DNA from: an uncultured Sterolibacterium sp.
GTDB taxonomy: Bacteria; Pseudomonadota; Gammaproteobacteria; Burkholderiales; Rhodocyclaceae
Reading direction: 5' to 3'
Assembly (NCBI GenBank): GCA_903904605.1
Contig: CAIVDC010000017.1
Coordinates: 51,521 to 115,520 of the forward strand
Length of the DNA stretch: 64,000 bases
Below the pieces are notes generated by a model. It saw only the letters and a program-made list of their open reading frames with translations. It searched no databases and had not been told where the DNA came from. Shown one piece after another: positions 1 through 64,000 of this stretch. Position 1 is the first letter of the stretch. Each line of letters begins with the position of its first letter. The position numbers and the translations under genes are program-made.

Positions 1-1266
1 GCAACGCTGCTCGGCAAGGACGCCGAGCATATCACCGGCAAAAGCGATGCCGAACTGCTTCCCGCGGAAGTCGCCGGGCGCCTGGAATGCTCAGACCGCC
101 AGATCGTCGGGGGTGCGGAGTCGGTGTGCGACGAGGTGATCATTTCGATGGACGGCGGGTCGATCCGCTGCCTATGGCTGAAGTTTCCTGTGCTGGACCC
201 CGGCGGCCTGAGCATTTCCATCGGTGCGATCGTGCTCGACATGTCCCGGCAGGACGCCGTCGCGGAAATGAGGCAATCCCTGGAAAGCCTGCGCCTGACC
301 AATCAGGAATTGCAGAAGACCCTGGTCAGCCTGGATCAAATGGCCAGCAGCGATTTGCTGACCGGCGCCTGGAACCGGAGACGGCTCGAAGAAGCCGTGG
401 CCAACGAGATGGATCGCCTGAGGCGTTATGATCACCCGCTGTGTCTGCTGATCATCGATATCGATTTCTTCAAGGGAATTAACGACGATTTCGGTCACGT
501 CGCCGGCGATCAAGTGCTGAAGCAGCTGGCGGCGGTGATTCAATCGACCCTTCGCGCCTCGGACTCCTTGACGCGCTGGGGAGGGGAAGAGTTCGTCGTG
601 CTCTGCCCCAACACCACGCTGTCGACGGTGGCGTTGCTGGCCGAACGGCTGCGCGAGAGGATCGCCAGGGCGGCATATCCTGTGGAAAGAAGTATTACGG
701 CGAGCATCGGCGCCGCCGAATGCCTGGCCGGGGAAAGCTGGGAACAGTGGTTCAAGCGAGCCGACGATGCGCTCTACCAGGCCAAGGCCGGCGGCCGCGA
801 CCAGGTCCGGATTGCGCCGGACGCACAGCAGCGACTGAAGGTCGGCGAGAATGTTTCGGCGAATTTCCTGCAGCTCTTTTGGCGCCCTGCCTACGAATGC
901 GGCCATGCCCTGATCGACGATCAGCACCGGCTTCTGTTCGGCGACGCCAACAAGATCCTCGGCGCGATCCTCTCCGCGCGTCCGGCCGACGAGGTCGCGG
1001 TGGAGATCGACATTCTGATTCGCGATGTTCTTCAGCACTTCGAGGACGAGGAAGCGATCATCACGGCGGCCGGCTTTCCCGGCTTGGCAGAACACGCCGA
1101 GATTCATCGCCGGCTGGTCGAAAAGGCGAGAGCCCTGGTCGGTCATTTTCAAGCCGGGACCTTGGCCATCGGCGAACTATTCCAGTTCCTGGCGCAAGAC
1201 CTGGTCGCCCGGCACATACTGGGGGCCGATCGGGAGTACTTTCCTCATCTGGATGCCCGGCACTAG
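1..1266 (+). CDS. Diguanylate cyclase with N-terminal PAS (partial, starts before window) and C-terminal bacteriohemerythrin domain
   Basis: Frame 1 open from base 1 (ATLLGKDAEHITGKSDAELLP, PAS-like); GGDEF variant WGGEEFVVL; C-terminal hemerythrin pattern (GHALIDDQHRLL...HFEDEE...HAEIHRRL...HILGADREYF). Confidence 0.88.
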   Translation, partial: ATLLGKDAEHITGKSDAELLPAEVAGRLECSDRQIVGGAESVCDEVIISMDGGSIRCLWLKFPVLDPGGLSISIGAIVLDMSRQDAVAEMRQSLESLRLTNQELQKTLVSLDQMASSDLLTGAWNRRRLEEAVANEMDRLRRYDHPLCLLIIDIDFFKGINDDFGHVAGDQVLKQLAAVIQSTLRASDSLTRWGGEEFVVLCPNTTLSTVALLAERLRERIARAAYPVERSITASIGAAECLAGESWEQWFKRADDALYQAKAGGRDQVRIAPDAQQRLKVGENVSANFLQLFWRPAYECGHALIDDQHRLLFGDANKILGAILSARPADEVAVEIDILIRDVLQHFEDEEAIITAAGFPGLAEHAEIHRRLVEKARALVGHFQAGTLAIGELFQFLAQDLVARHILGADREYFPHLDARH

Positions 1267-1678
1267 CCCCGGCGGAAATTATTTTCCGTCCAGACCTGCA
1301 ATAGATTGCGATTGGACGTATCCGGCGCTTCCGTCGACAAACCCGGGAATGTCGATCAACGCTGCGGAGGCGCTGGCTTTGTTGCGAGGGATGGGGACGC
1401 GAGTTCGGGCGCCTCCGGCCAGGCATGATTGCGCGGCCGCAGGCCATGTTCATCGTCCGGGCTCGGGCGGATCGGAATTGGCCTGGGAACAGGGTCATGT
1501 TATTATTCGCAATTAAAGTCAGGGCTGCAAAAGCTCTGCAGGCCCTGGGTAAGAGCACGGCAACACATCGGTTTCTAGGGGCTCTGCGGTGTTCCCGGTG
1601 TCCTGGCATGTCGCCGGATCGGAACAATTCAGCCTTCCCCGTTTTGCTCCATTTCTCAATGTCGCCTGGTAGCTTCGC

Positions 1679-3583
1679 ATGTTTGAATACGTCCGCAACA
1701 ATCAAAAGCTCGTCCAACTTTTCCTCGCCCTGATCACCCTGCCCTTCGCCTTCTGGGGCGTCGAGTCCTACGTCCGCAATGCCGGAGTCGGCGATGACGT
1801 CGCCAGCGTCGGCGGCAGCAAGATCTCCCAGCAGGAATTGCAGAACGCCCTGCGCGAGCAGGAGACGCGGATGCGTGCCAGTCTCGGGAGCAACTACAAT
1901 CCGGCCATGTTCGACAACCCCGAGGTGCGGCGCGCCGTTCTCGAGTCGCTGGTCAACCAGCGCATGCTCGTGCTGCAAGCCAGAAAATCCGGTCTGATGA
2001 CGAGCGATGCCATGCTCGGGCAGATCATCCAGTCGGTCCCCGCCTTTGCCGAGAACGGCAAGTTTTCGCGGCAACTCTACGACGCCTATGTGGCGTCGCA
2101 AGGCCTGAGCCAGCCGGAGTTCGAGGCGCGCCTGCGTCAGGACATCAACCTGCAGCAACTCCTCGGCGCCGTTCGCGACGGCAGCGTTGCGGCCCGCCTG
2201 ACCGAAGACCGGTGGGTCGCCGCCTTGCAGGAGGAGCGTGAAGTGAGCGAGGCAGCGTATAAGCCCGAGCAGTTCACCGCAGAGGTGAAACTCGGTGCCG
2301 ATGCCGCCAAGAATTTTTATGACGCCAATCGCAAGGCCTTCGAGACGCCCGCGCGGGTCCGCGCAGAATATCTGGTGCTGAGCCAGGATAACCTGGCGGC
2401 GCAGATCACCGTGAGCGAGGATGAGATCAAGAACTGGTACCAGTCTCATGCCGACAGCTACAAGCAGAACGAGGAGCGCAAGGCCAGCCACATTCTGATC
2501 AAGGCCGCAAAGGATGCGCCGGCCGCCGAGGTTAAAGCGGCGCAGGCCAAGGCCGAAGGGATCCTGGCACAGTTGAAGAAGAGCCCCGGCGACTTTGCCA
2601 AGCTGGCCAGGCAGTATTCGCAGGATCCGGGCTCCGCCGAGAAGGGCGGCGACCTCGGCTGGTTTTCCCACGGCATGATGGTGAAGCCCTTCGAGGATGC
2701 GGCCTTCGGCTTGAAAGAGCATGAACTGAGCGGCGTCGTCCGCTCGGATTTCGGTTTCCACATCATCCGGCTGGACGGCATCAGGGCGGAGAAACTGAAG
2801 CCGCTCGATGACGTGAGCGCCGACATCAGTGCCGACCTGAAGCGTCAGGCTGCGATGAAGAAATACGCCGAGATGGCCGAAGCGTTCACCAATACCGTGT
2901 ACGAGCAGGCGGACAGCCTCAAGCCGGCGGCGGACAAGTTCAAGCTGACGATCCAGCAGAGCCCGTGGATCGTCAAGGGCGGGCAGGCCGCTGCTCCGCT
3001 CGACAACCCGAAGCTGCTCGCGGCCCTGTTTTCCGATGATGCGGTGAAGAACAAGCGCAACACCGAGGTGGTCGAGGTCGCCCCCAGCACGCTGGTCGGG
3101 GCGCATGTCCTGGAGTACAAGCCCTCGGAACTTCAGCCGCTGGAGACCGTGCGCAAAGCGATCGAGGAGCGCCTGACGCGCGAGGCGGCGGCCAAGCTCG
3201 CGCGTGCCGCCGGCGAGGCCGCCTTGGCCAAGCTAAGCCACGGCGACAAGGTCGATCTGTCCTGGGGACCGGTGCGGGCCGTTTCGCGCCTGAGCGCCTC
3301 CGGTCTCAGCTCCGACGCCTTGCGCGCCGTGTTCCACGCCGATGTCGCCAAGCTGCCGGCCTATGCCGGCGAAGCCGCGCCCGACGGCAGCTATTTCTTC
3401 TACCGCATATCCCAGGTGAAGCCTTTCGTCGCCGCCAAGGCACCGGACGATAAGATCAAGATGCTCCGCCAGCAGTACGAGAAAGTCATCAGCGACGAGG
3501 AGTTCTCGGCCTGGGTTGCCGCTTTGCGGCTGCGCTACCCGGTGGAGATCTCCAAGGAAGCGCTGGACACCAAGGATCGCTAG
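1679..3583 (+). CDS. ppiD: SurA N-terminal / parvulin-type peptidylprolyl isomerase PpiD
   Basis: N-terminal [31 protein letters not shown] membrane anchor; parvulin domain [11 protein letters not shown]...[28 protein letters not shown]. Confidence 0.92.
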
Positions 3584-4368
3584 CCGGGTGCGTGGGCCAG
3601 CGTCGTGGTGTTGAAGCCGGCGTCGACGTACATGATCTCGCCGGTGACGGCGCTGGCAAGGTCGGAGCAGAGGAAGGCGGCGACGTTGCCGACTTCCTCG
3701 ATGGTGACGTTGCGGCGCAAGGGCGCGTTTTGCGAATTGATGGACAGGAGCTTGCCGAAATTGGCGATGCCGGCGGCCGCCAGGGTCTTGATCGGACCTG
3801 CGGAGATGGCATTGACGCGCGTTCCCTCGGGGCCGAGACAGGTGGCCAGATAGCGCACCGAGGATTCCAGACTGGCCTTGGCCAGGCCCATCACGTTGTA
3901 ATAGGGGACGGTGCGCACCGCGCCCAGGTAGGTCAGCGCCAGTAGCGCTCCGTTACGGCCTTTCATCAGCGGCCGCGCGCCTTTGGCCAGGGCGGGAAAA
4001 CTGTAGGCGGAAACCTCGTGGGCGATGCGGAAGGACTCGCGCGTAAGCCCGGAGAGGAAATCGCCCTCGAGCGCCTCGTTGGGCGCGTAGGCGATCGAAT
4101 GCACCAGGCTGTCCAGTCCGCCCCACTGCTTGCCGATGGCGGCGAACAGGGCATCGATCTGGGCATCGTCGGCGACGTCGCAAGCGTAGATCAGTTGGCT
4201 GTCGAACTCCGCCGCGAGCTTGGCGACGCGTTCCAGGACACGCTCGTTCTGGTAGGTGAAGGCGAGTTCCGCGCCTTCGCGGTGCATGGCCTTGGCGATG
4301 CCATAGGCGATCGAACGGTTGGAAAGCAGGCCCGTGATCAGAATGCGCTTGCCGGTCAAAAAACCCAT
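3580..4368 (-). CDS. fabI: Enoyl-[acyl-carrier-protein] reductase (NADH) FabI
   Basis: [41 protein letters not shown]-x6-K catalytic region ([20 protein letters not shown]). Confidence 0.96.
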
Positions 4369-4488
4369 CGTTCTTCCCTAGGTGAAATTTTCGCGATTAT
4401 AGCGGATCGTCGCGAGACACGTTGATGCCATGTCCCCGGCCAGGGTAAACGCAAAGCGAGATCGCGTGCGGATTGTTCGACGGAAGCC

Positions 4489-4537
4489 TTGACGACGACC
4501 CATCTCCGGCCATCGCTTGGCGGCCGGGCGTCGTCAA
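4489..4537 (-). terminator. Long hairpin at the 3' end of mtfA (possible terminator)
   Basis: TTGACGACG (4489-4497) pairs with CGTCGTCAA (4529-4537), with internal CCGGCC/GGCCGG pairing; overlaps the mtfA stop codon. No clear U-tract. Confidence 0.45.
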
Positions 4538-5277
4538 TGTCCCGGATCCTGACGGTAAAACAGCCGCAATTGCTCGTATACGTCCGGATACTGATCGTGG
4601 AGCAGACTGGGGTTCTCGAAGAAGGCCTCGCTCATGACCGCGAAGAACTCGGCCGGCGATTCCGCGCCATAGGGGTCGAGCACCGTCTCCTCCCGGCTAT
4701 CGACGCACGCGCGGAAGTCCTCGAAGGCGGCCGCGAAGGCGCCGATCCACAGGCGCCGCGACATGCCCGGATGCAGCGGCGGCAGACCGTCGGCCGGGCC
4801 GCTTTTCATGTCGAGCTTGTGGGCGAATTCGTGGATGACGATGTTGATCCCGCCGGCCTCGTCGGCTTCGTCGAACCAGGACAGCAGGACCGGTCCTCCT
4901 TCCCAGGCTTCTCCCAGCACCGTGTCGTCGTACTCATGGACGAAGCCGGCGTCGTCCATGACCTGTCGGGGAATCACGAAGTCGCCGGGATAAACGACGA
5001 TGCCGAGCCAGCCGCGGTACCAGTCGAGACCGAGCTTGAGCACCGGCAGGCAGGCCTGCAGGGCGATGGAAAGCTGGACGGCCTCGGTCAGGACCAGACC
5101 CCGGGCGCCATGCCATTCCTTTTCAGCGATCAACTCCAGGGCCAGTTGGCGCAACCGCACCCGCTCCTCCGGAGCAAGATGGCCGAGAAAGGGCAGGCCG
5201 GACTCGACCTGCCGCCAGCGCTCCTGTGCAATCCTGACCGCGGGGCCGCGCCAGCGTCTGAACAGGCCGCGGATCAT
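4534..5277 (-). CDS. mtfA: Zinc-dependent peptidase, MtfA (M90) family
   Basis: MIRGLFRRWRGPAVRIAQERW...; HEFAHKLDMKSG zinc motif; ends VMSEAFFENPSLL..YPDVYEQLRLFYRQDP. Start overlaps upstream stop (ATGA). Confidence 0.92.
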   Translation of the reverse strand: MIRGLFRRWRGPAVRIAQERWRQVESGLPFLGHLAPEERVRLRQLALELIAEKEWHGARGLVLTEAVQLSIALQACLPVLKLGLDWYRGWLGIVVYPGDFVIPRQVMDDAGFVHEYDDTVLGEAWEGGPVLLSWFDEADEAGGINIVIHEFAHKLDMKSGPADGLPPLHPGMSRRLWIGAFAAAFEDFRACVDSREETVLDPYGAESPAEFFAVMSEAFFENPSLLHDQYPDVYEQLRLFYRQDPGH

Positions 5278-6203
5278 GGCATCCCGGGGTGCCAGCGGCG
5301 CGAAGTGGTGAGATAGACGCCCGAGAGTATCAGCAGGATGCCGACCAGATGGTACAGGCCGGGCCTCTCCCCGAGAAACATGATCGACAGCAGGGTGCCG
5401 AATGCCGGCATCAGATTCATGAACAGGCCGGCCTTGTTGCTGCCGACCTCCGCGACCGCCCGGTTCCAGAAGATGAAACCCAGCAGCGCCGGGAACAGGC
5501 CGGCATAGGCGATGGCCGAGTAGGCGGCCAGGCTCGGTTTGATGGTCTGGCCGCCGGCGATTTCCCACGCGTAAAAGGGCGCCAGACCGAGGATGCCGGC
5601 TGCGCAGATGGCGGCGAGAAAGGCCAGCGGGTGCAGCCCTTCGGGCCGCCGGGCGAGCAGCACGGTGTACAGTGCCCAACTGAACATGGCGGCCAGCACC
5701 CAGAGATCGCCGGGGTTGGGGCGCAACTCGATGAGCAGCGACGGCTCGCCGTGGGACACGATGGCGAGCACGCCGAAGAGCGAGATCACGACCCCGAGCC
5801 ACTCGCCGAGACGCAGCCCCTTGCCGAGCAGGGCCCAGGAGAGTGCGATGATCATGATCGGCGTGGCGGAAGCGAGGAGCGCGCCGTTGGTTGCCGTGGT
5901 CAGGGACAGGCCGGTGTAGGTGAGGGCATTGTGGCAGGCGCCGCCGCACAAGCCGAGCAGCGTCAGTATCCGCCAATGCCTGGCCAGGTCCCGCCACTGC
6001 GAGCGGACATGGGGCCAGGCCCAGGGCAGCAGGCAGATCAAGGCGATCATCCAGCGCCAGAAGCTCAGGGCGATCGGGGGCACCTCGCCGCGGATGCCGC
6101 GTCCGACGACCCAGTTGCCAGACCAGAACAGGACTGTGAGCAGGAGAAGGATGTAGGCCAGGGCGTGGCCCTGCAGTTTGGGCGAGTCTTCTTCTTTGCG
6201 CAT
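5274..6203 (-). CDS. EamA/DMT family transporter
   Basis: About 10 hydrophobic segments, two EamA repeats (FWSGNWVVGRGIRGEVPPIALSFWRW...; LGERPGLYHLVGILLILSGVYL). Confidence 0.9.
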   Translation of the reverse strand: MRKEEDSPKLQGHALAYILLLLTVLFWSGNWVVGRGIRGEVPPIALSFWRWMIALICLLPWAWPHVRSQWRDLARHWRILTLLGLCGGACHNALTYTGLSLTTATNGALLASATPIMIIALSWALLGKGLRLGEWLGVVISLFGVLAIVSHGEPSLLIELRPNPGDLWVLAAMFSWALYTVLLARRPEGLHPLAFLAAICAAGILGLAPFYAWEIAGGQTIKPSLAAYSAIAYAGLFPALLGFIFWNRAVAEVGSNKAGLFMNLMPAFGTLLSIMFLGERPGLYHLVGILLILSGVYLTTSRRWHPGMP

Positions 6204-6266
6204 CGCTGACGACCATTTTGTCCGGACACTATGCGATTGCGGGGGAAATGTCCAATGGCCGGACGG

Positions 6267-7301
6267 TCAGGCCGCGCTCTCCGGCACCACCTCGGGGTAG
6301 TAACACATGTGACCCGTCGCGCAATGTTCGGGACTGTTGCGCAGGCCGCGCGCGAATTCCCCGACCGCTGCGCTGTCCTCGCCGGCCAGTGCCCGGTCCA
6401 GGGTCTGCCGGACCATGCCCAAGCTGGCCAGCTTGCGCGCAGTGGCGCCTTCGCGGCCGGCGATCTTGATCGCCGCGATGCCCGCGCTTAACAGGGCCGG
6501 GATGGCGCACAGCCCGCAAGGCCCCCAGGGCAGTCCCTGGGGCGTCAGCGAGAAGCCGTTGGAGAAGCGGTACCACAGCCATTTCTTGTAGGCCACCTCG
6601 TTCTCCTGCAAGCGGCGTTCTTCATCGCCGTTCAAGGCGCGGCCGTCTCGCCGGTAGTAGCGGGTTTCATAATTGTCGAGGCAGATCGGGCCGCCCAGCT
6701 TGCCCGGCAGATGGATGGTGTGGCAGACGCCTTCCTCGAAGACGCAGCCGTCGTTCTGCATGAACACCTCGAATTCGATTTCCGGCGTCGCCTTGGCCAT
6801 GGCCGTCGCTTCGGCAATGCTGACGTCGCGCGGCAGGATGATGCGCCTGACGCCGAGGTCCAGGTAGAAGCGGGCCGCCTCGCTGTTGCGGCAGGATGCG
6901 ACGGAACTCAGGTGCAGGCGGTAGCCGGGCAGGGCTTCGACCAGGGCCATGATCAGGCCGATGTCGCCGACGATCAGCGCATCGCCGCCGAGGTCGCGGA
7001 AACGCCGGGCGATGTCCGCCAGGGCGACGATCTGCTGCGCGGTGTAGTGCTGGGCATTGAGCACCAGCGACATCCTGCCGCCCCCTTCGTGCGCCAGGCG
7101 CACTGCGGTGCCCAGGTCCTCGTAGCTTTCCAGGTTGCCGAAGATGCGCCGGTTGGCGTTGGCGGTCTTGAAGTTATCCACCCATAGCCGCGGCAGGATG
7201 CCGCAGTAGAACTCGCTGGCGCCTGCGGCGGCGAGCGGCTCGACTTCGGCGACGCGGCTGACCGGCGTGACGATGTTCACGAGCGGCCCCTCATTGACCA
7301 T
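6267..7301 (-). CDS. U32 family (UbiU-like) protein at the end of the qhp operon
   Basis: U32-type TIM barrel; Cys186, Cys193, Cys207 and Cys262/265 (NDGCVFEEGVCHTIHLPGKLGGPIC...GPCGLC) resemble the UbiU [4Fe-4S] cysteine set; IKIAGR resembles the U32 LKIEGR motif. Overlaps the upstream gene by 11 nt. Confidence 0.82.
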   Translation of the reverse strand: MVNEGPLVNIVTPVSRVAEVEPLAAAGASEFYCGILPRLWVDNFKTANANRRIFGNLESYEDLGTAVRLAHEGGGRMSLVLNAQHYTAQQIVALADIARRFRDLGGDALIVGDIGLIMALVEALPGYRLHLSSVASCRNSEAARFYLDLGVRRIILPRDVSIAEATAMAKATPEIEFEVFMQNDGCVFEEGVCHTIHLPGKLGGPICLDNYETRYYRRDGRALNGDEERRLQENEVAYKKWLWYRFSNGFSLTPQGLPWGPCGLCAIPALLSAGIAAIKIAGREGATARKLASLGMVRQTLDRALAGEDSAAVGEFARGLRNSPEHCATGHMCYYPEVVPESAA

Positions 7302-8157
7302 TCACCACGATGCGCGTGAGCCAGCCCTGCGCCACCGCTTCCGCGGCAGAGGCCGACATGGCGCGGCTGTGACGGTAGAACAGGGTGTTGCCGCGCTGGC
7401 TGGTCGGAAGGTCGGCCGCCTTGCCCGGCCGCTCGATGGTCGCGGCGTAGCTCAGGCATTCGCGCTGGCATTCCCGGCCCGGTGCGTAACGCTGGGTCGG
7501 TGCCACGGACAGCGAGCCGATCTTGCACAGCCGGCCCTTGGTGACATAGGCGTAGGGCGCGTGCAAGGCGGCGCTGATGCCGAGGCCGCAGAATACCTGC
7601 GGCCGGGCGTAGGGCGGCAGATCGAGTTCGATGCGGGCGATGGCCAGCTTGTCGAGCAGGGCGCGGAAGGAGCGCCCGCCGAGGCCGTGCGGATAGAGAT
7701 CGGCCCAGACGGCGTTGTCCAGGCGCGGGTCCTTGATCATCTTGCACAGCAGCCGTCCGGCGGCCAGATGCAGATGAGGAAATTCGCGCCGGGCGAAGCT
7801 GGCCACACCCCAGTCATTGACGATCAGTTCGGCTCCTTCCGGCAGCAGCGGAAGGATCTCGCGCAGCCGGTCGATGACCCCGTCGCAGGCGATCGGCGTT
7901 TGCAGGCTGAGGCGGCAGCCGGCCTCCTCGACCAGACGCAGCGCGCGTTCGAGAACCGTCGCGACGGGCAGCAGGAACTCGCAAAATTCGCTGCCGAAAT
8001 AATAGTGCTGCGGCGCGATGCCGGCGAGCAGGGCGGCGAGTGGATCGTCCTCGCCGAGCACCTCCTGCCAGGGCGTCGAGCGGCCCGCCGGGGCTTCTAC
8101 CCAGCGTTTCAGGTCGGCATAGCTGTCCACCGCGACGGCGGCCTCCAATCCGTTCAT
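7291..8157 (-). CDS. U32 family (UbiV-like) protein in the qhp operon
   Basis: YYFGSEFCEF (Cys59) resembles the UbiV N-terminal Cys motif; Cys211, then CX3C (GRECQREC, Cys230/234), resembles the UbiV cluster ligands. Start overlaps the qhpE stop by 4 nt. Confidence 0.78.
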   Translation of the reverse strand: MNGLEAAVAVDSYADLKRWVEAPAGRSTPWQEVLGEDDPLAALLAGIAPQHYYFGSEFCEFLLPVATVLERALRLVEEAGCRLSLQTPIACDGVIDRLREILPLLPEGAELIVNDWGVASFARREFPHLHLAAGRLLCKMIKDPRLDNAVWADLYPHGLGGRSFRALLDKLAIARIELDLPPYARPQVFCGLGISAALHAPYAYVTKGRLCKIGSLSVAPTQRYAPGRECQRECLSYAATIERPGKAADLPTSQRGNTLFYRHSRAMSASAAEAVAQGWLTRIVVNGQ

Positions 8158-8843
8158 GCGCGCCGCCGTTCCGGTCCGTGGTAGCGGGCCTCTGCCCTGA
8201 GCTTCACCGGCACGGCATTCGCCGCCATACCCTGGCAGAGCAGTCGACTGACCCGCGCGGAGAGGCGTGCCGCCGCGAAGCTTGCGCCGCTGGCGCTCGC
8301 ATCGCCGGGAACCGCGCAGGGATGGGCGCCGAAATCGGCGTTGGCGCCGCCCAGCCAGGAAATCTCCGTCTCGGCGCAGCGGGCGTCGCCGCTCACCGCA
8401 ATGCATTGTGGGTAGGCGGCGGGAAACACCGGTGCGCCGCGCGCCGGCGCCGAAGCCACGAGGATGACGCCGGCAGCCGCGGCGCGCTCGCAGGCCAGGC
8501 GCAAGCCGGCATCGGCGCGGCGCACGCCGAGGCTGATATTGATCAAGGCGGCGCCGTCATCGACCAGCCAATTGATGGCGGCAGCGACCTGCGCCGGCGA
8601 ACTGGTCCGCGTTCCGGCAAAGACCTGGGCCGAGAGCAGGCCGATGTCGCCGCCCAGCTCCTTGATCAGGCGGGCGATTTGCGAGCCGTGTCCCAGCCGG
8701 TCGTCGCCGCTTTCAGTGCAGCGGATGCCGCCGTCGTCGCCGGCGGCGAAGCTGCGCGCCGCGACGACGCCCGGCAGGCCGAGGGCGCCGCCGCTGTCGA
8801 CGATGCCGACGAGAAGAGTGCTGCCGACGGCGGCGCCGTTCAT
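8154..8843 (-). CDS. qhpE: Subtilisin-like S8 serine protease, QhpE-type (leader peptidase for the QHNDH gamma subunit)
   Basis: Triad motifs VGIVDSGG, RLGHGSQIA, ASGASFAAAR; position next to the ABC exporter and QHNDH genes. Confidence 0.85.
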   Translation of the reverse strand: MNGAAVGSTLLVGIVDSGGALGLPGVVAARSFAAGDDGGIRCTESGDDRLGHGSQIARLIKELGGDIGLLSAQVFAGTRTSSPAQVAAAINWLVDDGAALINISLGVRRADAGLRLACERAAAAGVILVASAPARGAPVFPAAYPQCIAVSGDARCAETEISWLGGANADFGAHPCAVPGDASASGASFAAARLSARVSRLLCQGMAANAVPVKLRAEARYHGPERRRA

Positions 8844-10567
8844 TGCGGCCGGATCGACAACCGAGCGTCGGCGAGCGCCACGATCAGGTCGAATTGCGCG
8901 GTCGGCAGCGGGCGGTGGCTGACCACGATGCGTGTGCGTTCAGCGAAGTGTTCGTCGATGGCCGCCCGGATATCCGCGTCCATATCGGCGTCCAGGCCCG
9001 AGGTGCTCTCGTCGAGGATCAGCACGCGCGGCTGCATGAGCAATGCCCGCGCCAGGGCGATGCGCTGGCGCTGGCCGCCGGACCGCGCCGCGCCGCGCTG
9101 GCCGACCTCGGTGTCGAGCCCCTGCGGCAGCTGCGCCGCGAACAGGTCCACGCGCGCCAGCCGCGCAGCCGCCTGCACCTCGTCCAGACTGGCCTGGGGG
9201 CGCCCGTAGCGGATATTGTCGACGATGCTGGCGGAGAAGAGGAGCACATCCTGGGCGACAACCACCACGGCGCGGCGCAGTTCGGCGCTGTCGAGCCGGC
9301 ACAGGTCCACGCCGTCCACCAGGATGCGGCCTTGCTGCGGGTCGTAGTGCCGTTGCAGGAGGTCGGCCAGGGTGCTCTTGCCGGCGCCGGACTCCCCTTG
9401 GAGGAGCAGCTTCTTGCCTGCCGGGATGAGCAGGTCGGCGCCGTCGAGCACCATCGTCCCGTCGGGGTAGGCGAAGCTGACGCCGCGCAGTTCGATCCGC
9501 CCGCGTCCCTCGGCCGGCAGTGAAAGCGGCTGTGCCGGCGCCGTCACGGCGGTCCGCATCGTCGCCAGTTCGGCGACGCGATCGAGGCTGACGCGGGCGC
9601 GCTGCAGGGCGACGTACATGCCAAGCAGCGACTGGATGGTGCCGTTGGCCCGAGTCACGTAGCTGGCGAAGGCGATCAGCCCGCCCAGGGTCAGCGGCGC
9701 GTGACCGCGCAGGGATTGCGTGCCGAAGACGAAGATGCCGACGGTGCCCAGGGAAAGCAGAAAGCCGGGCAGTGCCCCGGCGGCGTAGCCGACCAGCTGC
9801 AGGCGCAGCGTATCCCGGCGCAGTTCGCGGTGCAGGCCGTTGAGCACCTCGCCTTCGCGCAGCTGGCCATTGTAGGACTGCACGCTCTTGGCCGCCCCCA
9901 GCACTTCGACCAGAAAGGCGGCTATGTTGGCGCCTCGTTCGCGCGCGCTGCGGCTGAGACGCTCGATGCGGGGCCGCAGGGTCCTGAGGAAGAAAGCGTT
10001 GATGATCAGGAGCAGCAGCATGATGCCGGTGAGCGGTGGGCTGAGCTGGTAGAGGATGAACAGGGAGCCCGCCAGGAGCACGCTGCTGTTGGTTGCCGAG
10101 AGCAGGAGGTCGAGGGCGAAGCGCTGTATTTCCGCAATGTCGCTGTCCAGCCTGACCATCAGGTCGCCCTGGCGGGTACGCGCGAAGAACTCCGGCGACA
10201 GCGTCAGGAGATGGGCGAACAGCGATTCGCGCAGGCTGTGCAGGATGCGCGCGGAGGTGTCGACATAGAGCAGCCGGGTGGTGGCGCCGAGGAACAGTGC
10301 AGCTATCGCCAATGCCACCATGAGGCCGGCCACGCGCAGAATGACCTGATCATTTCCGGCGAGCAGGCCTTCGTCGATCAGCTGCTTGGTCAGGTAGGGC
10401 TGGGCCAGACCGGCGCCGACCGCGGCCAGCGACAACGCCATGACCAGAGCCAGCCTGGGCAGGGCGGGGCGCAGGAAACGGGCGAACCAGTGCAAGGTTT
10501 CGCGACGTTGCGTGGCGGTGGCGCTGTCGCGGGAAGCCGCCTGCCACGGCGCCACGTAAGACTGCAT
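8840..10567 (-). CDS. qhpF: ABC transporter (fused TM-NBD), QhpF-type exporter
   Basis: Six-TM region then Walker A GESGAGKST, signature RSGGQRQR, Walker B VLILDES; qhp operon context. Confidence 0.88.
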   Translation of the reverse strand: MQSYVAPWQAASRDSATATQRRETLHWFARFLRPALPRLALVMALSLAAVGAGLAQPYLTKQLIDEGLLAGNDQVILRVAGLMVALAIAALFLGATTRLLYVDTSARILHSLRESLFAHLLTLSPEFFARTRQGDLMVRLDSDIAEIQRFALDLLLSATNSSVLLAGSLFILYQLSPPLTGIMLLLLIINAFFLRTLRPRIERLSRSARERGANIAAFLVEVLGAAKSVQSYNGQLREGEVLNGLHRELRRDTLRLQLVGYAAGALPGFLLSLGTVGIFVFGTQSLRGHAPLTLGGLIAFASYVTRANGTIQSLLGMYVALQRARVSLDRVAELATMRTAVTAPAQPLSLPAEGRGRIELRGVSFAYPDGTMVLDGADLLIPAGKKLLLQGESGAGKSTLADLLQRHYDPQQGRILVDGVDLCRLDSAELRRAVVVVAQDVLLFSASIVDNIRYGRPQASLDEVQAAARLARVDLFAAQLPQGLDTEVGQRGAARSGGQRQRIALARALLMQPRVLILDESTSGLDADMDADIRAAIDEHFAERTRIVVSHRPLPTAQFDLIVALADARLSIRPQ

Positions 10568-10574
10568 CCGGCCC

Positions 10575-11705
10575 TCAGTGGCTGAAGTAGCGCATCGACG
10601 CCGTCGCCTGATCGGCGTCGCCGGGCATGCGTATGGTCTGCAATTTTTGCAGCGTCACGGCGTCGTAGAAGGCGACCAGCGGGCCGGCGCCGCCCAGATA
10701 GAGTTCCTTGCCGTCGCGCGAGACGTTCACGTTGTAGAAGGTCTGATCGAGGTCGACGCGCTTCAGCAGCTTGCCCTTCCGGGTGTCTATGCGCGAGAGC
10801 GTCGCATAGACCGTATAGACCTCGTTGCGGCGCACCGGGTTGACCGTGGAGGAGAACAGCACGACCGAAGTGTTCTCGAATTCCTTGTAGGCGATCTTGT
10901 CGGTCGCCAGGTCCAGCGTGTAGATGCCGGACTTCATGGCATCGGGCGCCTCCGGCTTGCGGTCCGTTCGCGCCACCACGTAGGGGAAGGAAAGGACTTT
11001 CGAGGCATCCCAGAGCGGCCAGACGGCGAGCGCGTCGGGCTCGCCCAGGTTCTTGCGGTTCCAGTGCCGGATCGGGTGCGTGCCTATGACCTTGCCGGTT
11101 TTCGGGTCCATGACCACGACGTCCCAGCTCATGGCGTAGAGCCGGCTGCCGTCGGTCGAGTAGGCGAGCAGCGTGGTCCGGCGCGGTGCCGGGAAGGTGC
11201 GCAAGGGCTTGGCGCCGATGCCGGCGGCGGCATCATAGACGGCGATATAGGTGTCCTGCACCTGGTATTCGCCGGCCAGAATCTTGACCGGGTCGATGTA
11301 GATGGACAGCTCCTTGCCATCGGGGCTGACGTCGAAGGCGAAGGTGGACTTGCCGCGTATGCCCGGCGAGGACAGTTCCGCGCGGAACACTTCCTTGCCG
11401 GTATCGACGTCGATGCCGGAAACGGTCTCCCAGTGGTTGTGCAGGATGTACACCGTCTTGCCGTCGGGCGACACGACCAGCGTGCCCGGCGTGTTGCCGG
11501 GGCGCGAGTTGGGCAGGGGATAGACCTTGTCAACCTTGCGCGCGGCAACGTCGATGAAGACCAGCTTGTTGGAGTGCAGGGCGGTAACCAGATAATCCTT
11601 GGCGTTGGCGCTGCCTGCCGCCGCGGCGCCGCAGGCGGCCAGAGCGGCGAAGAGGGTCTGCCGCAGGATCTGCCGAAAAAAAGCGGCGCTGAATATTGCT
11701 TTCAT
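10575..11705 (-). CDS. qhpB: Quinohemoprotein amine dehydrogenase beta subunit (beta-propeller)
   Basis: Signal peptide MKAIFSAAFFRQILRQTLFAALAACGAAAAGSANA then YVTN/beta-propeller repeats (DYLVTALHSNKLVFIDVAARKVDKVYPLPNSRPGNTPGTLVVSPDGK). Alternative start at 11729. Confidence 0.9.
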   Translation of the reverse strand: MKAIFSAAFFRQILRQTLFAALAACGAAAAGSANAKDYLVTALHSNKLVFIDVAARKVDKVYPLPNSRPGNTPGTLVVSPDGKTVYILHNHWETVSGIDVDTGKEVFRAELSSPGIRGKSTFAFDVSPDGKELSIYIDPVKILAGEYQVQDTYIAVYDAAAGIGAKPLRTFPAPRRTTLLAYSTDGSRLYAMSWDVVVMDPKTGKVIGTHPIRHWNRKNLGEPDALAVWPLWDASKVLSFPYVVARTDRKPEAPDAMKSGIYTLDLATDKIAYKEFENTSVVLFSSTVNPVRRNEVYTVYATLSRIDTRKGKLLKRVDLDQTFYNVNVSRDGKELYLGGAGPLVAFYDAVTLQKLQTIRMPGDADQATASMRYFSH

Positions 11706-11728
11706 GATCTTCCTTTCGTCCGTCCCCA

Positions 11729-12046
11729 TCACTTCGGGAACACGGCCTGAAGGGCGCGCCAGTCGCGTGCCGCGCTGTCGTTGCCGACACTCCAGTCGGT
11801 ATAGGTGTTGAGCGTGTCGGGAACCTGCACCGGCCACCAGCAGGGATCGGCGCAGCCATAGAGGTCTGCCTCCATCGGCTGGCAGAGGCCGGCGACGCCG
11901 CCGAAGGCATCGACTTCCCAACCTGGGTCGAAGACCGTCGTGCAGCCGACGGCGGCCGCCATCGTCACGACCTCGTCGCCGGCGCGCGCCGCCGGCGACT
12001 GGATCAGCAAAGCGGCCTTCTTGTTCAATGGTTTCATGTGGTTCAT
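11729..12046 (-). CDS. qhpC: Quinohemoprotein amine dehydrogenase gamma subunit precursor (CTQ and thioether cross-linked)
   Basis: 105 aa; [50 protein letters not shown] carries all Cys/Asp/Glu/Trp cross-link positions of known QHNDH gamma subunits; 28-residue leader before the core. Confidence 0.95.
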
Positions 12047-13491
12047 TGCGGGCCTCTCCTGGAACCGATGTGTTGCGTGAAAAAGGCGGGGTTCTTGTCC
12101 TGCAGTTCGACGTAGCCGGCCAGGCCGAAGTCCAGCCACTCGCGCATCAGTTCGCAGTAGTGGTGGGTGGGCGCCAGCGGGTCGCCGTAGCGCGTGTAGG
12201 ACTCGTGGTAGCAACCTCCGGCGCAGAGGTTGCGGATGCGGCAACTGCCGCAGCCGGCCGGCAAGTCGGCTGCGGCGGTCAGGAAGTCGTCCAAACGCTC
12301 ACGGTCGACGCCGTCCGTGACATTGCCGAAGGCGGGCAGGGCGGAACCGGCGAAGCGGTGGCAGAGGTTCAGGCTGCCCTGGTCGTCGAGCGCCAGGAGG
12401 CCGACGCCGGCGCCGCAGGGCAGGACTTTCCGGCTGCCGGCATAGAGCTCCGCGAGCATCTGGTGCATGTTGGCGAAGCCGATGTTGTGGCCGGCGACGG
12501 CGGCATCGAGGTAGAGCCGCCCCAGCGCCTTGAAGCCTTCGAACACCTCGGCCAGTTCGGCCGGGGAGAGGTTGGCCTGATGGTTCTGGCTGGTGGTCAC
12601 CGGCGCGAAACCGATTTCGAAGAAGCCCAGTTCGTCTCTCAAGTGGCTGTGGATGGCGAGCACGTCGCTGCCGCCGGCCGAAAGCGTGACGCGCGCGCCC
12701 ACCGGACGCGAGCGGTAACGCGAGAGCAGGAGCTTCGCTTTGGCCGCCACCAGGTCGTAGCTGCCCCGGCCCCCCCGGGTTTTCCTCCGGCGATCGTGGA
12801 CCTCCCTGGGACCGTCGATGCTGATCGAGAGGCCGAAGCAATGCTGATCGAGAAAGTCGATGATCTCCTCGTTGAGCAAGGTGGCGTTGGTGGTGAGCGT
12901 GAAGTTGGGCCGCTTGCCCGCAGCCGCGCACCGTTCTTCCGCGTAAGCCACGACGCTGCGTATCAGCGGCAGGTTGGTCAGCGGCTCGCCGCCCAGGAAT
13001 GCCAGGTTGATCCCGGTGCGGGCGGCGCTTTCTGAAATCAGCAGGTCGACGCCGCGGCGGGCGGTGTCGGCATCCATTTTCCGGGCGCGAGCAGGGGCCG
13101 TCAGGTCCTCCTTGTAGCAATAGCCGCAAGCCAGATTGCAGCCGCTGCTGACGCTGAGAACCAGGGTGTTGAGGGCATGATCGGCGAATCTGATCGTCGG
13201 GGCCGTCGCCGCCCCCGGCAGACTCTCCCTCAGTATGGCCAGGCTGCGCAGGTCGTCCACGGTCTCCGCGACCTGTGCCGGCGACAGACTTCCTTCCGGG
13301 CGGGCCGAAATCCACTCGCGCATGTCGGCCGCGGTGATGCAGGGGCGTGTCTTGAGAAAATCCAGCACTTCCTCGCCGACGCTGTCCAGTTCGAACAGGG
13401 CGCTGGTCGGCAAATGGAACAGCACCCGACGTCCGCCGAGGCTGACGTCGTGGAAACTGTCGGAATCGAGATAGAGCGCGCCATTGGCCAC
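12043..13491 (-). CDS. qhpD: Radical SAM/SPASM peptide-modifying enzyme QhpD
   Basis: [14 protein letters not shown] (CX3CX2C); SPASM cysteines [14 protein letters not shown]...YC; N-terminal PqqD-like region; overlaps qhpC start by 4 nt. Confidence 0.94.
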
Positions 13492-13505
13492 TGGAGGTTC
13501 TCCGT

Positions 13506-15098
13506 TCAGCGCAGCGGCGGATCGACCCAGCGCTGCACCGTGACGATCAAGGGCGCTGCGGCCTTGATCCGGCGCTTGCCGTCCGCGACTGCCGCCGTCA
13601 CCGTCAGGTCGCCGGTGTTGTTGGTGCCGAACTTGCGCTTGGGGTTGGGGCCGGCCGCAGCTGGCACGAACAGTCCGGACGGCTCAAGCCTGCCGGCGAA
13701 GCTGGCGTCCCGGTAGGTCCTGGCGTTGGCATTGGCGTTGGCAAAACTCCATTGCGCCGGAAACACGCCGATGCGCTGCAAGGTCTTGCCGCCCTTGCCG
13801 CCGATATAGCCGACGGCCTCGAACTGCGCCGGTTGCGTCGCCAGCGCGCCGCCGTTGTCGCCGATCCGCGCCAGACCGCGATCCGGTTCCAGGCGAAGGC
13901 TGTCGATGCGCCGATACACGGTGAGCAGATCTCCTGCCGCCGTCTCGCCGACCTTCACCGTGCGCTGGCCCACTGCTGCATTGGCGCCGGGCCGCGCTTC
14001 GACCACCACGGTTTCGGCAGAGCGGCGAAGTTCGCGCAGCACGCGCACCCCCTGGCCCAGATCGACCGGGCCCGTGAGGCCGGTGCCGTGGATTTCGAGT
14101 TGCTGCGCAACGCCGGCCTTGAGGTATTCCGGGTTGACCGCGAGAACGGCCGGCGTGCCTGCCAACCGGGTGGCGGCGAGATCGCCGCCCAAAGTGTCGA
14201 CATCGCGCAGATACCAGCGCCCCTGCAGGTGGCTGCCATCCTCGGAGAGGGTGAATACCTGGCGCACGTCCTGGTCGCCTTGCCGGAGACTGGCGCGCCA
14301 TTCATAACCGGTATAGAGGATGGCGCGTCCGGAAGCCTTCTCGCTCCTGCCATCGGCGTAGCGCAGTTCCATCGTCATGGTGTACTCGTCGGCGGCGGTC
14401 TCAGTGATCGTCGCCACGCCCTCGTAGTCGCCCCAGCCCGGACGGTGACCGACCACGCGCCAATTGCCGCCGGGTTTGACCCAGGTCTGCGCCTGCCATC
14501 TCGCCCAGGCTGGGCTGTCCAGCGGATAGAGCTTGGCGAGGAGGGGCGGCACCTGCCGGGACGCGATTTCCCACCAGTTCCGGTCCCGGCCGTTGCTCTG
14601 GATCTCGATGCTCGGGTACTGGCCGACGTGAAAGTTGGACAGGCGCAGCCAGTCTGCCTCGCTCCGCCTCTGCAGGGCGATCCGGGCGTAACTGTGGCAG
14701 CGCGCGCAGGTATCGCCGACCAGTTGATTCTCGAAATGCTCGGCGCCGCCGGGTCGGCGTTCCGGCAGGTAGCGCCAGGGCAGGGCCTCCGACGGCGCCA
14801 GGCCGTACGCGTCGGAAAGAACCTTGACCAGCGTCCGCCGCGTCCCGTCGTCCAGCTGCACCTTGTGGATCAGGCTCATCCGCCCGACGGTCATTTCCCA
14901 GCCTTCGGGGCTGCGCCTGGCTTCGGCGATGCGCTCCAGGCTGCCGTCGGCGCGCGCCTCGTGGCAACCGGCGCATTTGGCCTGCAGCAAGGCTGCTCCG
15001 GCAGGGCTGAGTGCGGCCACGGCGGGTGTCGCGGCGAGCGCGCCCAGTGTCATCAGGGCCAACAGCCGCCAGCTTGCGGCAAACGATGCCATGCTCAT
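13506..15098 (-). CDS. qhpA: Quinohemoprotein amine dehydrogenase alpha subunit (diheme cytochrome c)
   Basis: Signal peptide; two heme motifs CAGCH and CARCH; large Ig/beta domains as in QHNDH alpha; operon context. Confidence 0.93.
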   Translation of the reverse strand: MSMASFAASWRLLALMTLGALAATPAVAALSPAGAALLQAKCAGCHEARADGSLERIAEARRSPEGWEMTVGRMSLIHKVQLDDGTRRTLVKVLSDAYGLAPSEALPWRYLPERRPGGAEHFENQLVGDTCARCHSYARIALQRRSEADWLRLSNFHVGQYPSIEIQSNGRDRNWWEIASRQVPPLLAKLYPLDSPAWARWQAQTWVKPGGNWRVVGHRPGWGDYEGVATITETAADEYTMTMELRYADGRSEKASGRAILYTGYEWRASLRQGDQDVRQVFTLSEDGSHLQGRWYLRDVDTLGGDLAATRLAGTPAVLAVNPEYLKAGVAQQLEIHGTGLTGPVDLGQGVRVLRELRRSAETVVVEARPGANAAVGQRTVKVGETAAGDLLTVYRRIDSLRLEPDRGLARIGDNGGALATQPAQFEAVGYIGGKGGKTLQRIGVFPAQWSFANANANARTYRDASFAGRLEPSGLFVPAAAGPNPKRKFGTNNTGDLTVTAAVADGKRRIKAAAPLIVTVQRWVDPPLR

Positions 15099-15174
15099 TT
15101 GATCTCCTCTTCCCCGGCCGCCGGCACGCGGTCCTCTCGGATTTCCTACAGCGTAAGCGCATCGGCCCGGCTAG

Positions 15175-15229
15175 CGTTATCAATTTTTGGCAAAGGAGCG
15201 AACGCAAAAATTGCCGGAATTTGATAACG
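15175..15229. promoter_or_regulatory. Nested inverted-repeat element between divergent qhpA and the DUF1329 gene
   Basis: CGTTATCAA (15175-15183)/TTGATAACG (15221-15229) enclosing CAATTTTTG (15181-15189)/CAAAAATTG (15205-15213), in an AT-rich part of the intergenic region. Confidence 0.6.
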
Positions 15230-15356
15230 GTTCATGGCCTGGATACTCAAGAATCGGCGACGATGATACCCGGGCCTGGTTCAGGGTTTCTCTGTGCGAT
15301 ACGCGGACAACGCGACGCTTCGACGAAGGTATTTGGGGAATTAGGGGAGAACGGCA

Positions 15357-16718
15357 ATGAAACGATTTGACCACGCGCTGCTGGCGCTCGGCTTGGGCTT
15401 GATGGCGGGGGCGGTTTCAGCCGCCGTGACGGAGCAGGAAGCCGCGAAGCTGGGCAAGGAATTGACCCCGATCGGTGCCGAGAGAGCTGGCAACAAGGAC
15501 GGCAGCATCCCGGAATGGAAAGGCGGCACGCCCAAGGCCAAGCGCAAGCTGAGCGATCCCCGGGTCGATCCCTATGCCGCCGACAAGCCGCTTTATTCCG
15601 TCGATGCGTCCAATGTCGATAAGTACAAGGACAAGCTATCGGCGGGACAGATCGAACTGATCAAGACGCGCAAGGGTTATCGGCTCGACGTCTATCCGAC
15701 CCATCGTTCCTGCGGCTACCCCGAGGTGATCAACGAACGCACCCGGCAGAATGCCACCCTGGCCAAGCTCTCCAGCGATGGCAAGGATAATCTGGCGACG
15801 GCTTTGGGCGGCGCCTTTCCCTTTCCCATTCCCAAGAATGGCGCCGAGGCCGTTTGGAACCACCGCCTGCGCTGGCAGGGCCTGGGCCGCATCGAACACT
15901 ACCAGACCAACTTCATCAACCCTGACGGCAGCTTCTATGGCCTGGCCCAGGACCAGATCACCCTGATGCCTTTCGCTTCGACCAAGGCCAAGTCGCCGGA
16001 GGATGTTGGCGGCCTGCAGATGGAAATTCTCAACGTCGCCACTGCACCCGCCTCGCGCGTCGGCGAAGTGATCCTGGCCCACTACTTCCTCGGCAGCAAG
16101 TCGATCGACGCCTGGATGTACTTCCCCGGACAGCGCCGGGTGCGCCGCCTGCCGGCGTTCGAGTATGACAATCCGATTCCCGGTTACGAAAACCTGGAGA
16201 CCGCCGACCAGTACCCGATGTTCGCCGGCTCCCTCGACCGCTACGACTGGAAGCTGGTCGGCAAGCAGGAAATGCTCGTGCCCTACAACAGCTTCAAGCT
16301 GGTGGCCAAACGCAAGATGTCCGAGGTCTATCTCGGACCCTATCCCAACCGCGACCTGATGCGCTACGAACTTCACCGCGTCTGGAAAGTCGAGGGGACG
16401 GTGAAGAAAGGCATGCGCCACATGTTCGCCAAGCGCACCTTCTACCTCGACGAGGACAGCTGGATGATCATGGAAGCCGACCAGTACGACGCCCAGGGCA
16501 AGCTCTGGCGGGTCATGGAGGCTTCCCTCTATCCGGCCGTCGAGCTGGGCGCCTGCGTCAGCCAGGAGTTCGTCTCCTTCGACCTCAACGTCAATCGTTA
16601 TCTCGCCGAGAATTCGACTCAGGAATCCAAGCCTACCGATTGGCTGGCAGGCGACGAAGGCCGCATCGATCCCAAGCGTTTCGATTCCGATGAACTGCGG
16701 CGCGCAGGCGAGCGCTGA
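15357..16718 (+). CDS. DUF1329 domain-containing protein (periplasmic/outer-membrane lipoprotein-like)
   Basis: Signal peptide; VTEQEAAKLGKELTPIGAERAGNKDGSIPEWKGG is typical of DUF1329 N-termini. Confidence 0.93.
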   Translation: MKRFDHALLALGLGLMAGAVSAAVTEQEAAKLGKELTPIGAERAGNKDGSIPEWKGGTPKAKRKLSDPRVDPYAADKPLYSVDASNVDKYKDKLSAGQIELIKTRKGYRLDVYPTHRSCGYPEVINERTRQNATLAKLSSDGKDNLATALGGAFPFPIPKNGAEAVWNHRLRWQGLGRIEHYQTNFINPDGSFYGLAQDQITLMPFASTKAKSPEDVGGLQMEILNVATAPASRVGEVILAHYFLGSKSIDAWMYFPGQRRVRRLPAFEYDNPIPGYENLETADQYPMFAGSLDRYDWKLVGKQEMLVPYNSFKLVAKRKMSEVYLGPYPNRDLMRYELHRVWKVEGTVKKGMRHMFAKRTFYLDEDSWMIMEADQYDAQGKLWRVMEASLYPAVELGACVSQEFVSFDLNVNRYLAENSTQESKPTDWLAGDEGRIDPKRFDSDELRRAGER

Positions 16719-16755
16719 GCCGGCGCCGCCTCCTCATTGAGCAAAGGATGAACTC

Positions 16756-18555
16756 ATGAAAACGACTACTCTGCAATTCAAACCGCTCGCCGTGGCCATT
16801 GCGGCGCTCGGCCTGGGCCTGGCCAATCCCGCTGCCGCCTTCAAGTTCGAAATGGACAACGGTCTGACCGGCAGCTTCGATTCGACCTTCTCCTTCGGCC
16901 TGCAGCAGCGCCTGAAGTCGCCGGACAGTTCGATCATCGGCAACGACTCGGGCGGCCACGTGCCTACCCAGGCCGCCCTGGGCAGCCTGGTCAACGGACC
17001 CGGCAATAACGCTACCGCCAATCCGGACTTCAACTACACGAATATCGACGACGGCGACCTCAACTACAAGAAGGGGCAGATCGTCTCCGCCGTGGTCAAA
17101 GGTACGCACGAGTTGTTCATCAAGGATCAAGGCAACTGGTCGGCGCTGGGCCGCGTCACCTGGTCTTCCGATTTCGCGGCAGCCAAAACGCAGCGCACGC
17201 CGCTGGACGATGAAGCGAAGAAGGCGGTTCAGGAGAATGTCACGCTGCTCGACCTGTGGGTGTCGAAGGAACTGAGCCTGGGCGGCAACACCGCCAAGCT
17301 CAAGTTCGGCAACCAGGTGATCAGCTGGGGCGAGGATATCTTCATCATCGGCGGCATCAATTCGATCAACGCGCTCGACCTGCGCAAGATCCACATACCC
17401 GGCGTGCAATTGAAGGAGATCTTCGTGCCGGCGCCCATGCTCTCCATCGCCAGCGGCCTGGGCGGCGGCGTCTCGATGGAGGCTTACTACCAGTTCCGCT
17501 GGAACAAGTTCATCCTCGATCCGGCAGGCACCTACTGGTCGGCGGCCGACTTCCTCGGCAAGGGCGGTCAGCGCGGCGCGTTCATTCCCAGCAGCTTCGG
17601 CGGCATCGGCGACTTCGATCCGACGCGCGGCAGGACCATGGCGGCGGTCACTGCCGCCGGCGGTCTGGTGCCGATAGAGAGCACTTCGCCCAGGAACGGC
17701 GGACAGTACGGCTTCAACCTCCGCTTCAAGCCCCAGGAGTCCGAAACCGAATACGCCGCCTACTATATCCGCTACCACGACAAGCTGCCGTTTGTCGGTT
17801 TCCGGCAAGACCTGAACGTGGCAGGGGCCGGTCCGGGCATGCTCAACCTCGGCGGGTACACGGCCATCGAGCAGTATGGCGAAGACAAGTCGCTGTTCGG
17901 TCTTTCATTGAACACCAAGGTCGGCGACTGGGCGGTGGGCTCGGAGATTTCCTACCGGCCGCGCGACAGCGTGGCGATCGACCCCACGGTCGGCGCTGCG
18001 GTCCCCGGCAGCCCGGTCCGGCCGCAGTTCGACCTGCTGGCACTTGCCCTGGCCTCGCCCAACGGCGTGGCGACGGCCAACGGCTACACCAACGAACGGA
18101 AATGGCAGGCGCACCTGACCGGCTTCAAACTGCTGCCTCAGGAGATCACGATGCCGCTGGGCGCCGCCGAAGGCTACTTCCTCGGGGAAATGGCGGTGAC
18201 CCGTTATCCGGGCCTGGCCCTCGATGGCAGCGTGCCCTATCTGCTCAACAACTACACGCTGCCCACCAAGACCTCCTGGGGTTATGTGACCGAGTTCGGG
18301 CTGACCTATGCGAACATCTTCAATTCCGGCTGGACCATGAGCCCGGTCCTGGATTTCTACCACGATGTCAAGGGTGTCAGTCCGAATACCATACCCTTTA
18401 TCGAGGGGCGCAAGGCCCTCTCCCTCGGCCTGAACTTCGACTACCATAATGCGCTGAAGGCCAGCGTCGGCTACTCCAGTTTCTGGGGCGGCGGCGATCT
18501 CAACATGATGCGCGACCGGGACGTGCTCAGCGCCTCTGTTTCCTATACCTTCTGA
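16756..18555 (+). CDS. DUF1302 domain-containing outer membrane protein
   Basis: FKFEMDNGLTGSFDSTFSFGLQQR start and C-terminal aromatic SASVSYTF beta-barrel signature; follows a DUF1329 gene. Confidence 0.93.
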   Translation: MKTTTLQFKPLAVAIAALGLGLANPAAAFKFEMDNGLTGSFDSTFSFGLQQRLKSPDSSIIGNDSGGHVPTQAALGSLVNGPGNNATANPDFNYTNIDDGDLNYKKGQIVSAVVKGTHELFIKDQGNWSALGRVTWSSDFAAAKTQRTPLDDEAKKAVQENVTLLDLWVSKELSLGGNTAKLKFGNQVISWGEDIFIIGGINSINALDLRKIHIPGVQLKEIFVPAPMLSIASGLGGGVSMEAYYQFRWNKFILDPAGTYWSAADFLGKGGQRGAFIPSSFGGIGDFDPTRGRTMAAVTAAGGLVPIESTSPRNGGQYGFNLRFKPQESETEYAAYYIRYHDKLPFVGFRQDLNVAGAGPGMLNLGGYTAIEQYGEDKSLFGLSLNTKVGDWAVGSEISYRPRDSVAIDPTVGAAVPGSPVRPQFDLLALALASPNGVATANGYTNERKWQAHLTGFKLLPQEITMPLGAAEGYFLGEMAVTRYPGLALDGSVPYLLNNYTLPTKTSWGYVTEFGLTYANIFNSGWTMSPVLDFYHDVKGVSPNTIPFIEGRKALSLGLNFDYHNALKASVGYSSFWGGGDLNMMRDRDVLSASVSYTF

Positions 18556-18566
18556 CCCCGTGGTCC

Positions 18567-18603
18567 CCGACGGCTTGCAACTGTTCCCGGCGCAAGCCGT
18601 CGG
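18567..18603 (+). terminator. Strong intercistronic hairpin downstream of the DUF1302 gene
   Basis: Perfect 12-bp stem CCGACGGCTTGC (18567-18578)/GCAAGCCGTCGG (18592-18603), 13-nt loop, no U-tract. Confidence 0.55.
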
Positions 18604-18655
18604 CGTATTCCGGCGTGACCTTGTGGCCGCCGCACTTGACGAGGACTTTTCGTAG

Positions 18656-21028
18656 ATGGCTAGTTTCGCTGGTTTCGTAAAGTCCCTGGAAAATTTCTTC
18701 TTCGGCCGGCGCCTTTCGACGCTGGCGGTCCTGCTGCTATTCACCGTCGTCATGGCCTATCTGGCCCTGCAGTTGCGCATGTCGGCGGGCTTCGACAAGC
18801 AATTGCCGGTGGGTCACGAGTACACCGACGTCTTTTTCAAGTACCGCAGCCAACTGTTCGGCGCCAACCGCATCATGGTCGTCCTGCGCGCCAAGAAAGG
18901 CGATATCTGGAATCAGGCCTCGCTGAAGAAGCTCAACGAGGTCACCGAGGCGGTGCTCTTCCTGCCCGGCATCGACCGCCGTTCGGTGCAGTCGCTGTGG
19001 ACGCCGAATACCCGCGTCTATGAGCTGACCGAGGACGGGTTTCAGGCCGAAGATGTGATCGGCGGCAACGTCACCGCCGATGCGCTCGACGCCGGGAAGA
19101 TTGCCACCATCCGCGACCGCGTGGTGCGCGGCGGCTACATGGGCAATCTGGTCGCCAACGACAACAGCGCCGCCATGGTCGTCGCCGACCTGCTCGAGGA
19201 GGATTCCACCACTCACCAGAAACTCGACTACCTCGATCTCGCGGCCAAGCTGGAGAAGGACATCCGCGCCAAGTACGAGACGCCCGACCAGGAGATCGAG
19301 ATCATCGGTTTCGCCAAGCAGATCGGCGACATCGCCGATGGCGCCAAGGGCGTCGTCGAGTTCTTCGCCCTGGCGATGCTGCTGACGGCACTGTCGGTCT
19401 ATTGGTATTCGCGCTCCCTGCTGCTGACCATTCTGGTCATCGCCTGCTCGATGACCTCGGTGGTCTGGCAATTCGGCACCTTGACCCTGCTTGGCTATGG
19501 ACTCGATCCCCTGGCCATTCTCGTCCCCTTCCTGGTCTTCGCCATCGGCGTCTCGCACGGCGTGCAGCAGATCAACGCCATCTCCAAAGCCATCGCGGCC
19601 GGACAGGATTCCATGGGGGCGGCGCGCGAAAGTTTCTCCAGCCTGTTCATTCCCGGCACCCTGGCCCTGGTGACCGCCTTCGTCGGCTTCATCACCCTGG
19701 TGCTGATCCCGATACCGATGATCCGCGAACTGGGCATCACCGCCTCGATAGGCGTCGGCTTCAAGATCGTCACCAACTTGATCATGCTGCCCGTGGTCGC
19801 CTCCTTCTTCCGTTTCTCGCGTGCCTATGCGGTGAACCTCGAGGCGGTACAGGCGCGCCGCTCCAGATTGATCGAGCGTCTCAGTTTCATCGCCGACATC
19901 CGATACGCGCGCCTGGTGCTGGGGCTTGCGGCGGTGCTGCTGGTCGTCGGCGTCTGGCAGAGCCAGGGCCGCCATATCGGCGCGCTGCAGCCGGGCGCGC
20001 CCGAACTGCGCGCCGATTCGCGCTACAACCGGGATGTGCAGAACATCGTCAGCCGCTTCGATCTGGGCATGGACGTTCTAACCGTGGTCTTCGAGACGCC
20101 CAACGATTCGTGCAACAACTACGGCATCGTCAACTACATCGACCAGTTCACCCAGCACATGTCGCAGGTCCCCGGTGTCCTCTCGGTGTCCTCGCTGTCC
20201 TCCCTGGCCAAGTTCGCCAATGCCGGCCTCAACGAGGGCAACCCGAAGATGACGGCTCTGCCGCGCGACAGCAAGGCGCTGCAGGTGGCCGTCGGCTACC
20301 TGCCCGAAGCGGGTGGCCTGTTCAACCGCTCCTGCACCATGATGGCGGCCAATATCTACCTCGCCGATCACAAGGCGACCACCATCCGGCCCGCGATCGC
20401 CGCGGTCAAGGCGTTCAGGCGGAATTTCAACCCCGACGTGCTGGGCATGAAGGTATTGCTCGCTTCTGGCAACATCGGCGTCCTGGCGGCGACCAATGAG
20501 GAGATCGAGGCGCGCGAACTGCCGATGATGCTCTACGTCTATGCCGCGATCCTGGTCCTGGTGCTGGTCGCCTACCGTGACTGGCGCGCCATGTTCGCCT
20601 GTTGCCTGCCGCTGACCTTGGCCACCTTTCTCGGTTACTGGTTCATGAAGGCGCTGGACATCGGTCTCACCGTCGCCACCTTGCCGGTGATGGTGCTGGC
20701 CACGGGCATCGGGGTCGACTACGCCTTCTATATCTACAACCGGCTGCTGATCCATCTGTCGCGCCGGGAGCCGATGAAGCAGGCCCTCGAAGGGGCGCTG
20801 CGCGAGGTCGGCATCGCCACCGTGTTTACCGCCATCACTCTGTCCGTCGGAGTCGCGACGTGGTCGTTCTCCGACTTGAAATTCCAGGCCGACATGGGCA
20901 TCCTGCTGACCTTCATGTTCATGATGAACATGCTGATGGCGATCACCGTCCTGCCTGCCTTCGCGGTGACGCTGGACGCCCTGTTCCCGCGCAAGGGACC
21001 GGTGCGCGCGCCGGCGATCGGGCACTGA
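18656..21028 (+). CDS. MMPL/RND family transporter (hydrophobe exporter-like)
   Basis: Two sets of TM segments and large periplasmic loops; GVDYAFYIYNRL motif typical of MMPL/RND. Confidence 0.92.
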   Translation: MASFAGFVKSLENFFFGRRLSTLAVLLLFTVVMAYLALQLRMSAGFDKQLPVGHEYTDVFFKYRSQLFGANRIMVVLRAKKGDIWNQASLKKLNEVTEAVLFLPGIDRRSVQSLWTPNTRVYELTEDGFQAEDVIGGNVTADALDAGKIATIRDRVVRGGYMGNLVANDNSAAMVVADLLEEDSTTHQKLDYLDLAAKLEKDIRAKYETPDQEIEIIGFAKQIGDIADGAKGVVEFFALAMLLTALSVYWYSRSLLLTILVIACSMTSVVWQFGTLTLLGYGLDPLAILVPFLVFAIGVSHGVQQINAISKAIAAGQDSMGAARESFSSLFIPGTLALVTAFVGFITLVLIPIPMIRELGITASIGVGFKIVTNLIMLPVVASFFRFSRAYAVNLEAVQARRSRLIERLSFIADIRYARLVLGLAAVLLVVGVWQSQGRHIGALQPGAPELRADSRYNRDVQNIVSRFDLGMDVLTVVFETPNDSCNNYGIVNYIDQFTQHMSQVPGVLSVSSLSSLAKFANAGLNEGNPKMTALPRDSKALQVAVGYLPEAGGLFNRSCTMMAANIYLADHKATTIRPAIAAVKAFRRNFNPDVLGMKVLLASGNIGVLAATNEEIEARELPMMLYVYAAILVLVLVAYRDWRAMFACCLPLTLATFLGYWFMKALDIGLTVATLPVMVLATGIGVDYAFYIYNRLLIHLSRREPMKQALEGALREVGIATVFTAITLSVGVATWSFSDLKFQADMGILLTFMFMMNMLMAITVLPAFAVTLDALFPRKGPVRAPAIGH

Positions 21029-21031
21029 GCC

Positions 21032-21991
21032 ATGCGCAAATCAATTCTCCTGCTGCTCGCGGCATGCCTCTTCTCCGCCGTTACGGCGGCCGCCGACAAG
21101 GCAGACAAGCCGCTCTCGATCTGGCGCAACGCACCGCTGATCAACCAGGCCGACAAGGCGCCGATCATCGCCGCCGCCAACGCCGGGCAGCGCATCGTCG
21201 CGGTCGGAGACTATGGTATCGTCATCATTTCGGACGACGGCAAGCATTTCCGTCAAGCCAAGAATGTGCCCACGCGCAGCGTCCTCACCAGCGTCTTCTT
21301 CATCGACGAAAAGCGCGGCTGGGCGGCGGGCCACGACGGCACGGTGATCACCAGCGACGACGGCGGCGAAAACTGGCAGCTGCTGCGCGAAGAACCGGGC
21401 AAGGAGCGGGTGCTGCTCTCGGTCTGGTTCGAGAATGCACAGCGCGGCCTGGCTGTCGGCCAGTTCGGCCTGGCGCTGGAAACCGAGGATGGCGGCAAGA
21501 CCTGGAACGAGCGCAGGCTGGTCGACGGCGAGGCGCGCGACAAGCATTACATGCAGATCTTCGCCGGCAAGGGCGGTTTGCTCTTGATCGCCGCAGAAGC
21601 GGGAACCCTGCTGCGCTCTGAGGACGACGGCCGCAATTGGCAAGTTATCCAGACCGACAACAAGGGCTCCTTCTGGACCGGACTGGTGCTTGCCGACGGC
21701 GCCATGCTCGCCGCCGGCATGCGTGGCCATATCTATCGCAGCGCGGACCGCGGCGTCAAATGGCAGGAGATGGCCAGCGGCACCCAGCAATCGATTACTG
21801 CGATCGTCCAAAGGCCGGATGGCAGCCTGCGCTTGATCGGCAATGCTGGCACCGACCTCTTCAGCCGGGATGACGGGCGCACCTTCCAGGCGAAGAATCG
21901 CGCCGATCGCGCCAATCTGACTGCGCTGGCCACCGGCAGACAGGGCGAAGTGCTGTTCACCCTCTCGGGAGTTGCCCCGGAGGAGAAGTAG
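21032..21991 (+). CDS. YCF48-related / BNR-repeat beta-propeller protein
   Basis: Repeats such as IVISDDGKHFRQ, GTVITSDDGGENWQLL, LALETEDGGKTWNER, LLRSEDDGRNWQ. Confidence 0.9.
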   Translation: MRKSILLLLAACLFSAVTAAADKADKPLSIWRNAPLINQADKAPIIAAANAGQRIVAVGDYGIVIISDDGKHFRQAKNVPTRSVLTSVFFIDEKRGWAAGHDGTVITSDDGGENWQLLREEPGKERVLLSVWFENAQRGLAVGQFGLALETEDGGKTWNERRLVDGEARDKHYMQIFAGKGGLLLIAAEAGTLLRSEDDGRNWQVIQTDNKGSFWTGLVLADGAMLAAGMRGHIYRSADRGVKWQEMASGTQQSITAIVQRPDGSLRLIGNAGTDLFSRDDGRTFQAKNRADRANLTALATGRQGEVLFTLSGVAPEEK

Positions 21992-22156
21992 ATGCGGCGG
22001 CCGGCCGCTCGCGCCGCGTTCGGGCGTGTCCCGCCTCGAGAAGACTTACCGCAGGGCTCGCTGCGCTGCGGGATCACCGTCAGGCGGAGGACTTTGACGT
22101 GAGGAGAGGGTGAGCGGCACGGGAAACGCCCTAGCCTGGCTTATCCGAAGATATCG

Positions 22157-22888
22157 CTAATAGCGCGTGGTCAAATTCGTGAGCCATTGCGGCGAATTGT
22201 CGACCAGCCATGATTCGATCGGCTTGTCGGCTCCGGACAGGACCAGGACTGCAACGACCAGCAGGGCGAAGCCCAGTCCCGTCTTGCCCGCTTTGCCTGC
22301 CTGCAGCAGCTTGCCGCGGGCCTTTGCGATGGCGCTGCGCGAGAGTCGGGCCAGGATGACGATGGGCAGGGCCGCGCCGATTCCGAAGATGCCCATGAGC
22401 AGCGCGACTTGCCACAGATGCGCTCCCTGGCCGGCCAGCACGATCGCCGAGCCCAAAGTGGGGCCGACGCACGGGCTCCAGACGATGCCGAGGACCAGGC
22501 CGATTGCGAACTGGCCACAGAGGCCGTCGAGCGACATGCGCCTTATCAGTCGATGGCCGGCGTCACCGATTCCGGATCCGGCGGCCGAGGCGAAGCGCTG
22601 CTGAAGGCTGCCGGACATCAGGACGACGCCCAGAATGCCGAGGAGGATGGCGCCGATGGTTCGGAATACGGCCGTGTCCAGGCCCAGCGACGAGGCCGCC
22701 CATGCCAGGGCGGTGCCGGTTGCCGCGTAGGAGAGCGCGAGTCCTCCTGCCAGGGCCAGCGGCGCGCGCGGCTGGACATTCGCCGCCGAGCCCAGGAGAA
22801 TCGGGATGATCGGCAGCACGCAGGGGGAGAGCGTGGATAGAAGCCCCGCCAGCAGGCCAAAGCTATAGGAGCCGAGCCCGAACTCCAT
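22157..22888 (-). CDS. Cytochrome c biogenesis CcdA/DsbD-type transmembrane protein
   Basis: GLLAGLLSTLSPCVLPIIPILLGSA and VLGIVWSPCVGPTLGSAIVLA motifs. Confidence 0.93.
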   Translation of the reverse strand: MEFGLGSYSFGLLAGLLSTLSPCVLPIIPILLGSAANVQPRAPLALAGGLALSYAATGTALAWAASSLGLDTAVFRTIGAILLGILGVVLMSGSLQQRFASAAGSGIGDAGHRLIRRMSLDGLCGQFAIGLVLGIVWSPCVGPTLGSAIVLAGQGAHLWQVALLMGIFGIGAALPIVILARLSRSAIAKARGKLLQAGKAGKTGLGFALLVVAVLVLSGADKPIESWLVDNSPQWLTNLTTRY

Positions 22889-22895
22889 CAGGGCA

Positions 22896-23282
22896 TCAAA
22901 TCACGGTCTTCTTGACCAGCCCTTCGATGCCGGCATGGGTCGTGTCGCCGACCGAACGGGCGACTTCCCTGCCGCCCCTGAAGCCGATCAGGGTGCTTTG
23001 CATCGGCACCTTGTATTTCTGAACGAGCGGCTTGTCGGTGTCGAAATCAATCATGAGCAGGGTCACGTCCTGGTAGGCGGGCAAGTTCATGAGCGCGGAC
23101 AGGATCGGCTTCTGAGCCTTGCAGGTAGGGCACCAGGTGGCATGGATGGCCAGCACCACCGGCTTGCGGGCGGCGGACAGCCGGTCGAACTCGGCTTGAC
23201 TGTAGGGTTTGATCGCGCCGGCGCTCACCACGGAGAAGAACATCGAGAAGATGAGCAGGAGGGCGACTTTGGCGATCTTCAT
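22896..23282 (-). CDS. Thioredoxin-fold periplasmic protein
   Basis: Signal peptide; IHATWCPTCKAQKPILSAL (CPTC) redox motif; VPMQSTLIGFRGGREVARSVGDT. Confidence 0.92.
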   Translation of the reverse strand: MKIAKVALLLIFSMFFSVVSAGAIKPYSQAEFDRLSAARKPVVLAIHATWCPTCKAQKPILSALMNLPAYQDVTLLMIDFDTDKPLVQKYKVPMQSTLIGFRGGREVARSVGDTTHAGIEGLVKKTVI

Positions 23283-23400
23283 AGTGATATCCTTTTGAAG
23301 TTGATTGAGATCCAGTACTCAGAGTCGCCGTGGCGGAAAGGGTTCGCGGCGCCGAAAAATAGTATCTGGCGGTTCCAGGTTCCTTGGGGAGGAGCAAAGC

Positions 23401-23868
23401 TTGGAGAAAAGATTGTCGTGGCGGATGTTGAGTCTGGTGCTCATCGTTCTCGGTGCTATGGCCTGGCTTTCGGATGCCGTCACGCTCCAAGGGGAGAGCA
23501 CTGTCTATACCGCCGTATGTCAAGCCGGAAGTTGGCAGGGAGCAAACTGCACGGGAAGGCTCGCCGCCGGACCGGGCTTTCGTTTTCGCGCTCTCAAGGC
23601 CCATAGGGAAGTATTGTTCTGGACAGTGGGCTCGACCACGGAGCCATCGGGAAAGTTCAGCGATTGCCTGATTCAGGACGGAAGAAATTGGCGCTGCAAG
23701 GAGAATGCCGACCTTTCCAGCACGATCACCCGGGAGATGGTGAGCGGTTGTCCCGTCCGCGATTCGACCGGACTGGCTCTGTCGTTTCGCCAGATACCCA
23801 AGTGGCGCTGGCTCCTGATGAGGTTGGGAGTTTCCACCGGGAATACGGTCGCTGACCGAAAAACCTAG
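23401..23868 (+). CDS. Hypothetical membrane-anchored protein, divergent from the thioredoxin/CcdA pair
   Basis: TTG start preceded by GGGGAGGAG; N-terminal TM (MLSLVLIVLGAMAWLSDAV), several Cys; family not recognised. Confidence 0.6.
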   Translation: MEKRLSWRMLSLVLIVLGAMAWLSDAVTLQGESTVYTAVCQAGSWQGANCTGRLAAGPGFRFRALKAHREVLFWTVGSTTEPSGKFSDCLIQDGRNWRCKENADLSSTITREMVSGCPVRDSTGLALSFRQIPKWRWLLMRLGVSTGNTVADRKT

Positions 23869-23968
23869 CTTGGTTTTCAGATCCCTTGCGGCATCGCCGG
23901 GCGCCGGCAGGCGGCGCATCGATTTGCCCAATTCGGCCGCGGCGATAGGGCCGCAGCGCGGCCGAGCT

Positions 23969-23986
23969 CTGTAACCTAGGTCACAG
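23969..23986. promoter_or_regulatory. CRP/FNR-superfamily-like palindrome upstream of the DUF2892 gene
   Basis: CTGTAACCTAGGTCACAG, a near-perfect 18-bp palindrome resembling TGTGA-N6-TCACA. Confidence 0.5.
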
Positions 23987-24047
23987 ACCCGACGCCGGCA
24001 GGGGAGTCAAATGGCATCCGTCGCGTTGCAAATTACGGAGGCAGATC

Positions 24048-24236
24048 ATGACACTCAATGTCTGCAGCATCGATCGCGTGCTCAGGATCGGCGTAGGTTT
24101 CGCCCTGATCGCTTGGGTCATGATGGGCGGCCCGCTCTGGGCCTTGATCGGCATCCTGCCGCTGGTGACCGGACTGCTCGGCTTCTGCCCAGTCTATCCG
24201 CTAATCGGTTTCGGGACCTGTTCCGCCAGGAATTGA
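24048..24236 (+). CDS. DUF2892 (YgaP-like transmembrane) protein
   Basis: NVCSIDRVLRIGVGFALIAWVMMGGPLWALIGILPLVTGLLGFCPVYPLIGFGTC; good SD (GGAGG). Confidence 0.88.
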   Translation: MTLNVCSIDRVLRIGVGFALIAWVMMGGPLWALIGILPLVTGLLGFCPVYPLIGFGTCSARN

Positions 24237-24408
24237 GTTTGGCAGGCGGGTCGTCCGAAGCGGCCGGTCGATGCTAGAACGCTGGCAACGGCCTGTTCGA
24301 ACGGGCGGCCGGCGCCGGAATTGAGTCATGCTGCGGAGATTCCGGTTCATTCTCGGCGCCATGTTACTGTGCACGGCACCGACCTTGTGTGGCCAGGAGC
24401 GCCGTCGT

Positions 24409-24870
24409 ATGAAAGCCTTTCAGGACTACTACCCGCAGAATCTGTCGCATTGCTACGGCTGTGGGATTCACAACGAATCCGGTCACCGGATCAAGACCTA
24501 CTGGGAAGGTGAGGAAAGCGTCACGCGTTTTTCGCCAGAGCCTTTTCATACCGCTGTTCCGGGTTTCGTCTACGGCGGCTTGCTGGCCTCGCTGATCGAT
24601 TGCCACAGCACGGGGACGGCGGCTGCCGCGATGTATCGCGCCGCCGGACGGGCCATGGATACTTCGCCCCCTTTCCGTTTCGTCACCGGATCGCTGCACG
24701 TCAGCTACCTCAGGCCGACGCCGCTTGGCCGGGAACTGGAAATTCGCGGACAGGTGAAGGAGATCAAGGGACGAAAGGTGGTCATCGAGTCAACGGTGTT
24801 CGTCGACGGCGTAGCGACTGCCCGTGGCGAGGTGGTCGCCGTTCAAATGCCGGAGAATTTCGGCAGCTGA
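24409..24870 (+). CDS. PaaI/hotdog-fold thioesterase
   Basis: HCYGCGIHNESGHRIKTYW...FVYGGLLASLIDCHSTGTAAAA hotdog motif. Confidence 0.85.
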   Translation: MKAFQDYYPQNLSHCYGCGIHNESGHRIKTYWEGEESVTRFSPEPFHTAVPGFVYGGLLASLIDCHSTGTAAAAMYRAAGRAMDTSPPFRFVTGSLHVSYLRPTPLGRELEIRGQVKEIKGRKVVIESTVFVDGVATARGEVVAVQMPENFGS

Positions 24871-24915
24871 ACCGTGACGCCCGTTTCCTAAACGATCCGT
24901 CGGGCACAAGACGCC

Positions 24916-26148
24916 TTAGACCGCTTCCTTGTTCCTCAGAACGTGTTGTGCCAGGTGCTTCAAATCCGGCATGGCTTTCATCAAGACGTAGCCGTAGCCT
25001 GCCGACAGGATCCCGGCAATGACGAATCCCGGTTTCACGCTCCCCATTAAGTGGGCAAGGCCGCCGTAGGCGAGGCTGCCCAAAGGCAGCATTCCGATGA
25101 AGGACATCGTATAGAGCGCCATCACCCGGCCGCGCAGGTGCTCCGGAACTAGCGACTGCAACAGGATATTGCACGAGGTGACGATCATGATGAAGGCTCC
25201 GCCGGAAACGAACAGCAGCGGCAATGCCAAGCTCAGCAGGCGATTGTAGGCAAAAGCGGTCGAGGCGATGCCGGCCACGATGCAGGCCAGTACGATGCTG
25301 CTGCCGAGGCCGGCCAGCGATTTCCGGTTGGCCAGATAGAGTGCCGCTGCCAGCGCACCGCCACCCGACGAGCCCATGAGCGTTCCAAGCAGATCAGGTC
25401 CGCCCTTGAAGATGTCCTTGGCATAGACCGGCATGAAGGTCATGAACGGCGCGACGCAAATGCTGGTGACCGCGACGGTGGCCACCAGCCAGCGGGCGGG
25501 CGGGAAGTGGCGCAGGTATTGCATCGCCTCGATCATCGAACCGGCGGTCCGCTTCCTGCTCAGTTTGTCGCGGTGAATGGTGAGCAGGGTGTATATGGCC
25601 GCAACATAGGAAACGGCATTGATGGCGAAGCAAGCCGGTTCGTTGAGAATCGCCAGGGTGAATCCCGCCACGGCCGGCCCAAGCACGCGGGCTCCGTTGA
25701 AGGTCAGTGAGTTGAGCGCAATCGCATTGGATAAGAGCTTGCGATCATGAATGATTTCGGTGACGAACGCCTGCCTGGACGGCATCTCGATTGCGCCGGC
25801 GAGCCCCAGGACGGCAGACGCCACGATCAGTATCCACGGGCTGAAACTCTGCTGCCAGGCAATGACCGACAGGAAAACGGCCACCGCCATTTCGACGACC
25901 TGCATCCAGATCAGCATGTCGCGCTTGCTGAAACGATCGGCCAGAATTCCGCCCAGCGGGGTCGCGACCAGCATGGGGATCTGACCGGAAAATGCGACCA
26001 GGCCGAGCATGAATGCGGATCCGGTGACGCGGTATGCGATCCACGACAGCGTCACTTGCTGCACCCATGTGCCGATCAGCGAGATCACCTGACCGAAGAA
26101 GTAATAGCGGAAGTCGCGCCCGGAAAGCGCGCGAAAGGTGTTTCTCAT
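24916..26148 (-). CDS. MFS transporter (MFS_3/enterobactin exporter-like)
   Basis: MRNTFRALSGRDFRYYFFGQVISLIGTWVQQVTLSWIAYRVTGSAFMLG; 12-TM pattern; LGGILADRFSKR. Confidence 0.92.
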   Translation of the reverse strand: MRNTFRALSGRDFRYYFFGQVISLIGTWVQQVTLSWIAYRVTGSAFMLGLVAFSGQIPMLVATPLGGILADRFSKRDMLIWMQVVEMAVAVFLSVIAWQQSFSPWILIVASAVLGLAGAIEMPSRQAFVTEIIHDRKLLSNAIALNSLTFNGARVLGPAVAGFTLAILNEPACFAINAVSYVAAIYTLLTIHRDKLSRKRTAGSMIEAMQYLRHFPPARWLVATVAVTSICVAPFMTFMPVYAKDIFKGGPDLLGTLMGSSGGGALAAALYLANRKSLAGLGSSIVLACIVAGIASTAFAYNRLLSLALPLLFVSGGAFIMIVTSCNILLQSLVPEHLRGRVMALYTMSFIGMLPLGSLAYGGLAHLMGSVKPGFVIAGILSAGYGYVLMKAMPDLKHLAQHVLRNKEAV

Positions 26149-26410
26149 AAGGGACTTCCGACAAGCATGGCGAATTATAGGCTGCGTTCGAATGGAGGGA
26201 GCGGGCAGGTCAAGAGATCTGCCTGGGCGGGCGTTGCCCGCTCATGGCGGCAGTTGGCCAGCAAAACTTCCGCTTGCGCGCGCCCTGCGCGTTAACGGTC
26301 AACGACGGCCGGGTAGCTTATCATGGCGATCTTTCCGGGTCAGATGGGCTTGCCGGGGCGGAGATTGCGGAATCCCGCACTCGTCCAGCCGGGGTCAGCA
26401 GGACAAACAC

Positions 26411-27241
26411 ATGAATTCCAAACTACGCATCGATTTCCACGTCCATCTGGCCTTATACGCGCACCACAAGCCCTGGGTGACCGAGTGGATAAGAAAGTAC
26501 TACCCTGACAACTACGAGGAATTCATCAACCGGTACAACGATCCGGGCGCGTTCGAGGAATTGCTCACGGCCGAAGGCGTCGATTACGCGTGCATCCTTG
26601 CCGAACAGAGCCCTATCACCACAGGCCTCTGCGGCAATGAGCAAGTGCGGGAATTCTGCGCGGGGAGAAAGCGTCTCATCCCTTTTTGCGACCTCAACCC
26701 TTTCCTGTACACGGACCTTGGCGCTGAGCTGCGCAGGAAGGTCGAAGACGAAGGCTTTCGCGGCGTGAAGCTGTATCCTACCTATCAGCATTATTATCTG
26801 AACGCGCCGAGAATCTATCCTCTCTACCAGGCCGCCCAGGACCTGGGGATTCCGGTCCTGATCCATACCGGTTCTTCGGTTTTCAAGGGTTCGCGCCTCA
26901 AGTACGGCGATCCGCTCCATCTGGACGACGTGGCCGTCGATTTTCCCGCATTGAACCTGGTCATGGCGCATTCGGGACGGGGATTCTGGTATGACCGGGC
27001 CTTTTCACTTTCCCGGCTGCACGCCAATGTCTATATGGAAATATCCGGCTTGCCGCCGGCCAAGTTGCTGAGGTATTTTCCCGAGCTGGCGCGCAATGCG
27101 GACAAGGTGATTTTTGGCAGTGACTGGCCCGGCTTGCCCTCGATTGCCGGAAATATCGAAGCCATCAGCCATCTGCCGATATCGGGCAAAGGGGCCGAGA
27201 TGATTCTCGGCGGCAACGCGGCAAGACTGTTGCGCCTTTGA
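26411..27241 (+). CDS. Amidohydrolase family protein
   Basis: IDFHVHLALYAHHK (HxH), GVKLYPTYQ, IHTGSSV, MAHSGRG, VIFGSDWPG metal/active-site motifs. Confidence 0.88.
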   Translation: MNSKLRIDFHVHLALYAHHKPWVTEWIRKYYPDNYEEFINRYNDPGAFEELLTAEGVDYACILAEQSPITTGLCGNEQVREFCAGRKRLIPFCDLNPFLYTDLGAELRRKVEDEGFRGVKLYPTYQHYYLNAPRIYPLYQAAQDLGIPVLIHTGSSVFKGSRLKYGDPLHLDDVAVDFPALNLVMAHSGRGFWYDRAFSLSRLHANVYMEISGLPPAKLLRYFPELARNADKVIFGSDWPGLPSIAGNIEAISHLPISGKGAEMILGGNAARLLRL

Positions 27242-27344
27242 AACGGCGGGGCTCTCAGCTTCGCGCCGAAATGCCCGAAGCTTCGGCGTCTAGACCTTAT
27301 ACTGACGACTGTAGCAACGCCCATTCCACGAACTCGGAGGACTC

Positions 27345-27767
27345 ATGCCTAACTCGATCACCGGTGGTTGCCTGTGCGGAAAGATACGTTACACGGTGAG
27401 CCAGCCGCTGCAGAATATCATTGCCTGTCACTGCACCCACTGCCAGAAAGCTTCCGGCGGCGGCGCGAGTCACAACGTGGTGGCGCCAACCGCCGCCGTG
27501 ACATTCACCGCCGGCCAGCCCAAGCTTTATGCCGATACCGCGCAGAGCGGGAACATCCTGAAACGCTATTTCTGCGCCGACTGCGGCTCGCCGATCTATG
27601 CCCAGCGGGAAAAGCTGCCCGAGGTGATGGTGCTCAAGGCCGGCACGCTCGACGACTCGGCGGATATGAAGGTGATCATGAACATCTGGACGAAGAGTGC
27701 GCGGCCGTGGATGCACATCGACCCCGCGACGGAATGCCACCCCGAAAACAGACCCGCCAAGAGTTGA
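27345..27767 (+). CDS. GFA (glutathione-dependent formaldehyde-activating-like, DUF636) family protein
   Basis: GGCLCGKIRYTV, CHCTHCQKASGG, RYFCADCGSPIYAQ zinc-binding motifs. Confidence 0.93.
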   Translation: MPNSITGGCLCGKIRYTVSQPLQNIIACHCTHCQKASGGGASHNVVAPTAAVTFTAGQPKLYADTAQSGNILKRYFCADCGSPIYAQREKLPEVMVLKAGTLDDSADMKVIMNIWTKSARPWMHIDPATECHPENRPAKS

Positions 27768-27865
27768 CGGGATCGCCTTTGGGATGCATCCCTGGATTGC
27801 AGTCGATGTATTGAGGCGGCCACCGGGGGGAGATCATTTCCGCGATAGGCAAAGTCAGGATCAAA

Positions 27866-28111
27866 GTGCCCGCATTCCCGGAGTGCTGGGATAGTTGCGG
27901 AAATTGCGCCCAGGGCGACGTGCGTGTCGCGGAGGTGCATGTGGTCGAAGGCCAGACGCTCGACTTCGACGACAAGGTGATCGTTCTCGAGACCGGCAAG
28001 GTGGCGCTGGACATCCCGTCGCCGCATCAGGGTATCGTGGTCGAAGTCTTCGTCAGGGTGGGCGACAAACTCGATGCCGGTCAGGTGCTGTGCACCCTGG
28101 ACCCGGGGTGA
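27866..28111 (+). CDS. Stand-alone biotin/lipoyl-attachment domain protein
   Basis: VIVLETGKVALDIPSPHQGIVVEVFVRVGDKLDAGQVLCTLD; GTG start or earlier in frame; CWDSCGNC near the N-terminus. Confidence 0.72.
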   Translation: MPAFPECWDSCGNCAQGDVRVAEVHVVEGQTLDFDDKVIVLETGKVALDIPSPHQGIVVEVFVRVGDKLDAGQVLCTLDPG

Positions 28112-28173
28112 TCGTCGTCGCCGCAAGGTCGCGGCGAATGTTGCGTGATCGGTTTCTCGAACCGGACAGTCGA

Positions 28174-29556
28174 TCAATTCGTGACTGGCTCGAGCAGAGC
28201 CGGGTTGGCTTCGAACAGGCCCTTCTTCATGAAGAATTTCACCCAGACGGCGTCAACCGCCGCCACCAGACCGAGAACCGCGGCCAGGGCCACAAATACC
28301 GGCGCTTTCAGTTCCGGCACCGGGGCGCTGTTGGCGACCACATAGCCGAGACCGAATATGGCCAGGAGTTGCGGACCCGGGAACAGGGGCGAGCGAAAGG
28401 GCCGCGGTGCGTGCGGCGCGCGCAGGCGCAGGACGATCAGCGCGAGGTGGGCGATCATGTAGGAGATCAACCAGGCGCCGGCCGTGGCGAGGATCAGGGG
28501 CAGGATGCGGGTGACCTCGCCGCCTGACCAGACAAGGCCGACCAGGGGCAGGCCGGCGACGAAGAGCAGCGCCACCCAGGGTGTGCCGTGGCGGCGGCTG
28601 AGGCGGCGGAAGACCGGGAATACCTGGCCGGAGAGCGCCATGCCGTGCATCAGTTGCGGCACTGCGCCGAGCACGGTGTTCAACAGGCTGGCCGTGGCGG
28701 TGACTGCGATGACGCCGAAGACGATGCGGGCGACCGGGCCGAACACCGCCACGGCATAGTCGAGGTGGGGTGTCGCTGCCGAGCCCAGCGACTCGCGCGA
28801 GAGGAACATGCTGGCGCCGATGCAGAACACGGCATTGACGGCGGTGACGACGGTGAGGCCGATGAACATCGAGCGCGGAATGCTGCGCGCCGGTCGTTCA
28901 GCGACTTCCACCAGGGGGGTCACGAACTCGGTGCCGATCAGCGAGTAGAGGACCAGGGAGACGACGCCGAGCACGGTGACATCCTTGCTCATGTTCGCCA
29001 GGCCGGCGCCCGACGCCAGTGGCGGCGGCCCGTTGAGGCCGCCGGAGATTGCGACGGCGCCGGTGATGCCGAGAAACAGCAGCATCATCACCGTCAGCAG
29101 CGTTTGCGTGCGCGCGAAGACGTCCGTGCCGAGGTAGTTGAGCAGGACCAGCACGGCGAGCAAGAGTCCCGCCCAGCCGAGCGCCGGCATGACCCCGGGC
29201 AAGAGCTGCGTCATCACCGAGTCGACCAGCAGCAGTTCGGCGGCCGGCCCGAACAGCGCGGGCACGATGTAGCCGGCGAACACCGCGAAGATCGCCGGGA
29301 AATGGCCGAGCGAGGCCTCGCAGTAGGCGCCGAGGCCGCCGTGGCGCGGCATCATCAGCGCCAGTTCGGCGTAGGTCGCGGAATTGCAGAGCATCAGGAC
29401 ATAGGCGATGGCCATGGCGCCGAGCACGCCCCAGCCGGCGATGCCGGTCGCCTGGAGCAGGGAGACGATGGTGCTCTGGCCGACGATGACGCCGATGGCG
29501 ATGCAGAAGAGCGAGAAGAAGCCGATGCTGCGGGCGGGTGCCGGCGCCTTGTCCAT
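28174..29556 (-). CDS. APC family amino acid/amine permease
   Basis: MDKAPAPARSIGFFSLFCIAIGVIVGQSTIVSLLQATGIAG; 12-TM APC pattern; LYSLIGTEFVTPLVEVAERPARSIPR. Confidence 0.9.
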   Translation of the reverse strand: MDKAPAPARSIGFFSLFCIAIGVIVGQSTIVSLLQATGIAGWGVLGAMAIAYVLMLCNSATYAELALMMPRHGGLGAYCEASLGHFPAIFAVFAGYIVPALFGPAAELLLVDSVMTQLLPGVMPALGWAGLLLAVLVLLNYLGTDVFARTQTLLTVMMLLFLGITGAVAISGGLNGPPPLASGAGLANMSKDVTVLGVVSLVLYSLIGTEFVTPLVEVAERPARSIPRSMFIGLTVVTAVNAVFCIGASMFLSRESLGSAATPHLDYAVAVFGPVARIVFGVIAVTATASLLNTVLGAVPQLMHGMALSGQVFPVFRRLSRRHGTPWVALLFVAGLPLVGLVWSGGEVTRILPLILATAGAWLISYMIAHLALIVLRLRAPHAPRPFRSPLFPGPQLLAIFGLGYVVANSAPVPELKAPVFVALAAVLGLVAAVDAVWVKFFMKKGLFEANPALLEPVTN

Positions 29557-29557
29557 C

Positions 29558-30925
29558 TCAGCCGGTCTCGACTTCGGCGAGCGATTCGGCCAGCACGTCG
29601 CAGAGAAGGTCTATTTCGGCGCGGGAAATGGTCAGCGCCGGCGACAGGATGATGTTCCCGCCCGAGACCCGCACCATGGCGCCGTGCCGGTAGGCCGCGC
29701 GCGCCACCGCCGCCGGTTCCTTGGCCGAGCGGGGAAAGGCCGCCTTGGTGGTCTTGTCGGCGACCAGTTCGAGGCAGGCCATAAGACCGACGCCGCGCAC
29801 GTCGCCGACCAGGCGCGAGGCGGCGCCGATCGCGCACAGGCGCTGCTGCAAGTGAGCGCCCTGGCGCGCAGCGTTGCCGACCACGTCCTCGCGTTCGAGG
29901 ATGTCCAGGGTCGCCAGCGCCGCCGCCGCCGCCACCGGGTGGGCACTATAGGTGTAGCCGTGAGTGATCGCGCCCATGCCGGGGTCACCCTGGTCGAAAA
30001 CCTCGGCCATCTTCGCCGACATCACCGTTGCGCCGAGCGGAACGTAGCCCGATGAGATGCCCTTGGCCAGGCACCACATGTCCGCCTTGACGCCCCACAT
30101 CCGCGTGCCGAACATGGCGCCGGTGCGCCCGAATCCGGTGACCACCTCGTCGGCGATCAGGAGCACCTCGTACTTGTCGCAGATTTCCCGTACCCGCGGC
30201 CAGTAGTTGGCCGGCGGCACGATGACGCCGCCTGCTCCCTGCACCGGTTCGGCGATGAAGGCGGCGACCGTGTCCGGTCCCTGGAAGACGATTTCCCGTT
30301 CCAGCTGGCCGGCGCAGATTTCGCCCAGCTCCTCGGGATCGTTGGTGTAGGCGTTGCGGTACAGCCAGGGGCTGTCGATATGAAAGCAGCCGGGCAGGAG
30401 CGGCTCGTAGGGGCGGCGGAAATTGGTGTTGCCGTTCACGCTCATGCCGCCGAAGTGTACGCCGTGGTAGCCCTGACGCAGGGAGATGAACTTGAAGCGG
30501 TCGCGTTGACCGCGCAGCTTCCAGTATTGGCGCGCCAGCTTGAGGGCGCCTTCGACGGCGTCCGAGCCGCCGTTGCAGAAGAAGCTGGCGGCCACGCCGT
30601 CCTCCTTCATGAACTCGGCGATGCGCGAGGACAACTCGATCGCGCGGCTATGGGTGGTGCCGCGGAAGATGTTGTAGAAGGCCAGCTCGTCGAGCTGGGC
30701 GACGATGGCGTCGCGGATCTCGCGTCGGCCGAAGCCGAGGTTGACGCTCCACAGGCCGCCGACGCCGTCGATCAGCTTGTGTCCGTCGATGTCCCAGATC
30801 CAGCTGCCCTCGCCGCGGGCGATGATGTCCGGCGGGCTATCGCGCATGGCTTTCGGATGGGCCATCGGATGCCACAGGTAGCGGGCGTTGTCGGCTTTCA
30901 GTTGTTCCTTGCTGGGATGGGTCAT
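29558..30925 (-). CDS. Class III (omega-type) PLP-dependent aminotransferase
   Basis: HPMAHPKAM, FCNGGSDAVEGALKLARQY, LIADEVVTGFGRTG, LAKGISSGYVPLGA. Confidence 0.93.
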   Translation of the reverse strand: MTHPSKEQLKADNARYLWHPMAHPKAMRDSPPDIIARGEGSWIWDIDGHKLIDGVGGLWSVNLGFGRREIRDAIVAQLDELAFYNIFRGTTHSRAIELSSRIAEFMKEDGVAASFFCNGGSDAVEGALKLARQYWKLRGQRDRFKFISLRQGYHGVHFGGMSVNGNTNFRRPYEPLLPGCFHIDSPWLYRNAYTNDPEELGEICAGQLEREIVFQGPDTVAAFIAEPVQGAGGVIVPPANYWPRVREICDKYEVLLIADEVVTGFGRTGAMFGTRMWGVKADMWCLAKGISSGYVPLGATVMSAKMAEVFDQGDPGMGAITHGYTYSAHPVAAAAALATLDILEREDVVGNAARQGAHLQQRLCAIGAASRLVGDVRGVGLMACLELVADKTTKAAFPRSAKEPAAVARAAYRHGAMVRVSGGNIILSPALTISRAEIDLLCDVLAESLAEVETG

Positions 30926-31593
30926 TTGGCAGTTTCCATGGCAATGCGCAGGCGTGCCGCGATGGCGGCGATCGAGCCGGCGGGGTCGCGCAGCTCGAAG
31001 AGTTGGGTTTGCAGGCCGGCTTCATGGCCGCCGGCGATGTTGCGGAACTGGTCGTCGACGAAGAGGATCTGCGCGGCCGGCATGTCCATCGCCTTGATGG
31101 CCGCGCCATAGGCGGCGCGCTCGGGCTTCAGGATGTGGCTGTGGCTGCCGTCGATGACGACATCGATGTCTTTCATGATCTCCAGCCGGTCGAGGAAGGG
31201 CTTGCCGTAGAACAGCTCCATCTCGTTGGAGAGTATGCCGATCCTGGTGCCGCGCTGTCTGGCGCTGGACACCAGGGCACGGACTTCCGCTCGTATCGTC
31301 GCTTCGGGCGCCGGGTGACGGACGCGCTGCAACAGGGTCAGCATGTCCCAGCCGTCCTCGCCGCAGGCGCGCCCCAGTTCCCGGCTGCGCTCGGCCCAGT
31401 AAGCGCGCTCGCTGATCTCGTCCTGCTGCATGCTGCGCCACAAGGCATCGCTCTCCGGCGCCAGGGGACCCAGCCAGGTGAGGCTGTTCGCAGGCAGGCC
31501 GAGGACGCGCTCGGTGGCGCGGTGGGTCTCGAACAGCGAGTAGCTGATGACGCTGCCGAAATCCAGCAGCAGGCCGGTGGGGATTTGCGTCAT
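30922..31593 (-). CDS. HAD-superfamily hydrolase
   Basis: LLLDFGSVI, IGILSNEMELF, KPERAAYGAAIK, ILFVDDQFRNIAGGHEAGL motifs (first motif lacks the second DxD Asp). Confidence 0.82.
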   Translation of the reverse strand: MTQIPTGLLLDFGSVISYSLFETHRATERVLGLPANSLTWLGPLAPESDALWRSMQQDEISERAYWAERSRELGRACGEDGWDMLTLLQRVRHPAPEATIRAEVRALVSSARQRGTRIGILSNEMELFYGKPFLDRLEIMKDIDVVIDGSHSHILKPERAAYGAAIKAMDMPAAQILFVDDQFRNIAGGHEAGLQTQLFELRDPAGSIAAIAARLRIAMETAK

Positions 31594-32840
31594 GCTGGTC
31601 TCCGGGCTGCGGCGACGATGCCTTGCGCGACCCAGCCGTCGAAGACTGCCATGACCGTATCGGCGAACGCGTCGTCGTTGATGTGGGCGTCGAGTTCGAC
31701 GAGTTCCACCGGCGCCGAAAGGCTCCGGCGCAGTTCCTCGACCAGGGCGGCGTGGCCCTCGGCATCGTGCAGCGGCTGGCCTGGCCGGTCCCACTCCTGG
31801 ATTCCCGAGAGGGGCAGGATGAAGGCCGTCGCTCCCCGCGCCTGCCCCAGCTTTTCGGCGATGTGGATCGCCGTGCGCCGGCGTTCCGCGCAGCTCGCCG
31901 TGACCGAGGCGATCAGGCGGTTGTGCGCATGGTAGGGGCGTCCGGCATAGCGTTCGGGCAGGGCCTGCCAGGTGGGCAGATCGATCATGTCCACCGCACC
32001 CGGCGCCACGATCTGCGGGATGCCGGCGCGTCCCGCCGCTTCGAGGCGATGGGCGCCGGAATTGACCAGCGAACCATTGACCTGGTTGCTGACCTCCTGC
32101 AGGCTCAAGTCGAGCACCGCGGCGAAGCGTCCCTGCTCGGCCAGCGCCTCGAAGGCGCGGCCGCCCATGCCGGTGGTGTGGAACACCGCCACCTCGTAGC
32201 CGCGCGCTTCCAGCGCCGGCTTCAGGCGCAGCATATAGCTGAGGCAGCTCTTGCCGAGCGAGGTCATGCCGACCAGCGGTCGCGCGAACACTGGTGCCGC
32301 ATAGGCGCGACAGGCGCCGAGCACGGCGCCGGCGGCTTGCGCGAGCACGGACCGGCAGACGCTGTTGAGACCGTAGAGGCCGCCGGCCCAGAGGATCATC
32401 ATCAGGTCCGGCGCGATGCGCTCCGGCGGGACCAGATGCGAGAAGGAGACGGTGGACACGATGAACTTGGGTACGCCGAGCGGCAGCGCGGCGGCGACAT
32501 CGAGGCCGAGGTCGGTGCCCATGGTCCCGCCGAGCACGACCATTCCGTGGATGCGCTGGCCGTCGAAAAGCCGCCGCGCCAGGAGCGCGGCGCCCTTCGC
32601 CATGCGGGTCATCGCCAGGTTTTCGTCGCCCTGCGCGGCCAATTCTTCGAGGCTGGCGCCGGCCGCGCTGGCGACTTCGGCGCTGCCTATCTCGGGCGCG
32701 AAGGAGGGCTGGCCGAGGATGCCGACGTCCATCACCAGGACCGCGCCGCCGCCTTCTTCCAGTCGGCTCTTCATGAAGCGCAATTCGTCGGCCTTGGTGT
32801 CGCAGGTGCCGATGAGGAGAACGGTGACGGCAGGCTTCAT
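31590..32840 (-). CDS. Tm-1-like ATP-binding domain / UPF0261 family protein
   Basis: VLLIGTCDTKADELRFMKSRLEEGG...GTMGTDLGLDVAAALPLGVPKFIVSTVSFSHLVPPE. Confidence 0.9.
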   Translation of the reverse strand: MKPAVTVLLIGTCDTKADELRFMKSRLEEGGGAVLVMDVGILGQPSFAPEIGSAEVASAAGASLEELAAQGDENLAMTRMAKGAALLARRLFDGQRIHGMVVLGGTMGTDLGLDVAAALPLGVPKFIVSTVSFSHLVPPERIAPDLMMILWAGGLYGLNSVCRSVLAQAAGAVLGACRAYAAPVFARPLVGMTSLGKSCLSYMLRLKPALEARGYEVAVFHTTGMGGRAFEALAEQGRFAAVLDLSLQEVSNQVNGSLVNSGAHRLEAAGRAGIPQIVAPGAVDMIDLPTWQALPERYAGRPYHAHNRLIASVTASCAERRRTAIHIAEKLGQARGATAFILPLSGIQEWDRPGQPLHDAEGHAALVEELRRSLSAPVELVELDAHINDDAFADTVMAVFDGWVAQGIVAAARRPA

Positions 32841-32856
32841 GGCGTTGTCCGGCGCT

Positions 32857-34296
32857 TCAGGCGGCGATGCTCAGGAACTTGACGTCGGTATAGCCGTGCA
32901 GGCCCTCGATGCCGCTTTCCTGGCCGATGCCGCTCTCCTTCCAGCCGCCGAAGGGGGTCTCGGGCTGGGATACGGCAAAATGATTGATGCCGACCATGCC
33001 GGCCTCGAGTTCCTCGCCGAGCCGATGGGCGGTGCCCAGATCGCGGGTGAAGGCGTAGGCGCCCAGGCCGAGGGGCAGGGCGTTGGCGCGAACGATGGCC
33101 TCGTCGAGGTGCTGGAAGGGTTCCAGCAGGGCGATGGGCCCGAAGGGTTCGATGCGCTGGGCGCGCGCCTCCTGCGGCACTTTCTCGAGCACCGTGGGCG
33201 CATAGAAATAGCCCTTGCCGTCGAGGCGCTCGCCGCCGCAGCACAGCCTGCCGCCCTGGATCAGCGCGTCCTCGACGAAGCGCTGCATTTCCTGGACGCG
33301 ACGCTCGTGGATCAGCGGTCCCATGTTGATGCCCTCGGCGAGGCCGGAGCCGAGCTTCAGCGCCTGGGCCGCGGCGACGAAGCCTTCCCTGAATGCCTCG
33401 TAGCGCGATTCATGGATGTAGAAGCGGATCGGCGCCGCGCAGATCTGGCCGGCGTTGCGGAACTTGGCGGCGACGCCCAGCCTGACCGCTTCCTCCAGGC
33501 GGGCGTCGGCGCAGACGATCACCGGGGCGTGGCCGCCCAGTTCCGCCGTGAATCGCTTCATGCCGCGCGCCGCCAGTTCGCCCAGGCTCTTGCCGACGCT
33601 CACCGAACCGGTGAAGGACAGCTTGCGGATGTGCTCCGAAGCGAGCAGCGTCGAAGAGACTTCCGGCGGCATGCCGCAGACCATGTTGAGCACGCCCGGC
33701 GGCAGGCCGGCGTCATGAAAGGCCTCGACCATCAGCATGCAGGTCGCCGGCGTTTCCTCGGCGGGTTTGATGATGACGCTGCAGCCGGCGGCCAGTGCGC
33801 CGCCGATCTTGCGCGCCGGCAGGTTGGCGGGAAAGTTCCACGGCGTGAAGGCCGCCACCGGGCCCACCGGCTGGCGCATCACCGTCTGGCTCAGCACGTT
33901 GCCCAGGCGCGGCGGCACCGTGCGGCCGTAAAGGCGCTTGCCTTCCTCTGCGAGGAAATCGATGATGTCCGCCGCTAGCATCACCTCGCGCAGCGATTCG
34001 GCCAGGGGTTTGCCCTGCTCCAGGGTGAGCACATGGGCGATGCGTCCGGCGCGCTCGCGGAGCAGGCGCGTTGCCGCGGTGATGAGATGAAAGCGTTCCA
34101 GCGCCAGCATCTTGCGCCAGCGCCTGAAGCCGGCCGCCGCGGCCTCCAGGGCGCGGTCGAGTTCCGCCGGGCCGGCCAGGGGCAGCTGTCCGAGCACGGC
34201 GCCGTCGGCCGGATTGTCGACGGCCAGGCTGCCCGAGCGGGTCTGGGCTATCCAGTGACCATCGATGTAAAGGCGCAGCTGCGGATAGGCCGTCAT
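32857..34296 (-). CDS. NAD(P)-dependent succinate-semialdehyde dehydrogenase-like aldehyde dehydrogenase
   Basis: FTPWNFPANLPARKIGGALAAGCSVIIKPAEETP; FTGSVSVGKSL; AELGGHAPVIV; FRNAGQICAAPIRFYIHES. Confidence 0.92.
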   Translation of the reverse strand: MTAYPQLRLYIDGHWIAQTRSGSLAVDNPADGAVLGQLPLAGPAELDRALEAAAAGFRRWRKMLALERFHLITAATRLLRERAGRIAHVLTLEQGKPLAESLREVMLAADIIDFLAEEGKRLYGRTVPPRLGNVLSQTVMRQPVGPVAAFTPWNFPANLPARKIGGALAAGCSVIIKPAEETPATCMLMVEAFHDAGLPPGVLNMVCGMPPEVSSTLLASEHIRKLSFTGSVSVGKSLGELAARGMKRFTAELGGHAPVIVCADARLEEAVRLGVAAKFRNAGQICAAPIRFYIHESRYEAFREGFVAAAQALKLGSGLAEGINMGPLIHERRVQEMQRFVEDALIQGGRLCCGGERLDGKGYFYAPTVLEKVPQEARAQRIEPFGPIALLEPFQHLDEAIVRANALPLGLGAYAFTRDLGTAHRLGEELEAGMVGINHFAVSQPETPFGGWKESGIGQESGIEGLHGYTDVKFLSIAA

Positions 34297-34473
34297 GCTC
34301 GGAGTCTCTTTGCGGAATCCCGGGACTATAAGTTCTGTGCGCCCGTGTCGCTATCAAAATCAGGCAATTCCGCACAGCGCCCTGCAGAGGGCTCTTGACG
34401 CCGGGGAGGAAATCGTCAAAGATCCAGCATTACCCCAGTCGGCGCAGACCGGCAGGATAGCGAGGAGGATCCC

Positions 34474-35439
34474 ATGACCGCCGTTGATGCCATGCCGGCG
34501 TCCGCCACCTGGCGCGACTCCCGGATGCTCGACCCACAGGAACACGCCTGCCGGCTTTCCGGCTGGGATCAGTACTACGAGCAGATATCGTGCGGCGCCT
34601 TTCGCAGCCGTCTGATCGAGATCGAATTCGCCGATATCCACATTTTCGAGGAAACGCTCGAACAAGCGGTGCTCCAGACCGGCTGCTGCCACCAGGACAC
34701 CGTCGCGCTCGGCGTTTTTTCGAATTTGTCCGGCGATGCGCGCTGGCATGGCCGCAGCGTCGGTGCCGACGACGTGCTCTTTCTCGACGGCGACAGCGAG
34801 CTGCTGCTCAGCACGCCGCAAACCAGCACCCTGTTCGCCGTCGGCGTGCCCGTGGCGGCCCTCGAGCCGTGGTGCGAGCATGCGCCCCTGTCGGTTCGCG
34901 AAAGCGCCCACCGCCTGGCCGCGACACCGCTGCACGATCGCGCCGCGGCGCAGCGCCTGCGCGAGGGCCTCTCCGCCGTCATCGGCGAACTGTTGCTGCG
35001 CCCCGAGGAGGAATTGCCGGGCAGCGTCGTGCGCCGGTTGCGCGACGAACTGGTCATGCTGGTTGCCGACCAGCTTCATGGCAAACCGGATCCGCGCGAA
35101 AGGCCGGCGATCAGCAAGGCCAAGGAAGTGGTCAACCGCACCCGTGCCTACGTCCTCAATCGGCGCGACACGCCGCCGACGCTGCTCGAATTGTGCCGTC
35201 ATACCCACGTCTCGCCGCGCACCCTGCAATACTGTTTCCAGTCGGTTCTCGGCGAGAGCCCGGCGAGCTACATGAAGATGCTGCGTCTGAACGGCGCGCG
35301 CCAGGACCTGAAGCATCACGACGGCGCGTGGATCAGCGATATCGCCGCCAACTGGGGATTCTGGCACCTGTCGCAGTTCGCCTCGGACTATCGGCGCATG
35401 TTCGGCGAACTGCCCTCGGCGACCCGCGCCGCCCGCTAG
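34474..35439 (+). CDS. AraC family transcriptional regulator
   Basis: C-terminal HTH: PPTLLELCRHTHVSPRTLQYCFQSVLGESPASYMKMLRLNGARQDL...ANWGFWHLSQFASDYRRMFGELPSATR. Confidence 0.92.
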   Translation: MTAVDAMPASATWRDSRMLDPQEHACRLSGWDQYYEQISCGAFRSRLIEIEFADIHIFEETLEQAVLQTGCCHQDTVALGVFSNLSGDARWHGRSVGADDVLFLDGDSELLLSTPQTSTLFAVGVPVAALEPWCEHAPLSVRESAHRLAATPLHDRAAAQRLREGLSAVIGELLLRPEEELPGSVVRRLRDELVMLVADQLHGKPDPRERPAISKAKEVVNRTRAYVLNRRDTPPTLLELCRHTHVSPRTLQYCFQSVLGESPASYMKMLRLNGARQDLKHHDGAWISDIAANWGFWHLSQFASDYRRMFGELPSATRAAR

Positions 35440-35449
35440 CCGGTCAACG

Positions 35450-35471
35450 GCGACCCGCGCAGCGGGGTCGC
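35450..35471. terminator. Hairpin between the AraC gene and relA
   Basis: GCGACCC (35450-35456)/GGGTCGC (35465-35471) with 8-nt loop; no U-tract. Confidence 0.35.
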
Positions 35472-35476
35472 GCGCC

Positions 35477-37723
35477 ATGGGCGAGGGGCCGGCGTGGCAT
35501 AATCTGCCTTCGTCCCTGCCATCGCTACCCGATCACGTGGTCTCAGTCACTCACCCGCCGGACGTCGAGGAAACGGAGCTTCAACTCCTTGGCGCAGGTC
35601 TTTCGGCCGAAGCCGGTGCGCCGCTGCAACGAGCGCTCGCGCTGGCCGCATCGCTCTATGGCGAGAGCCGTCTGGGCAGCGGCGAAGCTGCGCTGGCGCA
35701 TGCGACCGGCATGGCGAGAATCGCCGCGTCGCTCAATCTCGACCTGGAAACGCGGATAGCCGCACTGCTCTTCGCCGCACCCGAGTATCTCGGTGACTCC
35801 CGGGAAAAGCTTGCCGGCGAATTCGGCGCGGCGGTGGCGCAACTGGTCGGCGGCCTGACGCGCCTGAACGGCCTGCGCTTGCTCACGCGCCAGCAAAAAG
35901 GCGGCGGCGCCGAGGTCAAGGCGCAATCCGAGACGCTGCGCAAGATGCTGCTGGCCATGGTCGAAGACATCCGCGTGGTATTGCTGCGCCTGGCCAGCAG
36001 GACTCAGAGCCTGCGCTACTTCACCGACGAATCGACGGCGGGTCCGCGCCGCGAGGAGACCGCCCACGAGAGCCTGGAGATCTATGCGCCGCTCGCCAAC
36101 CGGCTCGGCGTCTGGCAGCTGAAATGGGAGCTGGAGGATCTGTCCTTCCGCTTCCTGGAGCCGGAAACCTACAAGCAGATCGCCCGGAAGCTCGACGAGA
36201 AGCGCGGCCAGCGCGAGCAGTTCATCGCCGCCGCCATCGCGCGGCTCAAGGCCGAGCTGGCGGCGCAAGGCATCGCCGGCGAGGTCTATGGCCGGCCCAA
36301 GCATATTTACAGCATCTGGAACAAGATGCGCGGCAAGAACATCGATTTCGCCGAAGTCTATGACGTGCGCGCGCTGCGCGTCCTGGTCGAGGAAGTCAAG
36401 GACTGCTACGCGGCGCTCGGCCTGGTCCATCACCTTTGGCAGCCGATCCACGGCGAGTTCGACGACTATATTTCGCATCCCAAGAGCAACGACTACCGTT
36501 CGCTGCACACCGCCGTGACCATCGAGGATGGGCGCGCCATGGAGGTGCAGATCCGCACCGCCGAGATGCACCGCCATGCCGAACTGGGCGTGGCCGCGCA
36601 CTGGCGCTACAAGGAGGCGATCACCCGCAGCGATTCCGCCTACGACGAGAAGATCGCCTGGCTGCGTCAGCTGCTTTCCTGGCGCGACGAGATCACCGAC
36701 AGCGCGGAATGGGTCGAGCAGTACAAGCGCGCCGCACTGGACGACACGATCTACATCCTGACGCCGCAGGGCCGGGTAATCGACCTGGCGCGCGGCGCCA
36801 CCCCGGTCGATTTCGCCTACCGCGTCCATACCGACCTCGGCCACCGCTGTCGGGGCGCGCGCGTCGATGGCCACCTGGTGCCGCTCAATACGCCGCTGGC
36901 CAACGGTCAGCGGGTCGAGATCATCACCGCCAAGCAGGGCGGACCTTCGCGCGACTGGCTCAACCCGGCGCAGGGCTACCTCGCCACCAGCCGGGCCCGC
37001 CAGAAGGTCAAGCAGTGGTTCGTGGCGCAGGAGGCGGAAGAGATTCTGGCCGCCGGCCGGATCTTCGTCGGGCGCGAGTTGCAGCGCGAAGGCCAGACCC
37101 AGACCAATATCGAGGATCTGGCGCAGAAGCTCGGCTTCAAGGGCGGCGAGGAACTTTATTTCGCCGCCGGCAGGGGCGAACTGGGACCGCGCCAATTGCA
37201 GGTGGCGTTGCGCGGCAGCGCCGAAGTCCTGCCGGCGGAACCCGAGTTCCATACCCGGAGCAGCAAGGCGGGCGGGTCCGGCGGCGGCATACTCGTCGTC
37301 GGCGTCGACAAACTGCTCACCAGCCTCGGCAGCTGCTGCAAGCCGGCGCCGCCGGATGCCATCTCAGGCTTCGTGACGCGCGGCAAGGGCGTCTCGATCC
37401 ATCGCGTCGAATGTCCCAATTACCGCAACATGTCGGCGAAGAATCCGGAGAGAATCATCAGCGCCGAATGGGGTGCGGGCAAGCCCGATGCGCTCTACGC
37501 GGTGAATCTCTTCGTCGATGCCAGCGACCGGCAGGGCCTGCTGCGCGACATTTCGGAAGTGCTGTCGCGCGAGAAGATCAACGTCACCGCCGTCAAGACC
37601 CAGTCGCGGGCCAACGAGGCGCGCATGTCCTTCACCGTCGAACTGACCGGCGTGCCGCAATTGCAGCGCATACTGACCCTGGTGCGCGAAGTGCCGGGCG
37701 TGGCCGCTGCCTGGCGCGGCTGA
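35477..37723 (+). CDS. relA: RelA/SpoT family (p)ppGpp synthetase, RelA-type
   Basis: Synthetase motif GRPKHIYSIWNKMRGKNIDFAEVYDVRALRVLV; TGS VIDLARGATPVDFAYRVHTDLGHRCRGARVDG; C-terminal ACT; degenerate HD region (HATGMARIAASLNL...LFAAPEYLGD). Start may be internal (e.g. GTG about 35538). Confidence 0.94.
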   Translation: MGEGPAWHNLPSSLPSLPDHVVSVTHPPDVEETELQLLGAGLSAEAGAPLQRALALAASLYGESRLGSGEAALAHATGMARIAASLNLDLETRIAALLFAAPEYLGDSREKLAGEFGAAVAQLVGGLTRLNGLRLLTRQQKGGGAEVKAQSETLRKMLLAMVEDIRVVLLRLASRTQSLRYFTDESTAGPRREETAHESLEIYAPLANRLGVWQLKWELEDLSFRFLEPETYKQIARKLDEKRGQREQFIAAAIARLKAELAAQGIAGEVYGRPKHIYSIWNKMRGKNIDFAEVYDVRALRVLVEEVKDCYAALGLVHHLWQPIHGEFDDYISHPKSNDYRSLHTAVTIEDGRAMEVQIRTAEMHRHAELGVAAHWRYKEAITRSDSAYDEKIAWLRQLLSWRDEITDSAEWVEQYKRAALDDTIYILTPQGRVIDLARGATPVDFAYRVHTDLGHRCRGARVDGHLVPLNTPLANGQRVEIITAKQGGPSRDWLNPAQGYLATSRARQKVKQWFVAQEAEEILAAGRIFVGRELQREGQTQTNIEDLAQKLGFKGGEELYFAAGRGELGPRQLQVALRGSAEVLPAEPEFHTRSSKAGGSGGGILVVGVDKLLTSLGSCCKPAPPDAISGFVTRGKGVSIHRVECPNYRNMSAKNPERIISAEWGAGKPDALYAVNLFVDASDRQGLLRDISEVLSREKINVTAVKTQSRANEARMSFTVELTGVPQLQRILTLVREVPGVAAAWRG

Positions 37724-37742
37724 ATTGACTCGGGAGAATGGC

Positions 37743-38309
37743 ATGAACAGGGCGCTGCTGATCATCGATATTCAAAACGATTACTTTCCGGGCGGCGCAA
37801 TGGCACTGGAAGGCAGCCCGGCGGCGGCGGAGCGGGCCGCGCGGGTGCTTGCGGCGGCGCGCCGGCACGGGCTGCCGGTGCTCCATGTCCAGCATGTCTC
37901 GCTGCGCCCCGGCGCGCCGTTCTTCCTGCCGGGCAGCCTCGGCGTCGAGATCCATGCGTCGGTCGCGCCGATAGCCGGTGAGACCGTGATGGTGAAGCAC
38001 TATCCGAACAGCTTCCGGGACACCGGACTGCAGGAGGCGCTGCGGGCGCTTGGCGTCGGGGAACTGCTGGTCATGGGCATGATGAGCAATATGTGCATCG
38101 ATGCCACGGTGCGCGCCGCCGCGGATGCGGGTTATGCCGTCCGCCTGGCGCACGACGCCTGCGCTGCGCGGGCGCTGGCGTTCGGCGGCGTCTCGGTGGC
38201 GGCGCGCGAGGTCCACGCGGCATTCATGGCGGGCCTGCAGGGGCTCTACGCCATGGTCTGCTCCGCCGAGGAGCTGGTCGAGGAACTGGCCGCCGGGACG
38301 GGATCCTGA
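37743..38309 (+). CDS. Isochorismatase-like cysteine hydrolase
   Basis: MNRALLIIDIQNDYFPGGAMAL; VKHYPNSFRDTGL; LLVMGMMSNMCIDATVRAAADAGY. Confidence 0.92.
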   Translation: MNRALLIIDIQNDYFPGGAMALEGSPAAAERAARVLAAARRHGLPVLHVQHVSLRPGAPFFLPGSLGVEIHASVAPIAGETVMVKHYPNSFRDTGLQEALRALGVGELLVMGMMSNMCIDATVRAAADAGYAVRLAHDACAARALAFGGVSVAAREVHAAFMAGLQGLYAMVCSAEELVEELAAGTGS

Positions 38310-38313
38310 GCCT

Positions 38314-40386
38314 TCAGCCGCGGGTCGCCAGTTCGGCCAGAAGCAGTTCCTGCGCGCAGGTGCGGGAGCGGCGCGAGCGGGGGATGGCGAAGGCGCCCTC
38401 GCTGTCCATGTTCCAGGCCTGGCTGTTGTCGGCGAGGTAGGGCCGCAGCCCTTCCTGGATGACGCGGCGTTTGAGCTTGGCGTCGAGAATCGGGAAACAG
38501 ACCTCGATGCGGCGGAAGAAGTTGCGCTCCATCCAGTCGGCGCTCGAGAGATAAAGTTTCTGTTCTCCGTCCGCGTGGAAGTAGAAAATGCGCGAGTGTT
38601 CGAGAAAGCGGCCGATCACCGAGCGTACCCGGATGTGCTCCGACAGGCCCGCTACGCCCGGGCGCAGGGCACACACCCCGCGCACCACGAGATCGACCTC
38701 GACCCCGGCCTGCGAGGCGTCGTAGAGCGCTTCGATGATTTCCGGTTCGAGCAGGGAATTCATTTTGGCGATGATCTGCGCCCGGCGCCCGGCGCGCGCC
38801 GCTTCGGCTTCGCCGCGGATCAGGGCGAGCATCGAGGCATGCAGTGAGAAAGGCGCCTGCAGCAGATGGTTGAGGGGCTTGTGTTTGCCCAGGCCGGTGA
38901 TCTGCTTGAACACCTCATTGACGTCGTCGGAGATTTCCTCGCGGGCCGTGAGCAGACCGAAGTCGGTATAGAAACGCGTGGTACCCGGATGGTAATTGCC
39001 GGTGCCCAGGTGCACATAGCGGCGGTAGCCGCCGTCTTCGCGGCGCAGGACCATCAGCATCTTGGCGTGGGTCTTGTAGCCGAACACGCCATAGACGACA
39101 TGGGCGCCGACTTCCTCCAGCCGAGCGGCGATGTCGAGGTTGGCCTCCTCGTCGAAGCGCGCCATCAGTTCGACCACCACCGTCACCTCCTTGCCGGAAC
39201 GCGCTGCGCGCAGCAGGTGTTCCATCAGCACCGAGCCGGTACCGGTGCGGTAGACGGTCATCTTGATCGCCACCACCTGCGGATCGTCGGCCGCCTGCTG
39301 GAGGAACTGGATCACCGGGGTGAAGGACTGGAACGGGTGGTGCAGCAGGATGTCGTGCTTGCGGATGTTCGCGAACATGTCGTAGCGCTTAGTCATCACC
39401 TTCGGCACGCCTGGATGGAAGGGCGGGTACTTCAAGTCCGGTCGATCGACGCCGTCGGGGACCGAGATCAGCCTGACCAGGTTGACGATGCCCTCGACGC
39501 GATAGAGATCCTCGCCCTGGAGGCCGAACTGCTGCAGCAGGAAAGCGGTCATCACCTCGGAACAGTTGTCGGCGACTTCGAGGCGCACGGCGTCGCCGAA
39601 ATGGCGCTGAGGCAGTTCGCCTTGCAGCGCGGTGCGCAGGTTCTTCACTTCCTCGTCGTCGACGAACAGGTCCGAGTTTCTGGTGACGCGGAACTGGTAG
39701 CAGCCCAGCACATTCATGCCGGAGAACAATTCGCCGACATGCTGGTGCAGGATCGAGGAGAGGAAGACGAAACCGTGCTCGACCCCGCTCAGATCCTTCG
39801 GCAGGCGGATCACGCGCGGCAGTGCGCGCGGCGCCTGGACGATGGCGGCGCCGGAACTGCGGCCGAAGGCGTCGGTGCCCTCCAGTTCGACGGCGAAATT
39901 CAGGCTCTTGTTGAGCACGCGCGGAAAGGGATGGGCCGGGTCGAGTCCGATCGGCGTGAGCAGTGGCATCACCTCGCGGAAGAAGTAGGCGCGGATCCAG
40001 GCGCTTTGCGCTTCGTCCCAAAGACTGCGGCGGATGAAGACGATGCCCTCGGTGGCCAGGGCCGGCAGGATGGCCTCGTTGAGCAGCGAGTACTGCTCGG
40101 CGATCAGGGCGTGCGCCTCGTGCCCGACGCGACGGAACAATTCCTGCGGCGGCAGGCCGTCGTTGTCGGCGGCGTGGCTGCCGAGCTTGATCTGCTCCTT
40201 CAGTCCGGCGACGCGTATCTCGAAGAATTCGTCGAGGTTGGATGAAACGATGCACAGGAAACGCAGCCGTTCCAGCAAGGGTACGCGGGCGTCCGCCGCC
40301 TGCGCCAGGACGCGTCGGTTGAAGGCGAGCAGGGACAATTCGCGGTTGATGAAATGCTCAAAGGGATAGCGGCGGGTGACGTGCAT
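38314..40386 (-). CDS. ppk1: Polyphosphate kinase 1
   Basis: FINRELSLLAFNRRVL; ATP-grasp-free PPK1 motifs VVVELMARFDEEANLDIAARLEEVGAHVVYGVFGYKTHAKMLMV; LSSADWMERN. Confidence 0.96.
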   Translation of the reverse strand: MHVTRRYPFEHFINRELSLLAFNRRVLAQAADARVPLLERLRFLCIVSSNLDEFFEIRVAGLKEQIKLGSHAADNDGLPPQELFRRVGHEAHALIAEQYSLLNEAILPALATEGIVFIRRSLWDEAQSAWIRAYFFREVMPLLTPIGLDPAHPFPRVLNKSLNFAVELEGTDAFGRSSGAAIVQAPRALPRVIRLPKDLSGVEHGFVFLSSILHQHVGELFSGMNVLGCYQFRVTRNSDLFVDDEEVKNLRTALQGELPQRHFGDAVRLEVADNCSEVMTAFLLQQFGLQGEDLYRVEGIVNLVRLISVPDGVDRPDLKYPPFHPGVPKVMTKRYDMFANIRKHDILLHHPFQSFTPVIQFLQQAADDPQVVAIKMTVYRTGTGSVLMEHLLRAARSGKEVTVVVELMARFDEEANLDIAARLEEVGAHVVYGVFGYKTHAKMLMVLRREDGGYRRYVHLGTGNYHPGTTRFYTDFGLLTAREEISDDVNEVFKQITGLGKHKPLNHLLQAPFSLHASMLALIRGEAEAARAGRRAQIIAKMNSLLEPEIIEALYDASQAGVEVDLVVRGVCALRPGVAGLSEHIRVRSVIGRFLEHSRIFYFHADGEQKLYLSSADWMERNFFRRIEVCFPILDAKLKRRVIQEGLRPYLADNSQAWNMDSEGAFAIPRSRRSRTCAQELLLAELATRG

Positions 40387-40492
40387 GCGGCAGTTTCCTG
40401 GAATGGCCTGCCGGCATTATCGGCCAATTCCATTGTATTGACATTTCGGTCTGGGCGGCCGCCCGGTGTAGAATGCCGCAGTGCAAAAAGGA

Positions 40493-42010
40493 ATGGACTT
40501 GAGCTACGAACTCGTTGCCGCCGTCGATCTCGGATCGAACAGTTTTCGCCTGCAGGTGGGACGGGTGATCCACAACCAGATTTACCCGCTCGACTCCCTG
40601 AAGGAGTCGGTGCGCCTGGCGGCCGGCCTGAACGCCGACCGGGCGCTGGACGGTCCCTCGCAGTTGCGCGCGCTGGAGTCGCTCTCCCGTTTCGGCGAAC
40701 GCCTGCGCGGCTTTTCCCCGGGCGCGGTGCGCGCGGTGGCGACCAATACCCTGCGGGTGGCCAAGAATGCGCCGCAATTCCTCGCCCAGGCCGAAGCCGC
40801 GCTCGGCTTTCCGATCGAGGTCATCAGCGGGCGCGAGGAAGCGCGCCTGATCTATCTCGGCGTCGTCCATACCTTGCCCAACCCTGGAACGCAGCATCTG
40901 GTCGTCGACATCGGCGGCGGCTCGACCGAATTCATCATCGGCCGCAATTTCTCCCCGATCGAACTCGAATCGCTGTACATGGGCTGCGTCAGTTACAGCC
41001 TGAAGTATTTCCAGCGCGGACGCATCGACAAGCAAGGCATGAAGGAAGCCGAACTGGCCGCGCGAAAGGAGCTGCAGGCCATCGTCTCGGCCTTCCGCGT
41101 GGCGGGGTGGGAGGAGGCCGTCGGCTCTTCGGGCACGGCCAAGGCGATCGCCGATCTGTTGGAATTGAACGGCTTGAACCCGGAGGGCGAACTGGGCATC
41201 ACCCAGGAGGGCCTGGAGCGCCTGAAAAGCGCTGTCCTGCGCGCGGGCGAGGTCGCCGCCCTGGAACTCCATGGCCTGCGCCCCGACCGCTTGCTGGTAT
41301 TGCCCGGCGGTCTTGCCATCATGTCGGCGGTGTTCAAGGAATTTCGCCTGGAGCGGATGACCTTCTCCGACGGCGCGCTGCGCCTGGGCGTGCTCTACGA
41401 TCTGCTCGGCCGTCATCATCACGATGATCAGCGCGAGGCCACGGTCGGCCAGTTCATGCGCCGCTACGAGGTGGACCGGCATCAGGCGTCGCGTGTCAGC
41501 CAGCGCGCGCTCGACCTGCTGACGCAGGTGCTGCCCGAGGCCGGAGACGATCATCCCGACTTCCAGGTCCTGACCTGGGCGGCCCGCCTGCACGAGATCG
41601 GCATTTCGGTCGCGCACTCCAGCTATCACAAGCACAGCGCCTACATTCTCGCCAACGCCGACATGCCGGGCTTTTCCCGGATGGACCAGGAGCGCTTGTC
41701 GCGCATCGTGCTCGGTCACCGCGGCAAGCTCGAGCGCGTCCAGGCGATGACGCGCGACCCGCGCGACTGGCTACTGATCTTCTGCCTGCGTCTGGCCGCA
41801 CTGCTGCATCGCGCCCGCGACGATGCGACCATGCCGCCGCTGCAACTGAGCGTGACCGGACGCGGCTTCCAGCTGACGGCCGAAGGTCTTTGGCTGGCAG
41901 CCTCACCGCTCACCGCCGCGGCGCTCGAAGAGGAGTCGCGTCTCTGGTCCAACCTGGGCATGGAACTCACCGTCCGGGCGCGTCGCGACAAGGCTCTGGC
42001 GCAAGCCTGA
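40493..42010 (+). CDS. ppx: Exopolyphosphatase, Ppx/GppA family
   Basis: AAVDLGSNSFRLQVGRV; LVVDIGGGSTEFIIGR; SSGTAKAIADLLELNG; divergent from ppk1. Confidence 0.94.
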   Translation: MDLSYELVAAVDLGSNSFRLQVGRVIHNQIYPLDSLKESVRLAAGLNADRALDGPSQLRALESLSRFGERLRGFSPGAVRAVATNTLRVAKNAPQFLAQAEAALGFPIEVISGREEARLIYLGVVHTLPNPGTQHLVVDIGGGSTEFIIGRNFSPIELESLYMGCVSYSLKYFQRGRIDKQGMKEAELAARKELQAIVSAFRVAGWEEAVGSSGTAKAIADLLELNGLNPEGELGITQEGLERLKSAVLRAGEVAALELHGLRPDRLLVLPGGLAIMSAVFKEFRLERMTFSDGALRLGVLYDLLGRHHHDDQREATVGQFMRRYEVDRHQASRVSQRALDLLTQVLPEAGDDHPDFQVLTWAARLHEIGISVAHSSYHKHSAYILANADMPGFSRMDQERLSRIVLGHRGKLERVQAMTRDPRDWLLIFCLRLAALLHRARDDATMPPLQLSVTGRGFQLTAEGLWLAASPLTAAALEEESRLWSNLGMELTVRARRDKALAQA

Positions 42011-43176
42011 TGCCGCCTCAGGGTCGTCGCGGCAGCCTCCGCGCAGCCGCCATGCCGGCACCGCAGCTCCAGGTCAGGACGCTGGCCGACGGCGCAGCCG
42101 AACTGACGCTTTCCGGGGAGTGGACGCTTGGCGCGCTGGCGCCGCGCATCGGGACGCTGGTGCGCGCGCTGAATGAGCATCCCAAGCCGGCGTCGTCGAT
42201 CTGGGACTGCCGGCAGATCGCGACCATCGACAGCACCGGCGCCATGCTGCTGTGGCGCGCCTGGGGGCGGACATTGCCGCCCCTGTTGTCGGCAAGCGCG
42301 GAACAGTTGCGGATCTTCGAGCGCATCGCCGCCGCCGATCGCCAAAGAGCGTTCGTGTCGCCGCCATCCTCGCCTTTCGAATGGCTGATGAACATCGGCG
42401 ATGGCGCGCTGCGCATGATTCGGCAGGTGCTCGACTTCACCGACCTGCTCGGCCGCTTGCTGCTGGACAGCGCTTATCTTTTGCGCCACCCGGGCGAGAT
42501 TCCGCGGCGCGAGATTTTCGCCAACATCTACAAGAGCGGCGTGCGCGCGATGCCGGTGACCGCGCTGGTCGGCTTCCTCATCGGCATCGTGATGTCATAT
42601 CTGTCGGCGCGGCAGCTGAGGAATTTCGGCGCCGACGTGTACATCGTCAATATTCTCGGCCTGGGGATCATCCGCGAACTCGGACCGGTCCTGGTGGCGG
42701 TGCTGGTGGCCGGGCGCTCCGGATCGGCGATGACCGCCCAGCTCGGCGTGATGCGCGTCACCGAAGAGACCGACGCGCTTGCGGCCATGGGGGTCTCGCG
42801 CAGTCTGCGCCTGGTCTTGCCGAAGGTGGTGGCGCTGGCCCTGACCATGCCGCTGCTGGTGTTGTGGACCACCGCCATTGCCCTGGTCGGGGGCATGGTG
42901 TCGGCGCAACTGCAGCTCGATATCTCCTATGGGTATTTCTTCGACCTCCTGCCCAAGGTGGTGCCGGTCGCCAACCTCTGGATCGGCCTGGTCAAGGGCT
43001 GCGTTTTCGGCATCGTGGTGGCGCTGGTGGCCTGCCATTTCGGTTTGCGGGTGCGACCGAACACAGAGAGCCTGTCGGCCAACACCACCTCGTCGGTGGT
43101 GATCGCCATCACTGCGGTGATCCTCGTCGACGCCATCTTTGCCATCGCCACCCGCCAGATCGGCATGCCGTTTTGA
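42010..43176 (+). CDS. MlaE family ABC transporter permease with N-terminal STAS-like domain
   Basis: STAS-like segment (IWDCRQIATIDSTGAMLLWRAWG) fused to MlaE permease (LVGFLIGIVMSYLSARQLRNFGAD...GRSGSAMTAQLGVMRVTEETDALAAMGV). Confidence 0.9.
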   Translation: MPPQGRRGSLRAAAMPAPQLQVRTLADGAAELTLSGEWTLGALAPRIGTLVRALNEHPKPASSIWDCRQIATIDSTGAMLLWRAWGRTLPPLLSASAEQLRIFERIAAADRQRAFVSPPSSPFEWLMNIGDGALRMIRQVLDFTDLLGRLLLDSAYLLRHPGEIPRREIFANIYKSGVRAMPVTALVGFLIGIVMSYLSARQLRNFGADVYIVNILGLGIIRELGPVLVAVLVAGRSGSAMTAQLGVMRVTEETDALAAMGVSRSLRLVLPKVVALALTMPLLVLWTTAIALVGGMVSAQLQLDISYGYFFDLLPKVVPVANLWIGLVKGCVFGIVVALVACHFGLRVRPNTESLSANTTSSVVIAITAVILVDAIFAIATRQIGMPF

Positions 43177-43934
43177 AAATCGTCTCGATCCGCGATCTAT
43201 CCACCCGCCTGGGCGAGGTCCTGGTCCATCGCGGCGTGAATCTCGAACTCGAACGGGGCGATGTCATGGCGCTGGTCGGCGGTTCTGGCAGCGGCAAGAC
43301 CGCGCTCCTGAACCAGATCGTCGGGCTGCGCGCGCCCGACCAGGGCGAGATCCGCGTCTTCGGCCAGCCGCTCCATGGCGGCGGTCGGGCGCGAGAGGCC
43401 GGGTTGCGCCGGCGTTTCGGCGTGCTGTTCCAGCACGGCGCGTTGTTCTCGGCCTTCAACGTCTTCGACAACATCGCCTTTCCCCTGCGCGAGTTGCGCG
43501 TCCTGGACGCGGGCCTGGTCCATGATCTGGTGATGCTCAAGCTCGCCATGGTCGAACTGCTGCCGCGCCATGCGCGCCTGATGCCGGCCGAACTGTCAGG
43601 CGGCATGGTCAAGCGCGTGGCGCTGGCGCGCGCGCTGGCGCTGGAGCCGGAACTGCTGCTGCTCGACGAGCCGACCGCCGGTCTCGATCCCGACCGCTCC
43701 GACAGTTTCGTGCGCTTGATCCGCATGCTCGGCGAGGAACTCGATCTGACCGTACTCTTCGTCAGCCATGATCTGGATACCGTGGCGGCGCTGGCCACGC
43801 GCGTTGCCGTGCTGGCGGAACAGCGTATACTCGCGGTCGGCAGCATGGCCGAGGTGACGCAATACGACCACCCCTTCATTCGCAACTTCTTTTTCAGCGA
43901 GCGCGGTCGACGCGCCCTACCCACACCGACCTAG
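43173..43934 (+). CDS. MlaF-type ABC transporter ATP-binding protein
   Basis: Walker A GGSGSGKTA, signature LSGGMVKR, Walker B LLLLDEPTAGLDP; TTG start overlapping the permease stop. Confidence 0.9.
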   Translation: MKIVSIRDLSTRLGEVLVHRGVNLELERGDVMALVGGSGSGKTALLNQIVGLRAPDQGEIRVFGQPLHGGGRAREAGLRRRFGVLFQHGALFSAFNVFDNIAFPLRELRVLDAGLVHDLVMLKLAMVELLPRHARLMPAELSGGMVKRVALARALALEPELLLLDEPTAGLDPDRSDSFVRLIRMLGEELDLTVLFVSHDLDTVAALATRVAVLAEQRILAVGSMAEVTQYDHPFIRNFFFSERGRRALPTPT

Positions 43935-43956
43935 CCGATCCGGCCCCCAAGCGTTC

Positions 43957-44880
43957 ATGGAAAACCGCGCCCACGCCCTCATCGCCGGCCTGTTCGTGCT
44001 GCTCTTCGGCCTGGCCATCCTGGCGGCGGCCTGGTGGTTCGGCGGCAAGCGCGAGGCGAGCCGCGACATCGTGCTGGTCACCCGGAACAGCGTCACCGGA
44101 CTCAATCCCCAGGCGCAGGTGCGCTACCGGGGCATCCGCGCCGGCAAGGTGGTTGATATCGGACTCGACCCGCAGGATCCGCGCAGCATCCTGGTCAGGA
44201 TCAACGTCGCGGCCAGCCTGCCGCTCACCCGGGGCCTCACCGCCCAGTTGAACTACCAGGGCGTTACCGGCCTGGCCTACGTCCAGCTGGGAGACGGCGA
44301 TGCCAGCAGCGAGCGGCTGCCCGACAGCGAGCCGCCGCCGCGCGTCGAACTCAGGGCTTCGCTGTTCGAGACGCTCGGCGAGCGGGCCAATGTCATCGTC
44401 GGGCAGGCGGGCGAAGTCGCCGCGAATCTCAAGCGTTTGACCGACGAGCACGGCCACTTGAACCACGCCCTGGAGAATCTCGCCAGGGCTTCGGACAGCT
44501 TCAAGGATCTGCCGCAGGTGATGGCTGGGGTCAGGCAGGCGCTCTCCGCGGAAAACCTGAAGCGCCTCGATTCCATCCTCGTCTCGCTCGATCGCAGCGC
44601 GGGGCAAGCGGCGCCGCTGGCGGCGGAGTTGCGCAGCCTGGTGGCGACGCTCACGGCGCTAGGACGGCGCATCGACCAGGTCGTCAATGATGCCGGCGGC
44701 GAACTCTCCGGAAACACGCTGCCGCGCGTGAATGCGCTGGTGAGAGAGCTCGACGGCAACTCGCGCCAGCTCACCCGCCTCCTCGACAAGTTCGAGACGT
44801 CGCCGCAAGCGCTGCTCTTCGGCACCGGCCCGGTGCGGCCCGGCCCGGGCGAAGCCGGCTTCGTCCCGCCGGGCAACTGA
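43957..44880 (+). CDS. MlaD family (MCE domain) protein
   Basis: MENRAHALIAGLFVLLFGLAILAAAWWF; VTGLNPQAQVRYRGIRAGKVVDIGLDPQDPRSILVRI MCE motif. Confidence 0.92.
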   Translation: MENRAHALIAGLFVLLFGLAILAAAWWFGGKREASRDIVLVTRNSVTGLNPQAQVRYRGIRAGKVVDIGLDPQDPRSILVRINVAASLPLTRGLTAQLNYQGVTGLAYVQLGDGDASSERLPDSEPPPRVELRASLFETLGERANVIVGQAGEVAANLKRLTDEHGHLNHALENLARASDSFKDLPQVMAGVRQALSAENLKRLDSILVSLDRSAGQAAPLAAELRSLVATLTALGRRIDQVVNDAGGELSGNTLPRVNALVRELDGNSRQLTRLLDKFETSPQALLFGTGPVRPGPGEAGFVPPGN

Positions 44881-44884
44881 AGCC

Positions 44885-45481
44885 ATGCGCGGCCTTTGCC
44901 TGGTTCTGCTCTCGCTCTGCGGCTGTGCCGCCGCCCCGCACCATGAGCCGGCGCGCTACGACATCGCCCTGGCGGTTCCCGCCGCAGCGAAGCTGCCGGG
45001 ACTGGCGCTGAGCGCGATCGAGGTGCGTGCGCCGACGTGGCTGGCATCTGCGGCGATGCAATACCGGCTCGCCTATGCCCAAGGCGCCCGGCGCGACACC
45101 TATGCCGACAGCCGCTGGGTGGCGCCGCCGGCCGAACTGCTGGAACGCGCGCTGACGCGGCGCGTCATGGCCTCTGCCGGACAGGCGCCGGCGGGCGGCT
45201 GCCGGCTGGTGCTCGAACTCGACGAATTCCTCCAGGCGTTCGAGTCGCCCGGCGCCAGCCACGCCTTGCTCGAACTGCGCGCCTCCCTGTACGCGCCGCA
45301 CGGCGCTGCCCTGCTGGCAAGGCGCACCTTCAGTCAAAAGCCGCCTGCGGGCGCGGATGCGAAGACGGGCGTGGCTGCCTTCGGCATCGCCGCAGCGCTG
45401 TTGGCCGATGATCTCGGCGCCTGGCTCGATGCCTTGGCATCCGGGCCGCAGGGCTTCGCCCGGCGCTGCCGCGACGGTTGA
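44885..45481 (+). CDS. ABC-type transport auxiliary lipoprotein (PqiC-like)
   Basis: Lipobox LSLCGCAA; ALSAIEVRAPTWLASAAMQYRLAYAQGARRDTYADSRWVAPPAELLERAL. Confidence 0.85.
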   Translation: MRGLCLVLLSLCGCAAAPHHEPARYDIALAVPAAAKLPGLALSAIEVRAPTWLASAAMQYRLAYAQGARRDTYADSRWVAPPAELLERALTRRVMASAGQAPAGGCRLVLELDEFLQAFESPGASHALLELRASLYAPHGAALLARRTFSQKPPAGADAKTGVAAFGIAAALLADDLGAWLDALASGPQGFARRCRDG

Positions 45482-45510
45482 ACCGTGTTTCGATAAGAGG
45501 AGAGGTCCAG

Positions 45511-47148
45511 ATGAGTAATCCCTACGCCAGCGGTCTGGCCAAGAATGCCGCGAACTACACACCTTTGACGCCGCTCAGCTTCATCGAGCGCTCGGCTTAC
45601 GTCTATCCGGAACGCTGCGCGGTGATTCACGGGCGCCGCCGCTATACCTGGAAGGAAAGCTATGCCCGCAGCCGCCGCCTGGCCTCCGCGCTGAAGAGTC
45701 GGGGCCTGGGCGAGGGCGACACCGTCGCCGTGATGCTCAACAACACGCCGGAGATGTTCGAATGTCACTTCGGGGTGCCCATGAGTGGCGCCGTCTTGAA
45801 CACCCTGAATACCCGGCTCGATGCGGAGTCCATCGCATTCATGCTGAATCACGGCGAGGCCAGCGCCTTGATCGTCGATCGCGAATACTCGGCCATGGTG
45901 AAGCAGGCCCTGGCCCTGCTGCAGCGCGAGATCCTGGTCATCGGCGTCGACGACCCGGAATATGCGGGGCCGGGGGAACGCCTCGGCAGCATCGAATACG
46001 AGGCATTGCTCAGCCTGGGCGATCCGGAATTCGCCTGGCAGAATCCCGACGACGAATGGAACGCCATTTCGCTCAACTATACCTCCGGCACTACCGGCAA
46101 CCCCAAGGGCGTGGTCTACCATCATCGCGGCGCCTATCTCAATGCCGTGTCCAATATCGTCTCCTGGGGCATGCCGCCCGCCTCCGTGTATCTGTGGACC
46201 CTGCCGATGTTCCACTGCAACGGCTGGTGTTTCCCCTGGACCATGGCCGCCAATTCCGGCACCAATGTCTGCCTGCGCCGGATCGAGCCGAAGCTGATTC
46301 TCGACGCCATCCGCGAGCACAAGGTGACGCATTACTGCGGCGCCCCGATCGTGCACTCCTTGCTGGTCAATGCGCCGGCCGAATGGCGCGCCGGGATCGA
46401 ACACAAGGTCTTCGCCCTGGTTGCCGCGGCGCCGCCGCCGGCGTCGGTGATCGAGGGTATGGAAAACATCGGCTTCTCCATCACCCACGTCTATGGCCTG
46501 ACCGAAACCTACGGCCCGGCGGCGGTCTGCGCCAAACAGGACGAGTGGGATCGATTGCCGATCGAGGCCCGCACCGAACGGAACGGCCGCCAGGGCGTGC
46601 GCTACCACATGCAGGAAGGCGTGACGGTGATGGACTCCGAGACCATGACGCCGGTGCCCTGGGATGGCGAGACCATGGGCGAGATCATGTTCCGGGGCAA
46701 TCTGGTGATGAAGGGCTATCTGAAGAATCCCGATGCCACCGAAGACTCGTTCCGCGGCGGCTGGTACCACACCGGCGATCTTGCGGTGATGCAGCCGGAC
46801 GGCTATATCAAGATCCGTGACCGATCGAAGGACGTGATCATTTCCGGCGGCGAGAACATCTCCTCGGTCGAGGTCGAGGACACGCTCTACCGTCACCCGG
46901 GGGTGATGGCCGCGGCGGTGGTGGCCTCGCCGGACGAGAAGTGGGGCGAAGTGCCCTGCGCCTTCATCGAGTTGAGGGAGGGCAGTCAGGTCACCGCAGA
47001 CGAGTTGCGCGAGTTCTGCCGCAGCCGCATGGCCCACTTCAAGGTGCCGAAGAAATTCATTTTCGAACCGCTGCCCAAGACCTCGACCGGCAAGATCCAG
47101 AAGTTCATACTGCGCGAGCGGGCCCGGTCGGCTGCCGCCATCGAATAG
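45511..47148 (+). CDS. AMP-dependent acyl-CoA synthetase
   Basis: YTSGTTGNPKGVVYHHRG, HVYGLTETYGPAAVC, GWYHTGDLAVMQPDGYIKIRDRSKDVIISGGENISS, KTSTGKIQKF. Confidence 0.94.
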   Translation: MSNPYASGLAKNAANYTPLTPLSFIERSAYVYPERCAVIHGRRRYTWKESYARSRRLASALKSRGLGEGDTVAVMLNNTPEMFECHFGVPMSGAVLNTLNTRLDAESIAFMLNHGEASALIVDREYSAMVKQALALLQREILVIGVDDPEYAGPGERLGSIEYEALLSLGDPEFAWQNPDDEWNAISLNYTSGTTGNPKGVVYHHRGAYLNAVSNIVSWGMPPASVYLWTLPMFHCNGWCFPWTMAANSGTNVCLRRIEPKLILDAIREHKVTHYCGAPIVHSLLVNAPAEWRAGIEHKVFALVAAAPPPASVIEGMENIGFSITHVYGLTETYGPAAVCAKQDEWDRLPIEARTERNGRQGVRYHMQEGVTVMDSETMTPVPWDGETMGEIMFRGNLVMKGYLKNPDATEDSFRGGWYHTGDLAVMQPDGYIKIRDRSKDVIISGGENISSVEVEDTLYRHPGVMAAAVVASPDEKWGEVPCAFIELREGSQVTADELREFCRSRMAHFKVPKKFIFEPLPKTSTGKIQKFILRERARSAAAIE

Positions 47149-47188
47149 CCTCGGATCTCGCCGGCCCTCCGGACTGCCGCTCGGCGCG

Positions 47189-50100
47189 TCAGCTTTTCCT
47201 GCGCGGAATGCCGAACGCCGCCAGCGGCAGGGGGTGGCTGAACAGGTAGCCCTGATAAGCCTGACAGCCATTTTCAGCGAGAGCGTCGCGCTGCGCCTCG
47301 GTCTCGACTCCCTCGGCGATGACGCCCATGCCCATGCTGCGGGCCAGGGCCACGATGGTTCTGGCAATGGCGGCGTCGCTGGGGTCGATCAGGATGTCCC
47401 GGACGAAACTCTGGTCGATCTTCAACTGATCCAGGGGCAGGCGTTTCAGGTAGGAGAGCGAGGAGTAGCCGGTGCCGAAGTCGTCCAGCGCGAAGCCCAC
47501 CCCTTTGCCCTTGAGCGCCGTCATCTTGGCGATGACGTCCTCCACGTCGTCGAGCAGCATGCTCTCCGTCAACTCGAGCTTGAGCTTGCGGGGATCGGCG
47601 CCGGTTCGCCGGATGACATCGAGAACTTGCCCGACGAAGTCAGGACGATGAAACTGGCGGGCGCTGACATTGATGGCCAGCGTCAGGTGAGCCGTTTCCG
47701 CCTCGGCCGCCCAGGCCACCAGTTGCTTGCAGGCGGCTTCCAGCACCCAGTGGCCCAGCGGCAGGATCAATCCCGTTTCTTCGGCCAGTGGAATGAACTG
47801 GGCCGGCAAGACCAGGCCGCGCCGGGGATGCTGCCAGCGCAACAGCGCTTCCGCGCCGGTCGTGCGACCCTGCTGATCCACCTGCGACTGGTAGTAGAGA
47901 TGGAACTCGCCTTGCTGCAGGCCCTGGCGCAGGTCGAATTCGAGCGTGGCGCGGGCCGTGACGGTCGCCTGCATTTCCGGATCGAAGAAGCTCATGGTGT
48001 TGCGTCCCGAAGCCTTGGCCTGGTACATGGCCAGATCCGCCCGCTTCAGCAATTCATCGACGGAATTATGATGGTTGCTGAACAGGGTGGCACCGATACT
48101 CGGCGTGCTGTGGTGGGGGTGGCCGGCGAGCAGGTAGGGCTGGTTGCAGGCGGCGAGGATTTTCGCGCCGACGCTCTCGGTCTGGTTGGCCGCCTCCTGG
48201 GGGTTCTCGCTCAAGCCCTCGAGGATGATCACGAACTCGTCGCCGCCCAGGCGGGCCACGGTGTCGCCCTCGCGGATGCAGGTGCTGAGCCGCTGGGCCA
48301 CCTGCTGTAACAGCAGGTCGCCGACGTCGTGGCCGAGCGTGTCGTTGAGCGTCTTGAAGTTGTCCAGATCGATGAACAGCAGCGCTCCTTCGCGCCGGCT
48401 GCGGGTGATCGCGGCCAAAGCCTGGCGCAGCCGATCCAGCAGGAGGCGCCTGTTGGGCAGTCGGGTCAGGGGATCGTAGAAGGCCAGGTGATTGATCTCG
48501 TCTTCCGCGGCCTTGCGCTCGGTGATGTCGGTCATGATGCCGACGATGCCCGTCGGCATGCCGAGGTTGTCGGTCAAGCGCGCCTTGTGGAAGATGATGC
48601 GGCGAACGGTGTGGTCGGCATGGACCACGCTGCTCTCGTAGGTCTGCATGCCAACGGGGTCGTCGAGCAGTTCCAGATCCTTGTCCTGGTAGGTTTTCGC
48701 AAAGGCCTGCGGCGCCACCTCGAACACGGTCTTGCCGATAATCTCGCTCCCGGATTTGCCGATGAATCGGGCAAACGCGCTGTTGCATCCGGTATAGCGT
48801 CCCGAGGCATCCTTGTGGAAAACCGGCAGGGGCATGGCTTCCGCCAATGATGCGCTGAACGCCACGGCTTTCCTGAGTTCTTCCTCCACCGTCTTGCGTT
48901 CCGTGATTTCTCTCGCCAGGAAGATGAAACGCGATTCTTCCCCGGCAAGGCCGGCCTTCCGCGAAACCGACAGTTCAAACCAGAGTTTTCCCTGGGGCAG
49001 TTGCAGGTCGTACTGCCTGCCGATCGACTTGCCTGTTTCCTGTGCTTCGCGCAGGGCCGACGCACATACGTCGGCGGCGTCAGGCGGAAGCGTCTGGAAG
49101 AAGGTCCTGCCTAGAAAAACCTCCGGAGGCACGGCCAGCAACTCGGTGCGCGGAGAGTGATAGTCAAGAATGCGTCCGTCCGACCCGACCTCGAACAGAA
49201 GGTCAGGAATGGCGTCGAGCGTCGCCTGCAGCTTGTTGCCGGCCGAGAGCGCTTCGGCTTCCACCTCCTTGCGCCGGGTGATGTCCTGGGTGACGCCCAA
49301 GGCGCGTCGCGCAGTGCCGTCCGCCGCGAACTCGAATTCGGCCTTCTGCCGGACCCAGCGGACCTCCCTGCCGAGCATGACGCGGTGCTCGTGGTCGAAA
49401 GCAGCCCCCTTGAGCGCCGCCTGCCAGGCAGCATCCACCGCGTCCCGGTCTTGCGCATGGGTCCGCGCCAGATAGGCTTGACGATTGCCCATCGTGCCTT
49501 CCGGCAGCCCGAAGATGCGGCAGGTCTCGGCAGACAGGCGCATCCTGTCCTCGGGGATGTCGTAATTCCAGCTGCCGATTCTGCCCACCGCCTGTGCCCG
49601 GTTCAGTTCCGCCTGGCTCGCCTCCAGGATCCTCGAGCGGCGAGCGAGTTCGGTACCGGCGCTGTGCAGTTCCTTGATGCGGAATTGATAGGAGGATACG
49701 AATCGGTTTATCAGGACCCATGACAGGAGGGCGAGGGCAATCTGAACCACTCCGTACAGCACCGGCGGAGTCGGCAGGAGAAGCGGCAGCAGCCCCCATG
49801 ACTCGCCCAGCACGAAGCCGAAGATCGCTGCGACGCTCAGGATGGTCGCGGCCAGCGCCGCGCCCCGGCTGACCAGCCAACCGACCATCAAGATGAGCAT
49901 CGGGTAGAGCGTCACCACCGGTGCACGCACGCCGCCGGTAAATCCCGCTATTCCGGTCGCGACCGTCCATACTCCGAATGCCAGTACATAGGCGGTCGCC
50001 CTAGTGCTGCCGCGCGAGCGGAGAACCGCCGCGGCCAAGGCGACCAGACACATCAGCGCCGCGCCAAGCGCACGCACGCTCTGGTCCGGTGCCAGGATGC

Positions 50101-50239
50101 GCAGGGCGACGAAAAAGGCGATGGCGCCGCCGAACAGCGTGGCGATGGCATACTTGAGAAAAGCCGAGGTCGGTTCCCAGTAAGCCCGATCATTGCCCTC
50201 GTCGCCGGACCGCGGCAGCGGATCGTGGCTTAGGCTCAT
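47189..50239 (-). CDS. Membrane PAS-GGDEF-EAL c-di-GMP signalling protein
   Basis: N-terminal TM segments, PAS repeats, ARLGGDEFVIILEGL, TGAEALLRWQHP; EAL catalytic motifs retained by eye. Confidence 0.92.
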   Translation of the reverse strand: MSLSHDPLPRSGDEGNDRAYWEPTSAFLKYAIATLFGGAIAFFVALRILAPDQSVRALGAALMCLVALAAAVLRSRGSTRATAYVLAFGVWTVATGIAGFTGGVRAPVVTLYPMLILMVGWLVSRGAALAATILSVAAIFGFVLGESWGLLPLLLPTPPVLYGVVQIALALLSWVLINRFVSSYQFRIKELHSAGTELARRSRILEASQAELNRAQAVGRIGSWNYDIPEDRMRLSAETCRIFGLPEGTMGNRQAYLARTHAQDRDAVDAAWQAALKGAAFDHEHRVMLGREVRWVRQKAEFEFAADGTARRALGVTQDITRRKEVEAEALSAGNKLQATLDAIPDLLFEVGSDGRILDYHSPRTELLAVPPEVFLGRTFFQTLPPDAADVCASALREAQETGKSIGRQYDLQLPQGKLWFELSVSRKAGLAGEESRFIFLAREITERKTVEEELRKAVAFSASLAEAMPLPVFHKDASGRYTGCNSAFARFIGKSGSEIIGKTVFEVAPQAFAKTYQDKDLELLDDPVGMQTYESSVVHADHTVRRIIFHKARLTDNLGMPTGIVGIMTDITERKAAEDEINHLAFYDPLTRLPNRRLLLDRLRQALAAITRSRREGALLFIDLDNFKTLNDTLGHDVGDLLLQQVAQRLSTCIREGDTVARLGGDEFVIILEGLSENPQEAANQTESVGAKILAACNQPYLLAGHPHHSTPSIGATLFSNHHNSVDELLKRADLAMYQAKASGRNTMSFFDPEMQATVTARATLEFDLRQGLQQGEFHLYYQSQVDQQGRTTGAEALLRWQHPRRGLVLPAQFIPLAEETGLILPLGHWVLEAACKQLVAWAAEAETAHLTLAINVSARQFHRPDFVGQVLDVIRRTGADPRKLKLELTESMLLDDVEDVIAKMTALKGKGVGFALDDFGTGYSSLSYLKRLPLDQLKIDQSFVRDILIDPSDAAIARTIVALARSMGMGVIAEGVETEAQRDALAENGCQAYQGYLFSHPLPLAAFGIPRRKS

Positions 50240-50799
50240 TTCTGCGCGCCCTTGGCGCCGGTAACCCGATGCGCCAGTTTGAGCATCTGCGAACTCAGCT
50301 TGAGCGAGGCGCGTTCGCTTGCCGCGAGATTCACGTCGAACAGGATGCGGTCGTCCAGGGTCAACAGGCCGATCATGCCGCCGTCCTCGACGAAGCCGCC
50401 GATATCGCTGATGGTCAGAATCGGCCTGGTCGCCACCGCCCGCATTATGGCCGGCAAGTTGCGCTCTTCGGAGGAGGCAATAAACAGGATCTGACAGCCG
50501 GCCAGTTCGTCCAGGGCTAGGCCGGTGTGGCTGCGGAATTCCCGGCTGCCGATCCTGCGCGCTTCGAAGGTTGCCAGCACGGCGCCGCCAAACGGGTCCT
50601 TGCCCATGACGCAGAGGTTCAGCGGGGCATCGCGCGATGGCCACGCATGGTTCGGCCACTCGGTAAATTTCGCGAAATTGAAGAGAAATGCCGCCTTCAC
50701 CTGGTATTCGCCGAGGTCCGCGGCGGAAGCCGCAAGAATGCCGATGACGCTCCAAGCGAGCAGCTTACGCAGCAGGCGTATCACGATCAGAATTTCCAC
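50236..50799 (-). CDS. YfiR family protein
   Basis: AADLGEYQVKAAFLFNFAKFTEWPNHAW...LNLCVMGKDPFGG...CQILFIASSEERNLPAIMRAVATRPILTISDIGGFVEDGGMIGLL. Confidence 0.93.
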   Translation of the reverse strand: MEILIVIRLLRKLLAWSVIGILAASAADLGEYQVKAAFLFNFAKFTEWPNHAWPSRDAPLNLCVMGKDPFGGAVLATFEARRIGSREFRSHTGLALDELAGCQILFIASSEERNLPAIMRAVATRPILTISDIGGFVEDGGMIGLLTLDDRILFDVNLAASERASLKLSSQMLKLAHRVTGAKGAQK

Positions 50800-52820
50800 T
50801 CCGCCTTGAGGTATAGGCTGCGCATGACTTCCAGTTCCTGCGAAGGCAGGTACTGGTCGATGAATTCGCGGTGCCTGGCCTGGAGAAGGTTCTGACCGAC
50901 CAGCGACAGTTCCATATTCCTCGCCGGCTTCCAGGCGTAGCGCAGGTCAAGCCGGGTATAGGCGGGAATCGACCCCGGTCGCACCTGCCCCCCCTGCAGT
51001 TGGCCGACATACTTGATCGAGGCGTCGAACTGCCGACCTTCCGGCAGATTCATCGAAGAACGCAGGAAGACCTGGTGCGCGGGACTGTCGCCGGCATACG
51101 AGGGATCGCCGGTCGCGGAAACGCTCGCATGGAACAGCGACAGTCCCCCCTGCAGGCGCCACCATGCCTGGGGACGCCACTCGGCGCTGGCCTCGAGGCC
51201 ATGGGTGCTGGCGGTAGCGGAGTTGTCGATGACGATGGAACTCGCCAGATAGGACGGTATGGGAAAGCCGACCGGCACCGTTGCCGCCGGGGGCGGGCCG
51301 CCGCGCAGATCGCTATAGCGGTTGGCGAAGACCGTGGCGTCCAGGGAAAGGCTGGCGGCGAACTCCTTGCGGTAGCCGAGTTCGATGGCGTCGAGCACTT
51401 CGTTGCCATAGCCGGTCGCGCTTCCCGGTGCGGTCTGGATCGAGATCGGGAAGGGCGACGGATTGGCGGCGGAAAATGGCGGAATCATGGCCAGACGGGC
51501 GGTCAAGTCCAGTTCGCCGCGCGAGGGGGTGCGCACCGCACGCGAGACCGAGGCCCACATCGACTGAGTCGGGCTCACGACCCACATCAGGCGCAGGTCG
51601 GGCTGCAACTCCGGCTTGCCTGCCGTTCTCTGCTCCAGTCGCGCGCCCAGCGTGGCCTTGAGGGTATCCGGCAGCAGCGTGAAGTCGTCCTGGACGAAGA
51701 GGGCGGAGTAGTTCAGCCGGCGGCTGGCCGGCGCAGCCTCCAGCATGAAGCTCGAGCTGAGTTGATCGCTGGTGTAGCGGTAGCTCCAGCCCCACATCAG
51801 ATCGTGACGCGGCGAGGGATGGAGCCGGTACTGGTAATCGATGTCCAGGGTATTGCGTGCTTCGCCGAAGCCGGCGTCAGCCAGATGGGTGCCTGCAATA
51901 CTGCCTTGCAGGGACCATTCCGAGCCGTTGTCGAGCATCCGTTCGGTGCGTCCGAGCAGACTGAAGCCGTTGTTTATCTGGGTCACGGCACTGACATCGA
52001 CAAAGGGTGCCTGCACGGTCGGGATGTTCAAGCGATCGCCGGCATGGCTGTCGTAGGCCTCGGCGATCAGCGAGCTCCTGGCGTTGGCGGCATCCCTGTC
52101 GAGGCGGTAGCCGACACGGTCGGCGCGCCAGGGGTCGTGAGCGGCTTGCCCGTCCGCGCCGATCGACGCCTTGCGGTCGAACGCTTTGACATAAGCGCGG
52201 TAATGCGTCTCCTCGTCGATTCTGCCGCCATAGCGCAGCGCCGTTCCCGCCCCCTCCTGGTTTCCGGCTGTCGCCGTCAGGAGTCTGCCTTGCGTGTCCC
52301 GGGCGTTCTTGGTGATGACGTTGATCACGCCGTTGACCGCGTTGGCGCCCCACATCGCCGCCCCCGGGCCGCGTATCACCTCGATCCGCTCGACGTCCTC
52401 GAGCAGCGTGTCTTCGGCCTCCCAGAACAGGCCTGAAAAAAGCGGCGAGTAGACGCTGCGGCCATCGATCAGCACCAGCAGCTTGTTGGCGAAGCGGCTG
52501 TTGAAGCCGCGTATCGTCACCGCCCATTTGTTGTCGGCGATATTGGCCACTTCGACCCCCGGTGCCAGACGCAGCGCATCGGGAATGCTGGTGGCACCCG
52601 AGCGCCGAATATCCTCGCCGGTGATGACGAATACCGCGGCGGGCACGTCGTCGAGCGATTGCGCCTTGCGCGAGGCGGTGGTGATCTTGATCTTCAAAAG
52701 ATCCTCCAGGCTCATGTCGGCGATGCTCGGTTCGGCGCCGGCCGCGGCCGGCGCCGTCACGGCCAGCGCCATGAACAGCGAAGAGGCATAGAGCGGCAGG
52801 GCCTTGCGATCAGGGGTCAT
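50787..52820 (-). CDS. TonB-dependent receptor
   Basis: Plug VPAAVFVITGEDIRRSGATSIPDALRLAPGVEVANI...VERIEVIRGPGAAMWGANAVNGVINVITKNA; C-terminal LYLKAEWKF. Confidence 0.93.
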   Translation of the reverse strand: MTPDRKALPLYASSLFMALAVTAPAAAGAEPSIADMSLEDLLKIKITTASRKAQSLDDVPAAVFVITGEDIRRSGATSIPDALRLAPGVEVANIADNKWAVTIRGFNSRFANKLLVLIDGRSVYSPLFSGLFWEAEDTLLEDVERIEVIRGPGAAMWGANAVNGVINVITKNARDTQGRLLTATAGNQEGAGTALRYGGRIDEETHYRAYVKAFDRKASIGADGQAAHDPWRADRVGYRLDRDAANARSSLIAEAYDSHAGDRLNIPTVQAPFVDVSAVTQINNGFSLLGRTERMLDNGSEWSLQGSIAGTHLADAGFGEARNTLDIDYQYRLHPSPRHDLMWGWSYRYTSDQLSSSFMLEAAPASRRLNYSALFVQDDFTLLPDTLKATLGARLEQRTAGKPELQPDLRLMWVVSPTQSMWASVSRAVRTPSRGELDLTARLAMIPPFSAANPSPFPISIQTAPGSATGYGNEVLDAIELGYRKEFAASLSLDATVFANRYSDLRGGPPPAATVPVGFPIPSYLASSIVIDNSATASTHGLEASAEWRPQAWWRLQGGLSLFHASVSATGDPSYAGDSPAHQVFLRSSMNLPEGRQFDASIKYVGQLQGGQVRPGSIPAYTRLDLRYAWKPARNMELSLVGQNLLQARHREFIDQYLPSQELEVMRSLYLKAEWKF

Positions 52821-52835
52821 GGTCGTATTCCTCAG

Positions 52836-54989
52836 TCAAAGGGCTGGGGCCTGCAATGTCCGCTGGTGCGGAGCGTGCGCCTCGAACGGCAGTGGATAAT
52901 TCCGGCCGGCCGGCGCACTGCCGTCCATGCAGAGCCAGGCCGCCTCGCTGCGCCAGGCGTCGGTCCAGCCGGGAAATTGCGCTGCCGGCATCGGATGGGC
53001 GATGCCGTAGCCCTGCGCCAGCCGGCAGCCCAGGCCGACCAGCATGGTGCCGATTGCCAGCGTCTCGACGCCTTCGGCGATGACCGGACGATTGAAGGCG
53101 GCTGCCAGCTTTATCACGCTCTCCACGATGCCCAGGTCGTCGGGATTGTCGAGAATGTTGCGCACGAAACTCCGGTCGATCTTCAGGATATCCACCGGCA
53201 GGTTGCGGAAATAGGTGAGCGAGGAATAGCCGGTGCCGAAGTCGTCGAGTGCGAAGCGCACGCCAAGGCGTCGGCAACGGGCGAGAACCTGGATCGCCTT
53301 TTCCATGTCGGCCAGCGCCGCCGTCTCGAGAATTTCCAGTTCCAGATCCTGCCGAGCCACTTCCGGGTGCCGCTCCAGACTCAGCCGCAGTCGTTCGCTG
53401 AAGTCCGCGTGCAGCAGATGCGCGGCGCTGACATTGGCGCTGACGGTGAGGGCCAGGCCGACGGCGTTCCAGGCCTTGATCTGCTTGAGCACCGTATCGA
53501 TCACCCAGTCGCCGACGGGAATCTCCAGGTCGCTCTCGTACAGATAGTGCAGGAAGTCCTCCGGAGGCAGCAATCCTCGTTCCGGGTGCTGCCAGCGGAT
53601 CAGGGCCTCGGCGCCGATCACGGCGCCGCTGACCAGATCGACCTTGGGCTGGTAATGCAACACGAACTCGTCGTTCTTCAGCGCCTCGCGCAGGCGGTGC
53701 TGGTGGAGGCTGCGCGCCTGCAGTTCGCGGTCAAGTCCTGGATCGAAGAGGTGGTAGCGGTTCTTGCCGGCTTCCTTGGCGCGATACATGGCCTGGTCGG
53801 CGTGACGCAGCAGCGTGTCGGCGTCGACATTGTCGGCCGGGAACAGGGTGGCGCCGATGCTGGCGGAAATGCTCACCGGGATGCCGGCGATCGCCACCGG
53901 GGCGCTGACCGCCGCGAGCACTCGGCTGAGAATGGCGTGGCATTCTTCAGGCTGCGCCAGTTCCGAGAAGATCATCACGAATTCGTCGCCGCCGAGGCGG
54001 GCAAGGGTGTCCTCGGCGCGCAGCACTTCTCCGAGCCGCTCGGCGATCTCGACCAGCAGGATATCGCCGCCGGTATGGCCGTACTGATCATTGACCGGCT
54101 TGAATCCGTCGAAATCCAGGTAGCAGACGGTCATCGACTTGCCGCTGCGCCTTGCCCGGGCGATGGCCTGGGCAAGGCGGTCGGCGAGGAGGCGCCGGTT
54201 GGGTACCCCGGTCAAAGGGTCGTAATGGGCGATGCGTTCGAGTTCCTCCCTGTGCAGAGCGAGTTGCTCGTCGCGCCGTTCGATCTGGGCCAGCATCTCG
54301 TTGACATGGGTCCCGAGCAGCCCGACTTCGTCGCTGCCATGGAATGTCACGCGCAGGGAGTAGTCCTGGTGCTTGGCCACCCTGGCCACCGTCAGCGAGA
54401 GTTGCTTCAGCGGTCCGGCAATCAGACGCCGCATGTAGAAGGCGAGCAGCGAGGCAATGCCGAAGGCGGCGACCGCTGCCGTCAGGAGCAAGGCCATCTC
54501 GGTCAGCCAGCCGTTCCAGATGCGATGCAGATCGGCGACCAGCATCACGGTTCCGAGCTTCTCCCCGTCCAGCGCGATCGGCCGGGCCAGGTAGGCATGA
54601 CCCGATATCATGTCGCTGATGCGAATGGCGTCGCCGTCCGCTGCGCCGCCCAGCCTGGCCGGCAACGCCGGATCGCGCGCCGGTGCCGCCAGGGCAGCGA
54701 ACAGGCGGCCGTCGCGATCGTAGATGGCGGCTGCCGCCACCAGGGAGTTGGCCCGCAGCGTGGCCAGCGTCGCCGCGGCACTCCTGGCGTCGTGGAAGGT
54801 CAGGGCCGCCTGGCTGTTCTGCCCGGTGATGTCGGCCAGGGCCGTCAGTTGCTGCTGGATCTGTTGCTTCTGGCGGAACAGACCGGCTGCGGAGACAACC
54901 AGCAACATCACCAGGAGCGCGATGCCCGTCGACAACGCCAGCGCCATCAGCAGCTTGCTCCCGACGCTCAGGTCGCGCAGCCGTTTCAT
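52836..54989 (-). CDS. YfiN-like sensor (CHASE8-like periplasmic domain, HAMP) with GGDEF and EAL domains
   Basis: MKRLRDLSVGSKLLMALALSTGIALL...NSQAALTFHDARSAAATLATLRANSLVAAAAIYDRDGRLFA; ARLGGDEFVMIF; IGAEALIRWQHP. Confidence 0.92.
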   Translation of the reverse strand: MKRLRDLSVGSKLLMALALSTGIALLVMLLVVSAAGLFRQKQQIQQQLTALADITGQNSQAALTFHDARSAAATLATLRANSLVAAAAIYDRDGRLFAALAAPARDPALPARLGGAADGDAIRISDMISGHAYLARPIALDGEKLGTVMLVADLHRIWNGWLTEMALLLTAAVAAFGIASLLAFYMRRLIAGPLKQLSLTVARVAKHQDYSLRVTFHGSDEVGLLGTHVNEMLAQIERRDEQLALHREELERIAHYDPLTGVPNRRLLADRLAQAIARARRSGKSMTVCYLDFDGFKPVNDQYGHTGGDILLVEIAERLGEVLRAEDTLARLGGDEFVMIFSELAQPEECHAILSRVLAAVSAPVAIAGIPVSISASIGATLFPADNVDADTLLRHADQAMYRAKEAGKNRYHLFDPGLDRELQARSLHQHRLREALKNDEFVLHYQPKVDLVSGAVIGAEALIRWQHPERGLLPPEDFLHYLYESDLEIPVGDWVIDTVLKQIKAWNAVGLALTVSANVSAAHLLHADFSERLRLSLERHPEVARQDLELEILETAALADMEKAIQVLARCRRLGVRFALDDFGTGYSSLTYFRNLPVDILKIDRSFVRNILDNPDDLGIVESVIKLAAAFNRPVIAEGVETLAIGTMLVGLGCRLAQGYGIAHPMPAAQFPGWTDAWRSEAAWLCMDGSAPAGRNYPLPFEAHAPHQRTLQAPAL

Positions 54990-55315
54990 GCGCTGCCGCT
55001 CCTGTTGTCTTGGCGGGGAGTAATTGCCGAAATCATCATGTCGGGCCGGGTAGCATCGGTTTATCACGCGAAAAGCCATTCTGACTGAAGAGGACCGTTT
55101 TGCAGATCCGTGTCTCTCGCAATAAACTGCGGAAACTACGTAGTCTGGCGGCAGCGGCGGAACAGCCCGGGAAACTGCCGCCGGGGCCGTGTCGCACCAG
55201 CTGCCCGTTCTATGCAAAAATATCCGCTGCCCGCCTGACCCGGGTGCCGGGGATCGGGTGAAATTTTCCATAGACTGACGCCGCCTCTTCCGGGGCGGCC
55301 CATCGGAGGCGACAT

Positions 55316-56116
55316 ATGAGTGCTGTCCCAGAATCCGGAAGCGACGCCGTCCTGCTGCGCGACGACGCAGAGCGTGTGGCGACGCTGACCCTGAATCGCC
55401 CTGGCCAGTTCAACTCGCTGTCCCAGGCCCTGCTCGGCCGGCTGCAGGACGAACTCGATGCCATCGCCCGGGATTCCTCGATCCGCGCCGTGGTCATCAG
55501 CGGCGCGGGGCGTGCCTTCTGCGCCGGCCACGACCTGAAGGAAATGCGCGGCAATCACGGCAAGGAATACATGCAGGCGCTGTTCCGCCAATGCGGCCGG
55601 GTGATGACGACGCTGACCGAGATGCCGCAGCCGGTGATCGCCAGGGTTCATGGCATCGCCACCGCGGCCGGCTGCCAGTTGGTGGCCATGTGCGATCTCG
55701 CGGTGGCCGCGGCAGAGGCACGCTTCGCCGTCTCGGGCATCAATGTCGGCCTGTTCTGCTCCACGCCGGCCGTGGCGCTGTCGAGAAACATGGGGCGCAA
55801 GGCGGCAATGGAAATGCTGCTTACCGGCGACTTCATCGATGCCGGGGAGGCCCTGCGCCGCGGTCTGGTCAACCGGGTGGTGGCGGCGCCGGAACTCGAC
55901 GCCGAGGTGAAAAGACTGACCGACAGCATTTGCGCCAAGTCCTCGGTCGCCGTGGCCATGGGCAAGCGGATGTTCTACCGGCAGCTCGAAATGGGGCTGG
56001 CGGGCGCCTATCAGCTCGCCTCGGAGACCATGGCCTGCAACATGATGGCGGAGGATGCCGGCGAGGGCATCGATGCCTTCATGGCCAAACGCAAGCCGCA
56101 ATGGAAGGGGTGCTAG
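55316..56116 (+). CDS. Enoyl-CoA hydratase/isomerase family protein
   Basis: LTLNRPGQFNSLSQALLGRLQ; VVISGAGRAFCAGHDLKEM; crotonase fold. Confidence 0.92.
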   Translation: MSAVPESGSDAVLLRDDAERVATLTLNRPGQFNSLSQALLGRLQDELDAIARDSSIRAVVISGAGRAFCAGHDLKEMRGNHGKEYMQALFRQCGRVMTTLTEMPQPVIARVHGIATAAGCQLVAMCDLAVAAAEARFAVSGINVGLFCSTPAVALSRNMGRKAAMEMLLTGDFIDAGEALRRGLVNRVVAAPELDAEVKRLTDSICAKSSVAVAMGKRMFYRQLEMGLAGAYQLASETMACNMMAEDAGEGIDAFMAKRKPQWKGC

Positions 56117-56211
56117 GGGCCGTTCAGTTGCTTAAAAGGCCGCTCTGCCCGATAATCTGCCGTTGCAGAGCCACACATGACAACCAGCGGTGACGGTCGC
56201 CACGAGACGGG

Positions 56212-56981
56212 ATGAAAGACGGCTATATTCTTGAGACCGACAATCTCGTCAAGGAATTCAAGGGATTTGTTGCGGTCGGCGGCGTCAGCCTGAAAGTCAG
56301 GCGCGGCAGCATACATGCGCTGATCGGCCCCAATGGCGCAGGCAAGACCACCTGCTTCAACCTGCTCACCAAGTTCCTCGAGCCGACCGGCGGCAGGATC
56401 CGCTATCGGGGCATCGACATCACGCATGAGCAGCCGGCGCAGATAGCGCGCCGCGGCATAGTCCGCTCCTTCCAGATTTCGGCGGTATTTCCGCATTTGA
56501 CGGTGCTCGAGAACGTGCGCATCGCCTTGCAGCGGAAGCTCGGCAATTCCTTTCATTTCTGGCGCTCCGACCGGACCTTGCAGCGCCTCGACGGGCGGGC
56601 CGGCGAGCTTCTCGCCGAGGTCGGACTCGATGCCTATGCGCAGATGGTGGCGGTCGAGCTTCCCTACGGCCGCAAGCGCGCCCTGGAGATCGCCACGACG
56701 TTGGCGCTAGAGCCCGAACTGATGCTGCTCGACGAGCCGACCCAGGGCATGGGCCACGAGGACGTGGACCGGGTCATGCAGCTGATCAAGAAAGTCTCTG
56801 TCAACCGCACCATCCTGATGGTCGAGCACAACATGAAAGTGGTCTCGGGGATTTCCGACATGATCACCGTCCTGGCCCGCGGCTCGGTGCTGGCCGAGGG
56901 TTCCTACGGCGAAATCTCCGCCCACCCCAAGGTGATCGAAGCCTACATGGGCAGTGAACGCGTTGAGCCGGAGGGCGGCTC

Positions 56982-56985
<4 letters not shown>
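56212..56985 (+). CDS. Branched-chain amino acid-type ABC transporter ATP-binding protein (LivG-like)
   Basis: GPNGAGKTTCFNLLTKFLEPTGG; LLDEPTQGMGHEDVD. Confidence 0.93.
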
Positions 56986-57689
<704 letters not shown>

Positions 57690-57732
57690 TCGTTCGTAAC
57701 GGCGTCTTGCCACATCAATAGGAGACTGGACC

Positions 57733-58965
57733 ATGAAACACAAATTGCTTTGCGTAGCCATCGCCGCGGCGCTCATACCTGCGGCTCCGGCAGTATTGGC
57801 GCAGGCCAAGCCGGCAGCCATGAAGCTCTCGGACAACATGGTCAAGATCGGCGTGCTCACCGACATGTCCGGCGTCTATTCAGATCTCGGCGGCCAGGGC
57901 GCCGTGACCGCGGTACAGATGGCGATCGACGACTTCAAGGCGCAATACAAGCCGAAGTTCAAGATCGAAATGGTCTATGCCGACCACCAGAACAAGGCCG
58001 ACGTGGGCTCCAACAAGGCGCGCGAGTGGTACGACACCCAGGGCGTGGACATGGTCACCGACCTGCTCAACTCCGGGGTGGCGCTGGCGGTTGCCAAGGT
58101 GACGCAGGAGAAGAAGCGCGTCGTGATGGTCGTCGGCGCCGGCTCGACGCGGCTGACCGACCAGGACTGCACGCCGAACACGGTGCATTACGCCTACGAT
58201 ACCTATTCCCTCGCCAACGTCGCGGGCAAGGCCATCGTCAAGAACGGCGGCGACACCTGGTTCTTCCTCACCGCCGACTACGCTTTCGGCCAGTCGCTGG
58301 AGAAGGACACCTCGGACGTGGTCAAGGCCAACGGCGGCAAGGTGCTGGGCTCGGTGCGGCACCCGCTCAATGCCTCGGACTTCTCCTCCTACCTGCTCCA
58401 GGCGCAGGCATCGAAGGCCAAGATCATCGGCCTGGCCAACGCCGGCGGCGACACCATCAACGCCATCAAGGCGGCCAGCGAGTTCGGCATCACCAAGACG
58501 CAGCACCTCGCCGGCCTGCTGATGTTCATCACCGACATTCATGCCCTCGGCCTGCAGACCACCCAGGGCATGCTGCTGACCTCGGGCTTTTACTGGGACA
58601 AGGACGACGCGACGCGCAAGTTCGCCAAGCGCTACTTCGACAAGACCAAGCGCATGCCGACGATGGTCCAGGCCGGTGACTACTCGGCGGTGACGACTTA
58701 TCTCAAGGCGGTCGTGGCGGCCGGTACCGACGACGCCGCGGCCGTGATGAAGAAGATGAAGGAGACGCCGATCAACGATTTCTTCGCCAAGAACGGCACG
58801 ATCCGCGTCGATGGCCGGATGATCCACGACATGTACCTGATGCAGGTGAAGAAGCCGTCGGAGTCGAAGTATCCCTGGGACTATTACGACATCAAGTCGG
58901 TGGTTCCCGGCAACGAGGCCTACCAGCCGCTGTCGGTATCGCACTGCTCGCTGGTGAAGAAATGA
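57733..58965 (+). CDS. Periplasmic substrate-binding protein of branched-chain amino acid-type ABC transporter
   Basis: Signal peptide; VKIGVLTDMSGVYSDLGGQGAVTAVQMAIDDF. Confidence 0.93.
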   Translation: MKHKLLCVAIAAALIPAAPAVLAQAKPAAMKLSDNMVKIGVLTDMSGVYSDLGGQGAVTAVQMAIDDFKAQYKPKFKIEMVYADHQNKADVGSNKAREWYDTQGVDMVTDLLNSGVALAVAKVTQEKKRVVMVVGAGSTRLTDQDCTPNTVHYAYDTYSLANVAGKAIVKNGGDTWFFLTADYAFGQSLEKDTSDVVKANGGKVLGSVRHPLNASDFSSYLLQAQASKAKIIGLANAGGDTINAIKAASEFGITKTQHLAGLLMFITDIHALGLQTTQGMLLTSGFYWDKDDATRKFAKRYFDKTKRMPTMVQAGDYSAVTTYLKAVVAAGTDDAAAVMKKMKETPINDFFAKNGTIRVDGRMIHDMYLMQVKKPSESKYPWDYYDIKSVVPGNEAYQPLSVSHCSLVKK

Positions 58966-58972
58966 TCGAGAG

Positions 58973-59001
58973 CGGCGGCGCGGAGGTTTTTCGCGCCGCC
59001 G
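58973..59001 (+). terminator. Intercistronic hairpin between substrate-binding protein and LivH-type permease genes
   Basis: CGGCGGCGCG (58973-58982)/CGCGCCGCCG (58992-59001), 10-bp perfect stem, loop GAGGTTTTT. Confidence 0.55.
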
Positions 59002-59013
59002 TGACGACCAGCC

Positions 59014-59901
59014 ATGACTGAAATTTTCGACATCCCTATCCAGGCGTTGATGGGCCAGCTCATGCTGGGCCTGGTCAACGGTTCGTTCTATGCCGTCCTC
59101 AGCCTCGGCCTGGCGGTGATCTTCGGCATGTTGAACATCATCAATTTCGCCCACGGTGCCCTCTACATGATGGGCGCCTTCCTGGCGTGGATGGGCCTCG
59201 AATACCTGGGGATCGGCTACTGGCAGGCGCTGGTCCTGGCGCCCCTGACGGTCGGCGTCTTCGGTATCGTCATCGAACGCACCATGCTGCAATGGCTCTA
59301 CAAGCTCGATCATCTCTACGGACTGCTCCTGACCTTCGGCCTGGCTCTCGTCATCGAGGGCTTGTTCACCAACGGCTACGGCGTCTCCGGCCAGCCCTAC
59401 TCGATACCGGCCGAACTCTCGGGCGGCTTCAACCTGGGCTTCATGTTCCTGCCCCACTACCGCGGCTGGGTGATTCTCGCCTCCTTGGCCGTCTGCTTCG
59501 GCACCTGGTTCGGGATCGAGAAGACGCGCCTGGGCGCCTATCTGCGCGCCGCCACCGAGAACCCCAAGCTGACCCAGGCCTTCGGCATCAATGTGCCGCT
59601 GATGGTCATGCTGACCTACGGCTTCGGCGCCGCCCTGGCCGGTTTCGCCGGCGTTCTGGCGGCGCCGGTGATCCAGGTCAGCCCCCTGATGGGTTCGCAC
59701 CTCATCATCACGGTCTTTGCCGTGGTGGTGATCGGCGGCATGGGCTCGATTCTCGGTTCCATCCTCACCGGTCTCGGCCTGGGCGTGATCGAGGGAATCA
59801 CCAACCTGCTCTACCCGGCGGCATCCGCCACCGTGGTCTTCGTCATCATGGCCATCGTCCTGCTGGTGCGGCCGGCCGGATTGTTCGGAAAAGAACAATG
59901 A
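59014..59901 (+). CDS. Branched-chain amino acid-type ABC transporter permease (LivH-like)
   Basis: LVNGSFYAVLSLGLAVIFGMLNIINFAHGALYMMGAF; VVIGGMGSILGSILTGLGLGVIEG. Confidence 0.94.
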   Translation: MTEIFDIPIQALMGQLMLGLVNGSFYAVLSLGLAVIFGMLNIINFAHGALYMMGAFLAWMGLEYLGIGYWQALVLAPLTVGVFGIVIERTMLQWLYKLDHLYGLLLTFGLALVIEGLFTNGYGVSGQPYSIPAELSGGFNLGFMFLPHYRGWVILASLAVCFGTWFGIEKTRLGAYLRAATENPKLTQAFGINVPLMVMLTYGFGAALAGFAGVLAAPVIQVSPLMGSHLIITVFAVVVIGGMGSILGSILTGLGLGVIEGITNLLYPAASATVVFVIMAIVLLVRPAGLFGKEQ

Positions 59902-60833
59902 GCCGAAAGACGCTTGCCTACCTGTTGCTTCTGGCCGCCGGCCTCGCTGCGCCTTTCTTCGTCTATCCGGTCCTGGTGATGAAGGTGCTGTGCTTCGCCC
60001 TGTTCGCCTGCGCCTTCAACCTGCTGCTCGGCTACACGGGACTGCTCTCCTTCGGCCATGCGGCATTCTTCGGCACGGGCGCCTATGTCGCCGGCTACGC
60101 CATCAAGGGCTGGGGCCTGCCCACCGAACTGGGTCTCCTCGCCGGTACCGCCGCTGCGGCGATTCTGGGCTGGGCATTCGGCAGTCTGGCGATACGCCGC
60201 ACCGGCATCTATTTCGCCATGGTCACCCTGGCGTTGGCGCAGATGGTTTATTTCATCTTCCTGCAGGCGCCATTCACCGGCGGCGAGGACGGTCTCCAGG
60301 GCGTGCCCCGCGGAACGCTCCTGGGTCTCGTCGATCTTTCCAGGGACATCAATCTCTACTATTTCGTGCTGGCCATTTTTGCCTTCGGCTTCTGGCTGAT
60401 CTACCGGACCATCCATTCCCCGTTCGGCCAGATCCTGAAGGCGATACGGGAGAACGAGCCGCGTGCGATTTCCCTGGGCTACGACGTGGCGAAGTACAAG
60501 CTGCTCGCCTTCGTCATTTCCGCGACCCTGTCGGGGCTGGCCGGCGCCACCAAGATGCTGGTGTTCAAGTTCGCCACCCTCACCGACGCCCACTGGCACA
60601 GTTCGGGCGAAGTGGTCCTGATGACCATCCTCGGCGGCATGGGCACGGTGTTCGGCCCGGTCGTCGGGAGCAGCGTGATCATCACCCTGCAGAACGAACT
60701 GGCCGACAAGGTCGGCTCCCTGGTGACGGTGATCATGGGCAGCATCTTCGTGATCTGCGTACTCCTCTTTCGACGCGGCATCGTCGGCGAGATTATCGCG
60801 CTCTACAGGCGCATGGTCGGGCAAAAAGGCTGA
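59898..60833 (+). CDS. Branched-chain amino acid-type ABC transporter permease (LivM-like)
   Basis: FALFACAFNLLLGYTGLLSFGHAAFFGTGAYVAGY; LMTILGGMGTVFGPVVG. Confidence 0.94.
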   Translation: MSRKTLAYLLLLAAGLAAPFFVYPVLVMKVLCFALFACAFNLLLGYTGLLSFGHAAFFGTGAYVAGYAIKGWGLPTELGLLAGTAAAAILGWAFGSLAIRRTGIYFAMVTLALAQMVYFIFLQAPFTGGEDGLQGVPRGTLLGLVDLSRDINLYYFVLAIFAFGFWLIYRTIHSPFGQILKAIRENEPRAISLGYDVAKYKLLAFVISATLSGLAGATKMLVFKFATLTDAHWHSSGEVVLMTILGGMGTVFGPVVGSSVIITLQNELADKVGSLVTVIMGSIFVICVLLFRRGIVGEIIALYRRMVGQKG

Positions 60834-60872
60834 TTTTTTATTCGGGAATCTGTTCGGCCCCGGAACGCCGGT

Positions 60873-63650
60873 ATGGGCGAGTCGGCTAACTTCAGGAAGC
60901 GCAACGACGTGTCATCCAGTACCCAAGCCGGAAGGGTAGGTGTGGCGGAACTGAGCGCGGGCCAGCTCGGCAGACGCTATGTCCGCGTATTGCTGCTGAT
61001 CGCCGTCATGGCCGTCGTTTCCCAGGCGGCCATGCAATTCCATATTGCCGACCAGGTCTCCGACTCGCACGTCGTCGATATCGCTAGCAGGCAGAGCTTG
61101 CTGAGCCAGGAAATCGCCAAGTTGAGTCTTTACATCGCGGCTGCGCGATCGGCCGATGCCGCATCGCGTTATCGCCGGGAACTCGAAGAAGACCTGCGTC
61201 TTTGGCAACGCTGCCATCTCGGTCTGTTGAACGGCGATAGCGGAATGGGCTTGCCGGGGAAGAACAGCAGCGAGGTCGTCGCGCTTTTCGCCAGCATCCG
61301 GCCGCATTACGACGCCATCGTTGCCGCTGCCCGGGCGATCTCCTCGGCCTCCGCAGACGCGGCGACGCTCGAGCAGAATGTCGGCGAGATAACGGCGCAT
61401 GAGTCCGGATTTCTGCAGGGCATGAACGAAATCGTATCCCGCTACGGGCAGGAGGCGAGAGCGAAGATCGAATTCACCAAGTGGCTTGCGCTGGCCTTGC
61501 TGGCCATCATGCTGGTGCTGCTGATGATCGAGGATGCTTTCATCTTCGGTCCGGCGACGCGTCGCATCAAGCGGGATGCGCAAGCGCTCGCCGAGCAGGA
61601 AGCGCGCTGGCGGGAAACAGTCGATTCGCGGCACGAGGGCATCATCACGATAGACGCGCGGGGCGCCGTGATCGATTTCAATTCCGTGGCAGAAGCGGTG
61701 TTCGGCTGGAAGAAGGAAGAAATCCTCGGCCGCCAGATGGCCGACCTGCTGTTTCCCAATCAGCTTAGGCAGGCCCATCGGCTGGGGCTGGCCCACTTCA
61801 TTCAAGCCCGCCAGTCGAACAGCACGAACCGGCAGATGGAAATCACCGCCTTGCGCCGCGACGGTTCGGCATTTCCGGTCGAACTGACGATCACGACGAT
61901 CCGACAGAATGATCAGGATCTCTTTACCGCCAGCATCCGAGACATTTCGGAGCGTAAGCGCGCCGAAGCCGATCTGCAGGTCGCCGCAATCGCTTTCGAG
62001 TCGCAGGAGGGCATGATCATCACCGATGCGGAGCGGCGTATCCTCCGCGTCAACAAGGCGTTCACGGGACTCACCGGCTACTCTGCGGAAGAAGCGCTGG
62101 GCCAGACGCCGCGGCTGCTCAAGTCCCACCTCCATGACGCGGCATTCTATGCCGGGATGAACGAGAAGCTCCAGCGCCGGGGGAGCTGGAAGGGCGAAAT
62201 CTGGAATCGGCGCAAGAGCGGCGAGGTCTATCCGGGACGGCTCACCATCACCGCGGTCAAGAACGAAGCCGGAACGGTCACGCACTACGTCGGCACGCTG
62301 ACCGACATCACCGCGCGCAAAGCCTCGGAAGCGAAGATCAACAGTCTCGCTTTCTACGACCCGCTGACCGGGCTGCCGAACCGCAGATTGCTGCTCGACC
62401 GGCTGAGCCACGCCATGGCGTTCTGCGCGCGCAGTGCGAAGTACGGCGCCTTGATGCTCATCGACCTGGACAACTTCAAGACCATCAACGACACCAGCGG
62501 CCACAATATCGGCGATATGCTGTTGCGCCAGGTTGCTCTGCGCCTGACCACGTGCATCCGCGAAGGCGACACCGTGGCCCGGCTGGGCGGCGACGAATTC
62601 GTGGTGATGCTGGAACATCTGAGCGAAGACCCGCATGAGGCCGCCGCGCAAACCGAGAGCGTCGTCGAAAAAATTCTCAGCACGCTCAACGAGTCCTACC
62701 AGCTTGAACGTTCCGAGTATCACAGCAGCCCCAGCATCGGCATCATCCTGTTCGCGGGTCATCAATGCACCATCGATGAACTGTTGAAGCGGGCCGATCT
62801 CGCCATGTACCAGGCCAAGGCCGCAGGACGCAACACCCAGCGCTTCTTCGATCCGGAAATGCAGGCCGAGGTCACCCGGCGCGCAGCCATGGAGGACGGT
62901 TTGCGCGAGGCGCTCCTGAAAGACCAGTTTCTGCTTTTCTATCAGGCTCAGGTGGATGGTCAGCGCGGCCTGACGGGTGTGGAGGTGCTGCTGCGCTGGC
63001 AACATCCGAAACGCGGTCTGGTGTCGCCGGCCGAGTTCATTGCGCTGGCGGAGGAAACCGGCGTGATCCTGCCGTTGGGCAAATGGGTCCTGGAAACCGC
63101 TTGCCGGCAACTGGCGCTATGGGCGGAAATACCGGAGATGGCCCACCTCACCATCGCGGTGAATGTCAGCGCCCGTCAGCTTCACCATCGCGACTTCGTC
63201 GATCAGGTGCTTTCCGCGCTCGACAGCACGGGCGCCAATCCCTTCCGCCTGAAGCTGGAGCTTACCGAGAGCCTGCTGGTGACCGAAGTGGACAAGGTCA
63301 TCGAAAAAATGACCGTACTGAAGGCCATGGGCGTGGGCTTCGCGCTTGATGACTTCGGCACCGGCTATTCGTCGCTGTTCTACCTCAAGCGTCTGCCCCT
63401 GGATCAGTTGAAGATAGACCGGGGATTCATCAGGGACATTCTGACCGATGCCAACGACGCGGCCATCGCGAAAATGGTCGGCGCGCTGGCCGCCAGCCTG
63501 GGCCTGACGGTCATCGCGGAGGGAGTGGAAAACGAGGAACAGAGCCTCTTTCTCGCCAGCCAGGGCTGCCATGCCTATCAGGGCTATCTATACGGCCATC
63601 CCATGCCGCTGGAGGAGTTTGAGCGGTCCGTGAGGCGGGATGAGCGCTAG
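60873..63650 (+). CDS. PilJ/NarX-like sensor with PAS-GGDEF-EAL domains
   Basis: N-terminal TM and VVDIASRQSLLSQEIAKLSLYIAAARS (type IV pili methyl-accepting/P-box-like), two PAS, ARLGGDEFVVMLEHL, TGVEVLLRWQHP. Start may be 60912 (GTG). Confidence 0.9.
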   Translation: MGESANFRKRNDVSSSTQAGRVGVAELSAGQLGRRYVRVLLLIAVMAVVSQAAMQFHIADQVSDSHVVDIASRQSLLSQEIAKLSLYIAAARSADAASRYRRELEEDLRLWQRCHLGLLNGDSGMGLPGKNSSEVVALFASIRPHYDAIVAAARAISSASADAATLEQNVGEITAHESGFLQGMNEIVSRYGQEARAKIEFTKWLALALLAIMLVLLMIEDAFIFGPATRRIKRDAQALAEQEARWRETVDSRHEGIITIDARGAVIDFNSVAEAVFGWKKEEILGRQMADLLFPNQLRQAHRLGLAHFIQARQSNSTNRQMEITALRRDGSAFPVELTITTIRQNDQDLFTASIRDISERKRAEADLQVAAIAFESQEGMIITDAERRILRVNKAFTGLTGYSAEEALGQTPRLLKSHLHDAAFYAGMNEKLQRRGSWKGEIWNRRKSGEVYPGRLTITAVKNEAGTVTHYVGTLTDITARKASEAKINSLAFYDPLTGLPNRRLLLDRLSHAMAFCARSAKYGALMLIDLDNFKTINDTSGHNIGDMLLRQVALRLTTCIREGDTVARLGGDEFVVMLEHLSEDPHEAAAQTESVVEKILSTLNESYQLERSEYHSSPSIGIILFAGHQCTIDELLKRADLAMYQAKAAGRNTQRFFDPEMQAEVTRRAAMEDGLREALLKDQFLLFYQAQVDGQRGLTGVEVLLRWQHPKRGLVSPAEFIALAEETGVILPLGKWVLETACRQLALWAEIPEMAHLTIAVNVSARQLHHRDFVDQVLSALDSTGANPFRLKLELTESLLVTEVDKVIEKMTVLKAMGVGFALDDFGTGYSSLFYLKRLPLDQLKIDRGFIRDILTDANDAAIAKMVGALAASLGLTVIAEGVENEEQSLFLASQGCHAYQGYLYGHPMPLEEFERSVRRDER

Positions 63651-63757
63651 GCGGCACCCCCGATCGGGCACCCCGCCGACAGTCCCGGCAGCGCGCCGGC
63701 AAACCCAGACCGGGCAAAACGGTGCATAATTTCGCCTTTTCATAAAGGAGCGCAGAC

Positions 63758-64000
63758 TTGAAGATCCTGGTACCCGTCAAGCGCGTGGTCGATTACAACG
63801 TCAAGGTGCGCGTCAAGTCCGACGGCTCCGGCGTCGATCTGGCCAACGTCAAGATGTCGATGAATCCGTTCGACGAGATCGCCGTCGAGGAGGCGGTCCG
63901 GCTGAAGGAAGCCGGTATCGCCACGGAGGTGATCGCCGTTTCCTGCGGACTTCCCGCCTGCCAGGAAACCCTGCGTACGGCCATGGCCCTGGGCGCCGAC
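63758..64000 (+). CDS. etfB: Electron transfer flavoprotein beta subunit (partial, runs off window)
   Basis: TTG start after [60 protein letters not shown]. Confidence 0.95.

Follow-up and report, generated by a model that had tools for sequence, protein, structure and literature searches.

Genes of the qhp cluster

The window, a stretch of 64,000 nucleotides from an uncultured Sterolibacterium sp. (assembly GCA_903904605.1, contig CAIVDC010000017.1), carries a complete qhp (QHNDH) cluster in which qhpA, B, C, D, E and F were all found, and the eight genes qhpA-D-C-B-F-E-U32a-U32b all lie on its minus strand. The alpha subunit is encoded by qhpA (13506-15098; TIGR03908, 647 bits, cut-off 274), followed by qhpD for the radical SAM thioether-forming maturase (12043-13491; TIGR03906, 656 bits, cut-off 453), qhpC for the gamma-subunit precursor with its 28-residue leader (11729-12046; PF08992, E 1.7e-42) and qhpB for the beta subunit (10575-11705; TIGR03907, 446 bits). 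Next come qhpF (8840-10567), an ABC transporter by its Pfam matches (PF00664, PF00005) and, from its operon position, the proposed gamma-subunit exporter, and qhpE (8154-8843), which encodes the subtilisin-like leader peptidase (NF049966, 235 bits, cut-off 165). Curated NCBIfam cut-offs are passed by qhpA, B, C, D and E. The CTQ residues of QhpC are Cys65 (11852-11854) and Trp71 (11834-11836), equivalent to Cys37 and Trp43 of the mature chain; QhpC gives a gap-free alignment with the 1jju and 1jmx gamma chains, and the CTQ Cys and Trp are conserved in the QhpC of 67 relatives, being retained also in genomes that have the U32 pair only.

The cluster ends with two genes that we call U32a (7291-8157; 288 aa, UbiV-like by its cysteine pattern, a weak UbiV profile match and its fold) and U32b (6267-7301; 344 aa, a UbiU-like U32 protein). 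The first-pass annotation had placed a U32 pair directly after qhpE, with overlaps of 4 nt and 11 nt, and this arrangement is confirmed: qhpE and U32a share the 4 nt ATGA, with the U32a start at 8157, and U32a and U32b share 11 nt provided that U32b starts at the ATG at 7301. Of 30 loci in which qhpE precedes the pair in the same orientation, 16 have a qhpE-U32a gap of -4 nt and 21 a gap within 5 nt. Because the same overlap recurs across loci, we conclude that the arrangement is not due to chance.

An EamA-type transporter gene (5274-6203, minus strand) begins ~60 nt past U32b and may be co-transcribed. Two Thauera MAGs (L133, L137) show a different layout, in which the U32 pair adjoins qhpE and qhpF and no structural qhp gene lies in the fetched stretch, as if the maturation genes moved as a unit.

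Sequence and fold of U32a and U32b

U32b is a member of the U32 family, scoring 139 bits against Peptidase_U32 (PF01136, E 1.9e-40, cut-off 22.4), but it reaches only 89.5 bits against the ubiquinone UbiU model NF047963, for which the curated cut-off is 440; comparison of the U32b profile with the UbiU profile gave E 2e-32. The protein contains the motif E178-x7-C186-x6-C193 together with C207, C262 and C265. Residues C186, C193, C207, C262, C265 and C333 are invariant in 80 of 80 U32b relatives, and E178 is kept in 78 of these. The spacing of E178, C186 and C193 equals that of E162, C170 and C177 in TrhP. When aligned on the cluster-ligand positions reported for UbiU and UbiV (PMC6747719), C186, C193 and C207 coincide with UbiU ligands C169, C176 and C193, and the candidate fourth cluster ligand, C262 or C265, is out of alignment with UbiU C232. 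Searching the PDB by sequence with E. coli UbiU, with U32b and with a U32b profile returned no match and no UbiU or UbiV structure.

U32a has no Pfam or NCBIfam match, and its profile matched that of UbiV weakly (E 2e-4, vs 0.013 for UbiU). Its cysteines C59, C211, C230 and C234 (CXnCX18CX3C) are invariant in 75 of 75 relatives; C59, C230 and C234 align with the UbiV cluster ligands C39, C193 and C197, while C211 is offset by three residues from C180, and the spacing is CX18CX3C vs the UbiV-type CXnCX12CX3C. The AF2 models of U32a (pLDDT 87.5, TIM-like fold) and U32b (pLDDT 87.1) both resemble TIM barrels, and both match the U32 structure 5d88 (Mk0906) along with many other barrels; the top TM-score for U32a among the matches listed was to 5d88 (TM 0.47). 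The weak profile match, the cysteine spacing and the modelled fold weakly suggest that U32a is kin to UbiV. The first gene of the pair is the UbiV-like one, which is a correction to the first-pass annotation.

In a tree, 25 qhp-linked U32b and 16 UbiU proteins fell on separate branches, with a support of 77 for the qhp group alone, near the base of which three distant pairs attach, and of 100 for the qhp group plus these three pairs vs UbiU. The qhp-linked proteins do not lie within true UbiU, and the association of the pair with qhp genes recurs in other genomes; none of the refuting outcomes named at first pass that sequence comparison could address was observed. The three distant pairs (31-35% identity to U32b; L181:1081-7665, L182:7577-12132 and L183:6373-11041) occur outside qhp clusters; one, in a Dehalococcoidia MAG, adjoins three FAD_binding_4 proteins and an ETF gene, and another, in a deltaproteobacterial MAG, adjoins a lipoyl ligase and a radical SAM protein. 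These distant pairs possibly serve further O2-independent oxidations.

Co-occurrence of the pair with QhpD

Among 151 genomes of the same family, QhpD was present in 21 and an orthologue of U32b, 53-69% identical to the window's own protein, in 14, all of which were within the 21. When 84,980 species genomes were scanned for two conserved peptides of U32b, 64 loci emerged; 61 are orthologues (48-82%) and come from Alpha-, Beta- and Gammaproteobacteria. QhpD scored over the cut-off in 47 of 50 scan genomes. The three QhpD-negative assemblies measure 2.4-2.9 Mb and carry a MAG label, and their matches sit on short contigs. In every one of the 16 family copies U32a comes before U32b, as it does at 59 of 61 scan loci; contig ends truncate the remaining two. 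An order-wide QhpD survey placed the window's own genome alone above the cut-off.

The genome also has a separate, ordinary ubiT/ubiV/ubiU set at another locus (true UbiU at G000:C65), a set that the first-pass annotation had proposed looking for. True UbiU exceeded its curated cut-off in 35 of 36 pair genomes tested, vs 9 of 17 QhpG-only genomes, a distribution that fits an anaerobic role for the pair.

Distribution of the pair relative to QhpG

We searched for qhpG with queries validated on 7ctq and NF049967, which neither U32 protein matches. Profile search of the window's genome, an assembly 87% complete, revealed no qhpG, in line with the replacement of QhpG suggested at first pass; given this completeness, we argue the absence from complete relatives as well, such as the one-contig genome G379, which has QhpD and the pair and likewise lacks QhpG.

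The 21 QhpD genomes of the family divided into 11 with the pair only, 7 with QhpG only, 3 with both and 0 with neither, and the divergent QhpG copies of the family pass the curated cut-off. A phylum-wide draw added 10 QhpD genomes, 10/10 with QhpG and 0/10 with the pair; one of these (G790) is divergent, its QhpD lying below the curated cut-off and its QhpG match being weaker. Taken together, these surveys, which were not selected on presence of the pair, comprise 31 QhpD genomes: 11 with the pair only, 17 with QhpG only, 3 with both and 0 with neither (Fisher p = 4e-6, the genomes counted not being independent events). On a QhpD tree, presence of the pair changes ~3 times, which provides only 2-3 independent contrasts, all of them opposite in QhpG.

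The first-pass expectation of either QhpG or the pair, rarely both, is borne out as far as the two are largely complementary and never both missing from the unselected surveys. It overstates the case in its second half: both occur in 3 of 14 pair-bearing survey genomes and in 19 of 50 scan genomes, the remaining 31 of the 50 being without QhpG. Exclusivity is therefore partial, and we reject a strict mutual exclusivity. The survey and scan counts together imply that the pair takes the place of QhpG in the majority of genomes and complements QhpG elsewhere.

The two states can be seen within one genus. Sedimenticola hydrogenitrophicus has the pair and QhpG in one cluster, whereas the genome of S. 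selenatireducens contains the pair but lacks QhpG. The congeners at L168 and L171 have closely similar qhp clusters, one with qhpG between qhpE and the pair and the other without qhpG anywhere in its genome, and so lend themselves to comparison. A suspected QhpG fusion, a 1033-aa open frame at L101 and L111, was discarded: the frame reads through, free of stop codons, ahead of a normal QhpG. On a Novosphingobium plasmid (L038), a divergent qhp-like cluster (QhpD 38%) has only a marginal QhpG-like match (24 bits), and the stretch contains no U32 pair.

Proposed role in CTQ formation

Since the pair is found nearly only in QhpD genomes, and mostly where QhpG is missing, it probably builds the quinone cofactor without oxygen. 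On comparative grounds we consider it highly probable that the pair is an O2-independent hydroxylase of the CTQ-precursor Trp, dedicated to QHNDH maturation and doing the job of QhpG without O2.

Physiology, which the first-pass annotation leaves aside, provides a reason for such an enzyme. To go by the title of the study, two QHNDHs reportedly initiate the anaerobic degradation of aromatic amines in Aromatoleum aromaticum EbN1, and its authors reportedly emphasised that O2 is not required for CTQ maturation in this organism. This strain (G343) has two qhp loci, with the pair at both and QhpG at one. As the oxygens introduced by QhpG come from O2 and QHNDH is reportedly used anaerobically, an O2-independent alternative is needed, for which the pair is the obvious candidate. 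The only explanation given so far for CTQ formation is an O2-consuming enzyme, although QHNDH is reported to serve a denitrifier in the absence of O2; the pair offers candidate genes for the missing O2-independent step.

The chemistry can be sketched by analogy. QhpG dihydroxylates the Trp with oxygens from O2, not water, and works in the cytoplasm in complex with QhpC and QhpD (PMC7876137). UbiUV hydroxylates aromatic rings independently of O2, in air as well (PMC10470549), anaerobic ubiquinone synthesis is reported to take its hydroxyl groups from prephenate (PMC11574389), and TrhP needs prephenate, with motif residues E162, C170 and C177 singled out (PMC6599085). It is from the QhpG complex, the UbiUV chemistry, the prephenate reports and the TrhP motif at identical spacing that we propose Trp hydroxylation by the pair, and we infer catalysis at the Trp, the two hydroxylations, the donor and complex formation. 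U32a and U32b would be a UbiU/UbiV-like pair of [4Fe-4S] proteins that hydroxylates Trp43 of mature QhpC numbering without O2, with prephenate as the likely oxygen source, as in known U32 hydroxylases. By analogy with QhpG, the site of action would be the cytoplasm and the substrate thioether-cross-linked QhpC bound to QhpD, and this step would precede cleavage by QhpE and export by QhpF, with the final oxidation to the quinone taking place afterwards. That a heterodimeric two-cluster U32 enzyme places both oxygens on the peptidyl Trp, with prephenate as donor and within a QhpC-QhpD complex, is a model that we favor with moderate confidence.

An unlikely alternative, and the best surviving one, is that the pair aids maturation in some other way, as a peptidase, a chaperone, an electron donor to QhpD or QhpG, or a repair system. 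The family name, peptidase U32, and the coexistence of the pair with QhpG in some genomes would be explained by such a function; however, QhpE is retained beside the pair, QhpG-only genomes manage without it, those characterised U32 proteins that carry these cysteines serve in hydroxylations (PMC11574389), and the complementarity with QhpG fits replacement of the step that QhpG performs. It is very improbable that the substrate hydroxylated by the pair is instead a small molecule of amine catabolism, such as an amine or aldehyde, within the same regulon: the pair does share an operon with a catabolic dehydrogenase, and UbiUV hydroxylates a small aromatic ring, but the pair tracks the maturation genes, adjoining qhpE and qhpF in L133 and L137 where structural qhp genes are lacking, and it tracks the absence of QhpG. 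Least probable of all is a second UbiU/UbiV set for ubiquinone, placed in a qhp operon by chance. UbiU is the closest named family by profile and UbiU and UbiV are likewise paired genes, yet the low UbiU score of U32b, the true ubiT/ubiV/ubiU set elsewhere in the same genome, the near-universal true UbiU of pair genomes, the clade of its own and the restriction essentially to QhpD genomes all stand against it; a chance U32 paralogue is rejected on the same evidence of a true UbiU elsewhere and a separate clade.

Hydroxylation of the CTQ-precursor Trp by the pair would add a protein residue to the lipids and RNA on which U32 hydroxylases act. To our knowledge, no U32 enzyme has been described that has a protein as its substrate. 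NCBIfam (June 2026) has models for QhpG and QhpE and none that recognises the U32 pair, and a search of 5.39 million open papers, among which most subscription papers are not included, found none joining QHNDH or tryptophylquinone with U32. As a soluble protein substrate, QhpC would allow a change of +32 Da to be detected by mass spectrometry, which would help with the poorly understood U32 chemistry.

Comparison with known systems

The closest counterpart is UbiU-UbiV of E. coli, which the qhp pair resembles in its two adjacent genes, in its TIM-barrel-like predicted folds and in its cluster-type cysteines, with the UbiV motif up to spacing and three of the four UbiU ligands. In contrast to UbiU-UbiV, the qhp pair has a reversed gene order, a distant sequence and a separate clade; it lies inside qhp operons, with the true ubiUV encoded separately, and its predicted substrate is a protein side chain. 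With QhpG (NF049967, PDB 7ctq) it shares the predicted step, in which the CTQ Trp of cross-linked QhpC is hydroxylated, and a location near qhpE and qhpF, whereas fold and chemistry are unrelated, QhpG being an FAD monooxygenase that takes two oxygens from O2. The E-x7-C-x6-C motif of the U32 domain is common to U32b and TrhP, but TrhP and RlhA, which carry out prephenate-dependent RNA hydroxylation, are single proteins that act on RNA, and U32b is only distantly related to them. MauG, LodB and GoxB also make tryptophylquinone from a peptidyl Trp, but these heme or flavin enzymes start from a Trp that is already monohydroxylated and introduce the second oxygen (PMC7876137). QhpG and the pair would also parallel UbiIHF and UbiUV, or TrhO and TrhP, in which O2-dependent and O2-independent enzymes exist for one step.
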